Origin: Halorubrum depositum
GTDB taxonomy: Archaea; Halobacteriota; Halobacteria; Halobacteriales; Haloferacaceae
DNA length: 64,000 nucleotides
Assembly (NCBI RefSeq): GCF_007671725.1
Contig: NZ_VCNM01000002.1
Span: forward strand, 124,001 to 188,000
Reading direction: 5' to 3'
The first letter of the stretch is position 1. Each line of letters begins with the position of its first letter. Below, piece after piece: positions 1-64,000 of this stretch. The position numbers and the translations under genes were made by a program. The notes below the pieces were generated by a model. That model was not told the origin of the DNA. It was given only the letters and a program-made list of their open reading frames with translations, and did not search any database.

Positions 1-1
1 G

Positions 2-595
2 ACGTATCCGGTTGGCGTCGCGGGCTACGTCGTCGGCGTCCTGCTTGCACGGCTGGTCGCGTTGGTTGCGGTCGTCGGCCTCCCATTCGCCGTGATCGGC
101 GGCTACGTCTGGCTGACCGCCGCCCCTGACACCGGAATCTTCGCGACCCACGCGGGCGTCGACTCGCCGCTGCTGTACGTCCGTTTTCTCGCACTGATCA
201 CGCTGTTCGGAGCGGCGTTCCTCGCCCTGTCGATGTGGGTGTCGGCAGCAGCGACGAGCCGGCGGGGCGCGGCCGCGCTCGCGGTCCTCGCGTTCCTCGT
301 CGGTACGCTCGGCGGCGACCTAGCGCTCATTCAGTCGTTGATGGCTGGTGCCGACCCGTCGACAGTCGCCGGACGAGCCGCGCTCATGCCGAACGGAGCC
401 TTCCGAGGGCTCGTCTTCGAGACCGTGATCGGCGTTTCGTTCGCGCAGGAGGGGAACGTCGTCGACGTCGGCCGGGCGGTCGGCTCGCTTGCGGGGTGGA
501 CGCTCTTCGGAAGCCTCGCTTCGGTCGGAACTCTCGTCTTCCGGGAGCGCATGAGTACCGCAATCGAACGGAGCCGATTCCGGTTCGCGGAGTGA
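2..595 (+). CDS. NosY-like ABC-2 permease, C-terminal part (5' truncated)
   Basis: The reading frame is open from the window edge, so the N-terminus lies outside; the TTG at 62 is probably internal. The visible part is strongly hydrophobic, with about five membrane helices separated by short polar loops, ending in a basic cytoplasmic tail. The loop layout and the late segment LMPNGAFRGLVFETVIG resemble the NosY type of ABC-2 permease, which with NosF and NosD serves copper-site maturation of nitrous oxide reductase. The next gene encodes a NosL-like lipoprotein, which supports this reading. NosY is inferred from fold and context, since the diagnostic ATPase is not in view. Confidence 0.7.
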   Translation, partial: TYPVGVAGYVVGVLLARLVALVAVVGLPFAVIGGYVWLTAAPDTGIFATHAGVDSPLLYVRFLALITLFGAAFLALSMWVSAAATSRRGAAALAVLAFLVGTLGGDLALIQSLMAGADPSTVAGRAALMPNGAFRGLVFETVIGVSFAQEGNVVDVGRAVGSLAGWTLFGSLASVGTLVFRERMSTAIERSRFRFAE

Positions 596-724
596 GGAAT
601 CCGGTCGCGGGATCGTATCGGAATTCGAGTCGTCCGTTCCCTTCGCGGCATCAACGCACCCAATCGTTGTGTGAGGCGAATTCGACGTTCCCACCAGAAC
701 GGATATGATCGGGTGAGCGTAAGC

Positions 725-1303
725 ATGGGTATGAACCGACGCCGCGTCATCGCTACCGGGATCGGCGGTGCGGTCACCGGACTCGCCGGCTGTCTCGGCG
801 GGAGCGCCTCCGAGGAAACGCTCCCCGACCCGGCAGATCTTGAGGGAGAGTTCGACACCGACCACGGGATGGCGATCGGCCCTCACGGGGGCGCAAACGG
901 GCAGATCTTCTACCGAGACGCCGATCCGCGGGACGAGGGCAATCCGGCGTGGTTCCACACCCTCGTCCACAGCTTCTTTCCCTACCACTTCGATCGGCTG
1001 GACCGCGGCTGGGAGCCGGTCGTCGTCTACGTAACCGACTTCTCGCGCGTCGAGTACACCGTGCGGCAGCGTGACGGTGCGCCGCGAATGCCGTCGCCGA
1101 CGGCACCGGAGACGTTCGCCGACGCAACCGACCTCCTCTACGTCGCCGAAAGCGACGTGATGGGTGGGATGGGCCCGGCGCTCCACCCGTTCTCGGACCA
1201 AGAGGAGGCCCAATCGTTCATCGACACCCACAGCGGCCAGATGTTTGATTACGAAGAGATCGACCGCACCCTGATCGAAGGGATTCGACAATCGGAAAAC
1301 TGA
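725..1303 (+). CDS. nosL: NosL-like copper lipoprotein lacking the Cys-Gly-Met cysteine
   Basis: Exported lipoprotein of the NosL family, which delivers Cu(I) during assembly of nitrous oxide reductase. A twin-arginine signal (MNRRRVIATG) and lipobox (LAGC) open the protein; the start is ATG 725 or 731, as an upstream GTG would bury the signal. The body carries the NosL-like signature YVAESDVMGGMGPALHPF followed by an EEAQSFIDTHSGQ helix. The usual N-terminal Cys-x-x-Cys-Gly-Met copper motif reads DTDHGM here, so the Cys next to Gly-Met is His. The gene lies about 130 bp after the NosY-like gene on the same strand. The copper role is from family knowledge; the altered ligand may change it. 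Confidence 0.8.
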   Translation: MGMNRRRVIATGIGGAVTGLAGCLGGSASEETLPDPADLEGEFDTDHGMAIGPHGGANGQIFYRDADPRDEGNPAWFHTLVHSFFPYHFDRLDRGWEPVVVYVTDFSRVEYTVRQRDGAPRMPSPTAPETFADATDLLYVAESDVMGGMGPALHPFSDQEEAQSFIDTHSGQMFDYEEIDRTLIEGIRQSEN

Positions 1304-1384
1304 GTGGACGAACCGGACGGATCGGGAGAGAGGCGGTCACCGATTGTCACAGCGCGGGCACAGTTGCGATTGGGTCTGGTCGAG

Positions 1385-1783
1385 TCAGTCCGCAGTGGAG
1401 CTGTCACTTAGTGAGCCCGGCGCGTACGCATACACCGCGTAGAGAACCATCGCGGCGATCAGGAAATCGAGGCTGTGTTCGACGAAGTGATGAACCGGCA
1501 TCGGGACGATCCCCAACACGGTCCCGGCACCGACCAGCGACCGCAGAACGAGCACGCCGACCGCAGCGCTGATCAGTCGGTACTGGCCGGTCTGGCGGCG
1601 TCGATACGCGACGAGACTCACGAGAAACAGTATACCGGTTCCGATCCCGGCGCACGCGATGACGGCCAGTAGCACGGGCGACCCTTGGACGGTGAGTGGC
1701 ACGAACGCCGGGAAGACGGCCCGAGTGGTGAGAGATGCGATCACGACACTGGTCAGTATGCGTTCGAAGTGATAAGAAGACAC
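1385..1783 (-). CDS. Small four-helix membrane protein of unknown function
   Basis: A 132-residue protein with four predicted membrane helices (roughly residues 8-31, 34-60, 68-92 and 105-121), a basic loop (YRRRQTGQYR) after the second helix and a short polar tail. I recognise no catalytic or metal motif beyond a few His residues (PVHHFVEHS) between helices three and four, which could bind metal. It is divergent from a winged-helix regulator with 76 bp between starts, a layout that often means the regulator controls the membrane protein. Its place between the nosL-like and SCO-like genes suggests a link to copper or respiration; that is inference. Confidence 0.65.
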   Translation of the reverse strand: MSSYHFERILTSVVIASLTTRAVFPAFVPLTVQGSPVLLAVIACAGIGTGILFLVSLVAYRRRQTGQYRLISAAVGVLVLRSLVGAGTVLGIVPMPVHHFVEHSLDFLIAAMVLYAVYAYAPGSLSDSSTAD

Positions 1784-1859
1784 GGGGCGGAACGTTCCCG
1801 TGCGAGGAGAACGCCCCGACAGGTTTTATCTCTCAGCCGATTACTGGCGAATACTCACG

Positions 1860-2363
1860 ATGGCGACGACCAGAGATCGGGTGCGACAACACGTCCGGGA
1901 GACACCCGGCGTCCACTTCAACCAGGTGGAACGCGATCTGGACATCGCCACCGGACAGGCGCAGTACCACCTTCGGCGACTGGTGAACGACGAGGAGTTG
2001 ATCGTCGAGCGGATCGCTGGTCAAACTCACTACTTCGACCCGTCGTTCGACCCGTGGGAGCGGCGTGCTCTCGCGTTCCTTCGACGTGAGACCGCCCGCG
2101 AGATCGTACTGCGGCTCCATGCGGACGGTCCTCTTCGCCCGGAAACACTAACCACAGAATTGGACCTCGCGCGGAGCACGGTCTCGTGGCACGTCTCGAC
2201 CCTCAGCGACGCTGGAATCGTCACGAAATCCGACGACCGCCCGATGACGATCACGCTGACCCGCCCGGACCGCACGGCTGAGTTGCTTGAGGTGGTGTCG
2301 CCCTCGCTGCCAGACCGGCTCGTCGACCGGTTCATTCGAAGCGTCGACAGCCTCTTCGAATAA
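1860..2363 (+). CDS. Double winged-helix transcriptional regulator
   Basis: A 167-residue cytoplasmic DNA-binding protein. Two winged-helix units are visible in tandem: residues 1-65 (RDRVRQHVRETPGVHFNQVE, then GQAQYHLRRLVNDEEL) and about 75-135 (EIVLRLHADGPLRPETL, then LARSTVSWHVSTLSDAGIV). Both follow the haloarchaeal pattern of a helix-turn-helix reading H-x-x-x-L followed by a short wing. ATG 1860 is chosen because the frame upstream of it is basic, non-homologous and overlaps the divergent promoter. The neighbours suggest control of the divergent membrane protein or of the nos/SCO genes. No ligand-binding domain is present. Confidence 0.8.
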   Translation: MATTRDRVRQHVRETPGVHFNQVERDLDIATGQAQYHLRRLVNDEELIVERIAGQTHYFDPSFDPWERRALAFLRRETAREIVLRLHADGPLRPETLTTELDLARSTVSWHVSTLSDAGIVTKSDDRPMTITLTRPDRTAELLEVVSPSLPDRLVDRFIRSVDSLFE

Positions 2364-2459
2364 GGAGCCGACTGGCTGGACCCGCCCGGATCGGACGCAA
2401 GTGGCGCGTTCGAAGGTCACACCAGATACCTCAAGACCGCGGGACCGATACGCGAACGT

Positions 2460-3146
2460 ATGGACCGACGGAGTTTCTGTAAAACGGCCGGCGTCGCGGG
2501 AGTCACCGCCGGCACTGCCGGTTGTCTTGGTGTCCTTGGCAGTAGTGGCGCCGAAGGAACCGTTCTCGGACCGCCGGAGCGAGACCTCAGCGAGGCATCA
2601 TTCCCGAGCTACGGTGACAACATGCCCGAGTTCACCGTCCCCGACCCGATCCACGGCGAGGAGATATCGACGGCCCAGTTCGAGGGCGAGCGCGCGGTGC
2701 TGTGGACGTCATTTTACACCAACTGTCCGGACGGGGTGTGTCCCGCACTCATTCTCCGGCTCCGTCGCGGACAGGAGGCCGCCGCCGAGGTGGGATACGG
2801 CGACCAAGTCGCGTTTCTCCCCATCACGTTCGATCCCGAGCGCGACACCGCCGAGGCCCTCCGCGAGTACGCCGGCCAGCAGGGGGTCGACCTCGACGCG
2901 GGGAACTGGCACTTCCTCCGCCCAGAGACCTACGAGCGGGCCCAAGAGATACACGACGAGCACTTCGGTCTGAAGATCGAGAAGCAACCGGCAGATGACA
3001 TCGAGAATTTAGAGTATCGCTTCCCGCACTACGGGCTCATCATCCTCGCCAATAAGCAAGGGATCATCGAGCGGGCGTACCCACGGGGCCCGCGAACCGA
3101 CATCGAACGGCTCGTCGACGACCTCGGACGAGTTGCCACCGCGTGA
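2460..3146 (+). CDS. SCO1/SenC-family copper chaperone lipoprotein
   Basis: Thioredoxin-fold, membrane-anchored extracytoplasmic protein of the SCO family, which loads copper onto oxidases or nitrous oxide reductase or acts as a thiol reductase. It has a Tat lipoprotein signal (MDRRSFCKTAG, then TAGC at residues 19-22). The copper motif is C89-PDGV-C94 with the partner His at about residue 190 (FPHYGLIIL). Two cysteines separated by four residues differ from the canonical CxxxC. The stretch ITFDPERDTAEALREYA is typical of SCO proteins. It lies between a regulator and a SafE-like copper protein. A role in copper-centre assembly for N2O reductase or oxidase is inferred. Confidence 0.85.
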   Translation: MDRRSFCKTAGVAGVTAGTAGCLGVLGSSGAEGTVLGPPERDLSEASFPSYGDNMPEFTVPDPIHGEEISTAQFEGERAVLWTSFYTNCPDGVCPALILRLRRGQEAAAEVGYGDQVAFLPITFDPERDTAEALREYAGQQGVDLDAGNWHFLRPETYERAQEIHDEHFGLKIEKQPADDIENLEYRFPHYGLIILANKQGIIERAYPRGPRTDIERLVDDLGRVATA

Positions 3147-3231
3147 CAGTTCTTGGGTTCCGGGAGGCCAGCTACCGTCGTTTTCCGCATCGTAGTTGTT
3201 GATTGGGGGCCCGTCGCCGATATCGAGCCAG

Positions 3232-3237
3232 AAAAAA
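3232..3237 (-). terminator. T-run terminator after the SafE-like gene
   Basis: Six A on the plus strand read as TTTTTT on the minus strand, 14 nt after the stop of the SafE-like gene. This fits an archaeal U-tract terminator; there is no strong hairpin. Confidence 0.45.
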
Positions 3238-3251
3238 GGTCCAGTGCTCGG

Positions 3252-4052
3252 TCAGTGCCCCATCGCGCCCCCGAGGGGCTGGTAATGCGGGAACATCGGG
3301 TGTGGAAGATGAACACCGAGCGCCATCAGCCCGTGCGCGAGCAGCACGTACCCCAGCACGACGAACACCACGCCGAGTAGCCGATGAACACGACGCCGGT
3401 GGGCAACGTCAATCGACTGGATAATCGTCCCATAGAGGAAGACGGCCGGAATCGTCCCAATACCGAGGGCACCGAGAGCGATTCCACCGGTGGTCGGGGA
3501 GCCGCTCGCGAAGGCGAACAGATACGCGGGATACAGCATCGGGCAGGGAAGAAACGCGTGGACGGCCCCGAGCCCAACAATACTCGGGCTGTTGACGTGC
3601 CGATGGACTCTCGTTGCGAGCCACGACGTAACGCGCTGGACGCCGGGTATTCGAATATCGCCTCCGCTTCCTCCAATCACATATCGAACGCCTGTCGCCA
3701 CAATGAACCCTCCGACCGCAAGACCGACAACACCTCGCAGGAGGTCGGCGATCGGTGTCAGCTGGTCAGCGGTGACGAACACGACACTTCCGAGCGCGCC
3801 GAAGAGAGTCCCGAGAATTGCGTATGTCGTCGCTCGGCCGACGTTGAACAGGAAGTGCTGGCGAACCTCGTAGGTCGTGAGATGACCGGCACGCCCGTCG
3901 TTGGCTGTCACCGTTCCGCCATCGGACTGCGGCGTCATTTGTTTCGAGTACATCGTCACTAACGGCCCACACATCCCGATACAGTGTGCGCCGCCGAGCA
4001 CGCCGATGAGAACGAAGAGGACGACGTCAATTCGGAGGAGCGACTCGATCAT
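3252..4052 (-). CDS. SafE/DsbD-like membrane protein (sulfite exporter TauE/SafE family)
   Basis: A 266-residue integral membrane protein with about six helices. The first helix carries GGAHCIGMCGP (Cys24 and Cys28), the hallmark of the DsbD-like/UreH-like transmembrane family (COG2836), and a second cysteine motif FLPCPMLYP lies in the middle. Relatives move reducing power or metals and often sit beside copper-oxidase assembly genes, as here next to a SCO protein. The C-terminus (ALGVHLPHPMFPHYQ, then GAMGH) is rich in His and Met, a likely copper-binding tail. It is convergent with the SCO gene. Family assignment is firm; substrate is inferred. Confidence 0.8.
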   Translation of the reverse strand: MIESLLRIDVVLFVLIGVLGGAHCIGMCGPLVTMYSKQMTPQSDGGTVTANDGRAGHLTTYEVRQHFLFNVGRATTYAILGTLFGALGSVVFVTADQLTPIADLLRGVVGLAVGGFIVATGVRYVIGGSGGDIRIPGVQRVTSWLATRVHRHVNSPSIVGLGAVHAFLPCPMLYPAYLFAFASGSPTTGGIALGALGIGTIPAVFLYGTIIQSIDVAHRRRVHRLLGVVFVVLGYVLLAHGLMALGVHLPHPMFPHYQPLGGAMGH

Positions 4053-4296
4053 AGTCGTTCTCGGTTGCGTACGGATTTGTGTCGTCTGGTGTATCTCTCG
4101 AACGAGCTCTGCGAATTCAATGAAAAATAGAAAGCGATGCTAGAGTGTGTATATTATTCCATATATTTAAGTAGAAAATAGAAGGCACGCATCAAACACA
4201 TCCTCCAAGGTTATGCACGAAGCGAGCCACGCAAACGGAGAATCCGAACTGCCGGAATCTGAGGAAAACGAGCCGAGAGAATGGACGAGCGGAGAT
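4053..4296. other. AT-rich intergenic gap between the copper cluster and proA
   Basis: No gene is supported here. The stretch around 4115-4195 is strikingly AT-rich (for example TATTATTCCATATATTTAAG) against a GC-rich background. It lies upstream of the SafE-like gene and downstream of proA, so it may hold the SafE promoter and the pro operon terminator. Confidence 0.5.
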
Positions 4297-5634
4297 CTAG
4301 CGTCCGCCGAACTCCCACTCGGCGTCGAGCTCGCGGTGGGTGAACGGGAGCGCGTCCTCGCCGCTGTAGCTCGCGACGAGGTGCCCGTCGCCCTCGAGGT
4401 AGTACTTGTACGTCGTCAGTCCCTCCAACCCGACCGGGCCGCGCGCGTGGACCTTTCCGGTCGAGATACCCACCTCGGCGCCGAGCCCGTAGCGGTAGCC
4501 GTCGGCGAAGCGGGTGGAGGCGTTGTGGAAGACGCTCGCGGCGTCGATCCCGGTCATGAACGCGTCGGCGGCAGAGCGGTCCTCCGTGACGATGGACTCC
4601 GTGTGTTTGGAGCCGTGCGCGTTGACGTGCTCGACCGCCTCGTAGACGTCGTCGACGAGCTTGATCGACAGTTCGAGGTCGCCGTACTCCGTGTCCCAGT
4701 CGTCGTCGGTCGCCGCGCCGACGTCGACGATCTCCCGGGTCGCCGCGTCGCCGCGGAGCTCGACGCCGGCCTCCTCGTAACGCTCGACGAGGTCGGGGAG
4801 GAGGTCCGGCGCGACGGACTCGTTCACGAGCAGCGTTTCGACCGCGTTACACACCGCCGGGTACTGGACCTTCGCGTCGAAGGCGACGTCGGCGGCCATC
4901 TCGAGGTCGGCCTCGTCGTCGACGTAGACGTGACAGACCCCCTCCGTGTGGCCGAGCACGGGGATCTGCGTGTTGTCCTGGATGTAGGAGACGAACTCCG
5001 AGGAGCCGCGCGGCATCACCAGGTCGACGGCGTCGTCGCGCTCGAGGAGGCGGTCGACCTCCTCGTGGGCCTCGACGAGCCCCGCCCAGCCGTCGGGGAG
5101 GTCGGCGGTCGCCTCGCGGATCACGCGGTGGAGGACGCGGTTCGACTCGCTCGCCTCGCTGCCGCCCTTGAGGATGACGGCGTTGCCGGACTTCAGGGCG
5201 AGCGCCGCGATCTGGACGAGCGCGTCCGGCCGCGACTCGAAGACGGTCGCGACCACGCCGATCGGCACCGACACCCGGAACAGCTCCAGCCCCTCGTCGA
5301 GTTCGCGGGCCGCGAGCGTCCGGCCGAGGGGGTCGTCCTGCCCGGCGACGGACTCGACCATTCCGGCGATGTCCTCGAGCTTCGCGGCGTCGAGCTTCAG
5401 GCGGTCGACGAGCGCCTGCGTGTACTCGCCGGCCGCCAGCATCTCCTCGGCCGCCTCGACGTCCCGCGCGTTCGCGTCGAGGATCTCCGCCTCGTTCGCG
5501 CGGAGGGCGTCGGCGATCGACCGGAGCGCCGCGTCTCGGGTCGCCTCGTCGGCGTTGGCGAGCCGCAGGGCGGCCCGCCCGCTCTGTTCGACCAGTTCGT
5601 CCGTGTCGCGCTCGATCTCGGTGGTCTCACTCAT
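4297..5634 (-). CDS. proA: Glutamate-5-semialdehyde dehydrogenase ProA
   Basis: Reduces gamma-glutamyl phosphate to glutamate-5-semialdehyde with NADPH, the second step of proline synthesis, in the cytoplasm. The 445-residue protein has an aldehyde dehydrogenase fold with the nucleotide segment [12 protein letters not shown] (residues 148-158) and the catalytic Cys262 in [15 protein letters not shown]. The C-terminal [20 protein letters not shown] is conserved in ProA. ATG 5634 (MSETTE) is preferred to the GTG at 5643; it overlaps the end of proB by 8 nt. It is the last gene of proC-proB-proA, all read leftward with overlapping ends, so translational coupling is likely. Confidence 0.95.
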
Positions 5635-6514
5635 TCGTCTCACCCGATGTCGGCACGAATAGCGTGCCCGTCGGTTTACCGGCTGCGATCCGCGCTAACA
5701 CGTCTCGGGTGGCGGACCCGGCGATGACGGCGGGGGTACCGCTCTCGGCGACGTCGCGCGCGCCCTCCACCTTCGTCTGGATCCCGCCGAAGTCGGTGGC
5801 GGTGCTGTCGCCGACGAGCTCGCGGACGGCGTCGTAGTTCGTTCCGACCGCCTCGATGACGGTCGCCTCCGGGTCGCGCTTCGGGTTCCCGGTGTACACA
5901 CCGTCGACGTCGGTGAGCGTGACCAGCAGATCGACGTCGAGCGCCATCGCGGCCGACGCCGACAGCATGTCGTTGTCGCCGATCCGCAGCTCGTCGGTCG
6001 CGACCGCGTCGTTCTCGTTGATGACGGGGACGACGCCCCAGTCCAGCAGGGTCTCGACGGTGTTCGTGAAGTTGTCGAACCGCTCCGGCGCGTCGAGGTC
6101 GGCGCCGGTCACGAGGATCTGCGCGACCGGCTGCTCGTATCGGTCGAAGCTCTGCGTGTAGTGGCGCATCAGGAGGCTCTGGCCGACCGTCGACAGCGCC
6201 TGGCGCTCGTCGATCACGTCGCTTCCGCGGTCGATGTCGACGTCGACCGCGGCGGAGCCGCCGTTTCCGAGCCGACCGATCCCGGCGCCGACGGCGCCCG
6301 AGGAGACGAGGACGACCTCCTTGCCCCGCCGCCGGAGGTCCATCACGTCGGCGACGAGCTTGTCGAGCTTCACGCGGTCGAGCCGCGAGTCCTCGTCGGT
6401 CAGGGAGTTGGTGCCGGCCTTCACCACCACGCGGTCGGCCTCGGCGGCCGCGGTCCGCGCGCGGTCGACGGCGTCGGCGTCCACGGCTCCGACCGCGGTC
6501 CCCTCACTCGTCAT
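5627..6514 (-). CDS. proB: Glutamate 5-kinase ProB (no PUA domain)
   Basis: Phosphorylates glutamate at the gamma-carboxylate with ATP, the first step of proline synthesis. The 295-residue amino-acid-kinase fold shows [12 protein letters not shown] (residues 29-40), [15 protein letters not shown] and [20 protein letters not shown], which bind ATP and glutamate. Bacterial ProB enzymes are usually about 370 residues with a C-terminal PUA domain; this one stops after the kinase domain, a short form that may differ in proline feedback. Its start overlaps proC by 11 nt and its end overlaps proA. Confidence 0.95.
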
Positions 6515-7280
6515 CGAACGCCTCGGCGAGCTCCCGCGAGCGCTCCTCGGCCGCCGCGACGGCGTCGATCACCGCCTCGTCGGCGTCGCTGTCCCAGAGG
6601 ACCTCCATCCCCTCGATCGTCGTCCCGTTCGGCGAGCAGACGGCGTCGATCAGCTCGTCGACGCTCCGGTCGTCGCGGAGCACCGTCTCGGCCGCGCCCT
6701 TGAACGTCTGCGCGGCGAGCGTCTCCGCCTGTTCGGGTTCGAGCCCGCCGTCGATCCCGGCCCGTTTCACCGCGTCGATGAGGTAGAAGGCGAAGGCGGG
6801 GCCGCTGCCGTTGACCGCGGTCGAGACGTCCATCAGCGACTCGTCGACCTCGACGAACTCGCCGGCGTCGTCGAGCATCGCGCGGACCTCGTCGGTGAGA
6901 CCCTCGTTCGTCGCCGCCGCGGCCATGTCGCCGGTCTCGGCCGCGAGGTTGGGCATAATCCGGACGACCGTGGCGGGCGTTCGCTCGTCGACGTACCCGC
7001 GGGGGAGCCCCGCGGCGAGCGTCACGAGCTGCTGGTCGGCGGAGAGGTCGAGGTCCGCGAGGACGTGCTCGGCCACGTCCGGTTTCACGGCGAGGACCAC
7101 GACGTCGGCCTCTTTCGCCGCGTCGACGTCGTCCGTCGTCTCGTCGGCGGCGTCCGCGACGGCGGCGAGCGCGTCGGGATCGAGGTCGATCGCCGTCAGG
7201 TGATACGAGCCGGTTCTCGCGAGGCCGCGCAACAGGGCACCCCCCATGTTCCCGCAGCCGATGACGCTCACGCGTGTCAT
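6504..7280 (-). CDS. proC: Pyrroline-5-carboxylate reductase ProC
   Basis: Converts pyrroline-5-carboxylate to proline with NAD(P)H. The 258-residue protein starts with a Rossmann motif ([14 protein letters not shown], residues 5-18) and has the C-terminal dimerisation region with [15 protein letters not shown] and [13 protein letters not shown], characteristic of P5C reductases. ATG 7280 (MTRVSVIG) is chosen because the Rossmann strand must begin within a few residues; the frame extends 10 residues further to 7310 without conserved content. It is the first gene of the proCBA operon, an order that puts the last pathway enzyme first. Confidence 0.95.
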
Positions 7281-7347
7281 GTTACCTGCAGGGAGTAGGT
7301 TCAGGGTCATACCAACTGCGGTTTGGACAAGACTGCCGCCGGGAGAG

Positions 7348-7352
7348 AAAAA
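7348..7352 (-). terminator. T-run terminator after the GT4 gene
   Basis: Five T on the minus strand, 25 nt beyond the stop of the glycosyltransferase gene and before proC. Short U-tracts like this end many archaeal transcripts. Confidence 0.35.
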
Positions 7353-7376
7353 CGCCCGACTGACGGCGGGCCGGCC

Positions 7377-8372
7377 TCAGACCAGCCGCTCGTACAGCGA
7401 CCGGTACCGCTCCGCGATCGCGTCGAGCGAGAACGCCTCGCTGCGGGCGGCCGCGTTCGACCCGAGCCGCTCGCGGAGCGCGGGGTCTTCCAGCCGCCGG
7501 ATCGCGTCCGCGAACGCCTCCGTCTCGGCGTCGCCGTCGGCGGGGTCGATCTTGAGGCAGTCCTCGCCGTCGTCGAGCCACGAGAACGTCTCGATGTCGC
7601 GGACGACGACCGCCTTTCCGGCGGTCATCGCCTCCAGCAGCGCGATCCCCTCGTTCTCCTCGTGGGTCGGGAACAGGAACACGTCGCCCGCGGCGAACGC
7701 GCCGCGGACGTCGTCGACGAAGCCTGTGAACGTGCAGTTGTCGGGCGACTCCTCGATGAGTCGGGTTGTCTCGCGGCCCTTCAGGGACAGGTCGAGCGGG
7801 CCGAACCACGCGAAGTCGACGTCGGGGAGTTCGCGGGCGACCTCCACGAACGTCTCTAACCCCTTCCGCTTGATCACGTGGCCGACGAGGAAGACGGTGG
7901 GGGGCTCTAGGTCGTACCGCTCGCGGTATTCGTCTTCCAGCGACTCGAACCCCGCCAGCTTCTCGCGGTCGACGCCGTTCGAGATGACGGTTGTCGGGGC
8001 GTCGGTGTACCCCTCGATCACGCCGCGGTTGTACTCGGAGGGACAGACGAGCGCGTCGGCGAGCCCGTATGCCCGGCGCAGGTAGGGCCTGAGCGGCTTC
8101 GCGAGCGCGTTGGTGAACCGGAAGCTGTCGCCGAAGTCCTCGGCGGTGACGTGGGTGTGCGCCACCACCGGCACGCCGCGGTCGCGCGCCCGCTTCGCGT
8201 ACCACGCCGAGCGCGGCCCCATCAGGTTGCAGTGGAGCACGTCGGCGTCGAGGGTCGGCTCGGTGGTGTACTCGATCCCGACTCGATCGAGCATCTTCCG
8301 CTGGTGGACGACCGACTCCTTGATGCCGCCCGTCACGTGGTCTTCGAACTCGAAGTAGTGGCTGACCTTCAT
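7377..8372 (-). CDS. GT4-type glycosyltransferase
   Basis: A 331-residue GT-B fold enzyme that transfers a nucleotide-sugar residue to a lipid or glycan at the inner face of the membrane. Typical GT4 elements are the acceptor-side ADVLHCN, the linker ADALVCPSEYNRGVIE, a donor region TVFLVGHVIKRKG, and the E-x7-E element in THEENEGIALLEAMTAGKAVV. It has no signal peptide. It lies 49 bp after an alkaline-phosphatase-fold gene in the same direction, and a second GT4 gene lies 4.5 kb away. A role in surface-layer N-glycan or glycolipid synthesis is plausible; the substrate cannot be read from sequence. Confidence 0.85.
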   Translation of the reverse strand: MKVSHYFEFEDHVTGGIKESVVHQRKMLDRVGIEYTTEPTLDADVLHCNLMGPRSAWYAKRARDRGVPVVAHTHVTAEDFGDSFRFTNALAKPLRPYLRRAYGLADALVCPSEYNRGVIEGYTDAPTTVISNGVDREKLAGFESLEDEYRERYDLEPPTVFLVGHVIKRKGLETFVEVARELPDVDFAWFGPLDLSLKGRETTRLIEESPDNCTFTGFVDDVRGAFAAGDVFLFPTHEENEGIALLEAMTAGKAVVVRDIETFSWLDDGEDCLKIDPADGDAETEAFADAIRRLEDPALRERLGSNAAARSEAFSLDAIAERYRSLYERLV

Positions 8373-8421
8373 CGCGGGGGCGCGGCGTGAGTCGCCGGGG
8401 CGACGCGTGTCCGGCCGGCGC

Positions 8422-9300
8422 TCACTTCACTTCCAGCCACGGGACCTCCATCAGCGGCGGGATGTGCGTCTCGATGTGGTGTTCCCACACGCCCTCTTCG
8501 CCGAACGCCTCGCCGTGGTCGGCGGTGACGACGACGGTTCCGTCGAGCTCGTCGACCAGCTCAGCGACCGATTCGAGGGCGATACGGAGGTTCTCCTCGT
8601 AGAGACGGAGCGCGGTGACGCGCGTGCCGTCCTTCACGAGATCGGCCGGGTCGAGCTCCAGCCACAGCCCCGCCTTCTGTGCGAACTCGCTGTCGTCCAA
8701 CCGGCTCTCGATCTTCGGCCGGACCGAGTCGGTGAGCGAGGAGAGGATCCCGCCGTCGTCCCCCGCCTCGGCGTCGCCGCTCTCGCCGGCCTCCTCTTCC
8801 TCCTGCCGTTTGATCCCCTTCTGGATCTGTTTGAGCTTCTGGCCCTTCCCGCGCGAGAGGTACGGGGCGTGCGGCTGCATGTAGTGGAGCACCGTCCGGT
8901 CGGCGCGCTCGACGGCCTCGGGGTTGTCCCTGAACGCCTCCGCGAGCCCCTCCGGCGGGACCGTGCCGAGGTCGTCGTCCCAGCCGGTCTTCCAGACGTC
9001 ATGGATGTCGCTGATGTGCTCGGAGGCGGTCCACTCGTAGTCGCAGCTCGCGCCCCACTTCAGCTCGTTCAGCGGGACGCCGAGGTCGTTGATGAAGGGA
9101 TTCCCCGAGAAGTAGGCGATGTCGTGGTCGCCGGTGAACGTCCGGTAGGCCCACTCCGGCGTCGACGAGCCGACGCTCCAGCGCTTCTCGAGGTCGCCGT
9201 CGAGGTACTCGTCGTACACGTCCTCGAACACGTCGTACCGGCACGCGTCGAGGACCAGACAGTAATCCCACTCGGACTCGAGGAACCGCTGGTCTTCCAT
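8422..9300 (-). CDS. Alkaline phosphatase/sulfatase-fold hydrolase
   Basis: A 292-residue protein of the alkaline phosphatase superfamily. Visible metal and active-site elements are LVLDACRYDVFED near the N-terminus, the central HYMQPHAPYLS, and VVVTADHGEAFGEEGVWEHH near the C-terminus. These match the sulfatase-like and phosphoglycerol-transferase-like proteins found in archaeal glycan clusters. There is no signal peptide or membrane helix, so it is probably cytoplasmic. A charged insertion (KRQEEEEAGESGDAEAGDDG) around residue 165 is likely disordered. It precedes a GT4 gene and is divergent from a flippase-like gene. The substrate is unknown. Confidence 0.75.
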   Translation of the reverse strand: MEDQRFLESEWDYCLVLDACRYDVFEDVYDEYLDGDLEKRWSVGSSTPEWAYRTFTGDHDIAYFSGNPFINDLGVPLNELKWGASCDYEWTASEHISDIHDVWKTGWDDDLGTVPPEGLAEAFRDNPEAVERADRTVLHYMQPHAPYLSRGKGQKLKQIQKGIKRQEEEEAGESGDAEAGDDGGILSSLTDSVRPKIESRLDDSEFAQKAGLWLELDPADLVKDGTRVTALRLYEENLRIALESVAELVDELDGTVVVTADHGEAFGEEGVWEHHIETHIPPLMEVPWLEVK

Positions 9301-9445
9301 AGGTTGCGCTACCGTACCCGACCGATCGTTGTATTCCTGTTGATGCTCGCTCGCGGGACGTCCTCCGCGGACCGCCGGACCGAGGCGACGCGCGACCGAC
9401 GGCCGCGATCAGACGTTTCAAGTTCGCCAGCGACGCAGGCAGCGT

Positions 9446-10459
9446 ATGGACGGCAAGCGTCGACGCGGGCTGGTGATCGGCGGGATCGCGGCGGTCGCGA
9501 TCCTCGCGGTGCTGTTCGCTGTCGTCGGGGCCGGCCGGGTGGTCGACACGCTGTTCGCGGCCGACCGCGGGCTGGTCGCGGTGACGTTCGCGCTCGCGCT
9601 CTGCTGGCTCCTCGCGTGGAGCCTCATGCTCAGGACGGTCCTCGGCTCGCTCGACGTCGACCTCTCGATCGCGACGTCGTTCCTCGTGTACGCGGGCGCC
9701 GTCTTCGCGAACAACGTCACTCCCTTCGGACAGGCCGGCGGCGAGCCGGTCACGGCGGCGCTCATCGCGAAGGTGTCCGGGTCGCGCTACGAGACGGGGC
9801 TCGTCGGCATCGCCAGCGTCGACGTGCTCAACGTCGTCCCCTCGATCTCCTTAGTCTTTCTCGGGGTCGGCGCCTACGCCGCCACCGCAGCCGTCGGCGA
9901 GCGGCTGGAGGTCGCCGTCGCGGTCGCCGTCGCGCTGATCGCGTCGATCGCGACCGCGATCGCGCTCGGCTGGCGCTACCGCCGGGCGATCGCCGACCGC
10001 CTCCCGGCCGCTGTGGGGGGGATCCTCGGGCGGCTGAAACGGTTCGACGCCGCCGCGGTCGAGGAGGCGCTCGCGGCTCGCCTGCGGAACTTCTTCGAGG
10101 ACATCGAGCGCGTGGGAACGAGCCCGCGCCGGCTCGCGGCCGCTGTCGGTCTCTCGCTGGCGGGGTGGACGCTACAGTCGGCCGCGCTCGCGGTCGCGTT
10201 CGCCGCCGTCGGCAGCCCGATCGCGCCGGAGGTCGCGCTGTTCGCGGTCCCGCTCGCGTACGTCGCGGGCGCCACGCCCCTCCCCGGCGGGCTCGGCGGG
10301 ATCGAGGCGGCGTTCGTCGCGCTGCTCGTCCCGACCACGGGCGTCGCCGCGGCGACCGTCACCGCCGCCGTGCTCGTGTTCCGCGGCGCCGTCTACTGGC
10401 TCCCGACGCTGATCGGCGGGCTCTCCGTCTCGGCGCTCGGGATCGACGCGGTACAGTGA
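9446..10459 (+). CDS. LPG-synthase-like flippase domain membrane protein (UPF0104)
   Basis: A 337-residue polytopic membrane protein of the lysylphosphatidylglycerol synthase transmembrane/UPF0104 family, with about eight helices. Family marks are NNVTPFGQAGGEPVTAALIA in the first third and ATPLPGGLGGIEAAFVALL near the C-terminus. Related domains are fused to glycosyltransferases in archaeal AglD-type proteins, and a role in moving or modifying lipid-linked sugars has been suggested. It is divergent from the sulfatase-fold gene, with 145 bp between starts, among glycosyltransferase genes, which fits envelope glycan work. No catalytic residues are evident. Confidence 0.8.
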   Translation: MDGKRRRGLVIGGIAAVAILAVLFAVVGAGRVVDTLFAADRGLVAVTFALALCWLLAWSLMLRTVLGSLDVDLSIATSFLVYAGAVFANNVTPFGQAGGEPVTAALIAKVSGSRYETGLVGIASVDVLNVVPSISLVFLGVGAYAATAAVGERLEVAVAVAVALIASIATAIALGWRYRRAIADRLPAAVGGILGRLKRFDAAAVEEALAARLRNFFEDIERVGTSPRRLAAAVGLSLAGWTLQSAALAVAFAAVGSPIAPEVALFAVPLAYVAGATPLPGGLGGIEAAFVALLVPTTGVAAATVTAAVLVFRGAVYWLPTLIGGLSVSALGIDAVQ

Positions 10460-10508
10460 GCGCGGTCTGCGAGGAGCCGAGGCTTCCCGCGCGGCGTCGG
10501 GCCTTCCC

Positions 10509-11177
10509 TCACGCCGTCGCTCCCCGGACGATCGATCGGAAGTTCTCGAAGATCCGCCCGGCGGCGACGTCGTCGAACGAGTGTCGACCGGGGTCCCAGT
10601 CGAACTCCTCGTCGAGGCGGTCGCGATGCGCCGCGGTGATCTCCGGGTGGAACTGCACCGTCCACAGCGGCGCCGTCCGGTGGCGAGTGCCGAACACGGC
10701 GGCGTGGTCGGCCGACGCGATCACCTCCATCTCCTCGCCGAGCTCCGTCACGGCGTCGCCGTGTAACGAGACGACGACCGGATCGACGCCGTCGAACAGC
10801 GGGTCGTCGGCGAGCGTCGCTTCGACGAGCCCCGCGGTCGTCCCGACGCGCTCGACGGTCCCGCCGAGCGCCGAATTGGCCACCTGATGTCCGAAGCAGA
10901 CCCCGAGCGTCGGGATCTCCCGATCGACGAGCTCGCGGACGAGCGCCTCCTGCTCGGCGATCCACGGGCGGCTCTCGGCCTCGTAGACGGCGGCCGTGCT
11001 CCCGGTCAGGACGACGCCGGCCGCCTCGTCGAGGGGGACTCGCTCGCCCGCGACGAAGTCCACCTCCTCGGCCGCGGGGAACGCCGCCGCCAGCGCGTCG
11101 CAGTGGTACTCGCAGTCGGCGTCGACCTCGTTTCGGACGACGTACAGTCTCGACGACCCCGTGGTGGCTGTTGTCAC
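10509..11177 (-). CDS. Class I glutamine amidotransferase domain protein
   Basis: A 222-residue stand-alone GATase1 protein. The nucleophile elbow is TLGVCFGHQVA and the catalytic His and Glu lie in TVQFHPEITA. The order and lengths resemble the amidase half of GMP synthase and its stand-alone paralogues. No synthetase gene is adjacent, so the ammonia acceptor is unknown; such paralogues may also hydrolyse gamma-glutamyl compounds. It is convergent with the flippase-like gene (49 bp). Confidence 0.8.
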   Translation of the reverse strand: MTTATTGSSRLYVVRNEVDADCEYHCDALAAAFPAAEEVDFVAGERVPLDEAAGVVLTGSTAAVYEAESRPWIAEQEALVRELVDREIPTLGVCFGHQVANSALGGTVERVGTTAGLVEATLADDPLFDGVDPVVVSLHGDAVTELGEEMEVIASADHAAVFGTRHRTAPLWTVQFHPEITAAHRDRLDEEFDWDPGRHSFDDVAAGRIFENFRSIVRGATA

Positions 11178-11262
11178 ACGGCCGCGTTCGCCGGCGATCC
11201 GCCTTACTGTTTCGGCTCTCCGAACGACTGATCGCCGCGACGCCGACCCCCGGAGCCCCCGC

Positions 11263-12912
11263 TCAGAAGAACAGCCACAACACGAGCAGCACGTACAGCG
11301 CCAACAGGGCGATCACCGTCAGTCGGATGAGGATGTTGACGCTGAACACGAGCCCGTTGTAGTCGTTCTTGAGGAGCTCGACCGGCTCCGTCTTCCGGCT
11401 TTCGAGCCCGATCGTCGCCGGCGAGACGTCGTCGACCGCGCGTTCGATGCCGGCCTCCAACGCCTCGACGTTCGACCGGGTCTTGTTCGCGAGCTCGTGG
11501 ATGGACGCGTGCGTGTCGGTCGAGAAGACGAGCACCTCGTCGAACTCGCCGCGGTGGCTCGCCGCCAGCTCCCGGATGTCCGGGGTGACGCCGTTCGTGT
11601 CGATCCCCATCGTGAGCACGTCCTGCCCGTCGACGGACTCGACGATAGCGATCATGTCCCGGTCGTCGCGCACGACCGAGAACCCGGCCGCGTACTCGCC
11701 GAGCGGCTCCTCGGCGAGCCGCTCGCGGAAGTCGTCGAAGTGGCGTTTCAGGCGGTCTGCCTCGCTGGAGCCGTACTGCACCTCCTTCGTCGGCCCGTCC
11801 TGGATGTCGTGTTTGTGGAGGTCGATCAAGAGGAGGTCGGACTCGTCGACGTCGCGCATGAACACCCCGGTGTCGTAGTCGTCGATCCCCTCGCCGTGGA
11901 GGTAGACGACCTGCCTGTCGCCGATCCGGCGCCCGTAGAACTCGATCTCGCCGTAGTCCCCGTGGACGAGCCGGGAGGCGCGACCCGCGCCGTCGGGGTC
12001 GCCGACCGCGTCGAGGATCTTCTCGGCGTCGGTCGGGTTCGAGAGGTCCTCCTTGTGCGTGCAGGGGACGTGGAGAAAGAAGCCGCGGTCGTCGCCCTCG
12101 TTCAGCGCGTCGATGAGGTTCCCGCTGAGCTGGCCGCCGCCGAACCCGCCCAGCGGTCCCGGGTGGACCCACGGGGCGGCGAGCGTCAGCCGGCGTCCGT
12201 TGTCGACCGCGAGGGTCTGGACGGCGGGCTCGGCCTCGACGCCGAGGTCCAGCGACTCGCGGTCGTTCCGGAGGATCCCCGACGTGAGCGCGAACGCGGA
12301 GACGTCCGTGTTGCTCCGGATGAGGTAGTCGACCAGCGCGAGCACCGACACGAGGAACGCGGCCGCGATCAGGAGCGACGCGAACGCGAACACGTGCCGG
12401 TACGTCGAGAAGCCGAGGTTCCCGCCCGCGAACGCGTAGAAGGCCGCGATCAGCGCCGCCGGCTCGGCCAGCGACACGAGGAGGATCCGCTTGTAGCGGT
12501 CGATCCCCGTCGAGACGACGAGCGCGAGGATGTTGATCAGGTAGATCGTGATGAAGAGGAGCCAGACGATACTCCACACGTTCCCGACGTCGTTGGCGCC
12601 GGAGAGCACCAGCGAGTAGACGAACAGGACGAACTGGTTGACTAAGGCGAGAAAGAAGCTCCACGACCGGGGGTAGTTTGGAAGCAGCCGGTGGAACAGC
12701 TCGCCGGCGAACAGGAACGGGAGCAGAAAGAGGAGGACCGCGACCGGCAGGACGCTGGACGGCTCCGGGGAGAGCGGCGTGAAGGCCGAGAAGGCGACGA
12801 ACGCGAGGAGGCTGTAGACGCCGCTGAGCGCGACGAGCGCCGGGAGTTGCGCCTTCAGCGGCGGGACGCTGAACACCAGCCGCTGGAAGACGTCGACGTT
12901 GTCCGCCCCCAT
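11263..12912 (-). CDS. DUF2070 family membrane protein
   Basis: A 549-residue archaeal protein with about six N-terminal membrane helices (to about residue 220), a large soluble domain and one C-terminal helix pair (VIALLALYVLLVLWLFF). The soluble part has conserved-looking stretches APWVHPGPLGGFGGGQLSG, FFLHVPCTHKEDL and MGIDTNGVTPD, with His and Asp that could bind metal. DUF2070 is widespread in archaea and of unknown function. The gene starts at the base after the stop of the upstream GT4 gene, so the two form one operon, suggesting an envelope or glycolipid role. Confidence 0.8.
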   Translation of the reverse strand: MGADNVDVFQRLVFSVPPLKAQLPALVALSGVYSLLAFVAFSAFTPLSPEPSSVLPVAVLLFLLPFLFAGELFHRLLPNYPRSWSFFLALVNQFVLFVYSLVLSGANDVGNVWSIVWLLFITIYLINILALVVSTGIDRYKRILLVSLAEPAALIAAFYAFAGGNLGFSTYRHVFAFASLLIAAAFLVSVLALVDYLIRSNTDVSAFALTSGILRNDRESLDLGVEAEPAVQTLAVDNGRRLTLAAPWVHPGPLGGFGGGQLSGNLIDALNEGDDRGFFLHVPCTHKEDLSNPTDAEKILDAVGDPDGAGRASRLVHGDYGEIEFYGRRIGDRQVVYLHGEGIDDYDTGVFMRDVDESDLLLIDLHKHDIQDGPTKEVQYGSSEADRLKRHFDDFRERLAEEPLGEYAAGFSVVRDDRDMIAIVESVDGQDVLTMGIDTNGVTPDIRELAASHRGEFDEVLVFSTDTHASIHELANKTRSNVEALEAGIERAVDDVSPATIGLESRKTEPVELLKNDYNGLVFSVNILIRLTVIALLALYVLLVLWLFF

Positions 12913-13947
12913 CTACGACGACACCCCGTAGATCGACTCCAGCTCGTCGATCGTGTGTGTCACGGCGAAGGCCTCGACCGCCTCGCGGGTCCGGCGGTCG
13001 CCGCCGAGGCAGTCCCTGACCGCCCGCTCCATGTCGTCAAGGTCGCCGTACGCGAAGCGGGCCCCGTTGGCCTCGCCGATCGTCTCGTCGAACGGGGAGA
13101 CGTCGGCCGCGGCGACCGGCGTCCCGCAGGCGTTCGCCTCCAGCGTCGAGAGGCCGAGGGTGTCGCAGGTCGAGGCGGTGACGAAGGCGTCGAGCGCGGA
13201 GTAGAACGCCGGCAGGTCCTCCCGCGGGAGGAAGTCGCGGAACCGGACGTTCTCCGGGGCGTCGCGCTCGAGGTCGCCCCGCACCGGTCCCTCGCCGACG
13301 AGCTCGAATCGCACCTCCGGCATCCGCTCGGCCAGTCGGAGAACCTCGTCGACGTTCTTGTTCTGGGTCATCCGCCCGCTGTAGCCGACGGTCGGCTCGT
13401 CGCGCTCGAACCGCGACCCCTCGACGGGACGGAACGTGTCCATCTCGATGCCGACCGGGAGCTTTCGCGGGGCCACGTCGCGGCGGATCCGCGACGTCGA
13501 CGCGGTGACGCAGTCGAACGAGCGGAGGAACCGGTTCTCGTAGGCGACGTAGAGGCGGCCGGCGACGTCGGAGAGCGACTCCAGCTTGAGCCCCTGCACG
13601 AAGTAGTCCTCGACCGGCGTGTGATGGGTGTAGACGGACTTCACGCCGCGCTTCTTCGCGTAGCGACGCCCCATCAGTCCGGTCGACGCGGGGCCGTGGC
13701 AGTGGACCACGTCGAGGTCGGGGAGCGTGGAGAGCCGACGGTAGAGCGGGACGCGGTACTGGCGGTAGAAGGGGTTCGGCAGCGACCGCACGGGAATCTC
13801 TCGCTCGTCCGGCTCGTGGCTGCTCGCCGGGTAGACGACGTACACGTCGTGGCCCCGGTCCTCCAGGCGATCGCGCCACGCGCGGATCGTGTAGGTGACG
13901 CCGTCGATGCCGGGAAAGTAGCTGTCTGTGAAGAATCCGATGTTCAT
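12913..13947 (-). CDS. GT4-type glycosyltransferase
   Basis: A 344-residue GT-B glycosyltransferase. The N-terminus MNIGFFTDSYFPGIDGVTY is typical of the family that includes mannosyl- and glucosyl-diacylglycerol transferases. Further marks are the acceptor-side DVVHCHGPASTG, the hinge TVGYSGRMTQNKNVDEVL and the donor-site STCDTLGLSTLEANACGTPV. It probably acts at the cytoplasmic membrane face on lipids. The stop abuts the start of the DUF2070 gene. The exact sugar and acceptor are not determinable from sequence. Confidence 0.88.
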   Translation of the reverse strand: MNIGFFTDSYFPGIDGVTYTIRAWRDRLEDRGHDVYVVYPASSHEPDEREIPVRSLPNPFYRQYRVPLYRRLSTLPDLDVVHCHGPASTGLMGRRYAKKRGVKSVYTHHTPVEDYFVQGLKLESLSDVAGRLYVAYENRFLRSFDCVTASTSRIRRDVAPRKLPVGIEMDTFRPVEGSRFERDEPTVGYSGRMTQNKNVDEVLRLAERMPEVRFELVGEGPVRGDLERDAPENVRFRDFLPREDLPAFYSALDAFVTASTCDTLGLSTLEANACGTPVAAADVSPFDETIGEANGARFAYGDLDDMERAVRDCLGGDRRTREAVEAFAVTHTIDELESIYGVSS

Positions 13948-14254
13948 ACGAGGGTCCGTCGGTCGCGTGTCGTCCGCCGGAGACCGCTCTGGGGAGGGGT
14001 GCGGACGACGTTCTGACGAGCCGATCCGCCGACCGCCGCGTCCGCGGCGGACGGGAGCCGGTTGGGCCGCGTCGGCGCGTCTGGATGTGCAGCGGGTCGC
14101 ACGGGTTCTGTCTCCCGGATTCCCCTCCGAAAAGCTTCAACATTTTCATTCCGGGCGCGCGCCCCGGTCGCCGGGGACGTGTCGGGGGACCTCCGCCGAC
14201 CGTCCCCCTCGCCGCGACCCCACGCTTAATCCGACGGGGCGCGGATCCGGAGAC
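13948..14254. other. Divergent intergenic region between GT4 and nnr
   Basis: 307 bp without a supported gene. It contains a perfect GC-rich inverted repeat at 14033-14050 (CCGCCGCG, spacer TC, CGCGGCGG), another at 14162-14176 (CCCCGG, spacer TCG, CCGGGG), and an AT-richer island near 14130-14150. A TATA-like CTTAAT lies at 14224-14229, about 26 nt before the nnr start, consistent with a leaderless nnr transcript. Confidence 0.5.
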
Positions 14255-15721
14255 ATGATACCGACCGAACGCATGGCCGCGGTCGACGCCAACGCCGACG
14301 CCCTCGGCGTGCCGCGCAAGCAGCTGATGGAGTCCTCCGGCAACGCCGTCGCCCGCGAGGTGCGCGCGGTCGCCGACCCGGGGGCCGCCGTCGCGCTGCT
14401 GTGCGGGCGCGGGAACAACGGGGGCGACGCGTTCGTCGCCGCGCGGTTCCTCTCCGCGTACGACGTGACGGTCCACCTGCTCGGCCGCCCGGAGTCGATC
14501 CGGACCGACATCGCGCGGGAGAACTGGGAGGCGCTCGGCGCGGCCGAGGTTCCGACCGAGGTCGTCGCCGACTCGGCCGACCTGGCGCTCGGCGACCCGG
14601 ACGTGGTCGTCGACGCGATGCTCGGCACGGGGGTTACCGGCGCGCTCCGCGAGCCCGAGCGGACGGCGGCTCGGCTGGCGAACGAGAGCGACGCGACGGT
14701 CGTCGCCGTCGACGTCCCCTCCGGGATCGACGCCGACACCGGGGAGCCGACGGGGGACGGAGGCGATTCGGACGGCCGAGACGACGCCGGCCTCCGCGTC
14801 GAGGCCGACCGGATCGTCACCTTTCACGACGAGAAGCCGGGGCTCGGGGCGCTCGACGCCGCGGTGACGGTCGCGGACATCGGGATCCCGGCGGCCGCCG
14901 AGCGATACACCGGTCCCGGCGACCTCCTCGCGCTCGGGCGCGACCCGGACTCGCACAAGGGGGAGAACGGCGAGGTGCTCGTCGTCGGCGGCGGCCCCTA
15001 CACCGGCGCGCCGTCGCTGGCCGCGCGGGCCGCGCTCCGGGCCGGCGCCGACCTCGTGCGCGTCGCCTGCCCGGAGACGGTCGCGCGAGAGGTGCAGGGG
15101 TACTCGGCCGACCTGATCGTCCGCGGGCTCCCCGGCGACCGACTCGGCCCGGCCCACGTCGACCGCGTCGCGGCGCTCGCCGACGGCAACGACGTCGTCG
15201 TGCTCGGGCCGGGGCTGGGGCGCGGCGACGGCGCGAGCGAGTTCGTCCGCGAGTTCCTCGCCGCGTACGACGGCCGGGCCGTGGTCGACGCCGACGCGCT
15301 CCGGGTCGTCCCCGAGGTCGACACCGACGCGACGCTGATCTGCACGCCGCACCAGGGCGAGCTCGTCGGCATGGGCGGCGAGACCGCGAGCGACCCGGAC
15401 GAGCGCGCGGCGCTCGTGCGCGCGTTCGCCGCCGACCTCGGCCACACGCTGCTCGTAAAGGGCGCGGTCGATGTCGTCAGCGACGGCGACGCGGTGCGGC
15501 TGAACCGGACGGGGAACCCGGGGATGACCGTCGGCGGGACCGGCGACGTGCTCGCGGGAGCCGTCGGCGCCCTGGCGGCCGTCCTCGACCCGTTCCGGGC
15601 GGCCGCGATCGGGGCGTACGTCAACGGGCGGGCCGGCGACGCGGCGGCCGCCGCGTTCGGAAACGGCCTCGCGGCGACGGACTTACCCGACCGGCTTCCC
15701 GAGGCGATGCGTGATGAGTGA
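14255..15721 (+). CDS. nnr: Bifunctional NAD(P)H-hydrate epimerase/dehydratase Nnr
   Basis: Repairs damaged NAD(P)H hydrates: the N-terminal YjeF_N domain (about residues 1-215) epimerises R and S forms and the C-terminal ribokinase-fold domain (about 225-488) dehydrates with ADP or ATP. Seen are CGRGNNGGDAFVAARFL (residues 50-66), the C-domain start SHKGENGEVLVVGGGPYTGA, and GMTVGGTGDVLAGAV at the active site. The full length of 488 residues matches the fused enzyme. ATG 14255 follows a TATA-like box at the right spacing; the longer frame upstream lies in the intergenic region. It overlaps moaC. Confidence 0.93.
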   Translation: MIPTERMAAVDANADALGVPRKQLMESSGNAVAREVRAVADPGAAVALLCGRGNNGGDAFVAARFLSAYDVTVHLLGRPESIRTDIARENWEALGAAEVPTEVVADSADLALGDPDVVVDAMLGTGVTGALREPERTAARLANESDATVVAVDVPSGIDADTGEPTGDGGDSDGRDDAGLRVEADRIVTFHDEKPGLGALDAAVTVADIGIPAAAERYTGPGDLLALGRDPDSHKGENGEVLVVGGGPYTGAPSLAARAALRAGADLVRVACPETVAREVQGYSADLIVRGLPGDRLGPAHVDRVAALADGNDVVVLGPGLGRGDGASEFVREFLAAYDGRAVVDADALRVVPEVDTDATLICTPHQGELVGMGGETASDPDERAALVRAFAADLGHTLLVKGAVDVVSDGDAVRLNRTGNPGMTVGGTGDVLAGAVGALAAVLDPFRAAAIGAYVNGRAGDAAAAAFGNGLAATDLPDRLPEAMRDE

Positions 15722-16256
15722 CGAGCGCGAGGCGGCGGAATCGGCGGACGGCGTGACCGCGGGTGACGCCGCGGACGAGCTGACCCACACCGACGCGTCC
15801 GGCGAGGTCCGGATGGTCGACGTCGGCGCGAAGCCCGACACGAGCCGTCGCGCGGTCGCGCGCGGCGAGATACGACTGACGCCCTCGACGATCGCGGCCG
15901 TCGAGGCCGACGAGGTCGGGAAGGGAGACGTGCTCGCGACCGCCCGGATCGGCGCCGTGCAGGCCGTCAAACACACCTGGGAGACGATCCCGATGTGCCA
16001 CCAGATCCCGATCACGAACGTCGACACCGAGTTCGCCGTCGGCGACGACCGGATCGAGCTGACCGTCGCCGTCGAGACGACCGGCAAGACCGGCTGCGAG
16101 ATGGAGGCGTTGGAGGGCGTCACCACCGGGCTCAACGTCGTCTGGGACATGGTGAAGGCCGCCGAGAAGGACGCGGACGGCGGCTACCCCGACACCCGCA
16201 TCTCGGACGTCGAGGTCGTCGAGAAAGAGAAGCGGGCGCTCGACGGCGGCGACTGA
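15714..16256 (+). CDS. moaC: Cyclic pyranopterin monophosphate synthase MoaC
   Basis: Forms cyclic pyranopterin monophosphate from the MoaA product in molybdenum cofactor synthesis. The 180-residue protein has a haloarchaeal acidic N-terminal extension (about 30 residues), then VRMVDVGAKPDTSRRAVA, PMCHQIPITNVD and TGCEMEALEGVTTGLNVVWD, which carry the family's active-site Lys, His, Glu and Asp residues. A GTG three bases earlier (15711) is possible but ATG 15714 is preferred; either overlaps nnr. A molybdopterin enzyme is encoded 2 kb downstream on the other strand. Confidence 0.94.
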   Translation: MSDEREAAESADGVTAGDAADELTHTDASGEVRMVDVGAKPDTSRRAVARGEIRLTPSTIAAVEADEVGKGDVLATARIGAVQAVKHTWETIPMCHQIPITNVDTEFAVGDDRIELTVAVETTGKTGCEMEALEGVTTGLNVVWDMVKAAEKDADGGYPDTRISDVEVVEKEKRALDGGD

Positions 16257-16301
16257 GGCCGCGAGCGGGCGACGGAAGAGGGCGGCGGACGCGGCGGCGC
16301 C

Positions 16302-18023
16302 TCAGAACAGCCCGGTCACGTTCCCGTCGTCATCGACGTCGATCCCCTCCGCGGCCGGCTCGGCGGGGAGCCCCGGCATCGTCATCACGTCCGCCGTCTT
16401 GACGACGACGAAGCCGGCGCCGGCCGACGGAGACACCTCGCGGACGGTGAGCGTCCACCCCTCCGGCACGCCGGTCAGCGAGGCGTCGTCGGAGAGGGAG
16501 TACGGCGTCTTCGAGACGCAGACGGGGAGGTCGCCGTACCCCCACGCCTCGACCCGGTCGAGGTCCTCGTCGGCGCCGTCGACGTACTCCACGCCGTCGG
16601 CGCCGTACACCTCGCGGGCGACCGTCTCGATCTTCTCCCGGATCGGCGCGTCGAGGTCGTACAGCGGCGCGAACGTCCCCGTTCCGGCTCGCTCGCGGAC
16701 CAGCTCCGCGAGGCCGAACGCCCCCTCGCCGCCGTCTCGGTGGGCCGTCGAGCGCGCGACCGGGACCCCCGCGTCGGCCAGCGTCGACTCCAGGGCCGCG
16801 AGCTCCGACTCCGCGTCGTCCGGGAAGACGTTGACCGCGACGACCGCGGGGATCCCGAACGACTCGACGATCTCGACGTGACGCCGCACGTTGCCGACGC
16901 CCGCCCGGACCGCCTCGGGGTCGGTCGCGTCCAGCGCGTCGAAATCGGTCGGCCACATCTCCAGCCCGTGGCGCTTGGCCCCGCGGACCGTCGCGACGAC
17001 GACCGCGACGTCGGGGACGATCCCCTCGCGGGCGACGATGTGCGCGAACTTCTCCGCGCCGAGGTCCGCCCCGAAGCCGGCCTCGGTGACCAGATAGTCG
17101 GCGAGCGAGGCGCCGACCCTGTCGGCCACGAGCGTGTTGGTCCCGTGCGCGATGTTGGCGAAGGGGCCGCCGTGGACCAGGGCGGGGACGCCCTCGACGG
17201 TCTGGACGAGGTTCGGGCGGAACGCGTCGCGTAACAGGGCCGTCGCGGCACCGGTGACGCCGAGGTCGTCGGTGGTGACCGGGTCGCCGTCGGCGTCCTC
17301 CGCGAGGACGATCCGGCCGATCCGGGCCTTCAGATCGGGCAGGTCCGCCGCGAGGCCGAGGGCGGCCGTCAGCTCCGAGGCGGCGGTGATGACGAACTCG
17401 TCCTCCCGCGGGACGCCGCGGGCGGGGCCGCCGAGCCCCACGACGGTCTCGCGGAGCGCGCGGTCGTTGACGTCGAGCGCGCGGGGCCAGTCGACGCGGC
17501 GCACGTCGACCGACGCGTCGTTCCCCTGGTGCAGGTGGTTGTCGAGCGCCGCGGCGATCAGGTTGTGCGCGGCCGTGAGCGCGTGGATGTCGCCGGTGAA
17601 GTGGAGGTTGATCGCCTCCATCGGGAGCACCTGCGAGTACCCGCCGCCCGCGGCGCCGCCCTTGACCCCGAAGACGGGCCCGAGCGAGGGTTCCCGAACC
17701 GCGACCGCCGCGGACTCTCCCAGCCCCGCGAGCGCCTGGCCGAGCCCCACCGTCGTCACGGTCTTCCCCTCGCCCTTCGGCGTCGGCGTCATCCCGGTCA
17801 CGAGCACGGTCGTCCCGTCGGCGGCGCCGGAGTCCGCGGTCGCCGAGCGCACCGCGTCGAGGGTGAGCTTCGCGATCCCATCGCCGCGCGGCTCGATGTC
17901 GTCGGGACGCAGCCCCAGATCGGCCGCGACCGCCTCGATCGGCCGGGGTTCCGCGGCGCGCGCGACCGCGAGGTCGGACACCGGTGCGTCGCCCGCGTCG
18001 TCCGCCGGGTTCGAGTGGACCAT
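16302..18023 (-). CDS. fhs: Formate--tetrahydrofolate ligase
   Basis: Makes 10-formyl-THF from formate, THF and ATP in the cytoplasm. The 573-residue length fits the family (about 555 residues). Diagnostic stretches are TGMTPTPKGEGKTVTTVGLG (ATP site), GGGYSQVLPMEAINLHFTGD and ALVHGGPFANIAHGTNT. It lies downstream of a formate dehydrogenase-like gene in the same orientation, separated by 79 bp that include a T-run, so it probably has its own promoter. With FDH, GcvT and PurU nearby it points to formate and folate one-carbon exchange, feeding purine synthesis. Confidence 0.95.
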   Translation of the reverse strand: MVHSNPADDAGDAPVSDLAVARAAEPRPIEAVAADLGLRPDDIEPRGDGIAKLTLDAVRSATADSGAADGTTVLVTGMTPTPKGEGKTVTTVGLGQALAGLGESAAVAVREPSLGPVFGVKGGAAGGGYSQVLPMEAINLHFTGDIHALTAAHNLIAAALDNHLHQGNDASVDVRRVDWPRALDVNDRALRETVVGLGGPARGVPREDEFVITAASELTAALGLAADLPDLKARIGRIVLAEDADGDPVTTDDLGVTGAATALLRDAFRPNLVQTVEGVPALVHGGPFANIAHGTNTLVADRVGASLADYLVTEAGFGADLGAEKFAHIVAREGIVPDVAVVVATVRGAKRHGLEMWPTDFDALDATDPEAVRAGVGNVRRHVEIVESFGIPAVVAVNVFPDDAESELAALESTLADAGVPVARSTAHRDGGEGAFGLAELVRERAGTGTFAPLYDLDAPIREKIETVAREVYGADGVEYVDGADEDLDRVEAWGYGDLPVCVSKTPYSLSDDASLTGVPEGWTLTVREVSPSAGAGFVVVKTADVMTMPGLPAEPAAEGIDVDDDGNVTGLF

Positions 18024-18076
18024 ACCTGTCGCTTCCGTCGCGGCGGGTATCAGTCTTGGAGGTGTTCTCGGCCGGT

Positions 18077-18082
18077 AAAAAA
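18077..18082 (-). terminator. T-run terminator after the formate dehydrogenase gene
   Basis: Six T on the minus strand, about 20 nt after the stop of the molybdoenzyme gene and before the fhs start. It suggests the two genes are at least partly separate transcripts. Confidence 0.45.
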
Positions 18083-18102
18083 GCCGTCCGCGGTCGTCGC
18101 CG

Positions 18103-20262
18103 TCAGTCGTCAGCCGGCTCCGCCTCGTCTCCCGGGTCGCCGCCGTCCCCGACCGTCACCTCGATGTCCGCGGCCGCGGCCTTGTACTCGGGGATCTTCG
18201 CGCGCTCGTCGAGCACGTCGTTGGTGAGGCGGTTCGCGGAGGCGGCCGCGAAGTGCGGCGTCGTCCAGACGACCCCCTCCTTGATGTCTTCTGTCACCTG
18301 CGCCTTCACCTCAATCTCGCCGCGTCGGGAGCGGAGCGTCACCATGTCGCCGTCCTCGATCCCGTACTCCGCGGCGTCGTTCGGGTGGACGTCGACGAAG
18401 TTCTCCGGGTGCTGCCGCGACAGCGTCGGCGAGCGCCGGCTCATCGTCCCCGTGTTGTAGTGCTCTTCTAAGCGCGCCGTGGTGAGGATGAGCGGGTACT
18501 CCTCGTCGGGCACCTCCTTCGGCGGCTGGTGGCGGACGCCCTCGATCTGGCCGAGGCCGCTCTCCGTGTCGAAGGAGTCCTCGTAGAGGAACTGGTCGCC
18601 CTCGTCGCCCTCCTCGTAGCAGGGCCAGTGGAGCCCCTCCTCGCCGAGCCCGTCGTACGTCATCCCGTGGTAGATCGGGCACACCTCCCGGAGTTCCTCG
18701 AAGACGGCCTCCACGTCCTCGAAGCGGAACTCCTCTTCGCTGAAGAGGCGGCTCCCGACCTCCATCAGGATGTCGAGGTCGTGCTTCGTGTTCTCGTGGA
18801 CCTTGTCGACCCCGCGCATCCGCTGGACGCGGCGGTCGGTGTTGGTGACGGTGCCGCCGCGCTCGGCCCACGTCGTCGCCGGGAGCACGACGTCGGCGAA
18901 CTCGGCGGTCTCCGTCATGAAGATGTCCTGCGCGACCATGAACTCCAGCGCCTTCAGGCGCTCCTCGACCTCGTTGCCGTCGGGCTCGCTCATCACGGGG
19001 TTCTCCCCCATCACGTACAGCCCCTTCACCGAGTGGCCGGCCTCGTGGGAGATCTCCACGTTGGTGAGCCCCGGCTCCTCGGGCACCTCGAAGCCCCACA
19101 CGTCCTCGACCGATTCGCGGACCTCGTCGTCGTCGACGAGCTGGTAGCCGGGGAGCACGTTCGGCATCGCGCCGACGTCGCTGGTCCCCTGGACGTTGTT
19201 CTGCCCGCGGAGGGGGTTGACGCCGGTGCCGGGCCGACCGAGGTTCCCCGTGATCAGCGCGAGGTTGATCTCGTTCTGCACGTTGTCGACGCCGCAGGTG
19301 TGCTGGCTCATCCCCATCCCGGTGAAGATGGCGGCGTTGTTCGCCATCGCGTACTTCTCCGCGGCGAGCTCGATGTCCTCCAGCGGGACGCCCGCCTCCT
19401 CGGCGGCCACCTCCTTGTCGAAGTCCGCGAGGGTCTCCTTCAGGTGCTCGAACCCCTCGGTGCGCTCCTCGATGAACTCCTCGTCGATCCAGCCCGCGTC
19501 GGGCTCCGCTTCGTGGCGCTCAAGGATCGTTTTCAGGACGACGTTGAGCAGGGGGATGTCGGCGCCGGGGTTCAGCTGGAGGTGCATGTGCCGCTCGGTC
19601 TCCCCGATGTCGAACGACCGGGTGGTCTTGTTGGCGTGCGGGTCGACCTGGATGACGGTCGCGCCCTCCAGGACGGCCTGCCGGAAGTACTGGCTGTTGG
19701 CGATCGGGTGCTGCTCGCCCGGGTTCGCCCCCTGGATCCAGAACACGTCGGCCGCCTCCTCTAAGTCCTCCATGCTGTTCGTCATCGCGCCCGCGCCGAG
19801 GCTGGTCCGGAGCGCCCACACCGTCGAGGCGTGGCACATCCGCGTGCAGTTGTCGACGTTGTTGGTGCCGTACCGGCGCGCGAGCTTCTGGAGGAGGTAG
19901 TTCTCCTCGTTCATCGTCTTCGAGGAGCCGAAGAATCCCATCGCGTCGGGACCGTAGTCGTCCCGGATGCGCTCCATCTCCGAGACGATCCGGTCGTACG
20001 CCTCCTCCCACGTCGCCTCGCGGAACTCGCCGTCCTCCTTGATGAGCGGCTCGGTCAGCCGGTCCTCGTGGTCGACGACCTGGGTCGCCGCGCCGCCCTT
20101 GATGCAGACGCGCCCCTCGTTGACCGGGGCCTCGCCCCACGGCATGAAGTTCACGTCGCCGGGGTCCTCGCCCTGATTCACCTTGATCCCGCACCCGACG
20201 CCGCAGTACGGGCATATCGTCTTCGTCGCCTCGTCCTCCTCAGCGGACATGGTACTCACCAT
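18103..20262 (-). CDS. fdhF: Formate dehydrogenase-like molybdopterin oxidoreductase, alpha subunit
   Basis: A 719-residue catalytic subunit of the DMSO-reductase family, predicted to oxidise formate to CO2. A [4Fe-4S] site is visible as Cys17, Cys20, Cys24 and Cys53 (CPYCGVGC, GRVCIKGG). The metal-ligand region NNVDNCTRMCHAST puts Cys143 at the place of selenocysteine in E. coli FdhF, followed by the His expected for formate dehydrogenases. The C-terminal molybdopterin domain has MSRRSPTLSRQHPENFVDVH. There is no Tat signal, so the enzyme is cytoplasmic. No beta or gamma subunit or fdhD is adjacent, so the electron partner is unknown. ATG 20250 is an alternative start. Confidence 0.88.
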   Translation of the reverse strand: MVSTMSAEEDEATKTICPYCGVGCGIKVNQGEDPGDVNFMPWGEAPVNEGRVCIKGGAATQVVDHEDRLTEPLIKEDGEFREATWEEAYDRIVSEMERIRDDYGPDAMGFFGSSKTMNEENYLLQKLARRYGTNNVDNCTRMCHASTVWALRTSLGAGAMTNSMEDLEEAADVFWIQGANPGEQHPIANSQYFRQAVLEGATVIQVDPHANKTTRSFDIGETERHMHLQLNPGADIPLLNVVLKTILERHEAEPDAGWIDEEFIEERTEGFEHLKETLADFDKEVAAEEAGVPLEDIELAAEKYAMANNAAIFTGMGMSQHTCGVDNVQNEINLALITGNLGRPGTGVNPLRGQNNVQGTSDVGAMPNVLPGYQLVDDDEVRESVEDVWGFEVPEEPGLTNVEISHEAGHSVKGLYVMGENPVMSEPDGNEVEERLKALEFMVAQDIFMTETAEFADVVLPATTWAERGGTVTNTDRRVQRMRGVDKVHENTKHDLDILMEVGSRLFSEEEFRFEDVEAVFEELREVCPIYHGMTYDGLGEEGLHWPCYEEGDEGDQFLYEDSFDTESGLGQIEGVRHQPPKEVPDEEYPLILTTARLEEHYNTGTMSRRSPTLSRQHPENFVDVHPNDAAEYGIEDGDMVTLRSRRGEIEVKAQVTEDIKEGVVWTTPHFAAASANRLTNDVLDERAKIPEYKAAAADIEVTVGDGGDPGDEAEPADD

Positions 20263-20412
20263 GACGTGCGATCATGTGTCACGATTTGTGTCGCGGGCCG
20301 CATGAGTGTATCGGTCGGTTCAACGCCGCGAACGGTCGCGATCGGCGTCGGCGTCCCCGCGACGGCCCCTCGCCCGGCGAACCGTTTAGTCGGCGCCGGG
20401 CGTTCGGCCGGT

Positions 20413-21054
20413 ATGGACCCGACGATCGCCGACGTCGAGGCGCGCGCGGAGGAGCACGTCGAGACGTACCGCGAGACCGCCCCCTTCCACCCGGTCGAGG
20501 CGGAGTCGATCGAGACGCTCCCGGAGGCGTTCCGCACCGGGGACTACGGCAGGCGGGACGTCGAGTGGGTCGTCCGCTGGTACTTCCGGCGGCGCGTCGA
20601 CGCGATCGACCACGACGAGCGCCGGGCGGTCGAGGAGGCGGTCGAGGACGCGGACTCCCGCGAGCTCCGCGGGGCGATGTGGGACGCGGTCGACGCGCTC
20701 GACGAGGGGGCCGACTCCGACGGCGAAGGAGACAGAGACGGCGACTCGCCGATGCCCGCCCACCACCGCGCGCTCGATGCGCTCACCGACCTCCCCGGCG
20801 TCGACGTCGCGGTCGCCTCCGCGCTGCTGTGGTTCCTCGATCCCGATCGGTTCCTCGTCGTCGGCGACCGCGAGTGGCGGGTGGTCGCGACGCTCACCGA
20901 CCTCGACTCGGGCTACCCCGACCCGATGACGTTGGGGGCGTACGACCGCTACCTCGACGCGGTCCGGACGCTGTCGGACCGGCTCGACGTCGACGGCTGG
21001 CACCTGTACATGGTGATCCAGCGGGTGTACGCGGAGGAGTTCGCAGGGGAGTAG
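20413..21054 (+). CDS. Haloarchaeal protein with helix-hairpin-helix-like core
   Basis: A 213-residue acidic protein I do not recognise by name. The C-terminal half has a segment resembling the helix-hairpin-helix of DNA glycosylases and their relatives: LTDLPGVDVAVASALLWFL, followed by DPDRFLVVGDREWRV, where an aspartate follows the hairpin. A low-complexity insert (DEGADSDGEGDRDGDS) splits the two halves. ATG 20413 is chosen because a TATA-like CGTTTAGT lies about 27 nt upstream. It is divergent from the formate dehydrogenase gene and convergent with gcvT. A DNA-repair or DNA-binding role is only a suggestion. Confidence 0.75.
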   Translation: MDPTIADVEARAEEHVETYRETAPFHPVEAESIETLPEAFRTGDYGRRDVEWVVRWYFRRRVDAIDHDERRAVEEAVEDADSRELRGAMWDAVDALDEGADSDGEGDRDGDSPMPAHHRALDALTDLPGVDVAVASALLWFLDPDRFLVVGDREWRVVATLTDLDSGYPDPMTLGAYDRYLDAVRTLSDRLDVDGWHLYMVIQRVYAEEFAGE

Positions 21055-21084
21055 CGAGCGGAGGTCGGATGTCGCCGAAGAGGG

Positions 21085-22266
21085 CTAGCGGTCCAGGAAC
21101 GGCGGAATCACGACCTCGGCGCGCTTCTCGTCGCCGCGCACGACGACGCTCACCTCCGCGCCGGCGTCGGCGTGGCTCTCGTGAAGGTAGCCGAGGCCGA
21201 TCGGCTCGTCGAGCGTCGGGCTCATCGTGCCGGAGGTGAGGTGGCCGACCCGAGTGAGGTCGCCGTCGGTCACGGCGTAGCCGCCGCGGGGGACGCCGCG
21301 CTCCAGGAGGCGGACGCCGACGAACCGCTCGTCGACCCCCTCCTCCTTCTGTCGCTCCAGCGCGTCGCGCCCCACGAACTCGGTGTCCAGCTTCACCACG
21401 AACCCGATCCGCGCCTCGTAGGGGGTGCGGGGCTCGTCGTCGGGGTCGAAGTCCTGTCCGGAGAGGAGGTACCCCATCTCCGTCCGGAGGGTGTCGCGGG
21501 CGCCGAGCCCGCAGGGCTGTGCGGTCGGCCCGGTCGCGTCCTCCCCGACGAACGCCGACCAGACCGCCTCGGCGTCGCTCGCCGGGCACATGATCTCGAA
21601 CCCGTCCTCACCGGTGTAGCCCGTGCGGGCGACCCAGCTGTCAACGCCCGCAACGGCGGCGACCGTCGCTTCGAACTTCGAGAGGCCGACCACGCGGTCG
21701 GCGGGGGTCGCGTCGTCGACTGCGTCGGCCGCGTCGGGCCCCTGCACGGCGAGCATGGCCCAGTCGTCGGTGGCGTTCGCGACGGTCGCGTCGAGCCCGA
21801 CCTCGTCGCGGTAGTCGGTCCACCGGTCGGTCATCTGCTCGTCGTGGCCCGCGTTCGGGACGAAGAGGTACGCGGGGTCGCCCGCGCCCGCGTCGAGGTC
21901 GCGGTCCATGCCGGCGAGCGCGTCGGCGCCCGTTCCGGCCTCGATCCCGTCCGGGAGCCGGTAGACGACGGTGTCGTCGAGCATGACGCCCTCGTCGTCC
22001 GTAATCGCCGCGTACTGGGAGTCGCCCGGATCGAGCGCGGTCACGTCGTTGGTCGTCAGGCGGTTCATCAGCGCCGTCGCGTCGGGGCCGGCCACCTCGA
22101 TCTCGCCCATGTGCGAGACGTCGAAGACGCCGACAGACTCCCGGACCGCAGTGTGTTCCTCGCGGATCGAGTCGAACTCGACCGGCATCTGCCAGCCGCC
22201 GAAGTCGGTGAACTTCGCGCCGCGCGCCGCGTTGGTCTCGTGGAGAGGTGGAAGCCGATCGGTCAT
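21085..22266 (-). CDS. gcvT: Glycine cleavage system aminomethyltransferase GcvT
   Basis: T-protein that moves the aminomethyl carbon from lipoyl-H-protein to THF, giving 5,10-methylene-THF and ammonia. The 393-residue protein shows the N-terminal HETNAARGAKFTDFGGWQMP, VFDVSHMGEIEV, TGYTGEDGFEIM and PCGLGARDTLRTEMGYLLSG, all typical of GcvT. The C-terminal GHLTSGTMSPTLDEPIGLGY completes the family. gcvH and gcvP are not adjacent, so the system is split or the partners lie elsewhere. It is divergent from a signal peptidase gene. Confidence 0.94.
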   Translation of the reverse strand: MTDRLPPLHETNAARGAKFTDFGGWQMPVEFDSIREEHTAVRESVGVFDVSHMGEIEVAGPDATALMNRLTTNDVTALDPGDSQYAAITDDEGVMLDDTVVYRLPDGIEAGTGADALAGMDRDLDAGAGDPAYLFVPNAGHDEQMTDRWTDYRDEVGLDATVANATDDWAMLAVQGPDAADAVDDATPADRVVGLSKFEATVAAVAGVDSWVARTGYTGEDGFEIMCPASDAEAVWSAFVGEDATGPTAQPCGLGARDTLRTEMGYLLSGQDFDPDDEPRTPYEARIGFVVKLDTEFVGRDALERQKEEGVDERFVGVRLLERGVPRGGYAVTDGDLTRVGHLTSGTMSPTLDEPIGLGYLHESHADAGAEVSVVVRGDEKRAEVVIPPFLDR

Positions 22267-22412
22267 GGCCGAACGGTCTGCGGGACGCGCCTAAGGTCTT
22301 GCCATCGGGTCGGTCTCGGCGCCGGAGCGGGCCGACCTTCGCGCCCAGGACGCCCCATGAGCGCGTCGGAGGGGCCGACAGGCTCAAGCCGTTTCCTCCC
22401 TCCCTCTCCCAC

Positions 22413-23075
22413 GTGAAGCGGAACGTCTCCGACCTGCTCGCGCCCGCCGCGGCGGTCCTCCTCGTGGCGCTCGTCGTCGCGGCGGCCGCGGGCGCGTGGC
22501 CCCCGTTCGTCGCCGTCGAGAGCGGGAGCATGGAGCCGACCGTCGAGCGCGGTGACCTCGTGGTCGTCACCTCGGCGGAGCGGTTCCCGTGGGGCGGGCT
22601 GACCGGCCACGCCGAGCCGGACGCGCCCACGCGGCTCGGCGGCACGGGCGACGTGGTGGTGTTCGATCCCCCGGACGACGGTCAGCACCCGATCCTCCAC
22701 CGGCTCGCGTTCCGCGTCAGCGCGGGCGAGGACTGGACCGACCGCGCCGACCCCGCGCTGCTCGACGGCGACTGCGACGACATCGAGAGCTGTCCCGCGC
22801 CCCACGACGGCTACATCACCTTCGGCGACGCGAACGGCGAGTACGACCAGAGCGCGGGGATCGCCACGGTCGTCCGGGAGGAGTGGGTCACGGCGAAGGC
22901 GCTGGTGTCGGTCCCGAACCTCGGCTGGTTCCGGGTCGGCGTCGACGCCGCGATCGCCCGGATCGGGCTCCTGCCGACAGCCGTCGGCGTCGGCGGGGCC
23001 GCGGCGGTCGCGGGCGGCTTCGGCGCGGTGCTGATCGGGTGGGCGGGTCGCGGTCGCGGCGGGCGCCGGAAGTAG
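22413..23075 (+). CDS. Archaeal type I signal peptidase (S26B)
   Basis: Membrane-bound protease that removes signal peptides at the outer membrane face. The 220-residue protein has an N-terminal membrane helix (about residues 8-30), the nucleophile Ser39 in VAVESGSMEPTVERGD, the catalytic His in HPILHRLAFRV (archaeal and ER enzymes use Ser-His where bacteria use Ser-Lys), and TFGDANGEYDQS, the C-terminal box with Asp. A second hydrophobic helix lies near the end. The GTG start at 22413 places the helix at the N-terminus; the longer frame would prepend about 55 basic residues. Confidence 0.88.
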   Translation: MKRNVSDLLAPAAAVLLVALVVAAAAGAWPPFVAVESGSMEPTVERGDLVVVTSAERFPWGGLTGHAEPDAPTRLGGTGDVVVFDPPDDGQHPILHRLAFRVSAGEDWTDRADPALLDGDCDDIESCPAPHDGYITFGDANGEYDQSAGIATVVREEWVTAKALVSVPNLGWFRVGVDAAIARIGLLPTAVGVGGAAAVAGGFGAVLIGWAGRGRGGRRK

Positions 23076-23089
23076 CTCTGCGCCGGTCG

Positions 23090-23620
23090 CTACTCCGGCG
23101 GTGAGTCGGCGGTCGCCTCCGGGTCGGCCGCGGCGTCCGCGTCTCCCGCGTCGCCATCGCGGTCACTCGGTTCCTCCTCTCCCTCGTCGAGCGTCACCGA
23201 CCCGTTCGCGGCGTTTCGCAGGGCGTCGGAGCGCCCGAACTCGCCGGGCGCGATCGCGAGGGTCCGGATCCCGTAGCCGTTCGCCGTCTCGACGACGGGC
23301 TTGAAGTCGGTGTCGCGGGAGGCGATCGCGAGGACCGACATCCGGCCCTCGGCCGCGAACCGGGCGGCGTCGACCGCGAGCTTCACGTCGACGTCGCCGC
23401 TCGTGATCACGACCTCGAACCCCCGCGCCTCCGCGGCCTGTATCAGCCCCGGCGTCGCGTGCTCGTCGAGGTAGAGCCGCGTCGTGACGAGCGGTCCCTC
23501 GGCCTCGGCCGCCCGCCGCACGTCGTCGAGGTCGACGTCGAACTCCTCGCGCAACACGTTCGGCCCGTCGACGAACAGCGCCACGCCGACCGGCTCCTCG
23601 TCCTCCCGACTGGATTCCAT
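23090..23620 (-). CDS. NYN domain (PIN-like) protein
   Basis: A 176-residue protein with a NYN/LabA-type PIN-fold nuclease domain. Acidic metal-binding positions are visible in LFVDGPNVLREEF, in SGDVDVKLAVDA and in LAIASRDTDFKPVV, the usual three-part active site. An acidic disordered tail follows residue 145. Related proteins are thought to cut RNA or act in RNA metabolism; the substrate is not known. It is convergent with the signal peptidase gene (14 bp). Confidence 0.82.
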   Translation of the reverse strand: MESSREDEEPVGVALFVDGPNVLREEFDVDLDDVRRAAEAEGPLVTTRLYLDEHATPGLIQAAEARGFEVVITSGDVDVKLAVDAARFAAEGRMSVLAIASRDTDFKPVVETANGYGIRTLAIAPGEFGRSDALRNAANGSVTLDEGEEEPSDRDGDAGDADAAADPEATADSPPE

Positions 23621-23699
23621 GCGTCGGGGTCGGCGGCGGGCGGAAATATGCGTACTGGTCCCGACCGGTCATCGACCGCCGGGCGGCGTCCCGCCCCGG

Positions 23700-23800
23700 A
23701 ACCCCACGTTATACACCTTATATTCGTTTTACGACCTGATCGACGACTGTAGTGAATATACGGAGTATTGAAGTAGTATGTCCAAGAATAGCGAGTTAAG
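23700..23800 (+). promoter_or_regulatory. AT-rich promoter region of the 83-residue protein gene
   Basis: The 100 bp before the small gene is unusually AT-rich (for example TTATACACCTTATATTCG and GTAGTGAATATACGG), with several TATA-like elements. It lies between divergent genes and probably serves both. Confidence 0.4.
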
Positions 23801-24052
23801 ATGTCGAACTACGACACCTTCACCGTCATTTCCGAACAGAACGATCACGAATGCACCACGCTCCGTGCACATCCCCGCAACGAGACGTACCACGTCGTCG
23901 ACTACGCCGACGACGACGCGCGCGAGGAGGTCGCCGACCTGCCGGTCGGCTCGGTAGTAAAGATGGAGCTGTCGCGCGCCGGCCGCCGCAGCAACGTCTG
24001 GCGCGCCGAGTCGGTCCGGACCGCGCACACGGACGGCGGGGAGCGCGAGTAA
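23801..24052 (+). CDS. Small haloarchaeal protein of unknown function
   Basis: An 83-residue acidic protein beginning MSNYDTFTVISEQNDHEC, with a predicted all-beta pattern (YHVVDYADDD, then GSVVKMELSRAGRRSNVWR). The codon use is normal for the genome and it has an AT-rich upstream region, so it is very probably real. The fold looks like a small beta-barrel; no motif reveals function. It is divergent from the NYN gene. Confidence 0.7.
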   Translation: MSNYDTFTVISEQNDHECTTLRAHPRNETYHVVDYADDDAREEVADLPVGSVVKMELSRAGRRSNVWRAESVRTAHTDGGERE

Positions 24053-24157
24053 GCGGGGACGGTCGGAGAAAGCGGGCGACCGTGCTGTCGCTCTCGGGGG
24101 CCTGGGACAGTCCTTCTTTCGCTCGGTATTTAACTCCGAGAGCGGCCGCGCTCTCGT

Positions 24158-25951
24158 CTACCGGTCGCCCGTCAGCCGCGGATTCGTCACGGCGCCGTCG
24201 GCCGCGGAGGCGAAGTCACGGGCGTACTTCGCGAGGATGCCGCCCTCGTACTGCGGCGCGGGCGCCTCCCACGCATCGCGGCGCTCCGCGAACTCCTCGT
24301 CGGAGAGGTCGACGCTGAGGTCGCGCTCGGGGATGTCGACGGTGACGTGGTCGCCGTCCTCGATGAGACCGATCGGGCCGCCGTCGGCCGCTTCGGGGGC
24401 GACGTGGCCGATCATCGGGCCGCGCGTGGCGCCGGAGAAGCGCCCGTCGGTGAGGAGCGCGACGTCGTCCTCGTGGCCCGCGCCGACGACGGCGGCGGTG
24501 ACGCCGAGCATCTCGCGCATCCCCGGGCCGCCGGTCGGCCCCTCGTTGCGGATCACGATCACGTCGCCGGAGTCGACCTCGCCCGATTGGACGTACTCCA
24601 TCGCGTCCTCCTCGTGCTCGAACACGCGAGCGGGTCCCTCGTGGTAGAACTCGTCGTCGCCGGTCACCTTCAGCACCGAGCCGTCCGGCGCGAGGTTCCC
24701 CTTGAGGATCTTGATGGCGCCCTCCTCCTCCTTCGGCTCGTCGACGGTGTAGAGGAAGTCGGCCTCGATATCGTCGTCGTCCGGGAGCGCGCCGCGCTCC
24801 TCCAGCTCCGCGATCTCCTCGGCGAGGGTGCGGCCCGTGACGGTCATCGCGTCGCCGTGGAGCAGGTCGGCCTCCAGCAGGCGGCGGAGCACGACCGGCA
24901 CGCCGCCGATCTCGTGGAGGTCGTTCATCACGCGGCTCCCGCCGGGCTGGAGGTCGGCGATCTTCGGGGTGCGCCGCGAAATCTCGTCGAAGTCCTCGAT
25001 CGAGAGGTCGACGTCGGCCTCGGCGGCCAGCGCGAGCAGGTGGAGGACGCCGTTCGTCGAGCCGCCGATGGCGGTCTGCAAGGCGATCGCGTTCTCGAAC
25101 GACTTCCGCGAGAGGATGTCGGAGGGGCGGCGGTCGTTCTCGATGCAATCCAAGACGAGCTCGCCCGCGCGCTCCGCGACCTCGTAGCGCTCCCTGTCCT
25201 CGGCGGGCGCGGAGGCCGAGCCGAGCGGCGCCATCCCGAGCGCCTCGGAGATGGACGCCATCGTGTTGGCGGTGAACATTCCGCCGCAGGAGCCCGCGCC
25301 GGGGCAGGCGTGGCGCTCCAGATCGTCGAGCTCGTCGCCGCTCATGTCGCCCTCGGCGTAGGCGCCGACGCCCTCGAACACCTGGACGATGGTGACGTCG
25401 CGCCCCTCGTGTTCGCCGGGCATTATCGAGCCGCCGTAGAGGAAGACGCTCGGGAGGTCGGTGCGGATCGACGCCATCAGCATGCCGGGGAGGTTCTTGT
25501 CGCAGCCCGCGACGGTCACCAGCGCGTCCACGCGCTCGCCGAACGAGACGAGCTCGACCGAGTCGGCGATGACCTCGCGGGAGATGAGGCTCGCCTTCAT
25601 CCCCTCGGTCCCCATCGAGATGGCGTCCGAGATGGTGATCGTCCCGAACTCGACGGGCATCCCGCCGGCCGCGTCGATCCCGTCGATCGCCGCGTCGGCG
25701 ACGTCGTCGAGGTGGACGTTACACGGGGTGATGTCGGCGGCGGGGTTCGGCACCCCGACGAGCGGCGAGGAGAGGTCCTCGTCGTCGAACCCCATCGCCC
25801 GGAACATCGAGCGGTGGGGGGCGCGCTCGGCGCCCTCGGTCACGTCCCTGCTCCGCAGGTCCTCGTCCTTCTCTCCCGCGAACCGGTCCGCGTCGCCTCC
25901 GCGTCGGCGAGAGGCCTCCCCCTCGTCGGATCGTGGCTGCTGTTCGCTCAT
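24158..25951 (-). CDS. ilvD: Dihydroxy-acid dehydratase
   Basis: Fe-S dehydratase of branched-chain amino acid synthesis, converting 2,3-dihydroxy-isovalerate and its homologue to 2-oxo acids. Cluster and active-site cysteines lie in [27 protein letters not shown] and [18 protein letters not shown]; the C-terminal [20 protein letters not shown] is diagnostic. At 597 residues it is slightly longer than bacterial IlvD because of a charged N-terminal extension of about 45 residues. It stands alone here, without other ilv genes. Confidence 0.96.
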
Positions 25952-26041
25952 ACCTGACCCTGTCGCTCGGGGGTCTTAAACGGCCGCAACGGGGCGAGGG
26001 TTGCTCGGGTCGGCGAACGGGTTCGGTTCTCGTCGTGTCCA

Positions 26042-26434
26042 TCACACCCGCGCCTTCAGTTCGACCCGATACCCGAACGGGTCCCTGACGTACACCGCTC
26101 CGGCGACCCCGGTCGCTCCGAGCGGCGAGTCGAGCGTCTTCTCGATCTCGACGCCCGCCGCGTCCAGTTCGGCCTCGATCTCCTCGATCGACTCCTCGAC
26201 GACGACGGCGACGTGGTCGTAGTTCGTCGCGGTCGGCGGCTCGAACTCATCCGTCGGCCAGAGGTGGACGACCGCCGTCGCCGACAGCCGCACGTCGAAG
26301 AAGGGCTTCTCGTCGGCGGCGTACAGCGCGTCCTCGATGCCGAAGCCGAGCCGCTCGCCGTAGAACTCCCGGGCGTCGGCGACGCCGTCCTCGGGGATCC
26401 GGAGGTTGACGTGGTCGATATGACGTGCCTGCAT
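26042..26434 (-). CDS. VOC (glyoxalase/bleomycin-resistance) family protein
   Basis: A 130-residue protein of the vicinal oxygen chelate fold: two beta-alpha-beta-beta-beta units starting at HIDHVNLRIPEDGVADAREF and NYDHVAVVVEESIEEIEAEL. Metal-ligand positions His6, His70-like and a late Glu (GYRVELKAR) are present. Members are dioxygenases, isomerases or binding proteins, and sequence alone does not tell which. It lies between ilvD and purQ on the same strand with its own intergenic space. Confidence 0.82.
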   Translation of the reverse strand: MQARHIDHVNLRIPEDGVADAREFYGERLGFGIEDALYAADEKPFFDVRLSATAVVHLWPTDEFEPPTATNYDHVAVVVEESIEEIEAELDAAGVEIEKTLDSPLGATGVAGAVYVRDPFGYRVELKARV

Positions 26435-26458
26435 GGGGTTCGGTTGGACGCCGACCGC

Positions 26459-26464
26459 AAAAAA
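26459..26464 (-). terminator. T-run terminator after purQ
   Basis: Six T on the minus strand, 25 nt beyond the purQ stop and before the VOC gene. It suggests that purS-purQ transcripts end here. Confidence 0.4.
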
Positions 26465-26488
26465 GTGAGCCGGTAGCGACGGGGCTCG

Positions 26489-27166
26489 TCAGGCGAACGC
26501 TTCGAGGATCCCCGCCCCGTCCGTGCTCCGGCCGAGGTCCGGAAGCGTGGCGCGCTCGGGGTGCGGCATGAGGACGGCGACCGTCTCGCGCTCGCCGAGG
26601 ACGCCGGCGGCGTTGTCGGTGGAGCCGTTCGGGTTGGCCGCGTCGGTGGCGTTCCCGTCGGCGTCGCAGTAGCGGAACAGCACGCGGTCGTCGGCGACGA
26701 GGTCGGCATGGGCGTCCTCGCTTATCTCGAAGCGCCCCTCGCCGTGCGCGATGGGGACCTCGATCACGTCGCCCTCGTCGTAGGCGGCGGTCCACGGCGT
26801 GTCCGCGCGCTCGACGCGCAGGTGGACCGGTTCGCACTGAAAGCGCGCGGAGGCGTTGGTGGTGAACGCACCGGGGGTGAGCCCGGACTCCGCGCCGATC
26901 TGCGCGCCGTTGCAGATCCCGATCACGGGGACGCCGTCGGCGGCGGCCTCGCGGACCTCGGCCATGACCGGCGCCCGGGCGGCCATCGCGCCGGCGCGGA
27001 GGTAGTCGCCGTACGAGAAGCCGCCGGGGAGGACGATCCCCTCGGCGTCGGCCGGGAGGCCGTCTTCGTGCCAGACGCGCTCGGCGTCGACTCCGAGGTG
27101 TTCCAGCGCGCGGACCGCGTCGCGGTCGCAGTTGGAGCCGCCGAACTGGACGACGGCGACCGTCAT
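26489..27166 (-). CDS. purQ: Phosphoribosylformylglycinamidine synthase subunit PurQ
   Basis: Glutaminase subunit supplying ammonia for FGAM synthase (with PurS and PurL) in purine synthesis. The 225-residue GATase1 protein has [17 protein letters not shown] at the start, [18 protein letters not shown], the nucleophile in [17 protein letters not shown], and the catalytic His/Glu in [17 protein letters not shown]. It overlaps purS by 4 nt (ATGA), a sign of translational coupling. Confidence 0.96.
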
Positions 27167-27414
27167 CGCTCGGCGACCGCGACGTCGTAGTCGTGGATGG
27201 TCGGGTTCGCGAGGAGCCGCTCGGCCATCTCGTCGGCGCGGTCGGCGGCCTCGTCGGCGTCGGCCGCCTCCAAGTCCACCTCGAAGCGGTCGGCCGACCG
27301 GAGGTCCGACAGCTCGAACCCGAGGCGTTCGAGCGCCTGCTGGGTGGTCTCGGCCTCCGGGTCGAGGACGCCCCGCTTCAGCCTGACCGTCACCGTCGCG
27401 GTGTATGCCGTCAT
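27163..27414 (-). CDS. purS: Phosphoribosylformylglycinamidine synthase subunit PurS
   Basis: Small dimeric subunit bridging PurQ and PurL. The 83 residues match the family: KRGVLDPEAETTQQALERLG and DEMAERLLANPTIHDYDVAV. It is the first gene of purS-purQ; its minus-strand TATA box at 27457-27466 overlaps an inverted repeat between it and the divergent purU. Confidence 0.96.
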   Translation of the reverse strand: MTAYTATVTVRLKRGVLDPEAETTQQALERLGFELSDLRSADRFEVDLEAADADEAADRADEMAERLLANPTIHDYDVAVAER

Positions 27415-27461
27415 GGCCGATACTGCGGAGTCGTGTGTAAAAACCGTTTTGGAACGCCTTT

Positions 27462-27483
27462 TATATCCACGTTCGTGGATATA
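27462..27483. promoter_or_regulatory. 10-bp-arm inverted repeat between purS and purU
   Basis: Perfect inverted repeat: arm TATATCCACG at 27462-27471, spacer TT, arm CGTGGATATA at 27474-27483. It overlaps the likely TATA boxes of both divergent genes (ATATAAAA for purS on the minus strand, GATATATT for purU), so a dimeric repressor bound here could shut off both. Confidence 0.6.
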
Positions 27484-27508
27484 TTTCGGTCGATCGTGCG
27501 GGCGGCAG

Positions 27509-27543
27509 GCTCCGCGCGGAGCGAAAGGGGCAAACCCCTCCGC
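27509..27543 (+). promoter_or_regulatory. Alternative hairpins in the putative purU leader
   Basis: GCTCCGC at 27509-27515 is complementary to GCGGAGC at 27516-27522, and GCGGAG (27516-27521) is also complementary to CTCCGC at 27538-27543, with an inner GGG-CAAA-CCC stem-loop. The two pairings exclude each other. This lies between the presumed purU TATA box and its start codon. Function is speculative. Confidence 0.3.
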
Positions 27544-27594
27544 GACTTGGGTCGGGTGTATGCAGCCGCTCGAACCCGCGGAGGTGATCGTCGC

Positions 27595-28578
27595 ATGACC
27601 CGCGAACTGACCGAGATCACGGTCGTCGGAGGAGACAAGACCGGACTCATCGCGCGGGTCACCTCCCTGCTGTTCGAGCGGGGAATCAACATCGAGGACT
27701 TAGACCAGGCGGTCCGCGAGGGCGTCTTCCGGATGACGACCCGCGTGGACGCCTCCGAGATGGAGACCTCGCGCGGCGAGCTCCGGCGCGCGCTCGCCGA
27801 GCTCGGCCGCGAGCTCGACGTCGACATCCAGGTGCGGTTCCCGAGCGACCGCGACGCGCGCCGGATCGCGCTGCTGGTCACCAAGGAGACTCACGCGCCC
27901 GAGGCCCTGCTGGAGTCGGAGGCCAACGGCGACCTCGCCGACGACGGCGAGGAGGCCGAGATCCCGGTCGTCATCGGCAACCGCGGCGACCTCCGGTCGC
28001 TGGCGGAGCGCTACGACAAGCCCTTCTACGACGTGGGCGACGGCAACGGGAACACCGACGAGGGGCGCCTGCTCGACCTGCTGGCCGAGTACGATGTGGA
28101 CCTGATCGCCCTGGCCCGCTACATGCGCATCCTCTCGCCCGAGGTCGTCTTCCGCTACGAGGGCCGGATCGTCAACGTCCACCCCTCCCTGTTGCCGGCG
28201 TTCCCCGGCGCGGAGGCGTACCGGCAGGCGAAGGACGCCGGCGTCCGCATCGCGGGCGTCACCGCCCACTACGTGACGACCGACCTCGATCAGGGTCCGG
28301 TGATCGCACAGCGCGCCTTCGACGTGCCTGCCGGCGCCGACGTCGAGGAGATCAAGCGTCGCGGGCAGCCCCTCGAGGCCGACGTGCTGCTCGACGCCGT
28401 CCGGCTCCACCTCGCGGACGCGATCGCGATCCACCGCGGGACTGTCCACGTGCGCGAGGACGCCGACGTCGACGCGCGGCTCGGCCTCAGCCAGGCGGCG
28501 GTCGACGCCAACCCCGACGAGCCGGTCGACGGCGAACCGCTGTCGCGCTCGGAGACGCCGGCGGTCGAGAGCGACTGA
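27595..28578 (+). CDS. purU: Formyltetrahydrofolate deformylase-like PurU
   Basis: Hydrolyses 10-formyl-THF to formate and THF. The 327-residue protein has an N-terminal ACT domain (TVVGGDKTGLIARVTSLLF, residues 8-26) and a formyl-transferase domain with ALARYMRILSPEVV, IVNVHPSLLPAFPGAEAYRQ and HYVTTDLDQGPVIAQ, giving the Asn-His-Asp catalytic set. A C-terminal extension of about 50 residues (VREDADVDARL onward) is unusual. ATG 27595 fits the ACT domain; an in-frame GTG 42 nt upstream is possible. With fhs and FDH nearby it could control formate and formyl-THF balance for purine synthesis. Confidence 0.9.
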   Translation: MTRELTEITVVGGDKTGLIARVTSLLFERGINIEDLDQAVREGVFRMTTRVDASEMETSRGELRRALAELGRELDVDIQVRFPSDRDARRIALLVTKETHAPEALLESEANGDLADDGEEAEIPVVIGNRGDLRSLAERYDKPFYDVGDGNGNTDEGRLLDLLAEYDVDLIALARYMRILSPEVVFRYEGRIVNVHPSLLPAFPGAEAYRQAKDAGVRIAGVTAHYVTTDLDQGPVIAQRAFDVPAGADVEEIKRRGQPLEADVLLDAVRLHLADAIAIHRGTVHVREDADVDARLGLSQAAVDANPDEPVDGEPLSRSETPAVESD

Positions 28579-28596
28579 GTCGCCCCGAACGGCTGT

Positions 28597-31449
28597 TCAC
28601 GCGCCGTCGCCGTCCTCGATCGACTCCGTGACGCGGGCGTGGAACTCCCGGAGCACCGCCGACTCGTCGTCGGCGAGCACCGTGTCGGAGTCGACGAGCG
28701 TCGCGAGCCCGAACGAGAGCGGCGTCGGCGAGTCGACAGTGTGGTGGATCACGTCGACGCCGCCGTCGGCGACCTCGCCGAGCACCTCGCTGATGCCAGG
28801 GAGGTCGAGCCGGTCCTCTAACAGCTCCCGGTACGTCTCCTCGGTGACGGCGAACTCGTCGAGCTCGTCCGCGAACGAGAGCAACATCTCGGCCGACACC
28901 TGCTGTTCGGCCGCGGTCTTCTCGTACCCCTTGTACCGCTTCAGGATGAGCAGCGAGCGGGCCGCGTCGATCCGGAAGTAGCGCTGGTGGAGGTCCGTCC
29001 CTCGCACCGCCTCGCGGAGGTCCTCGCGGACCGTCTCCGGGTCCAGATCCCGGAGGATCGCGGCGACGTCGACCTTGCGGTTCAGTGGGAGCGCGAGCGA
29101 GAAGCCGCGGTCCGCGACCGCGACGGCGACGTTCGCGTCCGTGCGGTTCGCGACCGCGGCGGCGACGAGTCGAGAGAGGCCGTCGTTGAACCGGCGGCCG
29201 TAGTTCGAGTGGACGTAGAACCGTCGCTTGTACGCGGCGCGGTCGAGCTCCTCCTCCACGACGAGCCGCGAGGGGGTCGGGACGCTCTCGGCGCCGGCGT
29301 ACGCGACCTGCTCGTCGTACATCCGGGTGATCGCTCGGACCGCGTTCCCGTCGAGGGGGAACTCCCGGAGCCACGCGCGGACCGCGGGCGGCCCCCCGTC
29401 TCGGAGCCGGTCGAGCAGCTCGCCCTGGAACGCCAGCACCTCCCGCGCGAGGTCGTAGGAGAGCGGGAGCCGCTCGGAGTACCAGGAGGGGACGGTCGGG
29501 CGCTCGCTCGTCCGGTCGACGTACACCTTCGAGCCGCGGCGGTACCGGAAGGCGAACCGCTCGCCGCCCAGCGCGAACACGTCGCCGGGATCGAGCGTGT
29601 CGAGGTAGCTCTCGTCGAGCGTGCCGACCGGCTCGCCGTCGCGGGTGAGCACCCGACAGCTGAACGAGTCGGGGATGGTGCCGACGTTCGTCATGTAGAT
29701 GACCCGCGCCAGCCGGCCGCGCTTCCCGACGAGCAGCTCGCCGACCGGGTGCTCCTCGTGGTGGTGCTCGCCGCCCGGCGGGTCGTTCTCGTCGCGCCAC
29801 ACCTTCGGGTAGACGTTCTTGTCCGCGAGCCCCTCGTAGTCCGCCGTGAGGTACCGCATCAGCCGCTCGTAGTCGGCGTCGTCGAAGTCGCGATACGGGT
29901 GGGCGCGCCGGAGCGTCTCGCGGACCTCGCGGTCCGGGCGGACGCGGTTTATCGCCATCCCGTACACGTGCTGGGCGGCCACGTCGTAGGCACCCTCCGG
30001 GAGGAAGACGCGGTCGACGAAGCCGTCCTCGGCGCGGGCGAGCATCGCCGCGCACTCGACCAGCTCGTCGCGGTCGAGCGCGAACACCCGCCCCTCGACC
30101 GTCTCGCCCGGGCTGTGACCGGCGCGGCCGACGCGCTGGAGCAGCGACGCCACCGACTTCGGCGACCCGACCTGCACCACCAGATCGAGGTGGGGCATGT
30201 CGATGCCGAGCTCCAGGCTCGTCGACGTGGTGACCACGTCCAGCTCGCCCGCCTTCAGCCCCTCCTCGATCCGCGTGCGCTGGCCCTCGCCGAGGCTCCC
30301 GTGGTGACACCCCGAGTCCGACTCGTCGTAGCCGAACCGCTCGCGGAGCTCCTGGAGGGTGCGCTCCGCCCCCGACCGGGAGTTCGTGAACACCAGCGTG
30401 TTCTCGTGGGACTCGATCAGCTCGCGGAGCGCGTCGTAGAAGCGGTTGGTGACGACGGAGCGGGGCGTGTGGATCAGGTCGGCCGCCGGGGTGCGGAGCT
30501 CCAGGTCGAACTCCCGGACGAAGCGCGCGTCGACCAGCTCGTACGGGCGCGGTTCGAGCCCCGACTCGTCGCCGACCTCGCCGGCGACGCGCTCGCGGCC
30601 GACGAGGAACTCGGCGACCTCGTTCAGCGGCTCGACCGTCGCCGAGCAGCCGATCCGGGTCGGGGAGCCGTCGGCCAGGTCCGTGAGGCGCTCCAGCGAG
30701 ACGGCGAGGTGCGTGCCGCGCTTGTTCGCCGCCAGCGAGTGGATCTCGTCGACGATGACGTACTCGACGGTCCGGAGCTTCTCCTTGAACTTCGGCGAGT
30801 TGAGCAGGATCGCCAGCGTCTCCGGCGTGGTGTTGAGCACGTGCGGCGTCTCCTCCAGCATCGCCCGTCGGTCCGCCTCGCTCGTGTCGCCGTGGCGGAT
30901 CGCCTGGCGGACGCCGGGGGCCGCGTCGTCGCCCGCATCGGCTCCCGCGTCGTTTCCGGCCTCCGCATCGCTCCCCGCCCCCGCCAGCTCCGCCGCGATC
31001 CCCTCGATCGGGACCTCCAGGTTCCGCTTGATGTCGTTCGCGAGCGACTTCAGCGGGGAGACGTAGAGGCAGTAGACGGAGTTGTCCAGCTCCCCCGCCC
31101 GCTCGCGGGCGAAGAGGTCGTCGAGCACGGCGGTGAAGGAGGCGAGCGTCTTCCCGCTGCCGGTCGGCGCGGCGACGAGGCAGTTCCGCCCGTCGTCGAC
31201 GTGGGGGATCGCCTCGCGCTGCGGCGGAGTGAAGAGGCCGCCGTTCTCGCCGACGTACGCGCCGAACTCCGAGACCCACCAGCGGCGGACCGGCGGCGAG
31301 AGCCGGCCTAGCACGTCGGCGTCCGGGAGCGGCACCGTCTCCGGGTCGAACTCGACGGAGGGGGCATCATCGTCGGCGAGGGCCTCGCGGAGGAGCGCCC
31401 GCGCAGGGGGGCGCTCCGCGCCGCGTTCCGTGAGTTCGCTCACTGTCAC
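28597..31449 (-). CDS. lhr: Large helicase-related protein Lhr (SF2 DNA helicase)
   Basis: A 950-residue ATP-dependent 3'-5' DNA helicase of the Lhr core type, acting in DNA repair or recombination. Motifs in order: LVAAPTGSGKTLASF (Walker A, residues 92-106), YVSPLKSLANDI, TTPETLAILL, IVDEIHSLAANKRG (DEIH box), IGCSATVEP, TNSRSGAERTLQEL, TTSTSLELGIDMPHLDLVVQ and LQRVGRAGHSPGE. A winged-helix and Lhr-specific C-terminal region follow. A haloarchaeal acidic insertion (about residues 150-175) lies in the first RecA domain. It is convergent with purU (18 bp) and divergent from cmk. Confidence 0.93.
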   Translation of the reverse strand: MTVSELTERGAERPPARALLREALADDDAPSVEFDPETVPLPDADVLGRLSPPVRRWWVSEFGAYVGENGGLFTPPQREAIPHVDDGRNCLVAAPTGSGKTLASFTAVLDDLFARERAGELDNSVYCLYVSPLKSLANDIKRNLEVPIEGIAAELAGAGSDAEAGNDAGADAGDDAAPGVRQAIRHGDTSEADRRAMLEETPHVLNTTPETLAILLNSPKFKEKLRTVEYVIVDEIHSLAANKRGTHLAVSLERLTDLADGSPTRIGCSATVEPLNEVAEFLVGRERVAGEVGDESGLEPRPYELVDARFVREFDLELRTPAADLIHTPRSVVTNRFYDALRELIESHENTLVFTNSRSGAERTLQELRERFGYDESDSGCHHGSLGEGQRTRIEEGLKAGELDVVTTSTSLELGIDMPHLDLVVQVGSPKSVASLLQRVGRAGHSPGETVEGRVFALDRDELVECAAMLARAEDGFVDRVFLPEGAYDVAAQHVYGMAINRVRPDREVRETLRRAHPYRDFDDADYERLMRYLTADYEGLADKNVYPKVWRDENDPPGGEHHHEEHPVGELLVGKRGRLARVIYMTNVGTIPDSFSCRVLTRDGEPVGTLDESYLDTLDPGDVFALGGERFAFRYRRGSKVYVDRTSERPTVPSWYSERLPLSYDLAREVLAFQGELLDRLRDGGPPAVRAWLREFPLDGNAVRAITRMYDEQVAYAGAESVPTPSRLVVEEELDRAAYKRRFYVHSNYGRRFNDGLSRLVAAAVANRTDANVAVAVADRGFSLALPLNRKVDVAAILRDLDPETVREDLREAVRGTDLHQRYFRIDAARSLLILKRYKGYEKTAAEQQVSAEMLLSFADELDEFAVTEETYRELLEDRLDLPGISEVLGEVADGGVDVIHHTVDSPTPLSFGLATLVDSDTVLADDESAVLREFHARVTESIEDGDGA

Positions 31450-31544
31450 ATAGGTGGGCGCGCGGAGGGATATCCGTTGTGTCGGTGGGGCGACAGATCG
31501 TCGGCGGGCCGCGGCCCCTCCTCCGCGGTGCGCGAACCGGCCCG

Positions 31545-31550
31545 TTTATC
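31545..31550 (+). promoter_or_regulatory. TATA box of the cytidylate kinase-like gene
   Basis: TTTATC lies 27 nt before ATG 31577, the spacing of a haloarchaeal leaderless promoter. Confidence 0.5.
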
Positions 31551-31576
31551 CGGAGTCCGACCGTGGCGCCGCACGT

Positions 31577-32191
31577 ATGAGTGGAACCTCGCCGGCGGCG
31601 GAACGGGAGATCGACCGCAACCTGTTCGTCACCGTCTCCGGCCCGCCGGGGTGCGGGGCGACGACGCTGGTCGAGGGGCTGGCGGAGGCGCTCGACTGCG
31701 GCTACGTCTCCGGCGGCGAGCTGTTCCGCGAGATCGCCGCCGAACGCGACATGAGCCTCTCGCAACTGATCGCGAAGACCGGCGAGTCGGAGGAGATCGA
31801 CCGCGCGCTCGACCGGCGGCTCCGCCGGATCGCCGAGAAGTGGGGGACCGCGAACAAGGCGTTCGTGCTGGAGTCGCGCCTCGCCGGGTGGATCGCCGGG
31901 AACCGCGCCGACGTCCGGATCTGGCTCGACGCGCCCGACGAGGTGCGCGCCGACCGGACGCTCGACCGCGAGGAGATGACCTCCGAGATGCAGGTCCGCG
32001 AGGTGATAGAGGAGAAGCGGTACAAGTCGTACTACGGGATCGACCTCTCCGACCGCTCCATCTACGACCTCGCGATCAACACGGGCCGGTGGGACCCGGA
32101 GACGACGCTCGACGTCGCGCTCACCGCGATCGAGGGGTACGACGTCGAGGCGGACGAGGGCGCGTTCGACACCCCGGATTTCGAGATTTAG
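31577..32191 (+). CDS. cmk: Cytidylate kinase-like protein lacking the P-loop lysine
   Basis: Archaeal-type (d)CMP kinase family member, 204 residues. The fold is recognisable from VTVSGPPGCGATTLVEGLAE, CGYVSGGELFREIAAERDM, FVLESRLAGWIA, the LID region VREVIEEKRYKSYYGIDL, and the C-terminal YDLAINTGRWDPETTLDVAL. The Walker A motif reads GPPGCGATT, so the universally important Lys is Ala; catalysis may rely on other residues or be weak. ATG 31577 follows a TATA box at 31545. Normal role is CMP/dCMP phosphorylation with ATP; the missing Lys makes this uncertain. Confidence 0.8.
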   Translation: MSGTSPAAEREIDRNLFVTVSGPPGCGATTLVEGLAEALDCGYVSGGELFREIAAERDMSLSQLIAKTGESEEIDRALDRRLRRIAEKWGTANKAFVLESRLAGWIAGNRADVRIWLDAPDEVRADRTLDREEMTSEMQVREVIEEKRYKSYYGIDLSDRSIYDLAINTGRWDPETTLDVALTAIEGYDVEADEGAFDTPDFEI

Positions 32192-32220
32192 AGGGCCTTC
32201 GCGAACCGCGGTCCCGCCGG

Positions 32221-32604
32221 CTACAGCGTGATCACGTGGTCGACGCCGACCTCGCCGAGCGCCTCGTAGAGGTCGGGGAAGCAGCCGACCGCGGCGCCCT
32301 CGACCGTGTTCGTCGGTTCGTAGCGGTCGCGGCCGTGCTCGTCGGTCCGATCGAACTCGGCGAGCCCGCGGCGGGTGGCGCACTGGTCGCACAGCATGAG
32401 GAGGATCTCCCGCTCGGCCGCCACGTCGGCGAGCCGCTGCCCCAGCGGGTCGTCCTCGCGGAGCGCGTAGGTGTTGTCGTGGAAAAAGAACATCCCGACC
32501 ACGTCGGCGCCGTGCGCTCCGGCCTCCAGCTGCGGGAGGATCATGTCCCCGAGCACGTAGTCGATGGTCTGTCCGGCCGTCGCGAAGACGTAGGCGACCT
32601 TCAT
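32221..32604 (-). CDS. DsrE-family sulfur-carrier-like protein
   Basis: A 127-residue cytoplasmic protein of the DsrE/TusD-like fold (MKVAYVFATAGQTIDYVLGD). A CxxC pair in LMLCDQCATRRGLAEF sits where DsrE-type proteins hold the persulfide-carrying Cys, and a third Cys follows in VGCFPDLYEALGEVGVDHV. ATG 32604 is chosen since the frame upstream is a shadow of the next gene. It ends the minus-strand unit of exported sulfur-type proteins, 100 bp after the second beta-propeller gene. Family knowledge suggests sulfur relay; partners are inferred from context. Confidence 0.8.
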   Translation of the reverse strand: MKVAYVFATAGQTIDYVLGDMILPQLEAGAHGADVVGMFFFHDNTYALREDDPLGQRLADVAAEREILLMLCDQCATRRGLAEFDRTDEHGRDRYEPTNTVEGAAVGCFPDLYEALGEVGVDHVITL

Positions 32605-32704
32605 ACCGCGGAGTAGACCGGACAGGAGATGGGCCCGCGGGCAGCGGCAGCGTTCCCCGCTGTCTCTGACGGAGGCGCTCTCTGCGACAGCAACGGATCC
32701 GAAC

Positions 32705-33760
32705 TCAGACCACGACGGAGCCGAAGGGGTACGCCCCCGTCTCCGCCGTCCATATCGTGCCCTCCGCGACGTCGACGAGCGAGACCCGGTCGTCGTCGTA
32801 GTGCGAGACGACCAGCCGGTCGCCGACGCGGGTCGCGACGAGGCCCGGCGCCGGCGTTTCGACGACCGCTCCCGAGAGCGACCGGAGCCGGTCCGCGGCC
32901 GCGTCGAGCACCCACCACTCGCCCTCGATCCGGAACAGGTCGACTGGGCGGTCGAACCCCTCGTGGACCGTCGCGAGGCCGAGGTCGCGGTCGAACTCGT
33001 GGACGACCCCGTCGCCGCGGCCGGGGACGAAGACGCGGTCGTCCGTGACGACGAGGTCGTACGGGTCCGCGCCGACGGCGGCCGCGCCGAGGACGGGAGC
33101 GTCGGAGGGGTCGCCCGGCTCGTCGGTCCCCTCCGCCCCGCCGACCGCCCCAGGATCGAAGGCGACGACGCGGGCGCCCGCCTGATCGACGGCGTAGCCG
33201 CGGTCGCCCTCGGGGCCGACCGCGACGCCCTGCACGCGGGCGTCATCGCCGACGTCGACGGCGCCGAGCCGCTCGCGGGCCGCGGGGTCGACGACGTCGA
33301 CGACGCCCTCCCGGCGGCTCCCGACGTAGAGCCGGCTCTCGTCCGGAGAGACGGCGACCTCGTGGGGCTCGGCGCCGACCGCGATCCGGGCGACGAGCGT
33401 CAGCGACTCGGGGTCGACGACGGCGAGCGCGTCGCCGGCGCTACAGGAGACGAACAGCTCGCCGTTCGCGGCCGCGAAGTGAGAGGGGCCGAGCACGCCG
33501 GTTTCGATCCGCGAGACAGCTCCGTTCGGGTCGACCGCGGTTATCGCCCGCTCGCCCATGGTCGCGACGAACGTACGCCCTCGGTGGGTCGTCGCGTGAA
33601 CCGGATGGCTCCCGACCGGGACCTCGCCGAGCGGCTCCCCGTCGGAAAGCGCGAACAGCGCGAGGGCGTCGTCGCCCTCGCAGGGGACCGCGACGAGGCG
33701 GTCGGCCGGGCGATCGGAGTCGCCCGCGTCGCCGCGGTGGGCCGCTCCGCCACCCGTCAT
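32705..33760 (-). CDS. YncE-like beta-propeller protein without signal peptide
   Basis: A 351-residue protein of repeating beta-propeller blades of the YncE/cytochrome cd1-like type: PVGSHPVHATTHRGRTFVAT, IAVGAEPHEVAVSPDESRLY, VGPEGDRGYAVDQAGARVVA and similar. There is no signal peptide or lipobox at the chosen ATG 33760, which overlaps the stop of the upstream rhodanese-fold gene by 4 nt. The next gene upstream and the first gene of the unit are clearly exported, so a cytoplasmic propeller is odd, or it is exported by another route. Two Cys are visible (VAVPCEGDD, FVSCSAGDA). Function unknown; a scaffold or sensor is possible. Confidence 0.75.
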   Translation of the reverse strand: MTGGGAAHRGDAGDSDRPADRLVAVPCEGDDALALFALSDGEPLGEVPVGSHPVHATTHRGRTFVATMGERAITAVDPNGAVSRIETGVLGPSHFAAANGELFVSCSAGDALAVVDPESLTLVARIAVGAEPHEVAVSPDESRLYVGSRREGVVDVVDPAARERLGAVDVGDDARVQGVAVGPEGDRGYAVDQAGARVVAFDPGAVGGAEGTDEPGDPSDAPVLGAAAVGADPYDLVVTDDRVFVPGRGDGVVHEFDRDLGLATVHEGFDRPVDLFRIEGEWWVLDAAADRLRSLSGAVVETPAPGLVATRVGDRLVVSHYDDDRVSLVDVAEGTIWTAETGAYPFGSVVV

Positions 33761-34878
33761 CCCGTACAGGAGAAATCGCCGCCGCCGTCGCCGCCGCCGA
33801 CGCTTCCCTCCGTCTCGATCACGACGCTCGTCGCGGTCTCGACGGGGTACCGCCCGCGGTCGCCCTCGACGTTCGCCCACTCGCCGAAGCCGCCGTCGTA
33901 CACGCGCACGTCCTCGAAGCCGATCGCCCGCAGCGTCAGCCACGTCGACGTGGGGTCGACGTTGTCGTCGCCGTACACGACGACGGTGCCCGCGCGGTCC
34001 AGCTCCGCCTCGCCCTCGTACAGCTGCACGAGTCGTCCGGGGTCGGTCATCCGCCGGCCGGAGACGTTCCCGACCCAGTGGACGCCGATCGCGCCGGGGA
34101 GGTGGCCGTGGCGGTCGTTGTCGGGGTCCAGCGCGTCGGCGGCGGGCGCGCCGAGGTACGCCTCGGGGACGCGCACGTCGACGAGGCCGGGGCCGTCGCC
34201 GTTGAACGTCCCGACGCGGTCGGCGAGCCACTCGCGGGTGACCCACGCCGACTCGGCGGGGTCGGGATCGTACTCGGTCGGTTCGATCCGATCGCGAGAG
34301 CCCGTCCCGAGCCGGCCGTTCCAGCCGGAGATGCCGCCGTTGAGGACGCGGACCGAGCCGGCGTGGCCCAGCGCCGCGAGCGCGAACGCGGTCCGCGTCA
34401 CCCGAGACCCGACGCTCGCGCCGTAGACGAGCACGTCGTCGTCGGGCGACACGCCGACCTCGCCGAACGCGGTCGCGATCGCCGCGACGTCCGGGACCAG
34501 GCCGGCGTCGGTCGACGCCCGGCTCGTGATCGCGTCGAACGGGACGCGCCTGGCGCCGTAGATTCGCTCTTTGCGGAAGTTCTCCGAGTCCCGGGCGTCG
34601 AGGACGACGACGTCCTCGCGGTTGTCGGCGAGCCAGCGCGGCCCGACGAAGTGGTCGACGTTCCCGGTCAGCTCGTACTGCGCGGCGGTGTCGGCCGGGG
34701 TGGTGACCCCGAGACAGCCGGCGGTGCCGGCCGCACCGGCGACGGTCGCCCCGGCCGCGGCCCGGAGGAGCCCGCGGCGGGTCGACGCCGGGTCGGACTC
34801 GTCCGCCCCGTCGGCTCCGGTCGCGTCTCCCTCGCCCCCGTCGACCGCGCCGTCGTCCGGCGTGTTATGGGAGACCAT
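33757..34878 (-). CDS. Exported double rhodanese-fold lipoprotein with C-terminal Cys arm
   Basis: A 373-residue Tat lipoprotein (STRRGLLRAAAG, lipobox GTAGC). Two rhodanese domains follow: VVVLDARDSENFRKERIYGA to VRVLNGGISGW, and LVDVRVPEAYLGAP to VRVYDGGFGEWANVE. The active-site loops read VLVYGASVGSR and VVVYGDDNVDP, so neither has the catalytic Cys. The only cysteines in the protein are the lipobox Cys and one three residues from the end, on a Gly-rich tail (GGGDGGGDFSCTG). This resembles the mobile Cys arm of SoxY in thiosulfate oxidation. It starts one base from the stop of the upstream propeller gene. A sulfur-carrier role is inferred. Confidence 0.82.
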   Translation of the reverse strand: MVSHNTPDDGAVDGGEGDATGADGADESDPASTRRGLLRAAAGATVAGAAGTAGCLGVTTPADTAAQYELTGNVDHFVGPRWLADNREDVVVLDARDSENFRKERIYGARRVPFDAITSRASTDAGLVPDVAAIATAFGEVGVSPDDDVLVYGASVGSRVTRTAFALAALGHAGSVRVLNGGISGWNGRLGTGSRDRIEPTEYDPDPAESAWVTREWLADRVGTFNGDGPGLVDVRVPEAYLGAPAADALDPDNDRHGHLPGAIGVHWVGNVSGRRMTDPGRLVQLYEGEAELDRAGTVVVYGDDNVDPTSTWLTLRAIGFEDVRVYDGGFGEWANVEGDRGRYPVETATSVVIETEGSVGGGDGGGDFSCTG

Positions 34879-36255
34879 CTACCCGCAGTAGCAGTGGTCG
34901 TCCATGCACCACGACGCCTCCATCTCGCCGAAGGTGACGCCGAGGGAGGCGAGCGACGCCTGGATGCTCGACACCGCGTCCCCCTCCGGGCGGACCGTGC
35001 CGGCGACCGCGCCGGTGGGCGCCTCGCCGGCCTCGACCGTCGCGACGACCTCGCGGCTCGCGTGTTCGATCACGGCGACCTGGTTCGCGTCCTGCACCGG
35101 GACGTACAGCTTCTCGCGGTTCGGCCCCCACGCGCCGGCGATGCTGCTGCCGCCGACGTCGAGCGTCGTCGCGTACTCGTTCGCCTCGAGGTCGATCACG
35201 CCGACGCCCTCGCCGGGGATGAAGAGGTACGCGGCGGTGTTGTCGGGGGCGACCTCGCTCGTGATCGGCGCGCCCGGGAGCCCGTCGTCGCGGGTGATCT
35301 TCGCGATCTCCTCCGGGTTCTCCGGGTCGGAGACGTCCCAGACGCTCTCGGAGCCCTCGCGGGGCACCTCGGGGTCGCCGCCGAGCGTCCCCTCGCCGTT
35401 CTCGACGAGGAGGAGCTCCCCGTCGAAGGAGGCGGTACACATGAACGGGAGGACGTTGCCCTCGGTGACCGGCTCGCCGGCGTCGACCCGGTTCACCGTC
35501 TCGAACGGGTCGACGCTCAGCACGCGGATCGCCTCGTCGGCGACGTCGACGACGAAGGCGTAGTCGCCGTCCGGGCCCAGCGTCATGTCGCAGGGGCCGA
35601 CGTAGCCGGTCTCGATCTCGGCGGTCACCTCGCCGAAGGTGTCGCTGTCGCGGTTCGCGTCGACGCGGAAGATGGCGTGGTTCGCGTCGCCCTCGGGCTC
35701 CATGCCGGTCGTCCCGCCGGAGGCGATCAGGAGGTGCTCGCCGTCGGGCGTCACGTTCGGGTAGTTCGGACCGTATCCAGTCTCGACGAAGGCGAGCTCC
35801 TCGAGGGTGCGCTGGTCGAGCGCGCGGACGCCGCCGGAGACGTTCAGCCAGAGCACGTCGTGTTCGTCGTCGATCCCCGTGGCGTACTGGTTGGCCGGGA
35901 AGGAGGCGGTCGTGCCGAGGAACGCGGTGGTGAGCAGCTCGTCGCTCTCCGTGTCGACGACGCTCAGCGTCCGGTCGCCGTTGTTGAAGACGAACATCGT
36001 CGGCGCGGGCTCGTCGCCGCCCCCACCGCCGCCGCCCGAACAGCCGGCCAGCGCCGTCGTCGCGCCGACGGCGCCCGACGCCTGCAGGAGGCGTCGCCGG
36101 TCGATCCCGTCGGCGAACGGGTTGCGGCGGTCGTCGTTCGCCAGCACGCTCCCCTTCGCGGGGCGGGCTGCCGCGCCGTCGGACGCGCCGGGCGTCTCGT
36201 CGCCCGAGGCGCACGACGCCGCGTCGTTCGTTCCACATCCGCAGTCGTCGCTCAT
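34879..36255 (-). CDS. Exported YncE-like beta-propeller lipoprotein with Cys-rich ends
   Basis: A 458-residue Tat lipoprotein: IDRRRLLQASGAVG is preceded by an unusually long N-region (about 50 residues, containing DDCGCG), and the lipobox is ALAGC. A propeller of the YncE type follows (FVFNNGDRTLSVVDTESDEL, VTPDGEHLLIASGGTTGM, MTLGPDGDYAFVVDVADEA, TSEVAPDNTAAYLFIPGEGV). The C-terminus ends WCMDDHCYCG, three Cys and one His that could bind metal or carry sulfur. ATG 36255 is chosen since the frame upstream runs through the promoter. It is first in a four-gene unit divergent from a YeeE-type transporter. Confidence 0.78.
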   Translation of the reverse strand: MSDDCGCGTNDAASCASGDETPGASDGAAARPAKGSVLANDDRRNPFADGIDRRRLLQASGAVGATTALAGCSGGGGGGGDEPAPTMFVFNNGDRTLSVVDTESDELLTTAFLGTTASFPANQYATGIDDEHDVLWLNVSGGVRALDQRTLEELAFVETGYGPNYPNVTPDGEHLLIASGGTTGMEPEGDANHAIFRVDANRDSDTFGEVTAEIETGYVGPCDMTLGPDGDYAFVVDVADEAIRVLSVDPFETVNRVDAGEPVTEGNVLPFMCTASFDGELLLVENGEGTLGGDPEVPREGSESVWDVSDPENPEEIAKITRDDGLPGAPITSEVAPDNTAAYLFIPGEGVGVIDLEANEYATTLDVGGSSIAGAWGPNREKLYVPVQDANQVAVIEHASREVVATVEAGEAPTGAVAGTVRPEGDAVSSIQASLASLGVTFGEMEASWCMDDHCYCG

Positions 36256-36379
36256 ACCTTCACGACGCGTCTCGCGCCTAAAGGGCTCCCGGAGGCGCGC
36301 TTCGTTGCCCCGTGTGCCAAATAGCGGCAAATGTTGTTCGTTCCTCTGACCGGCGCGCACCGTTACCGTCTTCAGCGAC

Positions 36380-36385
36380 GTTTTA
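36380..36385 (+). promoter_or_regulatory. TATA box of the YeeE-like transporter gene
   Basis: GTTTTA about 26 nt before ATG 36411. The 155-bp divergent region also holds a near-repeat (CCAAATAG, then GCAAATGT, 36317-36332). Confidence 0.4.
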
Positions 36386-36410
36386 GGGCGGGGAGCACTC
36401 GGCTCCGCTA

Positions 36411-37619
36411 ATGATGCTATCGCCCGTCGCTTACGTCGGGATATCCATCGCGGTCGGGCTCTCGTTCGGGGTGCTGTTACAGAAGGCGCGGTTCTGCTTC
36501 GTCAGCGCGTTCCGGGACTTCGTCGCGTTCAAGGACACCCGCGTGCTGAAGGGGTTACTCGCCGGGATCGCGGTGATGACCGTGTTCTGGAGCGTCCAGG
36601 CCACGTTCGGCTACTTCCGCGGCTTCTGGACGCCCGCCTGGGGGCTCGGGTCGCTGTTCGGCGGCTTCGTCTTCGGGCTCGGGATGACGCTCGCCGGCGG
36701 CTGCGCGTCCGGCACCCTCTACCGCGCCGGACAGGGGTACCTCCAGTTCTGGCTCGTCCTCCTCTTCATGTTCGTCGGCTACGTCCTCTTCGCGTTCGCG
36801 TTCCCCGTCGCGGAGACGTACTACTTCCAGACGCTGAACCCGTTCGACGGGCGGACGCTGTACCTCTCGCTGCCGTTCTCGCCGGCCGTGACGGGAGCCG
36901 GCGCCGTCGCGCTCGGCACCCTCGCGTACGCGTTCGTGAAGGGGAAGAGCCGGCTCCCCGACGACCCCTCCGGCGGGACCGGCGTGGGGGCCGACACCCG
37001 CGCGCAGGCCGCGCTCGGCGGCTCCCGGACGTTCTCGGCCGTCTCGGTCGGCCTGCGCGGCATCGCCGATGGGACCGTGGAATACGCCCGCGGGCTCCGC
37101 GACGACGACCGACCGCTGAAGGTCCGCCTCCGCGACTCGTGGGACGCGCGGACCGCCGGCGTCGCGATGGCGCTCGTCGCGAGCCTCTGGTTCTACGTGC
37201 ACGGCCACTGGGCGATCACCGGCAGCGAGGCGCGCTGGGCCGGCTACCTGCTCGGGCAGGCGGGGTACGACGTCGCGAGCGTCGAGTACTGGGGCTCGAT
37301 CCTCTTCCGCGACGGGAACATCTCGCTGACCATCGACATGGTGATGATCGCGTCGCTCGTCGTCGGCTCCTTTATCGCCGCGTACGCCTCCGGCGACTTC
37401 CGGATCCGCAAGCCGAAGCTGAACCGCGTCCCCAACTACGCCGCGGGGGGCCTCCTGATGGGCGTCGGCTCGCGGCTCGCGGCCGGCTGCAACATCGCGA
37501 ACCTCTTCTCGGGGGTCGCGCTGCTGTCGGTCCACTCCTTCCTGGCCGGCGCGGGGATCATCCTCGGCGTCTACGTGATGACCCACTACATGTACCGCGA
37601 GGTCGGCTGCGCGATTTAG
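36411..37619 (+). CDS. YeeE/YedE-family (thiosulfate-type) membrane transporter
   Basis: A 402-residue integral membrane protein with about ten helices in two related halves. Cys motifs typical of the YeeE/TsuA sulfur-transport family are present: LLQKARFCFVSAFRD at the N-terminus, MTLAGGCASGTLYRAGQGY in the first half, and SRLAAGCNIANLFSG in the second; a last Cys lies in REVGCAI at the end. Characterised members import thiosulfate by relaying it along these Cys. It is divergent from the exported propeller and Cys-arm genes, suggesting a joint system for capture and uptake of reduced sulfur. Confidence 0.88.
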   Translation: MMLSPVAYVGISIAVGLSFGVLLQKARFCFVSAFRDFVAFKDTRVLKGLLAGIAVMTVFWSVQATFGYFRGFWTPAWGLGSLFGGFVFGLGMTLAGGCASGTLYRAGQGYLQFWLVLLFMFVGYVLFAFAFPVAETYYFQTLNPFDGRTLYLSLPFSPAVTGAGAVALGTLAYAFVKGKSRLPDDPSGGTGVGADTRAQAALGGSRTFSAVSVGLRGIADGTVEYARGLRDDDRPLKVRLRDSWDARTAGVAMALVASLWFYVHGHWAITGSEARWAGYLLGQAGYDVASVEYWGSILFRDGNISLTIDMVMIASLVVGSFIAAYASGDFRIRKPKLNRVPNYAAGGLLMGVGSRLAAGCNIANLFSGVALLSVHSFLAGAGIILGVYVMTHYMYREVGCAI

Positions 37620-37649
37620 GCGGGGGAACCGACGCGCCGTCGGTCTCAG

Positions 37650-38825
37650 TCAGCCCGAACCGGGATCGAGGACGACGACGTCGCTGATCTCGAATCGGGT
37701 CCCGCCCGTCGGGGAGTCGGTCACCTCGATTCGCCAGTCGTGGGCCTGCACGACGCTCGCGACGATCGCCAGCCCCAGACCGCTGCCCTGCGACTCCGAC
37801 GAGTACCCCCGCTCGAAGACGGAGTCCCGCTCGCTCGCCGGGATGCCCGGCCCGTCGTCCTCGACGTAGAAGCCCGCTCCGTCGGGGAGCGCGCCGACGC
37901 GGACGGTCACCCCGCCGCCCCCGTGCTCGATCGCGTCGCCGGGCTTCGCCCGGCTACTCGCGGAACCGTGCTCCACGCTGTTCCGAAAGAGGTTCTCGAA
38001 CAGCCGCCGGAGGCGGTCGGTCGCCGCCCGGATCGCGAGGTCCGTCTCGACGCGGAGCTCCGACTCCCCGGTCACGACGGACTCCCAGCACCCGTCGGCC
38101 ACCGACGCCAGTCGGACCTCTTCGGCCGACTCGACGGTCCGGCCCTGTCGGACCATCGTCAGGACGTCCTCGATGAGCTCCTCCATCCGGTCGAGCGCGT
38201 TCGCCGCGGTGTCGAGGTGCCGATTCCCGGTCGACTTCCGAGCGAGATCGACGTACCCCTGCGCCACTCCCAGCGGGTTTCGCAGGTCGTGAGCGAGCAC
38301 GCTCGCGAACTGGTCTAACCGCTCGATCTCGGCCGCGGTGCGCCGGCGCTGCAGCTCGTGTTCGAGCATCCGGGCGATCAGCTCCGCGAACAGGGTCTCC
38401 TCGTCGCTGAAGGGTCGGGACCGGGCGTCCTCGGAGACGAAACAGACCGTTCCGTACAGCTCGTCGCCGACGACGATGGGGCTCCCGTGATAACACCGGA
38501 GCCCGTGCGCCTCGAAGGCGGGGTCGTCGGCCCACCCCTGTTCGGGGGCATCGTGGAGCGCGACCGTTCCGCCGTCGGCGACGGCGCGCCGACAGTACGT
38601 GGTCCCGAGGTCGAGAACGAGTCCGGACGGGAACGCCCCGTCCGGCGGGTCAGTGCTGGCGACCGTCTCCCAGTAATCGGTGTCGGGATGGATCTCCGTC
38701 AGGTGCGCGTTCTCGACGTCGAGGTACCGTTTGCCGAGCGCGAGCGCCCGCTCGGCCTTCGCGTCGAACTCGCGAGGCTCGTTCATCACCTCGTAGAGCT
38801 CCCGGCGTGCCGTCCCGGCGTCCAT
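37650..38825 (-). CDS. GAF-domain sensor histidine kinase
   Basis: A 391-residue cytoplasmic two-component kinase without membrane helices. Residues about 30-170 form a GAF domain (LTEIHPDTDYWETVAS, then YGTVCFVSEDARSRPFSDEE). The phosphoacceptor box is FASVLAHDLRNPLGVAQGYV and the ATP-binding domain has LFENLFRNSVEHG, FYVEDDGPGIP and GSGLGLAIVASVVQ. ATG 38825 (MDAGTARREL) is chosen over the longer frame, whose 40 extra residues are not GAF-like. No response regulator is adjacent, which is usual in haloarchaea. It is convergent with the YeeE gene; a redox or sulfur signal is possible but unproven. Confidence 0.85.
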   Translation of the reverse strand: MDAGTARRELYEVMNEPREFDAKAERALALGKRYLDVENAHLTEIHPDTDYWETVASTDPPDGAFPSGLVLDLGTTYCRRAVADGGTVALHDAPEQGWADDPAFEAHGLRCYHGSPIVVGDELYGTVCFVSEDARSRPFSDEETLFAELIARMLEHELQRRRTAAEIERLDQFASVLAHDLRNPLGVAQGYVDLARKSTGNRHLDTAANALDRMEELIEDVLTMVRQGRTVESAEEVRLASVADGCWESVVTGESELRVETDLAIRAATDRLRRLFENLFRNSVEHGSASSRAKPGDAIEHGGGGVTVRVGALPDGAGFYVEDDGPGIPASERDSVFERGYSSESQGSGLGLAIVASVVQAHDWRIEVTDSPTGGTRFEISDVVVLDPGSG

Positions 38826-38970
38826 ACCCGAAGCCAATCGGCCTGCGATACAAAGAGGTACGCCTACGTGACACTCGGTGTGACATCCGGCTTCAGTGAC
38901 AACCGAACGGAGCGTCGCCGGCGCTCTCCGAGTCGGCGTCCCCAAAATCGGCGGAACCGGTCGGAGCCGC

Positions 38971-39306
38971 CTAGGCGTCCGCGGGCGAACCGGTCTCCAG
39001 CTCGAAGTCCCACTCCTCGTAGCCGCCGGACATGCTGGCGACGACGACGTCCTCCTCGACGCCCTCGTAGCTGCTGATCAGCATCGCGGCCTGCTTCGAG
39101 GACTGGCCGACCGGACACGCGCAGACGACGTCGGTGTCGTCCCACTCGATGTCGGGGACTCGGGCGGGGAGGTCGCCCAGGGGCACGTTGATCGCGCCGG
39201 GGATGTGACCTTGCTCGTACTGCGCCGGCGGTCGCGTGTCGATGACGCGGATGTCGCCCTTCCGAACGCGCTCGTTGACTTCCTCGGGGGTGAGTTCCTC
39301 GACCAT
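38971..39306 (-). CDS. Single-domain rhodanese sulfurtransferase
   Basis: A 111-residue cytoplasmic rhodanese. The fold is complete: VRKGDIRVIDTRPPAQYEQG, HIPGAINVPLGDL, the active-site loop CPVGQSSKQAAMLI with the catalytic Cys, and MSGGYEEWDF. The start at 39306 lies 2 nt after the stop of a TusA-like gene, so the two are almost certainly co-translated. A rhodanese plus TusA pair suggests persulfide generation and relay for thiolation, cofactor or cysteine synthesis. Confidence 0.9.
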   Translation of the reverse strand: MVEELTPEEVNERVRKGDIRVIDTRPPAQYEQGHIPGAINVPLGDLPARVPDIEWDDTDVVCACPVGQSSKQAAMLISSYEGVEEDVVVASMSGGYEEWDFELETGSPADA

Positions 39307-39308
39307 GA

Positions 39309-39608
39309 TTACTCCTTCCGCATGAAGATGCGGTAGCGGCCGTCGCCGGACTTCCAGACTTTGGCGGTCGCGTCGTCGCCGACCGCCTTCGGCACGTTCT
39401 CCGTGCTCGGAACGTGATCGGTCTCCTGGACGAGCACGTCGCCGGGGGCGAGCCCCGCGATGGCCTTCTTCGCCTCGACCTGCGGGTACGGGCAGACCTC
39501 GCCGGTCATGTCCTGTACCTCGGTCGCGTCCTCCAAGAGCGCTTCGGCGGTCTCGTCGTCGAGCTCGTCGGGCATCTCGACGACGTCGTCCCACGATGGT
39601 TGGCTCAT
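39309..39608 (-). CDS. TusA/SirA-family sulfur carrier
   Basis: A 99-residue protein whose C-terminal 65 residues form a TusA domain: DMTGEVCPYPQVEAKKAI (Cys39 in the Cys-Pro-x-Pro motif) and GDVLVQETDHVPSTENVPKA. An acidic N-terminal extension of about 30 residues precedes it, common in haloarchaea. The Cys carries persulfide sulfur in characterised relatives. It is first in a two-gene unit with rhodanese and is divergent from cysteine synthase. Confidence 0.9.
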   Translation of the reverse strand: MSQPSWDDVVEMPDELDDETAEALLEDATEVQDMTGEVCPYPQVEAKKAIAGLAPGDVLVQETDHVPSTENVPKAVGDDATAKVWKSGDGRYRIFMRKE

Positions 39609-39680
39609 GCGGAGACGTACGCGTCTGCCCCGGTAACCCCTTTCGTGTGCGGCAGGCTTCTCCCGTATCTCGGACGGGCG

Positions 39681-39701
39681 ATCGCGGTGCACGACCGCGA
39701 T
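39681..39701. promoter_or_regulatory. Inverted repeat upstream of cysteine synthase and tusA
   Basis: ATCGCGGT (39681-39688), spacer GCACG, ACCGCGAT (39694-39701). It lies in the 150-bp divergent region upstream of the cysK TATA element (CTTATTAGG, 39731-39739, about 25 nt before ATG 39759). It is a candidate operator for sulfur-responsive control. Confidence 0.4.
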
Positions 39702-39758
39702 AGGCGTCGAGACAACCGTTTCCGTCGGACTCTTATTAGGGTGCGATCTACGGGACCC

Positions 39759-40778
39759 ATGAGCGAGTACGTCGTCGACGAGTCGACGATCTTCGAGACG
39801 CCCCTCGTGGAGCTGGACCTCGACCTCGAGGCCGACGCGGACGTGTACGCGAAGGCGGAGTGGTTCAACCTCTACGAGGCCCCGCACGGCGGCGGGTCGA
39901 TCAAGTCCCGGATCGCGAAGGGGATGTTAGACGGCGCCGAGGAGCGCGGCGAGCTCGAGCCCGGCGTCACCGTGATCGAGCCGACATCGGGCAACACCGG
40001 CAGCGAGGTGGCGCGGCTCGCGGCCGCCCGCGGCTACGACGTGGAGATCGTCATGCCCGACAACGCGGCCGGCGGGAAGGTGGCTGCCGTCCGCGACGCG
40101 GGCGCGGAGATCCACTTCGTCGACGCCAACCTCGGCTACGACGCCGTCATCGAGCGCTGCGAGGAGATCATCGCCGCGGACCCCGACGCGTACTTCCGCC
40201 CGAACCAGTACGAGAACCCCGACAACCCCGGCACCCACGAGCGGACGACCGCTCGGGAGATCTACGAGGCGACCGACGGCGACGTGACGCACTTCGTCGC
40301 GGGCGTGGGCACGGGCGGGACGATCACGGGGACCGGCCGCGGCCTGACCGACCTGAGCGACGGCGCGGTGGAGGTCGTCGGCTTCGAGCCCGACGAGCGG
40401 CTCCACGCCATCGACGGCCTGAAATACCTCAAGACGGGCGACCACTACCACCCCGAGACGTACGACGAGTCGGTGCTCGACCGGACGGAGTACGTCACCA
40501 CTTCGGACGCGTACGACCGGGCGCGGGCGCTCCGCGACCGCTACCTCGACGACCCTGTCCCGATCGCCGACCCCGGCCAGCACGACGAGGCGACGGTCCG
40601 CGAGCACCTCCGCGTCGACGACCAGTTCGTCGTGGGCACCTCCGCGGGCGGCGGCGCGGCCGTGGTGGCGAACCTCGACGCGGCGGGCGAACTCGACGAC
40701 GACGACGTGGTCGTCTTCATGCTGTGCGACCGCGGCGACAAGTACGCGGACATCCCGCTCTGGGAGGACTACTTATAA
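39759..40778 (+). CDS. cysK: Cysteine synthase (PLP-dependent, CysK/CysM family)
   Basis: Replaces the beta substituent of O-acetylserine, or of O-phosphoserine in some archaea, with sulfide or a sulfur donor to form cysteine. The 339-residue fold-type II PLP enzyme has Lys49 in HGGGSIKSRIAKGML, the phosphate-binding loop VGTGGTITGTGRGL, and TSGNTGSEVARLAAARGYDV. The segment GGGSIKSR departs from the usual SVKDR. It lies beside TusA/rhodanese (divergent) and the ubiquitin-like gene (convergent). Whether it uses free sulfide or a protein thiocarboxylate is not known. A TATA box at 39731 supports ATG 39759. Confidence 0.93.
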   Translation: MSEYVVDESTIFETPLVELDLDLEADADVYAKAEWFNLYEAPHGGGSIKSRIAKGMLDGAEERGELEPGVTVIEPTSGNTGSEVARLAAARGYDVEIVMPDNAAGGKVAAVRDAGAEIHFVDANLGYDAVIERCEEIIAADPDAYFRPNQYENPDNPGTHERTTAREIYEATDGDVTHFVAGVGTGGTITGTGRGLTDLSDGAVEVVGFEPDERLHAIDGLKYLKTGDHYHPETYDESVLDRTEYVTTSDAYDRARALRDRYLDDPVPIADPGQHDEATVREHLRVDDQFVVGTSAGGGAAVVANLDAAGELDDDDVVVFMLCDRGDKYADIPLWEDYL

Positions 40779-40812
40779 CGAGAACACCGTCTCGAACCGA
40801 GAAGCGGACCGG

Positions 40813-41076
40813 TTACCGACCGCCGGACGCGGCGGGGATGACGCGGACCTGCGCGTCGGCCGGGACCTCGGCGTCGACGCCGTCGACGGGCGTCCCCTCG
40901 ACGTAGACGTTGATGAACTCCTTGATCTCGCCGTCCTCGAGCACGCTGTCCCGGAGCTCCGGGCCGTGCTCGTCGGCGTGGTTGTCGAACAGTTCGCGGA
41001 CGGTGTCGCCCTCGACCTCGACCTCCGAGGTCGCGGACCCGCCGACGAGGACGGCCGGCAGTTTAATCGTGGCCAT
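40813..41076 (-). CDS. MoaD/SAMP-family ubiquitin-like protein ending in GGR
   Basis: An 87-residue beta-grasp protein: LPAVLVGGSATSEVEVEGDT, then ELFDNHADEHGPELRDSVL, FINVYVEGTPVDGVDAEV, and the end VRVIPAASGGR. MoaD, ThiS and SAMP proteins normally end in Gly-Gly, which the E1 adenylates; here an Arg follows, so removal of one residue is probably needed before activation. The E1-like ubaA is divergent next door (273 bp between starts), cysteine synthase is convergent, and a JAMM peptidase lies 3.4 kb away. Role could be sulfur carrier for cysteine or molybdopterin, or protein modifier. Confidence 0.88.
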   Translation of the reverse strand: MATIKLPAVLVGGSATSEVEVEGDTVRELFDNHADEHGPELRDSVLEDGEIKEFINVYVEGTPVDGVDAEVPADAQVRVIPAASGGR

Positions 41077-41318
41077 ATCCGAGGTTCGCGTCCCAGTCCA
41101 AAAAGGGGCCCGCCGACGGCAACGTCGGCCACGGTCTAACACGACCGGCGATCCGGGTCCGCGCGCTCGCGGCGACCCTCGGCGGTCGGTCCCGCGAGCG
41201 AGTCGGTGCGAGGGTCGACGTCGTCCGGCGCGACGTCGGTCGCCTCCGGGTTCGCTGTCGGTCGTGCGGGAGGAACACACCTCCGAGATGGCGGCAGCAC
41301 GCGCCGGTGGGCGGCCGG

Positions 41319-41325
41319 CTTATGC
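41319..41325 (+). promoter_or_regulatory. TATA box of ubaA
   Basis: CTTATGC about 25 nt before ATG 41350, consistent with a leaderless ubaA transcript. The rest of the 273-bp divergent region holds no supported gene. Confidence 0.45.
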
Positions 41326-41349
41326 GTTTGTAGCGACAAGGACCGACGA

Positions 41350-42204
41350 ATGAGTGACCTCGACCTCGATCCGACGCAGCTCGACCGCTACTCCAGACAC
41401 ATCATCATGGACGACGTGGGCCCCGAGGGCCAGAAGGCCCTGCTCGACGCCGAGGTGCTCGTGCTCGGCGCCGGGGGGCTCGGCGCGCCGATCATCCAGT
41501 ACCTCGCGGCCGCCGGCGTGGGCACGCTCGGCGTCGCCGACGACGACGAGGTCGAGCTGTCGAACCTCCAGCGACAGGTGATCCACGGGAACGACGACGT
41601 CGGGCGCAAGAAGGTCGACTCCGCCGCCGACTTCGTCGAGCAGCTCAACCCCGACATCGACGTCCGGAAACACGAGCTTCGGGTGACCCCCGACAACATC
41701 GAGGAGCTCATCTCCGGCTACGACTTCGTCGTCGACGGCACGGACAACTTCGCGACGCGATACCTCGTCAACGACGCCTGCACGCTCGCCGGGATCCCCT
41801 TCTCGCACGGCTCCATCTTCAAGTTCGAGGGCCAGGTGACGACGTTCGCGGGCGACGACGACTCGCCGTGTTACCGCTGTCTGTTCCCCGAGGCGCCGCC
41901 GGCCGGGATGGTCCCGAACTGCGCGACCGCGGGCGTCCTCGGCGTCCTCCCGGGCACCGTCGGCTGCCTGCAGGCGACCGAGACGGTGAAACACGTCATC
42001 GGCGAGGGCGAGTCGCTCGACGGCTCGATGCTGTTCTTCGACGCGCTCGAGATGGAGTTCGACAAGGTCGAGATCCCCAAGCAGGACGACTGCCCGGTGT
42101 GCGGCGACGACCCCGCCATCGAGTCGGTGCAGGACGTCGAGTACAACGCCTCCTGCGCCATCGACGTCGGCGGCGACGAGCCCGAGATCGAAGCGGACGA
42201 CTAA
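41350..42204 (+). CDS. ubaA: E1-like adenylyltransferase UbaA (ThiF/MoeB family)
   Basis: Adenylates the C-terminal Gly of SAMP/MoaD-type proteins and serves protein sampylation, tRNA thiolation and molybdopterin synthesis in haloarchaea. The 284-residue protein has RYSRHIIMDDVGPEGQKAL, the ATP loop LGAGGLGAPIIQYLAAAGVG, DNFATRYLVNDAC, zinc Cys pairs CYRC (174-177) and CPVC (248-251), and the probable catalytic Cys191 in MVPNCATAGVLGVLPG. There is no C-terminal rhodanese domain, unlike eukaryotic Uba4, but a rhodanese gene lies 2 kb away. Confidence 0.94.
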   Translation: MSDLDLDPTQLDRYSRHIIMDDVGPEGQKALLDAEVLVLGAGGLGAPIIQYLAAAGVGTLGVADDDEVELSNLQRQVIHGNDDVGRKKVDSAADFVEQLNPDIDVRKHELRVTPDNIEELISGYDFVVDGTDNFATRYLVNDACTLAGIPFSHGSIFKFEGQVTTFAGDDDSPCYRCLFPEAPPAGMVPNCATAGVLGVLPGTVGCLQATETVKHVIGEGESLDGSMLFFDALEMEFDKVEIPKQDDCPVCGDDPAIESVQDVEYNASCAIDVGGDEPEIEADD

Positions 42205-42278
42205 TCGGTCGATCCGGCGCGGCCGATCCGCGGTCCCGCCTCCACACTTATCCGGCGACTGTCCGTATTCGAGAACGT

Positions 42279-43703
42279 ATGACCGACGAGCCGCGCGGCC
42301 GCAACCTCGACGGCGACGCACCGGTCGCCGAACGCGTCGTCGAGACCGAGGAGGCGACGATCACGGAGGGCGCGGAACTGGAGCGCACCATCGGGCTGAG
42401 CGGCGGCCTCGCGATCGGTATCGGAACGATGATCGGCGCCGGAATCTTCGTGTTCCCGGGACTCGCCGGCGGGGAGATCGGAACGGCGGCGGCCGCCTCC
42501 TTTGCGGTCGGCGGCGTGATCGCCCTCCTCGTCGCGCTCCCGACCTCGGAGCTGGCGACGGCGATGCCGCGGAGCGGCGGCGGCTACTACTTCGTCTCGC
42601 GCGGGCTCGGGACGCTCGCGGGCACGGTCATCGGGCTCTCGCTGTGGCTCGGGCTCGTGTTCGCGACCGCGTTCTACCTCGTCGGACTCGGGTTCTACGC
42701 GCTCGACGCGCTCGCGCAGATCGGGCTCACGGTCGGCGCCGAACCGGGCGGGATCGTCTCGGCCATCGCCGTCCTCGCCGGAGTCGCGTTCACCGTGTTA
42801 AACGTCACCGGCACCGAGAACGCCGCGAAGCTCCAAAACGGCATCGTCGCGCTGCTGCTCTCGATGCTAGTCGCCTTCCTCGGGTTCGGCCTGTTGGAGG
42901 CGTTCGGGGTCGTCGCCGTCGACACCCCGCCCGGGGAAGCGGCCGACGTCTGGGAGGCCGTCCCGATACTCTCGGTCGCCGCGCTCGTGTTCACCTCCTA
43001 CCTCGGCTTCGCGCAGGTCGCGACGGTGGCCGGCGAGATGAAGGACCCGGGCCGGAACCTCCCGCTGGCGATGGTGGGCTCCGTTCTGATCGTCACGGTG
43101 CTGTACGTCCTGACCATCTTCGTCGCGACGAGCGTATTCCAGCGAAACGCGCTGCTGGCGGCCGGCGAGACCGCGATGGTCGAGGTGGGCCGGGCGCTCC
43201 TCGGTCCGGCCGGGGCGCTCGTGATAATCGCCGGCGGGCTGCTCGCGACGATGTCGTCGGCGAACGCGTCGATACTCAGCACCTCGCGGGCGATCTACGG
43301 GGTCTCGAAGGACGCGCTACTCCCGCGGCGGGCGAGTCGGATCAACCTGCGATACGGCACGCCGCACGTCGCGCTCGGCATGGCCGGCGGCCCGGTGATC
43401 GTCCTCGCGGCGACCAGGCAGGTCCAACTCCTCGCCGAGGTCGCGTCCTTCCTCCACCTGGTCATGTACGGGCTGATGTGTGTCGCGCTCGTTGCCATCC
43501 GCCGCGACCGTCCCGAGTGGTACGACCCGGAGTTCGTGGTGCCGGGCGGCCCCGTCGTTCCCGTCCTCGGCGCGCTCGCCAGCTTCGGACTGATCGCGTT
43601 CATGAATCGGCTCTCGATCGCGGTCGGGACCGCCGTCATCGCCGTCACGGCCGGGTGGTATTTCTACTACGCCCGCGACGTGGAACTCAAGGGGGCCCTG
43701 TAA
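42279..43703 (+). CDS. APC-family amino acid permease
   Basis: A 474-residue amino acid/polyamine/organocation transporter with about 12 helices. The first helix motif GLAIGIGTMIGAGIFVFPG is the substrate-binding unwound segment typical of the family, and AEMKDPGRNLP-like GEMKDPGRNLPLAM lies in the middle. A polar N-terminal tail of about 40 residues is cytoplasmic. It overlaps the following UspA-like gene (TAATG), a frequent haloarchaeal pairing. The substrate is unknown; location in the cysteine neighbourhood makes a sulfur amino acid possible. TATA-like CTTATCC is at 42247-42253. Confidence 0.9.
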   Translation: MTDEPRGRNLDGDAPVAERVVETEEATITEGAELERTIGLSGGLAIGIGTMIGAGIFVFPGLAGGEIGTAAAASFAVGGVIALLVALPTSELATAMPRSGGGYYFVSRGLGTLAGTVIGLSLWLGLVFATAFYLVGLGFYALDALAQIGLTVGAEPGGIVSAIAVLAGVAFTVLNVTGTENAAKLQNGIVALLLSMLVAFLGFGLLEAFGVVAVDTPPGEAADVWEAVPILSVAALVFTSYLGFAQVATVAGEMKDPGRNLPLAMVGSVLIVTVLYVLTIFVATSVFQRNALLAAGETAMVEVGRALLGPAGALVIIAGGLLATMSSANASILSTSRAIYGVSKDALLPRRASRINLRYGTPHVALGMAGGPVIVLAATRQVQLLAEVASFLHLVMYGLMCVALVAIRRDRPEWYDPEFVVPGGPVVPVLGALASFGLIAFMNRLSIAVGTAVIAVTAGWYFYYARDVELKGAL

Positions 43704-44473
43704 TGACACGCGTACTCGTTCCCGTCGCGGTGCTGGAGGGAGAGAGCGTCTCGCCCGGCCTGATGTCGCTGCTCGGGGGCGTCGACGTGACGGTGCTCGG
43801 CTATCACGTCCTCCCGGAGCAGACGCCGCCGGACCAGGCCCGGCTCCAGTTCGAGGAGCGCGCGACGTCGGCGCTGGAGGACCTCAGCCAGGAGTTTCGG
43901 GCCGCCGGCGGCGCGGCCGACCACCGGCTCGTGTTCACGCACGACCGCGAGCAGACGTTCGACCGCGTCGCCGACGAGGCCGAGGCGGACGCGTTCGCCG
44001 TTCCCGGGACGACCGGCGACGTCGACCGGGTCCTCGTGTCGCTCTCCGGCGACGTCGACGTCGACAGCCTCCTCTCGTTCGTCGAAGCGCTCGTCGGAGG
44101 TCGGGACATCGGCGTCACGCTGTTCCTCGCGGGCGGGGATGCGCCTCCCACCGCACCGAGCGACGGCGCGGCGGCGGACGCCGGTGACGGCGCCACGGCT
44201 GACGCCGGCGACGACGACGCAGCCCGGCTGGCGGCCGCTGCCGATCGGCTTTCCGAGGCGGGCATCGACGCGGACACGACGCTGGCGACGGAGGGGTCTC
44301 CGTTCGACGCGCTGATCGACGCGGTGCCCGGCCACGACGCGGTCGTGATGGGCGAGCGCGCGCCTTCGTTTCGGTCGCTCGTGTTCGGCGACGAGAGCGG
44401 GCGGATCGCGGCCGCCTCGGTCGGCCCGGTCCTCGTGGTTCGGGACCGGCGGGATGCCGAAAAAGAGGCCTAG
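43703..44473 (+). CDS. UspA-like universal stress domain protein
   Basis: A 256-residue cytoplasmic protein with one or two Usp-type domains (MTRVLVPVAVLEGESVSP and, after an Ala/Asp-rich linker, PGHDAVVMGERAPSFRSLVF with SVGPVLVVRDRR). It probably binds nucleotide and modulates the permease encoded by the overlapping gene before it. Its 3' end overlaps the 3' end of the JAMM gene by 4 nt on the other strand. Confidence 0.8.
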   Translation: MTRVLVPVAVLEGESVSPGLMSLLGGVDVTVLGYHVLPEQTPPDQARLQFEERATSALEDLSQEFRAAGGAADHRLVFTHDREQTFDRVADEAEADAFAVPGTTGDVDRVLVSLSGDVDVDSLLSFVEALVGGRDIGVTLFLAGGDAPPTAPSDGAAADAGDGATADAGDDDAARLAAAADRLSEAGIDADTTLATEGSPFDALIDAVPGHDAVVMGERAPSFRSLVFGDESGRIAAASVGPVLVVRDRRDAEKEA

Positions 44474-44898
44474 CGCTCGCTCCGCACCGAGACCGTCTCC
44501 TGTTCGAATCCGTCCTCGTCGTCCCGCCAGCGCCACGAGCCGACGAACGGGTAGCCGTCCAGCGCGCAGATCACGTACGAGTGGTCGGGCCAGGTCGCCC
44601 GCGCGGCGTCCGTCTCGCTCGGGTTGGTCGGGCCGGTGGGGTGCGAGTGATAGAACCCGACCACGTCGAGCCCGTCGTCCTCGATCGTCTCGATGAGCTC
44701 GAACTGCTCCTCGGGGTCGATGAGGTAGCGGATCTGGGGCGTGTCGGCGACGTTCTCGGCCTGATACGTCTCGGTGACGACGCTCGGCTCCCCGTCGGTG
44801 CCGTGGTCGCCCGCGAGGACGCCGCAGATCTCCGCTTCGCCGCCGCCGTACGCGTGGTACACGATGTCGTCGTAGACCGCTCGTGAGAGCTCGATCAT
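44470..44898 (-). CDS. JAMM/MPN+ metallopeptidase (desampylase-like)
   Basis: A 142-residue zinc peptidase of the JAB1/MPN/Mov34 family. The JAMM motif is complete: Glu23 in EAEICGVLAGD, His84 and His86 in VGFYHSHPTGPTNPSETD, Ser94 and Asp97. In Haloferax such proteins cleave SAMP conjugates, and in Mycobacterium the related Mec+ releases cysteine from CysO. Here a SAMP-like gene, ubaA and cysteine synthase lie within 5 kb, so both roles are possible, as is trimming of the SAMP-like protein. It is convergent with uspA and divergent from a DUF302 gene. Confidence 0.9.
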   Translation of the reverse strand: MIELSRAVYDDIVYHAYGGGEAEICGVLAGDHGTDGEPSVVTETYQAENVADTPQIRYLIDPEEQFELIETIEDDGLDVVGFYHSHPTGPTNPSETDAARATWPDHSYVICALDGYPFVGSWRWRDDEDGFEQETVSVRSER

Positions 44899-45024
44899 GG
44901 GCGGTGGAAGGCGACTCCGACCGATAAGTCCGTCCCGACCGGCAAGGGCCGCGCTCCGTCACAGGTAGCGGCAGTCGTTGACGGACCGGGTGACGGTTTT
45001 GCCGCCGCGGTCGGAGTCGCACCC

Positions 45025-45501
45025 ATGAGCGACGCCGAGAGCGGGTCGCCGGCGCCGACCGCCGACGAGGCGCTCCACACGACCCTCGACATGCCGTTCG
45101 ACGACGCGGTCCCCTTCGTGCAGATCGAACACGAGCTCGCCGACTTCGAGACGGTGCAGGTCACGCGGCTCGATCGGATGATCGAGGGAATGTTAGGCCA
45201 CGACGACGTCGAGCGGACCGCGCTCATCGTCGTCTGTCACCCCGAGATCGCGTTCGACGCGATCGAGATCGACCCCACGCTCGCCGGGATGCTCCCGTGT
45301 ACGACCATCGTGTACGAGCGCGAGGGCGACGACCTCGTGCACGTCCACCACACCTCGGCGACGAAGGCGATCCGCGATCTCGGCTGCGCGCCCGCCGACG
45401 CCGGCGGCGCGGTCGAGGACCTCGTCGAGAAGACCGGGGAGCTGATGACGGTCGTCTGGGAGAACATCGAGGAGCACGGCCGGGAGCGGCCGTCCGAGTA
45501 G
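45025..45501 (+). CDS. DUF302 domain protein
   Basis: A 158-residue protein with a DUF302 domain in the first 130 residues (LDMPFDDAVPFVQIEHELADF, LIVVCHPEIAFDAIEIDPTL, GMLPCTTIVYEREGDDLVHV). The family forms small alpha-beta dimers of unknown biochemical function, sometimes near thiol or metal genes. Two Cys (CHPE, LPC) lie close to each other in sequence. A TTTT element about 25-28 nt before the ATG may be its TATA box. Confidence 0.85.
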   Translation: MSDAESGSPAPTADEALHTTLDMPFDDAVPFVQIEHELADFETVQVTRLDRMIEGMLGHDDVERTALIVVCHPEIAFDAIEIDPTLAGMLPCTTIVYEREGDDLVHVHHTSATKAIRDLGCAPADAGGAVEDLVEKTGELMTVVWENIEEHGRERPSE

Positions 45502-45530
45502 GTCGCGAATCCCGACCCGGACAGTCCCGG

Positions 45531-45995
45531 CTACAGTCCCTCGACGCGCCGCAGCGCGTTCCGCACGTCTGCCGGTGTGGCGTACGGGCCGCCCTGTACC
45601 CGGTGGTCCGGAAAGAGGACCGGGATCGGATTCTCGTCGAGCGCGCTCTTCACGAGCCCGAGGTCGTCGGGGTCGTCCGCGTCGAGCGCGGCCAGCCGCG
45701 TGAGCCGGCTCACAGACACCTCCTCGCCGTAGGGGACCGTCCGGAGCGCCTCGAGGACGTCGCGGCGGTCCGTCGGCACCGTGAGCCCGACGGGGACTTC
45801 GGCGAACTCGTCGCGCTCCCCGCGGACGTACGCGCCGATCCGGTCGAGCAGCTCGTGGTCCGCCTCCGCGTCGGTCGGTACCTCTGCCGGGAACGACACC
45901 GAGATGACCCGCCCGTCGGCGAACCCGACCTCCACGGCGCGGTCGAGGGACTCGAACTCGCGGGCGAAGACGCCCGACGTTCCCGTCGTATTCAT
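45531..45995 (-). CDS. Alkyltransferase-like protein (MGMT fold, PDHR active site)
   Basis: A 154-residue protein of the O6-alkylguanine-DNA alkyltransferase family. VPYGEEVSVSRLTRLA and DENPIPVLFPDHRVQGGPYA match the DNA-binding and active-site region of MGMT/Ogt, but the catalytic PCHR reads PDHR, so Cys is Asp. Proteins lacking this Cys (alkyltransferase-like proteins) bind damaged bases and hand them to nucleotide excision repair. That role is inferred here. ATG 45995 is the start; the longer frame upstream is in the divergent promoter to trpC. Confidence 0.82.
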   Translation of the reverse strand: MNTTGTSGVFAREFESLDRAVEVGFADGRVISVSFPAEVPTDAEADHELLDRIGAYVRGERDEFAEVPVGLTVPTDRRDVLEALRTVPYGEEVSVSRLTRLAALDADDPDDLGLVKSALDENPIPVLFPDHRVQGGPYATPADVRNALRRVEGL

Positions 45996-46098
45996 ACCCG
46001 TCACACGACGGCCCCGACGGTTAAAACGAGGGGGGCGACGCCGGCGGTCGGGCCCCCGGGGAACTCCACACCGCACCGAGCGATCCCGCCCGCAAGCC

Positions 46099-46105
46099 TT
46101 ATGAA
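46099..46105 (+). promoter_or_regulatory. TATA box of the trp operon
   Basis: TTATGAA about 26 nt before the trpC start. Together with the palindrome on the start codon it suggests a leaderless transcript beginning close to 46131. Confidence 0.5.
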
Positions 46106-46115
46106 CAGATACGTG

Positions 46116-46133
46116 CATTAGTGTACACTAATG
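46116..46133. promoter_or_regulatory. 18-bp palindromic operator on the trpC start codon
   Basis: Perfect palindrome CATTAGTGTACACTAATG ending at the G of the trpC ATG. The core TGTACA is the hexamer described as the target of the TrpY repressor in Methanothermobacter. A bound protein would cover the expected transcription start. Confidence 0.65.
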
Positions 46134-46973
46134 GAGGATCCAACCGAGCTGGCCCCCGCGGTCAGGTCGATACTCTCGGCCGCGCGCGACCGGGCGGCGG
46201 AGGGCCGAACCGACCGCGTCGACGTCGATCCGCGCGATCTGCGCGCCGCGTTCGACCGTGCCGAGGCCGACGGGCGCGTGCCCGTCGTCGCCGAGGTCAA
46301 GCCGACGAGCCCGACCACCGACGGGACCCGCGACGGCGACCCCGTCGCGCTCGCCGAGGGGATGGTCGCCGGCGGCGCCGCGGCGCTCTCGGTGCTCACG
46401 GAGCCGGAGCACTTCGGCGGGAGCGTCGAGGTCCTCGAACGCGTGCGAGGGGCGGTCGACGTGCCGGTCCTCCGCAAGGACTTCGTCGTCGCCGAGTCGC
46501 AGCTCGACGCCGTCGAGAGCGACGTCGTCCTGCTGATCGCGCGGTTCGTCGGCGACGACCTCCCGGACCTGCTCGCCGCCGCCCGCGAGCGCGGCTTCCA
46601 AGTCCTCGTCGAGGTCCACGACCGCGAGGAGCTGGACGCCGCGCTCGACGCGGGCGCGACGACGATCGGCGTGAACAACCGCGACCTCGCGGAGCTGGTC
46701 GTCGATCTCGGAACCTTCGAGTCCGTGGCGCCCCACGTCCCCGACGACGCGACGCTGATCGCCGAGAGCGGGATCGGATCGCCGTCGGACGCCCGCCGGA
46801 TGCGGGCGGCGGGCGCCGACGCGCTGCTCGTCGGGAGCGCGATCATGGACGGCGACGTCGAGGCGAACACGCGGGCGCTGACGCGGGCGGAGGCGGACGG
46901 CGGCGGGCGCGCTGACGACGAGGAGGCGGCCGCGGACGACGAGACCACAGACACCACGGAGACACCCACATGA
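46131..46973 (+). CDS. trpC: Indole-3-glycerol-phosphate synthase TrpC
   Basis: Closes the indole ring of carboxyphenylamino-deoxyribulose phosphate in tryptophan synthesis. The 280-residue TIM barrel shows [84 protein letters not shown] and [13 protein letters not shown], giving the catalytic Lys and Glu set. An acidic tail of about 30 residues follows the barrel. It is first in trpCBA and overlaps trpB by 4 nt. Confidence 0.96.
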
Positions 46974-48295
46974 GCGAAACCGGATCCACCACGAGCGAGA
47001 CGACCGGCGCGGGAGCAACGCGGGCGGAGCTGTCGCGACGCCCGGGCCGCGAGCGCGGCCGCGAGGATGGAAAGTTCGGCCGCTACGGCGGCCAGTACGT
47101 CCCCGAGGCGCTGATGCCGGCGATCGAGGAGCTGACCGACGCCTACGAGCGGTACGTCCTCGAGAACGAGGACGGGTTCATGGACGAGTTCCGCGAGCGG
47201 CTCGCCGACTTCGGCGGGCGCCCGATTCCCCTCCAGCGCGCCGACCGGCTCTCCGAGCGCTACGACCGGGAGATATTCCTCAAGCGCGAGGACCTGCTCC
47301 ACGGCGGCGCGCACAAGCTGAACAACGCGCTCGGGCAGGTCCTGCTGGCGAAGTACATGGGGAAAGAGCGGATCATCGCGGAGACGGGCGCCGGCCAGCA
47401 CGGCACCGCGACCGCGATGGCGGCCGCGCACCTCGACATGCCCTGCGAGATATACATGGGCGAGCGCGACATCAACCGCCAGCGCCCGAACGTCTTCCGG
47501 ATGAAGCTCAACGGCGCCGAGGTGAATCCGGTGACCGCGGGCCGGGGCACCCTGAAGGAGGCCATCTCGGAGACGATGCGCGACTGGGCGACCACCGTCG
47601 AGAACACCCACTACGTCATCGGGTCGATCGTCGGCCCGCACCCGTTCCCCGTGATGGTCCGCGACTTCCAGGCGGTCATCTCCGAGGAGGCGCGCGCGCA
47701 GTCGATCGAGAAGACGGGCGAGCTCCCGACCGACGTGGTCGCCTGCGCGGGCGGCGGGTCGAACACGATGGGCGCGTTCGCGGCGTTCGTCGACGACGAG
47801 GAGGTCGCGCTCCACGCGGTCGAGGCCGGCGGCTCGACGCTGGAGGTCGACGAAGAGGCGGGCGTCGCCCCGAACTCCGCGTCGCTGTACACCGGCGAGG
47901 AGGGCGTGCTCCACGGCGCGCGCACCAAGCTCCTGCAGGACTCCGACGGACAGATCATGGAGAGCCACTCGATCTCCTCCGGGCTCGACTACGCCGGCGT
48001 CGGCCCGGAGCTCGCGTACCTCGTCGACGAGGGGCGCGTGAACCCCGTCGCCGTCGACGACGACGACGCCCTTGAGGGGTTCCACCGGCTCTCGCGCACG
48101 GAGGGGATCATCCCCGCGCTGGAGACGGCCCACGCGTTCGGATTCTTAGAGGAGCATCACGAGGATCTCGGCGAGCGGGTCGTGGTGAACGTCTCCGGGC
48201 GCGGCGACAAGGACCTCGACGCCGCCATCGAGGAGACGGACAAGCGCGACATCGACGAGGCGCCGGACATGTCGATGTTCACGGGGGGGATCTGA
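46970..48295 (+). CDS. trpB: Tryptophan synthase beta subunit
   Basis: PLP enzyme that condenses indole with serine. The 441-residue protein has [20 protein letters not shown], the PLP Lys in [36 protein letters not shown], and [15 protein letters not shown] as phosphate-binding loop. The N-terminal 35 residues are a low-complexity haloarchaeal extension. It overlaps trpC and the stop directly precedes the trpA ATG. Confidence 0.97.
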
Positions 48296-49180
48296 ATGGC
48301 GGATCGGAACACGGAGTCGGCGGCGAAGCCGGAGACGGGCAACTCGGCCGCGATAGCCGAGGCGTTCGCGGACGGCCCCGCCTACGTCCCTTACCTCGCC
48401 GTCGGCGACCCCTCCTACGAGGCGTCGCTGGAGTACGTCCGCGCGCTCGACCGCGGCGGCGCCGACGTCATCGAACTCGGGCTCCCGTTCTCGGAGCCGA
48501 TCGCAGAGGGGCCGACGATCCAGGGCGCCCTCGTGCGCTCGCTCGACGACGGGATGACGCCGGACCGGTTCTTCGCGTTCGCCGAGGAGCTGGACGTCGA
48601 CGCGCCGCTCGTCTGCATGACGTACTACAATTTGATCTACCAATACGGGGCTGAAACCGGCCCCCGTCCCTTCGTCGAGCGCGCCGCCGCGGCCGGCATC
48701 GAGGGGCTCGTCGTCCCCGACCTCCCGGCCGAGGAGGCCGACCCGCTGCGGGAGGCGTGCGACGAGTTCGGGCTCGATCTGGTCTTCATCGTCGCGCCGA
48801 CCACGGTCGGCGACCGGCTCGACCGGATCATGAGCCGCGTGTCGGGGTACGTCTACGTGCAGGCGCGGCTCGGGACGACCGGCGCGCGCGACGACGTCTC
48901 CGACCAGACGACCGAGAGCCTCGACCGGCTCGCCGAGTACGACGTGCCGAAGGCCGTCGGGTTCGGTATCTCGGCCGGCGGGCACGCCGAGCGTATCGTC
49001 GCCGGCGGCGCCGACGGGATCATCGTCGGCTCGGCGCTCGTCGACATCGTCGCCGAGGGCGTCGAGAACGACCTGTCGACCGACGAGGTCGCGGACCGGC
49101 TGGAGGCGCTCTCGCGAGAGCTGAAGGCGGGCGCCGAGCGCGGCTACGCCGCCCGAGTCGGGACCGCGGAGTCGCGGTGA
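48296..49180 (+). CDS. trpA: Tryptophan synthase alpha subunit
   Basis: Cleaves indole-3-glycerol phosphate to indole, which is channelled to TrpB. The 294-residue TIM barrel contains [39 protein letters not shown] (catalytic Glu), [29 protein letters not shown] (catalytic Asp), and [20 protein letters not shown]. It starts directly after the trpB stop. Confidence 0.97.
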
Positions 49181-49262
49181 CCGCGGATTCGAGCCAATAC
49201 GACCCCGAACGAAACCCACTTACCTGCGATTGCCACACTCTCACACAACGACCGAACCCACC

Positions 49263-50054
49263 ATGACAGCAGGACTCTCGGCACGACTCGAACGCATCTC
49301 CACGAACGACCGCTACCTCATCGTCCCGATGGACCACGGGATCACGATGGGCGCCGTCGATGGCCTCGTCGACATCGAGTCGACGATCGACGGCGTCACG
49401 CGCGGCGGGGCGGACGCGGTCCTCACCCAGCGCGGCGTCGCGCCGCGCGTCCACCCGAACAAGAACGACGCGGGCTACATCGTCCACGTCAACGGGTCGA
49501 CGACGATCGGCCCCGACGAGAGCGACAAGCGCGTCACCGCCACCGCCGAGGACGCGGTGCGCGCGGGCGCCGACGCCGTCTCCTTCCACATCAACGTCGG
49601 CTCGGAGCACGAGCCGGACCAGATCGAGGAGCTCGCGGAATTGACCGCGAACGCCGAGCGCCTCGGCCTGCCGGTGCTCGCGATGGCGTACGCGCGCGGC
49701 GAGGGCGTCGACGAGACCGACCCCGAGTCGCTCGGACACGCGGTCCGGCTCGCCGAGGAGCTCGGCGCCGACGTGGTGAAAACGGGGTACTCCGGCGACG
49801 GCGACTCGTTCGCCCGCGTCACGGAGTCGACCCGGCTCCCGGTCGTCATCGCCGGCGGGTCGAAGGGGACCGACCGCGAGACCGTCGAGATGGTGCGCGG
49901 CGCGATGGACGGCGACGCGGCCGGCGTGTCGATGGGGCGGTCGATCTTCCAGCACGAGGATCCGGAGGGGATCGCCCGCGCGGTCTCGGCGATCGTCCAC
50001 GACGACGCGAGCGTCGACGAGGCGCTCCGCGCGGGCGGGTTCGTCGAGGCGTAA
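49263..50054 (+). CDS. 2-amino-3,7-dideoxy-D-threo-hept-6-ulosonate synthase (archaeal AroA')
   Basis: Class I aldolase of the archaeal shikimate entry route, joining aspartate semialdehyde with a 6-deoxy-5-ketofructose phosphate. The 263-residue barrel has DRYLIVPMDHGITMGAVDGL, GADAVLTQRGVAPRVH, VSFHINVGSEHEPDQIEEL, the likely Schiff-base Lys in GADVVKTGYSGDGDSF, and PVVIAGGSKGTDRETVEMV. ATG 49263 follows an ACTTACC element by about 40 nt. It lies 82 bp after trpA on the same strand and supplies the pathway leading to chorismate and tryptophan. Confidence 0.9.
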   Translation: MTAGLSARLERISTNDRYLIVPMDHGITMGAVDGLVDIESTIDGVTRGGADAVLTQRGVAPRVHPNKNDAGYIVHVNGSTTIGPDESDKRVTATAEDAVRAGADAVSFHINVGSEHEPDQIEELAELTANAERLGLPVLAMAYARGEGVDETDPESLGHAVRLAEELGADVVKTGYSGDGDSFARVTESTRLPVVIAGGSKGTDRETVEMVRGAMDGDAAGVSMGRSIFQHEDPEGIARAVSAIVHDDASVDEALRAGGFVEA

Positions 50055-50129
50055 CGACCCGATCGAGGCGCACCGTTCGCCCCGCGCCGACGCCGACTCA
50101 GTCGTCGACGCGAAGGGATCTCAGGGAAC

Positions 50130-51713
50130 TCAACAGGCCACGCTGATCCGCTCTTGCGGCTCCGGCTCGCCCACCGGGCCGCTCGGACCGACCTCCTGCT
50201 CGACGTGGAAGACGGTCACCGACTCCACACTGGGGTCCGCGTGCTCACAGACGTACTCCGCTACCGGTCGGTACCGCGTCTCTCCGGCGTACCGCATCCG
50301 GTGCCCGAACTGGTGCCAGAGGGTCGACGGGTACGTGTCCGCCGCGTCCGGCGGCCGATCGAACGAGACCGCGCCCCCGTCCCGGACGCCGACCGACTCG
50401 CCGGATTCGAGCGTCGCGCGGACGACGTACCAGCTGGAGGTGTCCGGCGGGTTCGGCGCGAAGAACGACCAGCTGACCTCGGAGAGCTCACCGGCCGACT
50501 CCGACGCCGGGAGGTCGACGAGCCCCACTCCCGCGGCCTGCCACCACACGAGCGCGAGGAAAAAGCCTACGAGCAGCACGGCGGCTCCGACTCGGATCCC
50601 CCGACGAACCCCGTACGGGACCGGGGACGCGGGTTCCTCTGTGCATCCGCCGTCGCTCCGGTACGCGCGCCCCGTCACCCGAGAGGGCCCGGGAAATTTC
50701 GACGCGACCGACTCGATGACGTCCCACGCCCTCGGCGGGAGGAAGAGGAGCAGCACGCCGACCATCACGAACGGGAACACGCCGAGCCGCATCGTCGCGG
50801 CCATGCCGAGGTGCGCGGAGACGAACGCGAGGGCGACCGCGACCCGGAGCCGCCCGGTCGCGACGATCAGGAGCACCGACGCCGAGAGGAGCGCGACCCA
50901 CAGCCAGTTCATCGCCGCGAGGAGCGCGGCGCGTTCGGAGACGAGCGGACCCAGTCCCACGACGAACTCCTCGATCTGGAAGATACGGGGGACCGCGGTC
51001 CCGGACATCCACGCGTCGCTCCGGTACTTGGAGACCACGTTCGCCGCGTAGATCGACAGGAGCGTCAGGAGGGTGACGGCCGTCCCGAGCGAACAGATCC
51101 GGCGGTCGGCCGACTCCGCCCCTTCGTCGTCCGCTCGTTCGACGACATTTCTCCGGTCGGCGCGGTCGGCGCGGTCGGCGCGGTCGGCGCGGTCGGCGCG
51201 GCCGACCCGCCCGTCCGTGCCCGTCGACCACCGGGCGTCCAACGGGAGGAAGAGGGCCAGGAACAGGAACACCACCAGGATCGTGTTCCCGCCGTTGATC
51301 ACGTACGGGTTCCGGGCGTACAGCGACGCGAGCAGGAGGAGGGAGACCCCCGTCGACGCCCGCGTCCGGTAGCCGACGAGGAGGGCGACTGCGGCGACCG
51401 CGGCGGCCGCGAGCAGCAGCGCCTGTACCCGCGCCGACCCGGAGACCGCGTGGATCGAAACGGACTCCAACGCCGGGTAGACCTCGGCGAGCGTCGAGCG
51501 CGGCAGGACGCCGTCGTCGGCGTAGAACGCGCCCACTTCCGGAAGCCGATAGACGAGGAGGTCACCGAGGAGCAGGAGGGCCAGCGCGATCCGGAACGCG
51601 CCGAGCGCTCGCGGATCGATCCCGAGGTGCGGGGCTGCGCGTCCGCGGAGGGACTCGCGCGCAGCGGCGTATCGGGAACCCGCCTTCGAGAGCCGCCGGC
51701 GTAGTGTCGTCAT
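50130..51713 (-). CDS. HTTM-domain polytopic membrane protein
   Basis: A 527-residue membrane protein of the HTTM family (horizontally transferred transmembrane domain, related to vitamin K-dependent gamma-carboxylases). About eight to ten helices are visible, with DPRALGAFRIALALLLLGDL at the start, PYVINGGNTILVVFLFLALF and a long extracellular C-terminus (SWSFFAPNPPDTSSWYVV, LWHQFGHRMRYAGETRYRPV). A cytoplasmic or loop segment of five ADR repeats is coded by a 9-bp DNA repeat. Function is unknown. It is convergent with the aldolase gene. Confidence 0.83.
   Translation of the reverse strand: MTTLRRRLSKAGSRYAAARESLRGRAAPHLGIDPRALGAFRIALALLLLGDLLVYRLPEVGAFYADDGVLPRSTLAEVYPALESVSIHAVSGSARVQALLLAAAAVAAVALLVGYRTRASTGVSLLLLASLYARNPYVINGGNTILVVFLFLALFLPLDARWSTGTDGRVGRADRADRADRADRADRRNVVERADDEGAESADRRICSLGTAVTLLTLLSIYAANVVSKYRSDAWMSGTAVPRIFQIEEFVVGLGPLVSERAALLAAMNWLWVALLSASVLLIVATGRLRVAVALAFVSAHLGMAATMRLGVFPFVMVGVLLLFLPPRAWDVIESVASKFPGPSRVTGRAYRSDGGCTEEPASPVPYGVRRGIRVGAAVLLVGFFLALVWWQAAGVGLVDLPASESAGELSEVSWSFFAPNPPDTSSWYVVRATLESGESVGVRDGGAVSFDRPPDAADTYPSTLWHQFGHRMRYAGETRYRPVAEYVCEHADPSVESVTVFHVEQEVGPSGPVGEPEPQERISVAC
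51155..51199. repeat. Five-unit 9-bp tandem repeat inside the HTTM gene
   Basis: GGTCGGCGC repeated five times without a mismatch on the plus strand, coding Ala-Asp-Arg repeats on the minus strand. Units of nine keep the frame if the copy number changes. Confidence 0.9.
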
Positions 51714-51868
51714 TCGAAGTATACGTGGAACGATACCGATCTCAGTGGTAAGTGCTTTGTCGTCTTCGCGGCGCGCGGCCGTCGGCGTCGGCTCACGGTG
51801 AGCGTCGGTTCACGACCGCCGAGGAATCACGGTCGCGGGCGAATCACGGCCGCGGTCGAGACCCGCGG
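51714..51868. other. Intergenic region with an imperfect direct repeat
   Basis: No gene is supported. Two 15-bp copies differing at one base (GAATCACGGTCGCGG at 51824-51838 and GAATCACGGCCGCGG at 51841-51855) stand next to each other. It lies upstream of the HTTM gene and downstream of the FMN reductase gene. Confidence 0.4.
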
Positions 51869-52447
51869 TCACCTCGCGCCGACGTTCTGGTCTCCCTCGA
51901 ACGAGTCCGGGTCGGGTTCGATGTCGGCGTACTGCACGGCGCGGCGGCCCAGCGTGAGCGTCCGCTCGTCGAGGCCCTCGTCGACGAGGTCGCCGTCCTC
52001 GAACTGGGCGTGAGCGCGAGGGATCGCCACCTGATGCGGGATCACCCACGCGTTCAGCGCCCGGCAGACGGAGCGGAGGTGCTCTAACGCCGTCACCGGA
52101 AAGCCGCCGCCCGCGACCGCGAGGAGCCCGACGGTCTCGTCCTCGAACTCCTCGAAGCCGCAGTAGTCGAGCGCCGTCTTCAGCGTGGACGAGTACGAGC
52201 CGTGGTACATCGGCGTCCCGAGGAGGACGGCGTCGGCCTCGCGGAGCCGCGTTTTGAACGCGTCGGCGTCCCCCGCCTCGTCGCGGTCGGCGTCGTACGT
52301 CGGGAGGTCGTACTCGCGGAGGTCGACCAGTTCGGCGCGCCCGCCGGCCCTGCGAGCGCCGTCGAGCGCGCGCTCGATCCCCAGACGCGTGTAGCTCGTC
52401 TCGCGCAGGCTTCCCGGGATACCGACGACCAGCGGCGGATCGGACAT
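51869..52447 (-). CDS. NADPH-dependent FMN reductase family protein
   Basis: A 192-residue flavodoxin-fold protein of the SsuE/ArsH/azoreductase-like group. The phosphate-binding loop is VVGIPGSLRETSYTRLGI at the N-terminus, followed by VLLGTPMYHGSYSSTLKTAL and TVGLLAVAGGGFP, all typical of NAD(P)H:FMN reductases. The electron acceptor cannot be told from sequence. It is divergent from the dehydroquinate synthase II gene. Confidence 0.87.
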   Translation of the reverse strand: MSDPPLVVGIPGSLRETSYTRLGIERALDGARRAGGRAELVDLREYDLPTYDADRDEAGDADAFKTRLREADAVLLGTPMYHGSYSSTLKTALDYCGFEEFEDETVGLLAVAGGGFPVTALEHLRSVCRALNAWVIPHQVAIPRAHAQFEDGDLVDEGLDERTLTLGRRAVQYADIEPDPDSFEGDQNVGAR

Positions 52448-52542
52448 ACCGCCACCGACAGGCCGAGGCGACTAATACCAATTGGCGTTCGATCCGTCGC
52501 TGGCGGTCGACCCGTCGCCCGCAACGCACGACCCTTCCGCAG

Positions 52543-52550
52543 TTTTCAAG
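52543..52550 (+). promoter_or_regulatory. TATA box of dehydroquinate synthase II gene
   Basis: TTTTCAAG about 27 nt before ATG 52575, the spacing of a leaderless archaeal promoter. Confidence 0.45.
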
Positions 52551-52574
52551 CCCGCCCGCCGTGAGGTTCCGACA

Positions 52575-53747
52575 ATGACACGCACGGTCTGGGTGAAAGC
52601 CGACGGGAGCGTCGGCGACTGGGAGGCGCGGAAGCGACGGATCACGGCCGCCATCGAGGCCGGCGCGGACTGGGTGCTCGTCGACGAGGCCGACGTGGGG
52701 CGCGTCCGCGAACTCGGCGACGTCAAGGTCGCGGCGTTCCGCTCGGAGGCGGACGTCATCGACGACGCCGAGAGCGCCGCCGAGGCCGACGCCTACTTCG
52801 TCGGCAAGGGCGGCGAGGGCGACGGGACGATCGACCTCCCGAACGACTTCTCCGGCTCCGCGGACCTCACAACGGTCCGCCGGGGCGACGACCGCGCGCA
52901 GGGCGTCTACGTCCGCGTGCTCGGCACCGAGTACGAGCGCTTCGCCGAGGAGGCGGCCGCGGACGCCGAGTACACGATCGTCGTCGGCGAGGACTGGTCG
53001 ATCATCCCGCTGGAGAACCTGATCGCGCGGGTCGGCGAGGAGACGCACCTCGTCGCCGGCGCGACGACCGCCGCGGAGGCGCAGACCGCATTCGAGACGC
53101 TGGAGATCGGCGCCGACGGCGTGCTCCTCGACAGCGACTCGCCGGACGAGATCCGGGGCGCGGTCGACGCCCGCGACGCCGCCGACCGCGAGACGCTGGA
53201 CCTCCGGCACGCCGAGGTGACCGCGGTCGAGCGCACCGGGATGGCCGACCGCGTCTGCATCGACACCGGGTCGCTGATGGACGAGGACGAGGGGATGCTC
53301 GTGGGGTCGATGTCGCGCGGGCTGTTCTTCGTCCACGCCGAGACCGCGGAGTCGCCGTACGTCGAGTCGCGCCCGTTCCGCGTGAACGCCGGGGCCGTCC
53401 ACGCCTACGTCCGCAACGCCGAGGGCGGCACGAACTACCTCGCGGAGCTGTCCAGCGGCGACGAGGTGCAGATCGTCGACACCGCGGGCCACACCCGGGA
53501 GGCGATCGTCGGGCGCGTGAAGATCGAGAAGCGCCCGATGTTCCGGATTCAGGCGGAAGTCGAGACGGAGGAGGGCGTCGACCGCGTCGAGACGCTGATC
53601 CAGAACGCCGAGACGGTGAAGGTCGCGACCGCGGACGGCAAGAAGGCGGTCACGGACTTAGAGGAGGGCGACGAGGCGCTGGTCTACTACGAGGACGTGG
53701 CGCGGCACTTCGGCGAGGCGGTCGAGGAGAGCATCATCGAGAAGTAG
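52575..53747 (+). CDS. 3-dehydroquinate synthase II (archaeal AroB')
   Basis: Oxidatively deaminates and cyclises the ADH-synthase product to 3-dehydroquinate with NAD+. The 390-residue protein fits the archaeal AroB' family: MTRTVWVKADGSVGDWEARK, EDWSIIPLENLIARVGEETH, GMLVGSMSRGLFFVHAETAE and RPFRVNAGAVHAYVRNAEG. ATG 52575 is supported by the TATA box. It is separated from its pathway partner (49263) by the HTTM and FMN reductase genes. Confidence 0.92.
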   Translation: MTRTVWVKADGSVGDWEARKRRITAAIEAGADWVLVDEADVGRVRELGDVKVAAFRSEADVIDDAESAAEADAYFVGKGGEGDGTIDLPNDFSGSADLTTVRRGDDRAQGVYVRVLGTEYERFAEEAAADAEYTIVVGEDWSIIPLENLIARVGEETHLVAGATTAAEAQTAFETLEIGADGVLLDSDSPDEIRGAVDARDAADRETLDLRHAEVTAVERTGMADRVCIDTGSLMDEDEGMLVGSMSRGLFFVHAETAESPYVESRPFRVNAGAVHAYVRNAEGGTNYLAELSSGDEVQIVDTAGHTREAIVGRVKIEKRPMFRIQAEVETEEGVDRVETLIQNAETVKVATADGKKAVTDLEEGDEALVYYEDVARHFGEAVEESIIEK

Positions 53748-53948
53748 CGGGGTCGACCGAGGGGAGGCCCCGTAGGCGAGCGGTGCAGCCGCGAGCCGAG
53801 TGGCCGAGCGAGTGCGAGGCCACTAAAACGAGCGGTCCCCCGGCCGGCGAGTGACGGGACCGACCGGAGCGAGGTCTCGCCGGCGCGTTCCTGTCAGAGG
53901 ACTGCCTCGATCGTTACTATTATCAGACATATTAACGTTCATCGGTTC
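53748..53948. other. Intergenic region before the membrane protein gene
   Basis: No gene is supported. The first part is a GAGC/GAGG-rich low-complexity stretch (53770-53835); the end is AT-rich (ACTATTATCAGACATATTAA), with a TATA-like CATATTAA near 53927-53934, about 20 nt before the next gene. Confidence 0.4.
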
Positions 53949-54563
53949 ATGGCTGTGAGTCACGAGCACGGTCACGTGGCGGACGGTAGCGTAGTGGAGC
54001 GCGTTCAGCACCTCGCGGCGGCGGCGAACCCGGCGTTCGCGGCCGGGAGCCTCCTCGTCCCGCTGGCCTTCTTCGGCGCGAGTCTCCTCCTTTCGAGCAC
54101 GGAACTGCTCTTCTACACGCACGTCGCCGCGGGCGCGGTCTGGTTCGGGTTCGCGCTCATCTTCCCGTCGATCATCGGGCCGACGCTCGGCGGGCTCGGG
54201 GCGGAGGCGTCGGCGGCGGTGACGACGACGCTCGTCCCGAAGGCCGTCTTCTTCCTCGTCGGCTTCTCGCTCACGACCGTGCTCTCGGGGACCGTCCTGC
54301 TGACGCCCGGCCTCGGGCTGGGGTACGGGTTCGCCGGGACGTGGTCGTCGGCCGCGCTCGGGCTCGGCTGGGGATTGTTCGCGTTCGGGCTCGCGGTCCC
54401 GCACCGGCTCCAGCTCAGCGCCTACTACGAGACGCTCTCGCCGGAGCCGGACGCCTCGCGGCTCGAATCGATCGAGAAGAAGAACCTCGTGGTCGGCCTG
54501 TTCGAGGCCGCGGTGATGCTCGGGATCGTCGTCCTGATGACCGGGTTCCGGCTGGGCGCGTAA
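53949..54563 (+). CDS. Five-helix membrane protein of unknown function
   Basis: A 204-residue integral membrane protein. After a His-containing N-terminus (MAVSHEHGHVADG) come about five helices: FAAGSLLVPLAFFGASLLL, FYTHVAAGAVWFGFALIFP, VPKAVFFLVGFSLTTVLSG, AALGLGWGLFAFGLAVP and LFEAAVMLGIVVLMTGFRL. The His and Trp in YTHVAAGAVWFG recall haem- or copper-related membrane families (DUF2269-like), but I cannot assign it. It is convergent with the MscS gene. Confidence 0.75.
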   Translation: MAVSHEHGHVADGSVVERVQHLAAAANPAFAAGSLLVPLAFFGASLLLSSTELLFYTHVAAGAVWFGFALIFPSIIGPTLGGLGAEASAAVTTTLVPKAVFFLVGFSLTTVLSGTVLLTPGLGLGYGFAGTWSSAALGLGWGLFAFGLAVPHRLQLSAYYETLSPEPDASRLESIEKKNLVVGLFEAAVMLGIVVLMTGFRLGA

Positions 54564-54631
54564 CGGCTCCGTCGACGTCCCGGATCACGGAAGTCCACGG
54601 GAACGTCCCTCGCACTTTCCTGCGATCAGTT

Positions 54632-55519
54632 TCACCCGCTCGGGGCGGACGACTCGGTCCGGCGTTCGGTCACGGTCAGTTCACCCGAGAGCAACTGCGC
54701 GGACGGGGGTGCGAGCGTGATCCCCTCCTCGTCGAAGCGCCGCTTCACCGCTCGGCGGAAGTCGGAGCGAATCGTCACCATGTCCCTGTCTCTCGGATCG
54801 TCGATCCAGAACTCCGCCTGTATCGTGACCGCGTTCTCGCCGAGTTCGACGAGGCGCGCGTTCGGCGCCGGATCGCCGAGGGCCGACTCGAGAGTCGCGG
54901 CGGTCTGTTGTAACTCCAGTAGAGCTCGCTCGGCGTCCTCGTAGTAGGCGACGTACACCTGTTCCGTGATTCGATACGTGTTCCGGCCGTAGGGTCGGGT
55001 GATGGCGTTGGATGTGAGTTCGGTGTTGGGGATCGAGACGGTCTCGTTGTCCGGCGTCCGGACCCGAGTGACGCGGAAGTCGACCGCTTCGACGGTGCCG
55101 CTCCCGCCCGGCCACTCGATCCAGTCGCCGACGTTGAAATCCGGGTCGGCGACGAGGAACATCCCGCTGATAAGCGATCCGAACACCTGCTGACCCGCGA
55201 TACCGAACGCGAACGTGAGCGCCGCGATAATGACCGCCGACTCGGAGAGCACCCGCCCGTAGCCGGCGGCGATGATACCCGTGAGGGTCGCGAATCCGAT
55301 CAGGAGCACCCGGAGATACGTCTTCACTGCGGTCTCGATCGTGGGATTGTTGCGGTTGCGCGATCTGACGACATGGGTGATGAGGGGAACGAGGAACGCC
55401 TGGCCGATGAGGTAGATAACTCCGAACCCCGCGAGAAACCAGAACAGTTCGGACAACACCTGATCGTACACCGAGAAGATGTCCCCCGCCCATTCCGGGG
55501 AAGAAACCTGGCCGTTCAT
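54632..55519 (-). CDS. MscS-type mechanosensitive channel
   Basis: A 295-residue small-conductance mechanosensitive channel. Three membrane helices precede the cytoplasmic domain; the pore-lining part AGQQVFGSLISGMFLVADPD and the following FNVGDWIEWPGGSGTVEAVD, then RTPDNETVSIPNTELTSNAI are the MscS signature. It opens on membrane tension to release osmolytes, which fits a halophile. The short A-run at 55546-55550 may be part of its promoter or the terminator of the upstream carboxypeptidase gene. Confidence 0.92.
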   Translation of the reverse strand: MNGQVSSPEWAGDIFSVYDQVLSELFWFLAGFGVIYLIGQAFLVPLITHVVRSRNRNNPTIETAVKTYLRVLLIGFATLTGIIAAGYGRVLSESAVIIAALTFAFGIAGQQVFGSLISGMFLVADPDFNVGDWIEWPGGSGTVEAVDFRVTRVRTPDNETVSIPNTELTSNAITRPYGRNTYRITEQVYVAYYEDAERALLELQQTAATLESALGDPAPNARLVELGENAVTIQAEFWIDDPRDRDMVTIRSDFRRAVKRRFDEEGITLAPPSAQLLSGELTVTERRTESSAPSG

Positions 55520-55571
55520 GCGCCGAAAATAGAGGCGTACCGGTAAAAATCCCGATTGCCGGGTACGCGAG

Positions 55572-57098
55572 CTAGATCCCGTACAGCTCGCCGTACTTCT
55601 CCTCGACGTAGTCGGTGAACGCGTCGGCGGAGAAGTCGTCGCCGGTCGCGCGCTTCACCAGCTCGTTCGTCTCGTATCGCGATCCGTGTCGGTGGACGTT
55701 CTCGCCGAGCCACGACTGCAGCTCGTCGAAGTCGCCGTCGGCGATCTTCGCGTCGAGGTCGTCGATCTCCTCTTCGGCGGCCGCGAACAGCTGCGCGGCC
55801 ATCACGGAGCCGAGCGAGTAGGTGGGGAAGTAGCCGAAGTTGCCGTGGCTCCAGTGGATGTCCTGGAGGCAGCCCTCGCTGTCGGTCTCCGGGCGGATCC
55901 CGAGGTACTCCTCGTACTTGTCGTTCCAGACCTCCGGCACGTCCTCGACCGCGAGGTCGCCGCGGATCAGGTCGCGCTCGATCTCGAACCGGACGACGAT
56001 GTGGAGGTGGTAGGTGAGCTCGTCCGCCTCGACGCGGATGAGGTTGTCCTCGTGCACCTGGTTGACCGCCTCGTAGGCGTCCTCGACCGTGGCCGCCTCG
56101 GTCTGGGGGAACTGCGCTTCGAACCGGGGGAGGAACAGCTCCCAGAACGCCCGGCTCCGCCCGACGTGGTTCTCCCAGAGCCGCGACTGCGACTCGTGGA
56201 CGGAGAGGTCGCGCGACTCGCCGAGCGGGGTGGCCCACTCCTCCCGCGGGAGCCCGAGGTTGTACTGCGCGTGGCCGTACTCGTGGATCGTCGAGCCGAT
56301 CGCGCCGAGCGGGTCGGACTCGTCGAACCGGGTGGTCACGCGGCAGTCGAACTGGTTGCCCGAGGTGAACGGGTGCGAGGAGACGTCGAGGCGGCCGCGG
56401 TCGAAGTCGTAGCCGACGAGCTCGAGCGCCTCCCGGGCGAGCTCCTCCTGCTCGTCCTCGGGGAAGGTGCCCTCGAAGGTGTCGACGGCGAGGTCCGCGT
56501 CGGAGTCGCGGATCGCGTCGATCATGGGGACGAGCGTCTCGCGGAGCTCGTCGAGGATCGACTCGGCGCGGTCGATCGAGAGGCACGGCTCGTAGTCCTC
56601 GAAGAGGACCTCGTAAGGGTCGCGGTCGGGGTCGATGTGCTCGGCGTACTCCCGCTTGAGCTCGACGTGCTTCTCCAGGTACGGGGCGAACGCCTCGAAG
56701 TCGTCCTCCGCTTTCGCCTCCTCCCACGCCCCCAGCGCCTCGGAGCCGGTCTCGGAGATCTCCTCGACGAGCTCGACGGGGACGGCGTCGGCGCGCTCGT
56801 ACTCGCGGCGGACCTCGCGAACGACCGCCCGCTGTTCGTCGGTGAGGTCGGCGTCGTCGAGCTCGGCGAGCAGCTCGCCGGTCTCGTCGTCCGTGATCAT
56901 GTCGTGTTTGATCGACGAGAGCGTCGAGAGCTGCTTCGACCGGGCGGGCGTGCCGCCCTGGGGCATCATCACCTGCTGGTCCCAGCCGAGCACGCCGGCG
57001 GCGCTCCCGACCGTGTTCCAGCGTCGAACGCGGTCAAGGAGGGCCTCGTACGCCTCGGGGGCGTCGCTCGCGTCGTCGGCCGCGGCTTCCGTTGCCAT
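55572..57098 (-). CDS. M32 family metallocarboxypeptidase
   Basis: Zinc carboxypeptidase of the Taq type, removing C-terminal residues from peptides in the cytoplasm. The 508-residue length fits the family. The metal site is [18 protein letters not shown] (HExxH), with [20 protein letters not shown] downstream providing the third ligand, and [20 protein letters not shown] upstream, all typical of M32. It is divergent from an aldolase gene. Confidence 0.95.
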
Positions 57099-57217
57099 AC
57101 GTCACGGATCGGTCGCGGCGGTTAAGAAGGGACCGAACGCGGAACGTCCGGGAGAGCCGGACGAGCCGGCCCCGAGCGCGACCTATTTCAGGTCGGCCGT
57201 CGAACCGCCGACAACGA

Positions 57218-58267
57218 ATGGAGACAGACGAGGACACCATCGACCTGCGGTCCGACACCGTCACGAGGCCCTCGGCCGAGATGCGCGAGGCGGCCGCGAC
57301 CGCCGAGGTCGGCGACGACGTGTACCGCGACGACCCGACCGTCAACGAGTTAGAGCGCCGCGCCGCGGAGGCGGTCGGCACCGAAGCGGCGATCTACGTC
57401 CCCTCCGGGACGATGGCCAACCAGATCGCCGTCCACGTCCACACGGAGCCCGGACAGGAGCTCCTCTTGGAGCGCGAGTCCCACGTCTACCGGTGGGAGC
57501 TCGCGGGCGCGTCGAAGCTCTCGGGGGTCCAGACTCGGACGATCGACGCCGGCGAGCGCTGCGTCCCGACCCCCGACGCGGTGCGCGAGGGGCTCGTGCG
57601 CGAGGACCTCCACCGCCCCGGAACCGGCCTCCTCTCGCTGGAGAACACCCACAACTACCGCGGCGGGGTCGCGGTCCCGGTCGAGGGGATCGCCGCGGCC
57701 GCAGAGGTCGCCCGCGACGCCGGCGTGCCGGTCCACCTCGACGGCGCCCGCGTGTTCAACGCCGCCGTCGCGCTCGGGGTCGACGCGAGCGAGATCGTCG
57801 ACCCGGTCGACAGCGTCACGTTCTGTCTCTCGAAGGGGCTCGGCGCGCCCGTCGGCTCGATCCTCGCCGGCGACGAGGCCTTTATCGACAAGGCCCGCCG
57901 CGTCCGGAAGCTGTTCGGCGGCGGGATGCGACAGGCCGGGATGATCGCCGCGCCGGGCCTGCTCGCCTTGGAGAACGTCGACCGGCTCGCCGACGACCAC
58001 GCCAACGCCGCACGGCTCGCCGACGGGGTCGACGCGCTGGACGGGGTCGACGCGCCCGCGCCGGACACCAACATCGTCGTCGCGCACACCGAGGAAGCCG
58101 AGATCTCGGCGGCCGACCTCGTGGAGGCCTGCAAGGCGGCGGGCGTCGGCTGCGTCGAGTTCGACGAGTACACGACGCGGTTCACCACGCACCTCGACGT
58201 CGACGCGGACGACGTCGACGACGCGGTCGACCGGATCGGCGATGCGGTCGCGGCGCTGTCGGCCTGA
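57218..58267 (+). CDS. Threonine aldolase-like PLP enzyme (beta-eliminating lyase family)
   Basis: A 349-residue fold-type I PLP enzyme, predicted to split threonine or allo-threonine to glycine and acetaldehyde. Seen are [93 protein letters not shown] (cofactor Asp) and [16 protein letters not shown] (Schiff-base Lys). ATG 57218 begins the conserved N-terminus. It could supply glycine to the glycine cleavage system. Confidence 0.92.
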
Positions 58268-58457
58268 GACGGCGCGTTCGAATATCCGGTGCTCACCACG
58301 GAAACCTTCAATTCGGCCGGCGACCAACGAGTAGTTATGGAACTGACACCAGTCGATAAGCGCTCGCGACCCGGGCGAACCGAGGTGGCCGGCGCCCGTC
58401 CCTGAAGTCGTCGGCGTCGACATCAGCGGCCGCCACGAGGAGGCGGGCGAGTACCTG

Positions 58458-58772
58458 ATGGTGGCGGCCGCGGTCCACGCCCGGATCGACTCGACCCGAA
58501 TTCGGTCGGTGGAGGGAGTGGGCTTCGCCGACGCGCGCGAGGGCCCCACGCTCGACGCGACGCTCGGGCTCGTGGCGACCGCGGTCGGGAATCTGCCAGC
58601 GCCGCCGGACGGACCGATCGTCGCGGAGCACGGCGAGTTCTACGAGGAGCCCGCGGAGCGGGTCGGGCTGAGCTTCCGACCCGAGTTTAAATACGTCGAG
58701 AGCGTAGGGGAGCGCGAAACAGTGCAGGCAGCACACCACGCCGCGTACGCGGCCCGAGACCTCCTCTTATGA
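58458..58772 (+). CDS. DUF2209-like archaeal protein with disturbed N-terminus
   Basis: The frame from ATG 58458 codes 104 residues, but conserved-looking sequence in the same frame continues upstream to about 58401 (PEVVGVDISGRHEEAGEYL), where no ATG or GTG is available before an in-frame TGA at 58344. An ATG at 58337 and a GTG at 58385 lie in the +1-shifted frame and run into a TGA at 58403-58405. This suggests a frameshift, a sequencing error, or a non-standard start. The resemblance to DUF2209 is from memory. It overlaps hflX by 4 nt. Function unknown. Confidence 0.6.
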   Translation: MVAAAVHARIDSTRIRSVEGVGFADAREGPTLDATLGLVATAVGNLPAPPDGPIVAEHGEFYEEPAERVGLSFRPEFKYVESVGERETVQAAHHAAYAARDLLL

Positions 58773-60136
58773 CCGGGAGCGTCGAGGGCGCGGACGCCGA
58801 CGGCAGCGCCGGGAGAGACGCCGAGTCGGTCCCCCGTGAGCGGCGGGCGGTCGTCGCCAAGCGGGTCGACTCAGGCGACGCCGACCTGACCGAGATCCGC
58901 CAGCTCGCCGCGGCCGCGGGGTACGAGGTCGTCGGGGAGCTCACGCAGACCCGCACCGAGGACGCCGCCTTCATGTTCGGCGAGGGGAAGGTCGCGGAGC
59001 TGCGCGACCTGGTCCGCCGGACCGACGCCGGGGCGGTCATCGTCGACAACGACGTCGGTCCGTACCAGACGTTCAACATCGGCGGGGAGCTCCCCGAGGG
59101 CGTCGAGGTGATCGACCGGTTCACGCTCATCCTCGAGATCTTCGGCCAGCGGGCGAACACCCGGAAGGCGCAGCTCCAGGTCGAGCTCGCGGAGCTCCGG
59201 TACGAGCTCCCCCGCGCCGAGGCGAAGGCGAGCCTCGCGAAGCGCGACGAGCGCCCCGGCTTCATGGGGCTCGGCGAGTACGACGAGAGCGTCGAGCGCG
59301 ACATCAAACGCCAGATCTCCGAGATTCAAGACGAGCTGGAGTCGATCGCGGAGAAGGAGGAGGCCCGGCGCGAGCAGCGCCGCGACTCCGGCTTCGATCT
59401 CGTGGCGCTCGCGGGGTACACGAACGCCGGCAAGTCGACGCTGATGCGCCGGCTCGCGGCCGAGATCGACGTCGACGAGAACGCCGACCGCCACCCCGAC
59501 CTCGACACCACCGCGGAGTCACAGGACATGCTGTTCACCACGCTCGGCACGACGACCCGCCGGGCCGAGATGGAGAAGCGCGACGTGCTCCTCACGGACA
59601 CGGTCGGGTTCATCGCGGACCTCCCGCACTGGCTCGTGGAGTCGTTCGAGTCGACGCTCGACTCCGTCTACCGCGCCGACCTCGTCCTGCTCGTCGTCGA
59701 CGCGAGCGAGCCGGTCGAGGAGATGCGCGAGAAGCTCGTCACGAGCCACGACACCCTCTACGAGCGCAACGAGGCGCCCGTGGTCACCGTGTTCAACAAG
59801 GTCGATCGGCTCGCCCCCGGCGAGCTGGCCGACAAGCGCGGCGCGCTCTCCGGCGTCGCGCCCGACCCGGTCGCCGTCTCGGCGAAGACGGGCGCGGGCG
59901 TCGCGGAGCTCCGCGACCGCGTCGAAGACGAGCTCCCCGACTGGGAGCGCGAGCGGCTCGTCCTCCCCGTCTCCGACGCGGCGATGAGCCTCGTCTCGTG
60001 GATCCACGACCACGGCCACGTCGACGAGGAGTCGTACGCGAGCGACCAGGTGACCGTCGACTTCGAGGCCAAGCCCTCGGTCGTAGCGCGCGCGCGGTCG
60101 AAGGCGGCCGCGCTCGCGCCGGCGGAGTCGACGTAG
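58769..60136 (+). CDS. hflX: GTPase HflX
   Basis: Ribosome-associated GTPase that can split stalled or stressed ribosomes. The 455-residue protein has the HflX domain (LAAAAGYEVVGELTQTRTED, FMFGEGKVAELRDLVRRTDA, LILEIFGQRANTRKAQLQVE) and a coiled-coil region, then the G domain: VALAGYTNAGKSTLMRRLAA (G1), LLTDTVGFIADLPHWLVESF (G3) and VTVFNKVDRL (G4). The start overlaps the DUF2209-like gene by 4 nt (ATGA). Confidence 0.95.
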   Translation: MTGSVEGADADGSAGRDAESVPRERRAVVAKRVDSGDADLTEIRQLAAAAGYEVVGELTQTRTEDAAFMFGEGKVAELRDLVRRTDAGAVIVDNDVGPYQTFNIGGELPEGVEVIDRFTLILEIFGQRANTRKAQLQVELAELRYELPRAEAKASLAKRDERPGFMGLGEYDESVERDIKRQISEIQDELESIAEKEEARREQRRDSGFDLVALAGYTNAGKSTLMRRLAAEIDVDENADRHPDLDTTAESQDMLFTTLGTTTRRAEMEKRDVLLTDTVGFIADLPHWLVESFESTLDSVYRADLVLLVVDASEPVEEMREKLVTSHDTLYERNEAPVVTVFNKVDRLAPGELADKRGALSGVAPDPVAVSAKTGAGVAELRDRVEDELPDWERERLVLPVSDAAMSLVSWIHDHGHVDEESYASDQVTVDFEAKPSVVARARSKAAALAPAEST

Positions 60137-60192
60137 GCGACGCCGACGACGACCCCGTCGGGGGACACCGCCACCCGCCGGGACCGCGGACA

Positions 60193-60202
60193 AAGTATAC
60201 AT
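60193..60202 (+). promoter_or_regulatory. TATA box of acs
   Basis: AAGTATACAT about 28 nt before ATG 60226, a strong match to a haloarchaeal leaderless promoter. Confidence 0.55.
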
Positions 60203-60225
60203 TCCTCCACTTGCGAACGGGTATC

Positions 60226-62179
<1,954 letters not shown>

Positions 62180-62184
<5 letters not shown>

Positions 62185-62199
62185 CTATATATAGTTACT
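62180..62199. terminator. 20-bp palindrome over the acs stop codon
   Basis: AGTAACTATATATAGTTACT is a perfect palindrome containing the TAA stop, followed by TTTA. It could act as a terminator for acs or an operator for the DUF2061 gene 57 bp downstream. Confidence 0.5.
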
Positions 62200-62256
62200 T
62201 TTAGCGAGGATAGAAATCTCTCAAAGTTTCATATAGGTGGACTCCGACGTACCGGT

Positions 62257-62493
62257 ATGGGCACGTTCGTCTCTCGGTCCGCGCTCCACGCCCGGAAGCG
62301 CGCTGTCGCCAAGACGCTCTGTTACCGCGCGGTCATGGTCACGATCACCGTGATCGTGGCGTGGGCGATCGTCGGCGACGTCAGCGACGCCGTGAACATC
62401 GGGCTGGTGACCAACGTCGTCAAGACCGCGACCTACTACGCCTACGAGCGCCTGTGGGACCACATCGCGTGGGGCGTCGCCGACGGGGCCTGA
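62257..62493 (+). CDS. DUF2061 membrane protein
   Basis: A 78-residue membrane protein with two helices: AVAKTLCYRAVMVTITVIV and VNIGLVTNVVKTATYYAYER, the pattern of DUF2061. The end LWDHIAWGVADGA is typical. Some relatives lie beside sulfate or APS-kinase genes, but no such gene is here. A TATA-like CATATAGG about 27 nt before the ATG suggests its own promoter. Confidence 0.88.
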   Translation: MGTFVSRSALHARKRAVAKTLCYRAVMVTITVIVAWAIVGDVSDAVNIGLVTNVVKTATYYAYERLWDHIAWGVADGA

Positions 62494-62730
62494 GTTGACG
62501 GTGTCTGGGCCGAGGCCGCCTGAACCGACCGCTCGGTCGGAGCGGCCCGTCTTCGATCCGGCGACCGACCGTTGTTTCGGGTTTGATCTGACATCCGAAA
62601 CTTTGACCATCGATATTTCGCAACTGGACCCGTCTGCCGAACGCGTCGGACGCGACTCGGCTCGCGAACCGCGACAGACGGCCATCGGGGGAAGATTTTT
62701 GATTCGGGTTTCTGTGTATTCACGAAACAG
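62494..62730. other. Intergenic region before the Bat-like regulator
   Basis: 237 bp without a supported gene. The second half is AT-richer (for example AAGATTTTTGATTCGGG near 62692) and probably contains the promoter of the downstream regulator. Confidence 0.4.
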
Positions 62731-64000
62731 ATGGTCGACGGGCTCGACGGCGAGGCGTACGACGCGCTCCTGACCGCCGCGGAGACGTACCGCGCCGCGG
62801 TCGTGGTTCGGCTCGCCGGTGAGGCCGGGCTCCGGACCGGCGAGATCACGCGCGTCGCGCCGCGGCACCTCCGGGATCCGGGCGTCGGTTCCGGCGCGTC
62901 CCTCCTCGCCGTCCCCGACGACGGCGCGGAAGCGCGGGGTAAGGGCGAGGAGGAACCGTCGAGCGGCGACGCCGCGGTGGAACCGATCGACCGCGAGACC
63001 GTCGTCCCAGCCTCGCTGGCGTCCGAGCTCCGGCGGTACGCCGAGAGTGAGGGGCTCGGCGACGCGGAGCCGTTCGTCGGCGTCTCCCCCCGTCGCGTCC
63101 AGATGATCGTGAGCGAGACCGCCGAGCGGGCGGCGGCGCGGACCGACGGCGCGGTGCCCGCCGACGTCACGCCTCGCGACCTCCGGGACGCGTTCGCGCG
63201 CCGGCACCTCGTCGACCGGGGCGTCGACCCCCACGCCGTGCGGGAGGCCGGCGGCTGGGAGACGCTGGGGACGCTCGACGAGTTCCTCGGCCCGCTCGAC
63301 GGGCGCGAGGTGGCCGAGGCGTTCGCGGTCGCCGGAGCCGCCGCGGACGCCGAGGGCGCCGACACCGAGGGCGACGCCGGCGGACGAGAACCGTCCGCGC
63401 TCGGCGGCTTCGAGGCCCTCGCCGACGGTGAGGGGGAGAAGTCTCCCCTCGCGACCGTTCCGGAGCGGCTGGTCGACTCCGGACGGTGGACCGAGGCGTG
63501 GGTGGTCCGCGGGTCGGTCGACGGCGGCCGGACGGAGGTCGTGGGCGCCGCGGGCGTCGACCGGGAGGTCCTCGTCGACCGCGGCGTCACGCGGGAGGGG
63601 CCGTGGCTTGACGCGGTCGAGGACGGCGAGCCCGTGCCGACCGGCGGCGAACCGACCGCCGACGGGCGCCCCGGGATTGCCGTCCCCGCGAGCTACCGGG
63701 GCGTGACGCACGGAGCGCTCTGCGTCGTCGCCGGGGACGGGACGCCGGTCTCGGAGACCGAACGGCGGGAGCTGGTGGCGCTCGGGCGCTGTCTCGGGTG
63801 GGCGGTGACGGCCGGTCGGTGGCGCGACCTCCTCCACTCGGACGCGGTCACGGAGGTGGAGTTCCACGTCGCCGACGGCGGGGCGTTCCTCGCCCGCGCG
63901 AGCGCCGCCCTCGGCTGTGCGATCGATCTCGACTCCACCGTCGGCGTCACCGACGACGCCTCTCGGCTGTACCTCTCCGTCGCGGGCGCGAGGCCCCAAG
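62731..64000 (+). CDS. Bat-type regulator with recombinase-like N-terminus (3' truncated)
   Basis: The frame is open from ATG 62731 to the window edge (423 residues without a stop). Residues about 10-190 resemble a tyrosine-recombinase domain (RLAGEAGLRTGEITRVAP, ADVTPRDLRDAFARRHLVDR, GVDPHAVREAGGWET), but the His-x-x-Arg element reads RDLR. A GAF-like domain follows (VVRGSVDGGRTEVVGAAGV, PGIAVPASYRGVTHGALCVV). The end TEVEFHVADGGAFLARASAA looks like the start of a bacterio-opsin-activator domain. The expected C-terminal Bat helix-turn-helix lies beyond the window. Likely a transcriptional regulator. Confidence 0.75.
   Translation, partial: MVDGLDGEAYDALLTAAETYRAAVVVRLAGEAGLRTGEITRVAPRHLRDPGVGSGASLLAVPDDGAEARGKGEEEPSSGDAAVEPIDRETVVPASLASELRRYAESEGLGDAEPFVGVSPRRVQMIVSETAERAAARTDGAVPADVTPRDLRDAFARRHLVDRGVDPHAVREAGGWETLGTLDEFLGPLDGREVAEAFAVAGAAADAEGADTEGDAGGREPSALGGFEALADGEGEKSPLATVPERLVDSGRWTEAWVVRGSVDGGRTEVVGAAGVDREVLVDRGVTREGPWLDAVEDGEPVPTGGEPTADGRPGIAVPASYRGVTHGALCVVAGDGTPVSETERRELVALGRCLGWAVTAGRWRDLLHSDAVTEVEFHVADGGAFLARASAALGCAIDLDSTVGVTDDASRLYLSVAGARPQ

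What the first reader, a model, noticed from the sequence alone, without database searches (positions are those of the whole stretch)
33757..34878. Rhodanese fold with no catalytic Cys but a lone Cys on a Gly-rich C-terminal arm
Both active-site loops have Gly where the catalytic Cys should be (VYGASVG, VYGDDNV). The only cysteines are the lipobox Cys and one third from the end in GGGDGGGDFSCTG. A single Cys on a flexible Gly tail mirrors the SoxY swinging arm (GGCGG), which carries sulfur intermediates in thiosulfate oxidation. This could be a convergent sulfur carrier built on a rhodanese scaffold.
Basis: partly seen in the sequence, partly recalled or inferred. Interest (0 to 1): 0.78.

Follow-up and report, generated by a model that had tools for sequence, protein, structure and literature searches.

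The report
Rhodanese with cysteine moved to tail
A salt-loving archaeon makes a surface-anchored protein built like a sulfur-transfer enzyme that has lost its reactive cysteine but carries one on a floppy tail instead, beside genes for importing sulfur and making cysteine, so it probably holds sulfur outside the cell and hands it to the importer.

Summary
The 373-aa protein (33757-34878, minus strand) is a Tat lipoprotein with a tandem rhodanese fold (AlphaFold2 pLDDT 85; best PDB matches are thiosulfate sulfurtransferases). Its only cysteines are the lipobox Cys and Cys371 in a disordered, Gly/Asp-rich C-terminal arm. I aligned 32 distinct homologues from Halorubrum and other haloarchaea. All keep the tail Cys (F-[ST]-C at or next to the C-terminus) and 31 lack the catalytic loop Cys. 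The exception (genome G186) has both and branches off before the other 31. The tail Cys was therefore probably gained first and the loop Cys lost later. All 59 other haloarchaeal tandem rhodaneses compared keep the loop Cys. In 52 Halorubrum genomes the protein co-occurs almost perfectly with a YeeE-type sulfur transporter. The cluster also holds TusA, a small rhodanese, SaoD/DsrE, cysteine synthase, SAMP1-like, E1/UbaA and desampylase genes, plus a neighbouring propeller lipoprotein with its own conserved three-Cys tail. Best reading: an extracytoplasmic sulfane-sulfur carrier that feeds YeeE-mediated sulfur import for cysteine synthesis. It works like SoxY or SoxYZ-to-SoxT but is not homologous. 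Chemistry is untested. This is a new variant of a known kind.

The parts
33757..34878 (-). Tat lipoprotein with tandem rhodanese fold and a C-terminal Cys arm (called RhoTail here), 373 aa
34714..34716 (-). Lipobox Cys55 (TAG-C-LG), expected to be lipid-blocked in the mature protein
   Evidence: sequence; invariant in A1
34393..34425 (-). Loop 1 (residues 152-162, YGASVGSRVTR): no Cys, 8 of 11 positions invariant in A1
33940..33975 (-). Loop 2 (residues 302-313, YGDDNVDPTSTW): canonical catalytic-Cys position is Gly303; loop still strongly conserved
33760..33807 (-). Disordered Gly/Asp-rich C-terminal arm (residues 358-373) ending FSCTG-COOH
   Evidence: pLDDT below 50 at 365-368 and 370-373
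33766..33768 (-). Tail Cys371 codon (TGT)
34879..36255 (-). PropA: Tat lipoprotein, YVTN-type beta-propeller, ending WCMDDHCYCG-COOH (C-x3/4-C-[YA]-C-G; the three Cys conserved in 34/34)
32705..33760 (-). PropB: second YVTN/YncE-like propeller, no export signal seen, start codon overlaps the RhoTail stop; Cys27 and Cys106 conserved 32/32
32221..32604 (-). SaoD/DsrE family protein (NF040913 above cut-off), CDQC motif
36411..37619 (+). YeeE/YedE sulfur transporter, divergently transcribed; Cys29, 98, 360 match the three-Cys pattern of StYeeE; extra C-terminal Cys400
38971..39306 (-). Single-domain cytosolic rhodanese with active-site Cys (CACPVGQSS)
39309..39608 (-). TusA/TsuB-like sulfur carrier
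39759..40778 (+). Cysteine synthase-like PLP enzyme (CysK/M family; below the NCBIfam cut-offs)
40813..41076 (-). MoaD/SAMP1-like small sulfur-carrier protein
   Evidence: below NCBIfam cut-off
41350..42204 (+). SAMP-activating E1 (UbaA/MoeB-like)
   Evidence: above cut-off
44470..44898 (-). JAMM metalloprotease, desampylase family
   Evidence: above cut-off

Best explanation
RhoTail is a surface-anchored sulfane-sulfur carrier made from a rhodanese whose catalytic Cys has been replaced by a Cys on a flexible C-terminal arm. Shown by sequence: export and lipid-anchor signals, rhodanese fold, disordered arm, universal tail Cys, lost loop Cys, and tight genetic linkage to a YeeE transporter, TusA and a cysteine-synthesis set. 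Inferred: the tail thiol takes up sulfur (thiosulfate sulfane sulfur, polysulfide or similar) outside the cytoplasmic membrane, perhaps with the propeller lipoprotein PropA. The still-conserved, Cys-less rhodanese pocket docks either the donor anion or the loaded tail. The tail then presents sulfur to the outermost Cys of YeeE (C360), from which it passes inward (C98, C29) to TusA, the small rhodanese and the SAMP1/UbaA/cysteine-synthase/desampylase set that ends in cysteine.
For: Tail Cys in 32/32 distinct homologues and loop-2 Cys in 1/32, against 59/59 loop Cys in other haloarchaeal tandem rhodaneses. The tail group is monophyletic (99/93) and the double-Cys member is sister to the other 31 (100/100). 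The arm before the motif varies (G/D/S/N) while F-S-C is fixed, and FSC/FTC survives where the junction to the next gene differs. The arm is disordered in an otherwise confident model. YeeE occurs in 24 of 25 Halorubrum genomes with RhoTail and in 0 of 27 without (Fisher P=6e-14, not corrected for shared ancestry). Gene order YeeE | PropA-RhoTail-PropB is kept in most loci across several haloarchaeal genera, with TusA, Rho1, cysteine synthase, MoaD/SAMP, UbaA and JAMM in most of them. YeeE keeps Cys matching the three transport Cys. A SoxYZ-to-YeeE-like-SoxT hand-over has been proposed in bacteria (PMC11582611).
Against: No biochemistry. StYeeE and E. coli YeeE import free thiosulfate, with YeeD as the essential partner and no external carrier described in the passages read (PMC11073785). 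Two loci (G124, J07HX64) lack PropA beside RhoTail, so PropA cannot be a strict partner. The SaoD/DsrE family sits beside zinc-type ABC transporter genes in Thermus and Thermomicrobium, which could hint at a metal role. The sulfur species is unknown.
Confidence: 0.55

Rival explanations
1. Relocated nucleophile: the tail Cys folds back into the protein's own empty rhodanese pocket and acts as the catalytic Cys there, so RhoTail is still a sulfurtransferase enzyme rather than a carrier for another protein.
For: Both loops keep many invariant positions despite having no Cys; the arm has roughly a dozen disordered residues, which could plausibly reach its own pocket (inference from length); the tail Cys arose before the loop Cys was lost, as a hand-over would need.
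Against: The confident AlphaFold2 model leaves the tail disordered rather than docked. The loop residues of active rhodaneses (CNTARR, CQTAIR) are gone from loop 2 (GDDNVDPT), so thiosulfate chemistry there is doubtful.
Confidence: 0.2
2. Thiol-disulfide partner or docking tail: Cys371 forms a mixed disulfide with the C-x3/4-C-x-C-G tail of PropA, giving a redox or structural complex rather than carrying sulfur.
For: Adjacent genes with no spacer; they are the only two window proteins of 100 aa or more with Cys in the last five residues; PropA tail Cys are invariant 34/34; loci whose RhoTail lacks the loop Cys nearly all carry PropA, and G186, which keeps it, has no PropA in the genome.
Against: The tail Cys is kept in G186, which has no PropA, and at two loci without PropA beside RhoTail (G124, J07HX64).
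Confidence: 0.12
3. Soft-metal or metalloid handling: the Cys tails of RhoTail and PropA bind copper, mercury, zinc or selenium species, and the cluster is a metal uptake or detoxification system.
For: The SaoD relatives belong to a gene group that a review ties to metal(loid) resistance (PMC13188914); SaoD/DsrE sits by zinc-type ABC genes in Thermomicrobium and Thermus; C-x-C tails resemble metal sites; YeeE-family members also serve selenium.
Against: The cluster contains TusA, cysteine synthase, UbaA/SAMP1-like and YeeE and no recognised metal pump; a single Cys is a poor metal site on its own.
Confidence: 0.1

Closest known systems
SoxY (SoxYZ), sulfur carrier of the Sox thiosulfate-oxidation system
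   Same: Extracytoplasmic protein with a C-terminal flexible arm; a single Cys, third from the end, on the arm carries sulfur (C-terminal GGCGG, PMC6067878); SoxYZ has been proposed to hand sulfur to YeeE-like SoxT (PMC11582611).
   Different: Not homologous: rhodanese fold here; arm is (G/D/S)n-FSCTG, not GGCGG; no SoxZ, SoxAX, SoxB or SoxCD gene was recognised among the neighbours examined; neighbours are cysteine-synthesis genes.
Tandem-domain thiosulfate/3-mercaptopyruvate sulfurtransferases (CysA2/CysA3, 1UAR, bovine rhodanese)
   Same: Same tandem rhodanese fold (Z 28 to 1UAR over 266 residues; E 8e-16 to 8k55).
   Different: Catalytic Cys in loop 2 replaced (Gly in 30, Glu in one, of 32; one keeps Cys); extra C-terminal arm with Cys; exported lipoprotein.
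TsuA/TsuB (YeeE/YeeD) thiosulfate uptake
   Same: The cluster has a YeeE with Cys matching the three transport Cys and a TusA/TsuB-like partner.
   Different: Here the transporter is almost always linked to an exported RhoTail and usually to the PropA propeller lipoprotein, which were not mentioned in the E. coli and Spirochaeta passages read.
CysO-CysM-Mec+-MoeZ cysteine synthesis of mycobacteria (from my own knowledge)
   Same: The cluster pairs a cysteine synthase with a small MoaD/SAMP1-like protein, an E1 and a JAMM protease.
   Different: Haloarchaeal proteins match SAMP1, UbaA and desampylase models; activity untested.

Membership tests
Active tandem rhodanese (thiosulfate sulfurtransferase) | Two rhodanese domains in one chain | tested here: met
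   Pfam, Foldseek and VIA-align
Active tandem rhodanese (thiosulfate sulfurtransferase) | Catalytic Cys in the loop of the C-terminal domain | tested here: not met
   Gly303; 31 of 32 homologues lack it
SoxY carrier | SoxY fold/sequence family PF13501 | tested here: not met
   Pfam scan of the protein finds only rhodanese; the model matches rhodaneses
SoxY carrier | Single Cys on a flexible Gly-rich C-terminal arm | tested here: met
   function as a carrier is inferred
SoxY carrier | Sulfur intermediates covalently bound to the tail Cys | not testable with these tools
   needs mass spectrometry
SoxY carrier | Co-occurrence with SoxZ, SoxAX, SoxB | not tested
   SoxZ, SoxAX and SoxB were not searched genome-wide. 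A SoxY search of 52 Halorubrum genomes found none, but no control genome rang either, so absence of Sox genes is not shown
TsuA/YeeE-linked sulfur import module | Linked YeeE with three conserved transport Cys and a TusA/TsuB partner | tested here: met
Exported lipoprotein | Tat motif plus lipobox Cys | tested here: met
   T33 R34 R35 and C55 invariant in A1

The most novel reading that the evidence does not exclude
An archaeal extracytoplasmic sulfur-relay module in which a rhodanese moved its reactive cysteine from the active-site loop to a C-terminal swinging arm and now feeds sulfane sulfur directly into a YeeE channel for cysteine synthesis. It would be a convergent counterpart of SoxYZ-SoxT, with a surviving evolutionary intermediate that carries both cysteines.
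Probability: 0.45. Interest if true: 0.8.

Novelty: new variant of a known kind. Interest (0 to 1): 0.68.

Why it matters
How sulfur is presented to YeeE-type transporters from outside the cell is an open question in the SoxT paper (PMC11582611). Here an exported protein with a Cys arm is almost perfectly linked to a YeeE gene in a genus with many cultured members, so the question becomes testable. It also gives a phylogenetically ordered case of a catalytic cysteine moving from an active-site loop to a swinging tail: a basal relative has both, the rest only the tail. Finally, it suggests that some haloarchaea make cysteine from imported sulfane sulfur through a SAMP1/UbaA-type route.

Tried and rejected
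First AlphaFold2 run on orthologues only gave a useless model (pLDDT 50); adding diverse rhodaneses fixed it. I considered that the tail conservation might be a DNA-level constraint from the overlap with the next gene's start codon. I rejected this because the junction differs (GGATGA, GGCTGATG, AACTGATG, TGCTGATCGATG) while F-[ST]-C persists; the final 'TG' residues may be partly constrained that way. I suspected an in-frame TGA or selenocysteine in G200 and G186, but it is simply the stop codon. SoxY search of the genus found nothing, but the control was also silent, so absence is not claimed. The broader context of SaoD/DsrE in Thermus was examined and did not share the YeeE/rhodanese cluster. 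A phylum-wide scan (393 genomes) with the orthologue profile gave strong matches only in genomes of the window's own order. Full-text searches found no paper describing this family; the library is incomplete.

Full report
OBSERVATION. The ORF 33757-34878 (-) encodes 373 aa with a Tat motif, a lipobox (TAGC) and two rhodanese domains (Pfam PF00581, E=7e-30). It contains only two Cys: C55 (lipobox) and C371 in ...GGGDGGGDFSCTG-COOH. In the alignment to the solved sulfurtransferase 8k55 the loop YCRIGERS is matched by YGDDNVDPT, so the catalytic Cys position is Gly303. Only two predicted window proteins of 100 aa or more have a Cys within five residues of the C-terminus, this one and its neighbour.

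CONSERVATION. A search of 170 genomes of the family, a class-wide profile search (391 genomes), a family search around genome G186 (125 genomes), a phylum search (393 genomes) and one GTDB contig scan gave 32 distinct full-length homologues. They come mostly from Halorubrum, plus Halobellus, Natrononativus and some uncultured haloarchaea. All 32 keep the tail Cys. Thirty end FSCTG, one (L107) FTCN and one (G186) FSC. Loop 2 has no Cys in 31; G186 has VYCVSGEF. Of 59 other haloarchaeal tandem rhodaneses, 59 keep the loop Cys and only one ends in a Cys (L153, DIDC), so loop Cys and tail Cys are almost mutually exclusive.

ORDER OF EVENTS. A maximum-likelihood tree of 91 sequences makes the tail group one clade (99/93). 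The double-Cys G186 copy is sister to the other 31 (100/100). The simplest reading is that the tail Cys was gained while the loop Cys was still present and the loop Cys was then lost. The G186 branch is long, so its place carries some risk. G186 sits in a run of four tandem rhodanese lipoproteins beside YeeE, TusA and a gene I read as a persulfide dioxygenase-rhodanese from its sequence (not tested against a family library).

SELECTION. In the 30 FSCTG homologues the last five residues are invariant, while most of the preceding linker varies among G, D, S and N. The linker's Gly at -12 and -7 are also invariant. The RhoTail stop overlaps or abuts the next start codon in several different ways while F-[ST]-C stays, so the Cys is kept at the protein level. 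The two loops, although Cys-less, hold many invariant positions (Y152 G153 S155 V156 G157 R159 V160 R162; V301 Y302 G303 N306 P309 T310 T312 W313), so the pocket probably still binds something.

STRUCTURE. A model from 58 rhodaneses has pLDDT 85 and pTM 0.80. The core matches thiosulfate sulfurtransferases (Foldseek E=8e-17; VIA-align Z 28 to 1UAR). Residues 365-368 and 370-373 fall under pLDDT 50, as expected for a mobile arm. The tail is not docked with confidence in the model, which is weak evidence only.

NEIGHBOURHOOD. The operon runs PropA-RhoTail-PropB-SaoD/DsrE, divergent from a YeeE transporter. The RhoTail start codon directly follows the PropA stop codon, and the PropB start overlaps the RhoTail stop (for sequences). 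PropA is a lipoprotein beta-propeller with three invariant C-terminal Cys (C-x3/4-C-[YA]-C-G; 34/34). Beyond YeeE lie a single rhodanese, TusA, cysteine synthase-like, SAMP1-like, UbaA E1 and desampylase genes. NCBI annotation of the same region in Halorubrum salinarum agrees. Most of these partners recur in Natrononativus, Halobellus and other haloarchaea. In 52 Halorubrum genomes YeeE is present in 24 of 25 with RhoTail (the 25th, G123, is a draft in which RhoTail is cut by a contig end) and in none of 27 without. TusA follows the same pattern with two exceptions (G146, 86% identical; G148, a fragment). P values ignore shared ancestry, but the presence pattern within the genus is patchy. PropA is missing beside RhoTail at two loci (G124, J07HX64) and absent genome-wide in G186.

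MECHANISM. Shown: exported lipid-anchored rhodanese scaffold, disordered Cys arm, loop Cys most simply lost after the tail Cys was gained, and linkage to YeeE/TusA and cysteine-synthesis genes. Inferred: the tail thiol is loaded with sulfane sulfur outside the membrane and presents it to YeeE. The YeeE here keeps Cys at positions matching the three transport Cys of StYeeE (C29, C98, C360 against C22, C91, C293; PMC11073785), and the TusA Cys would be the cytoplasmic acceptor. The bacterial proposal that SoxYZ-bound sulfur is passed to YeeE-like SoxT (PMC11582611) is the nearest published idea. I put 0.55 on this reading, 0.2 on the tail Cys acting inside its own pocket, 0.12 on a disulfide partnership with PropA and 0.1 on a metal role.

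KNOWN KINDS. It works like SoxY (single Cys on a flexible C-terminal arm) but fails SoxY membership (different fold and sequence family). It is a rhodanese by fold but fails the defining catalytic Cys. I therefore file it as a new variant of a known kind: a Cys-arm sulfur carrier on a rhodanese scaffold, attached to a YeeE import module. No paper found describes it, within an incomplete library.

Noticed in passing
34879-36255 (-): The propeller lipoprotein PropA has its own conserved Cys-rich C-terminus (C-x3/4-C-[YA]-C-G, 34/34) and a Cys-rich stretch before the Tat motif (MSDDCGCG). Possible metal or redox tail.
   Followed up: partly
37599-37616 (+): The YeeE transporter also ends in a conserved Cys third from the end (REVGCA[ILY]-COOH), in 30 of 31 aligned rows (the other is gapped there).
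   Followed up: partly
33766-33768 (-): The tail Cys codon is TGT in 28 of 30 homologues, although TGC outnumbers TGT 76 to 24 in the window genes. Unexplained; perhaps linked to translation of the next gene.
   Followed up: no
L121:8001-11725, L119:7094-10405: SaoD/DsrE family genes in Thermus oshimai and Thermomicrobium roseum lie beside zinc-type ABC transporter genes; in T. oshimai also beside two propeller-like hypothetical proteins. A second context for this family.
   Followed up: partly
L127:9544-11331, L128:9906-12065, L129:6397-7893: Three Halorubrum genomes carry a divergent PropA (74-78% identity, same CYCG tail) away from any YeeE or RhoTail, in two cases beside a DUF302-type gene, in one also beside desampylase.
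   Followed up: no
L130:8792-13107: Halorubrum genome G146 keeps the TusA, Rho1, cysteine synthase, SAMP, UbaA and JAMM block without YeeE or RhoTail, and its cysteine synthase reads in two overlapping frames. Looks like a decaying cluster.
   Followed up: no
37650-38825 (-): A GAF/histidine-kinase gene sits between YeeE and the small rhodanese, with a relative in other clusters (L136, L137). Possible sensor for the cluster.
   Followed up: no
L153:240-1031: A canonical haloarchaeal rhodanese with loop Cys ends in ...DIDC-COOH, the only other tandem rhodanese seen with a terminal Cys.
   Followed up: no
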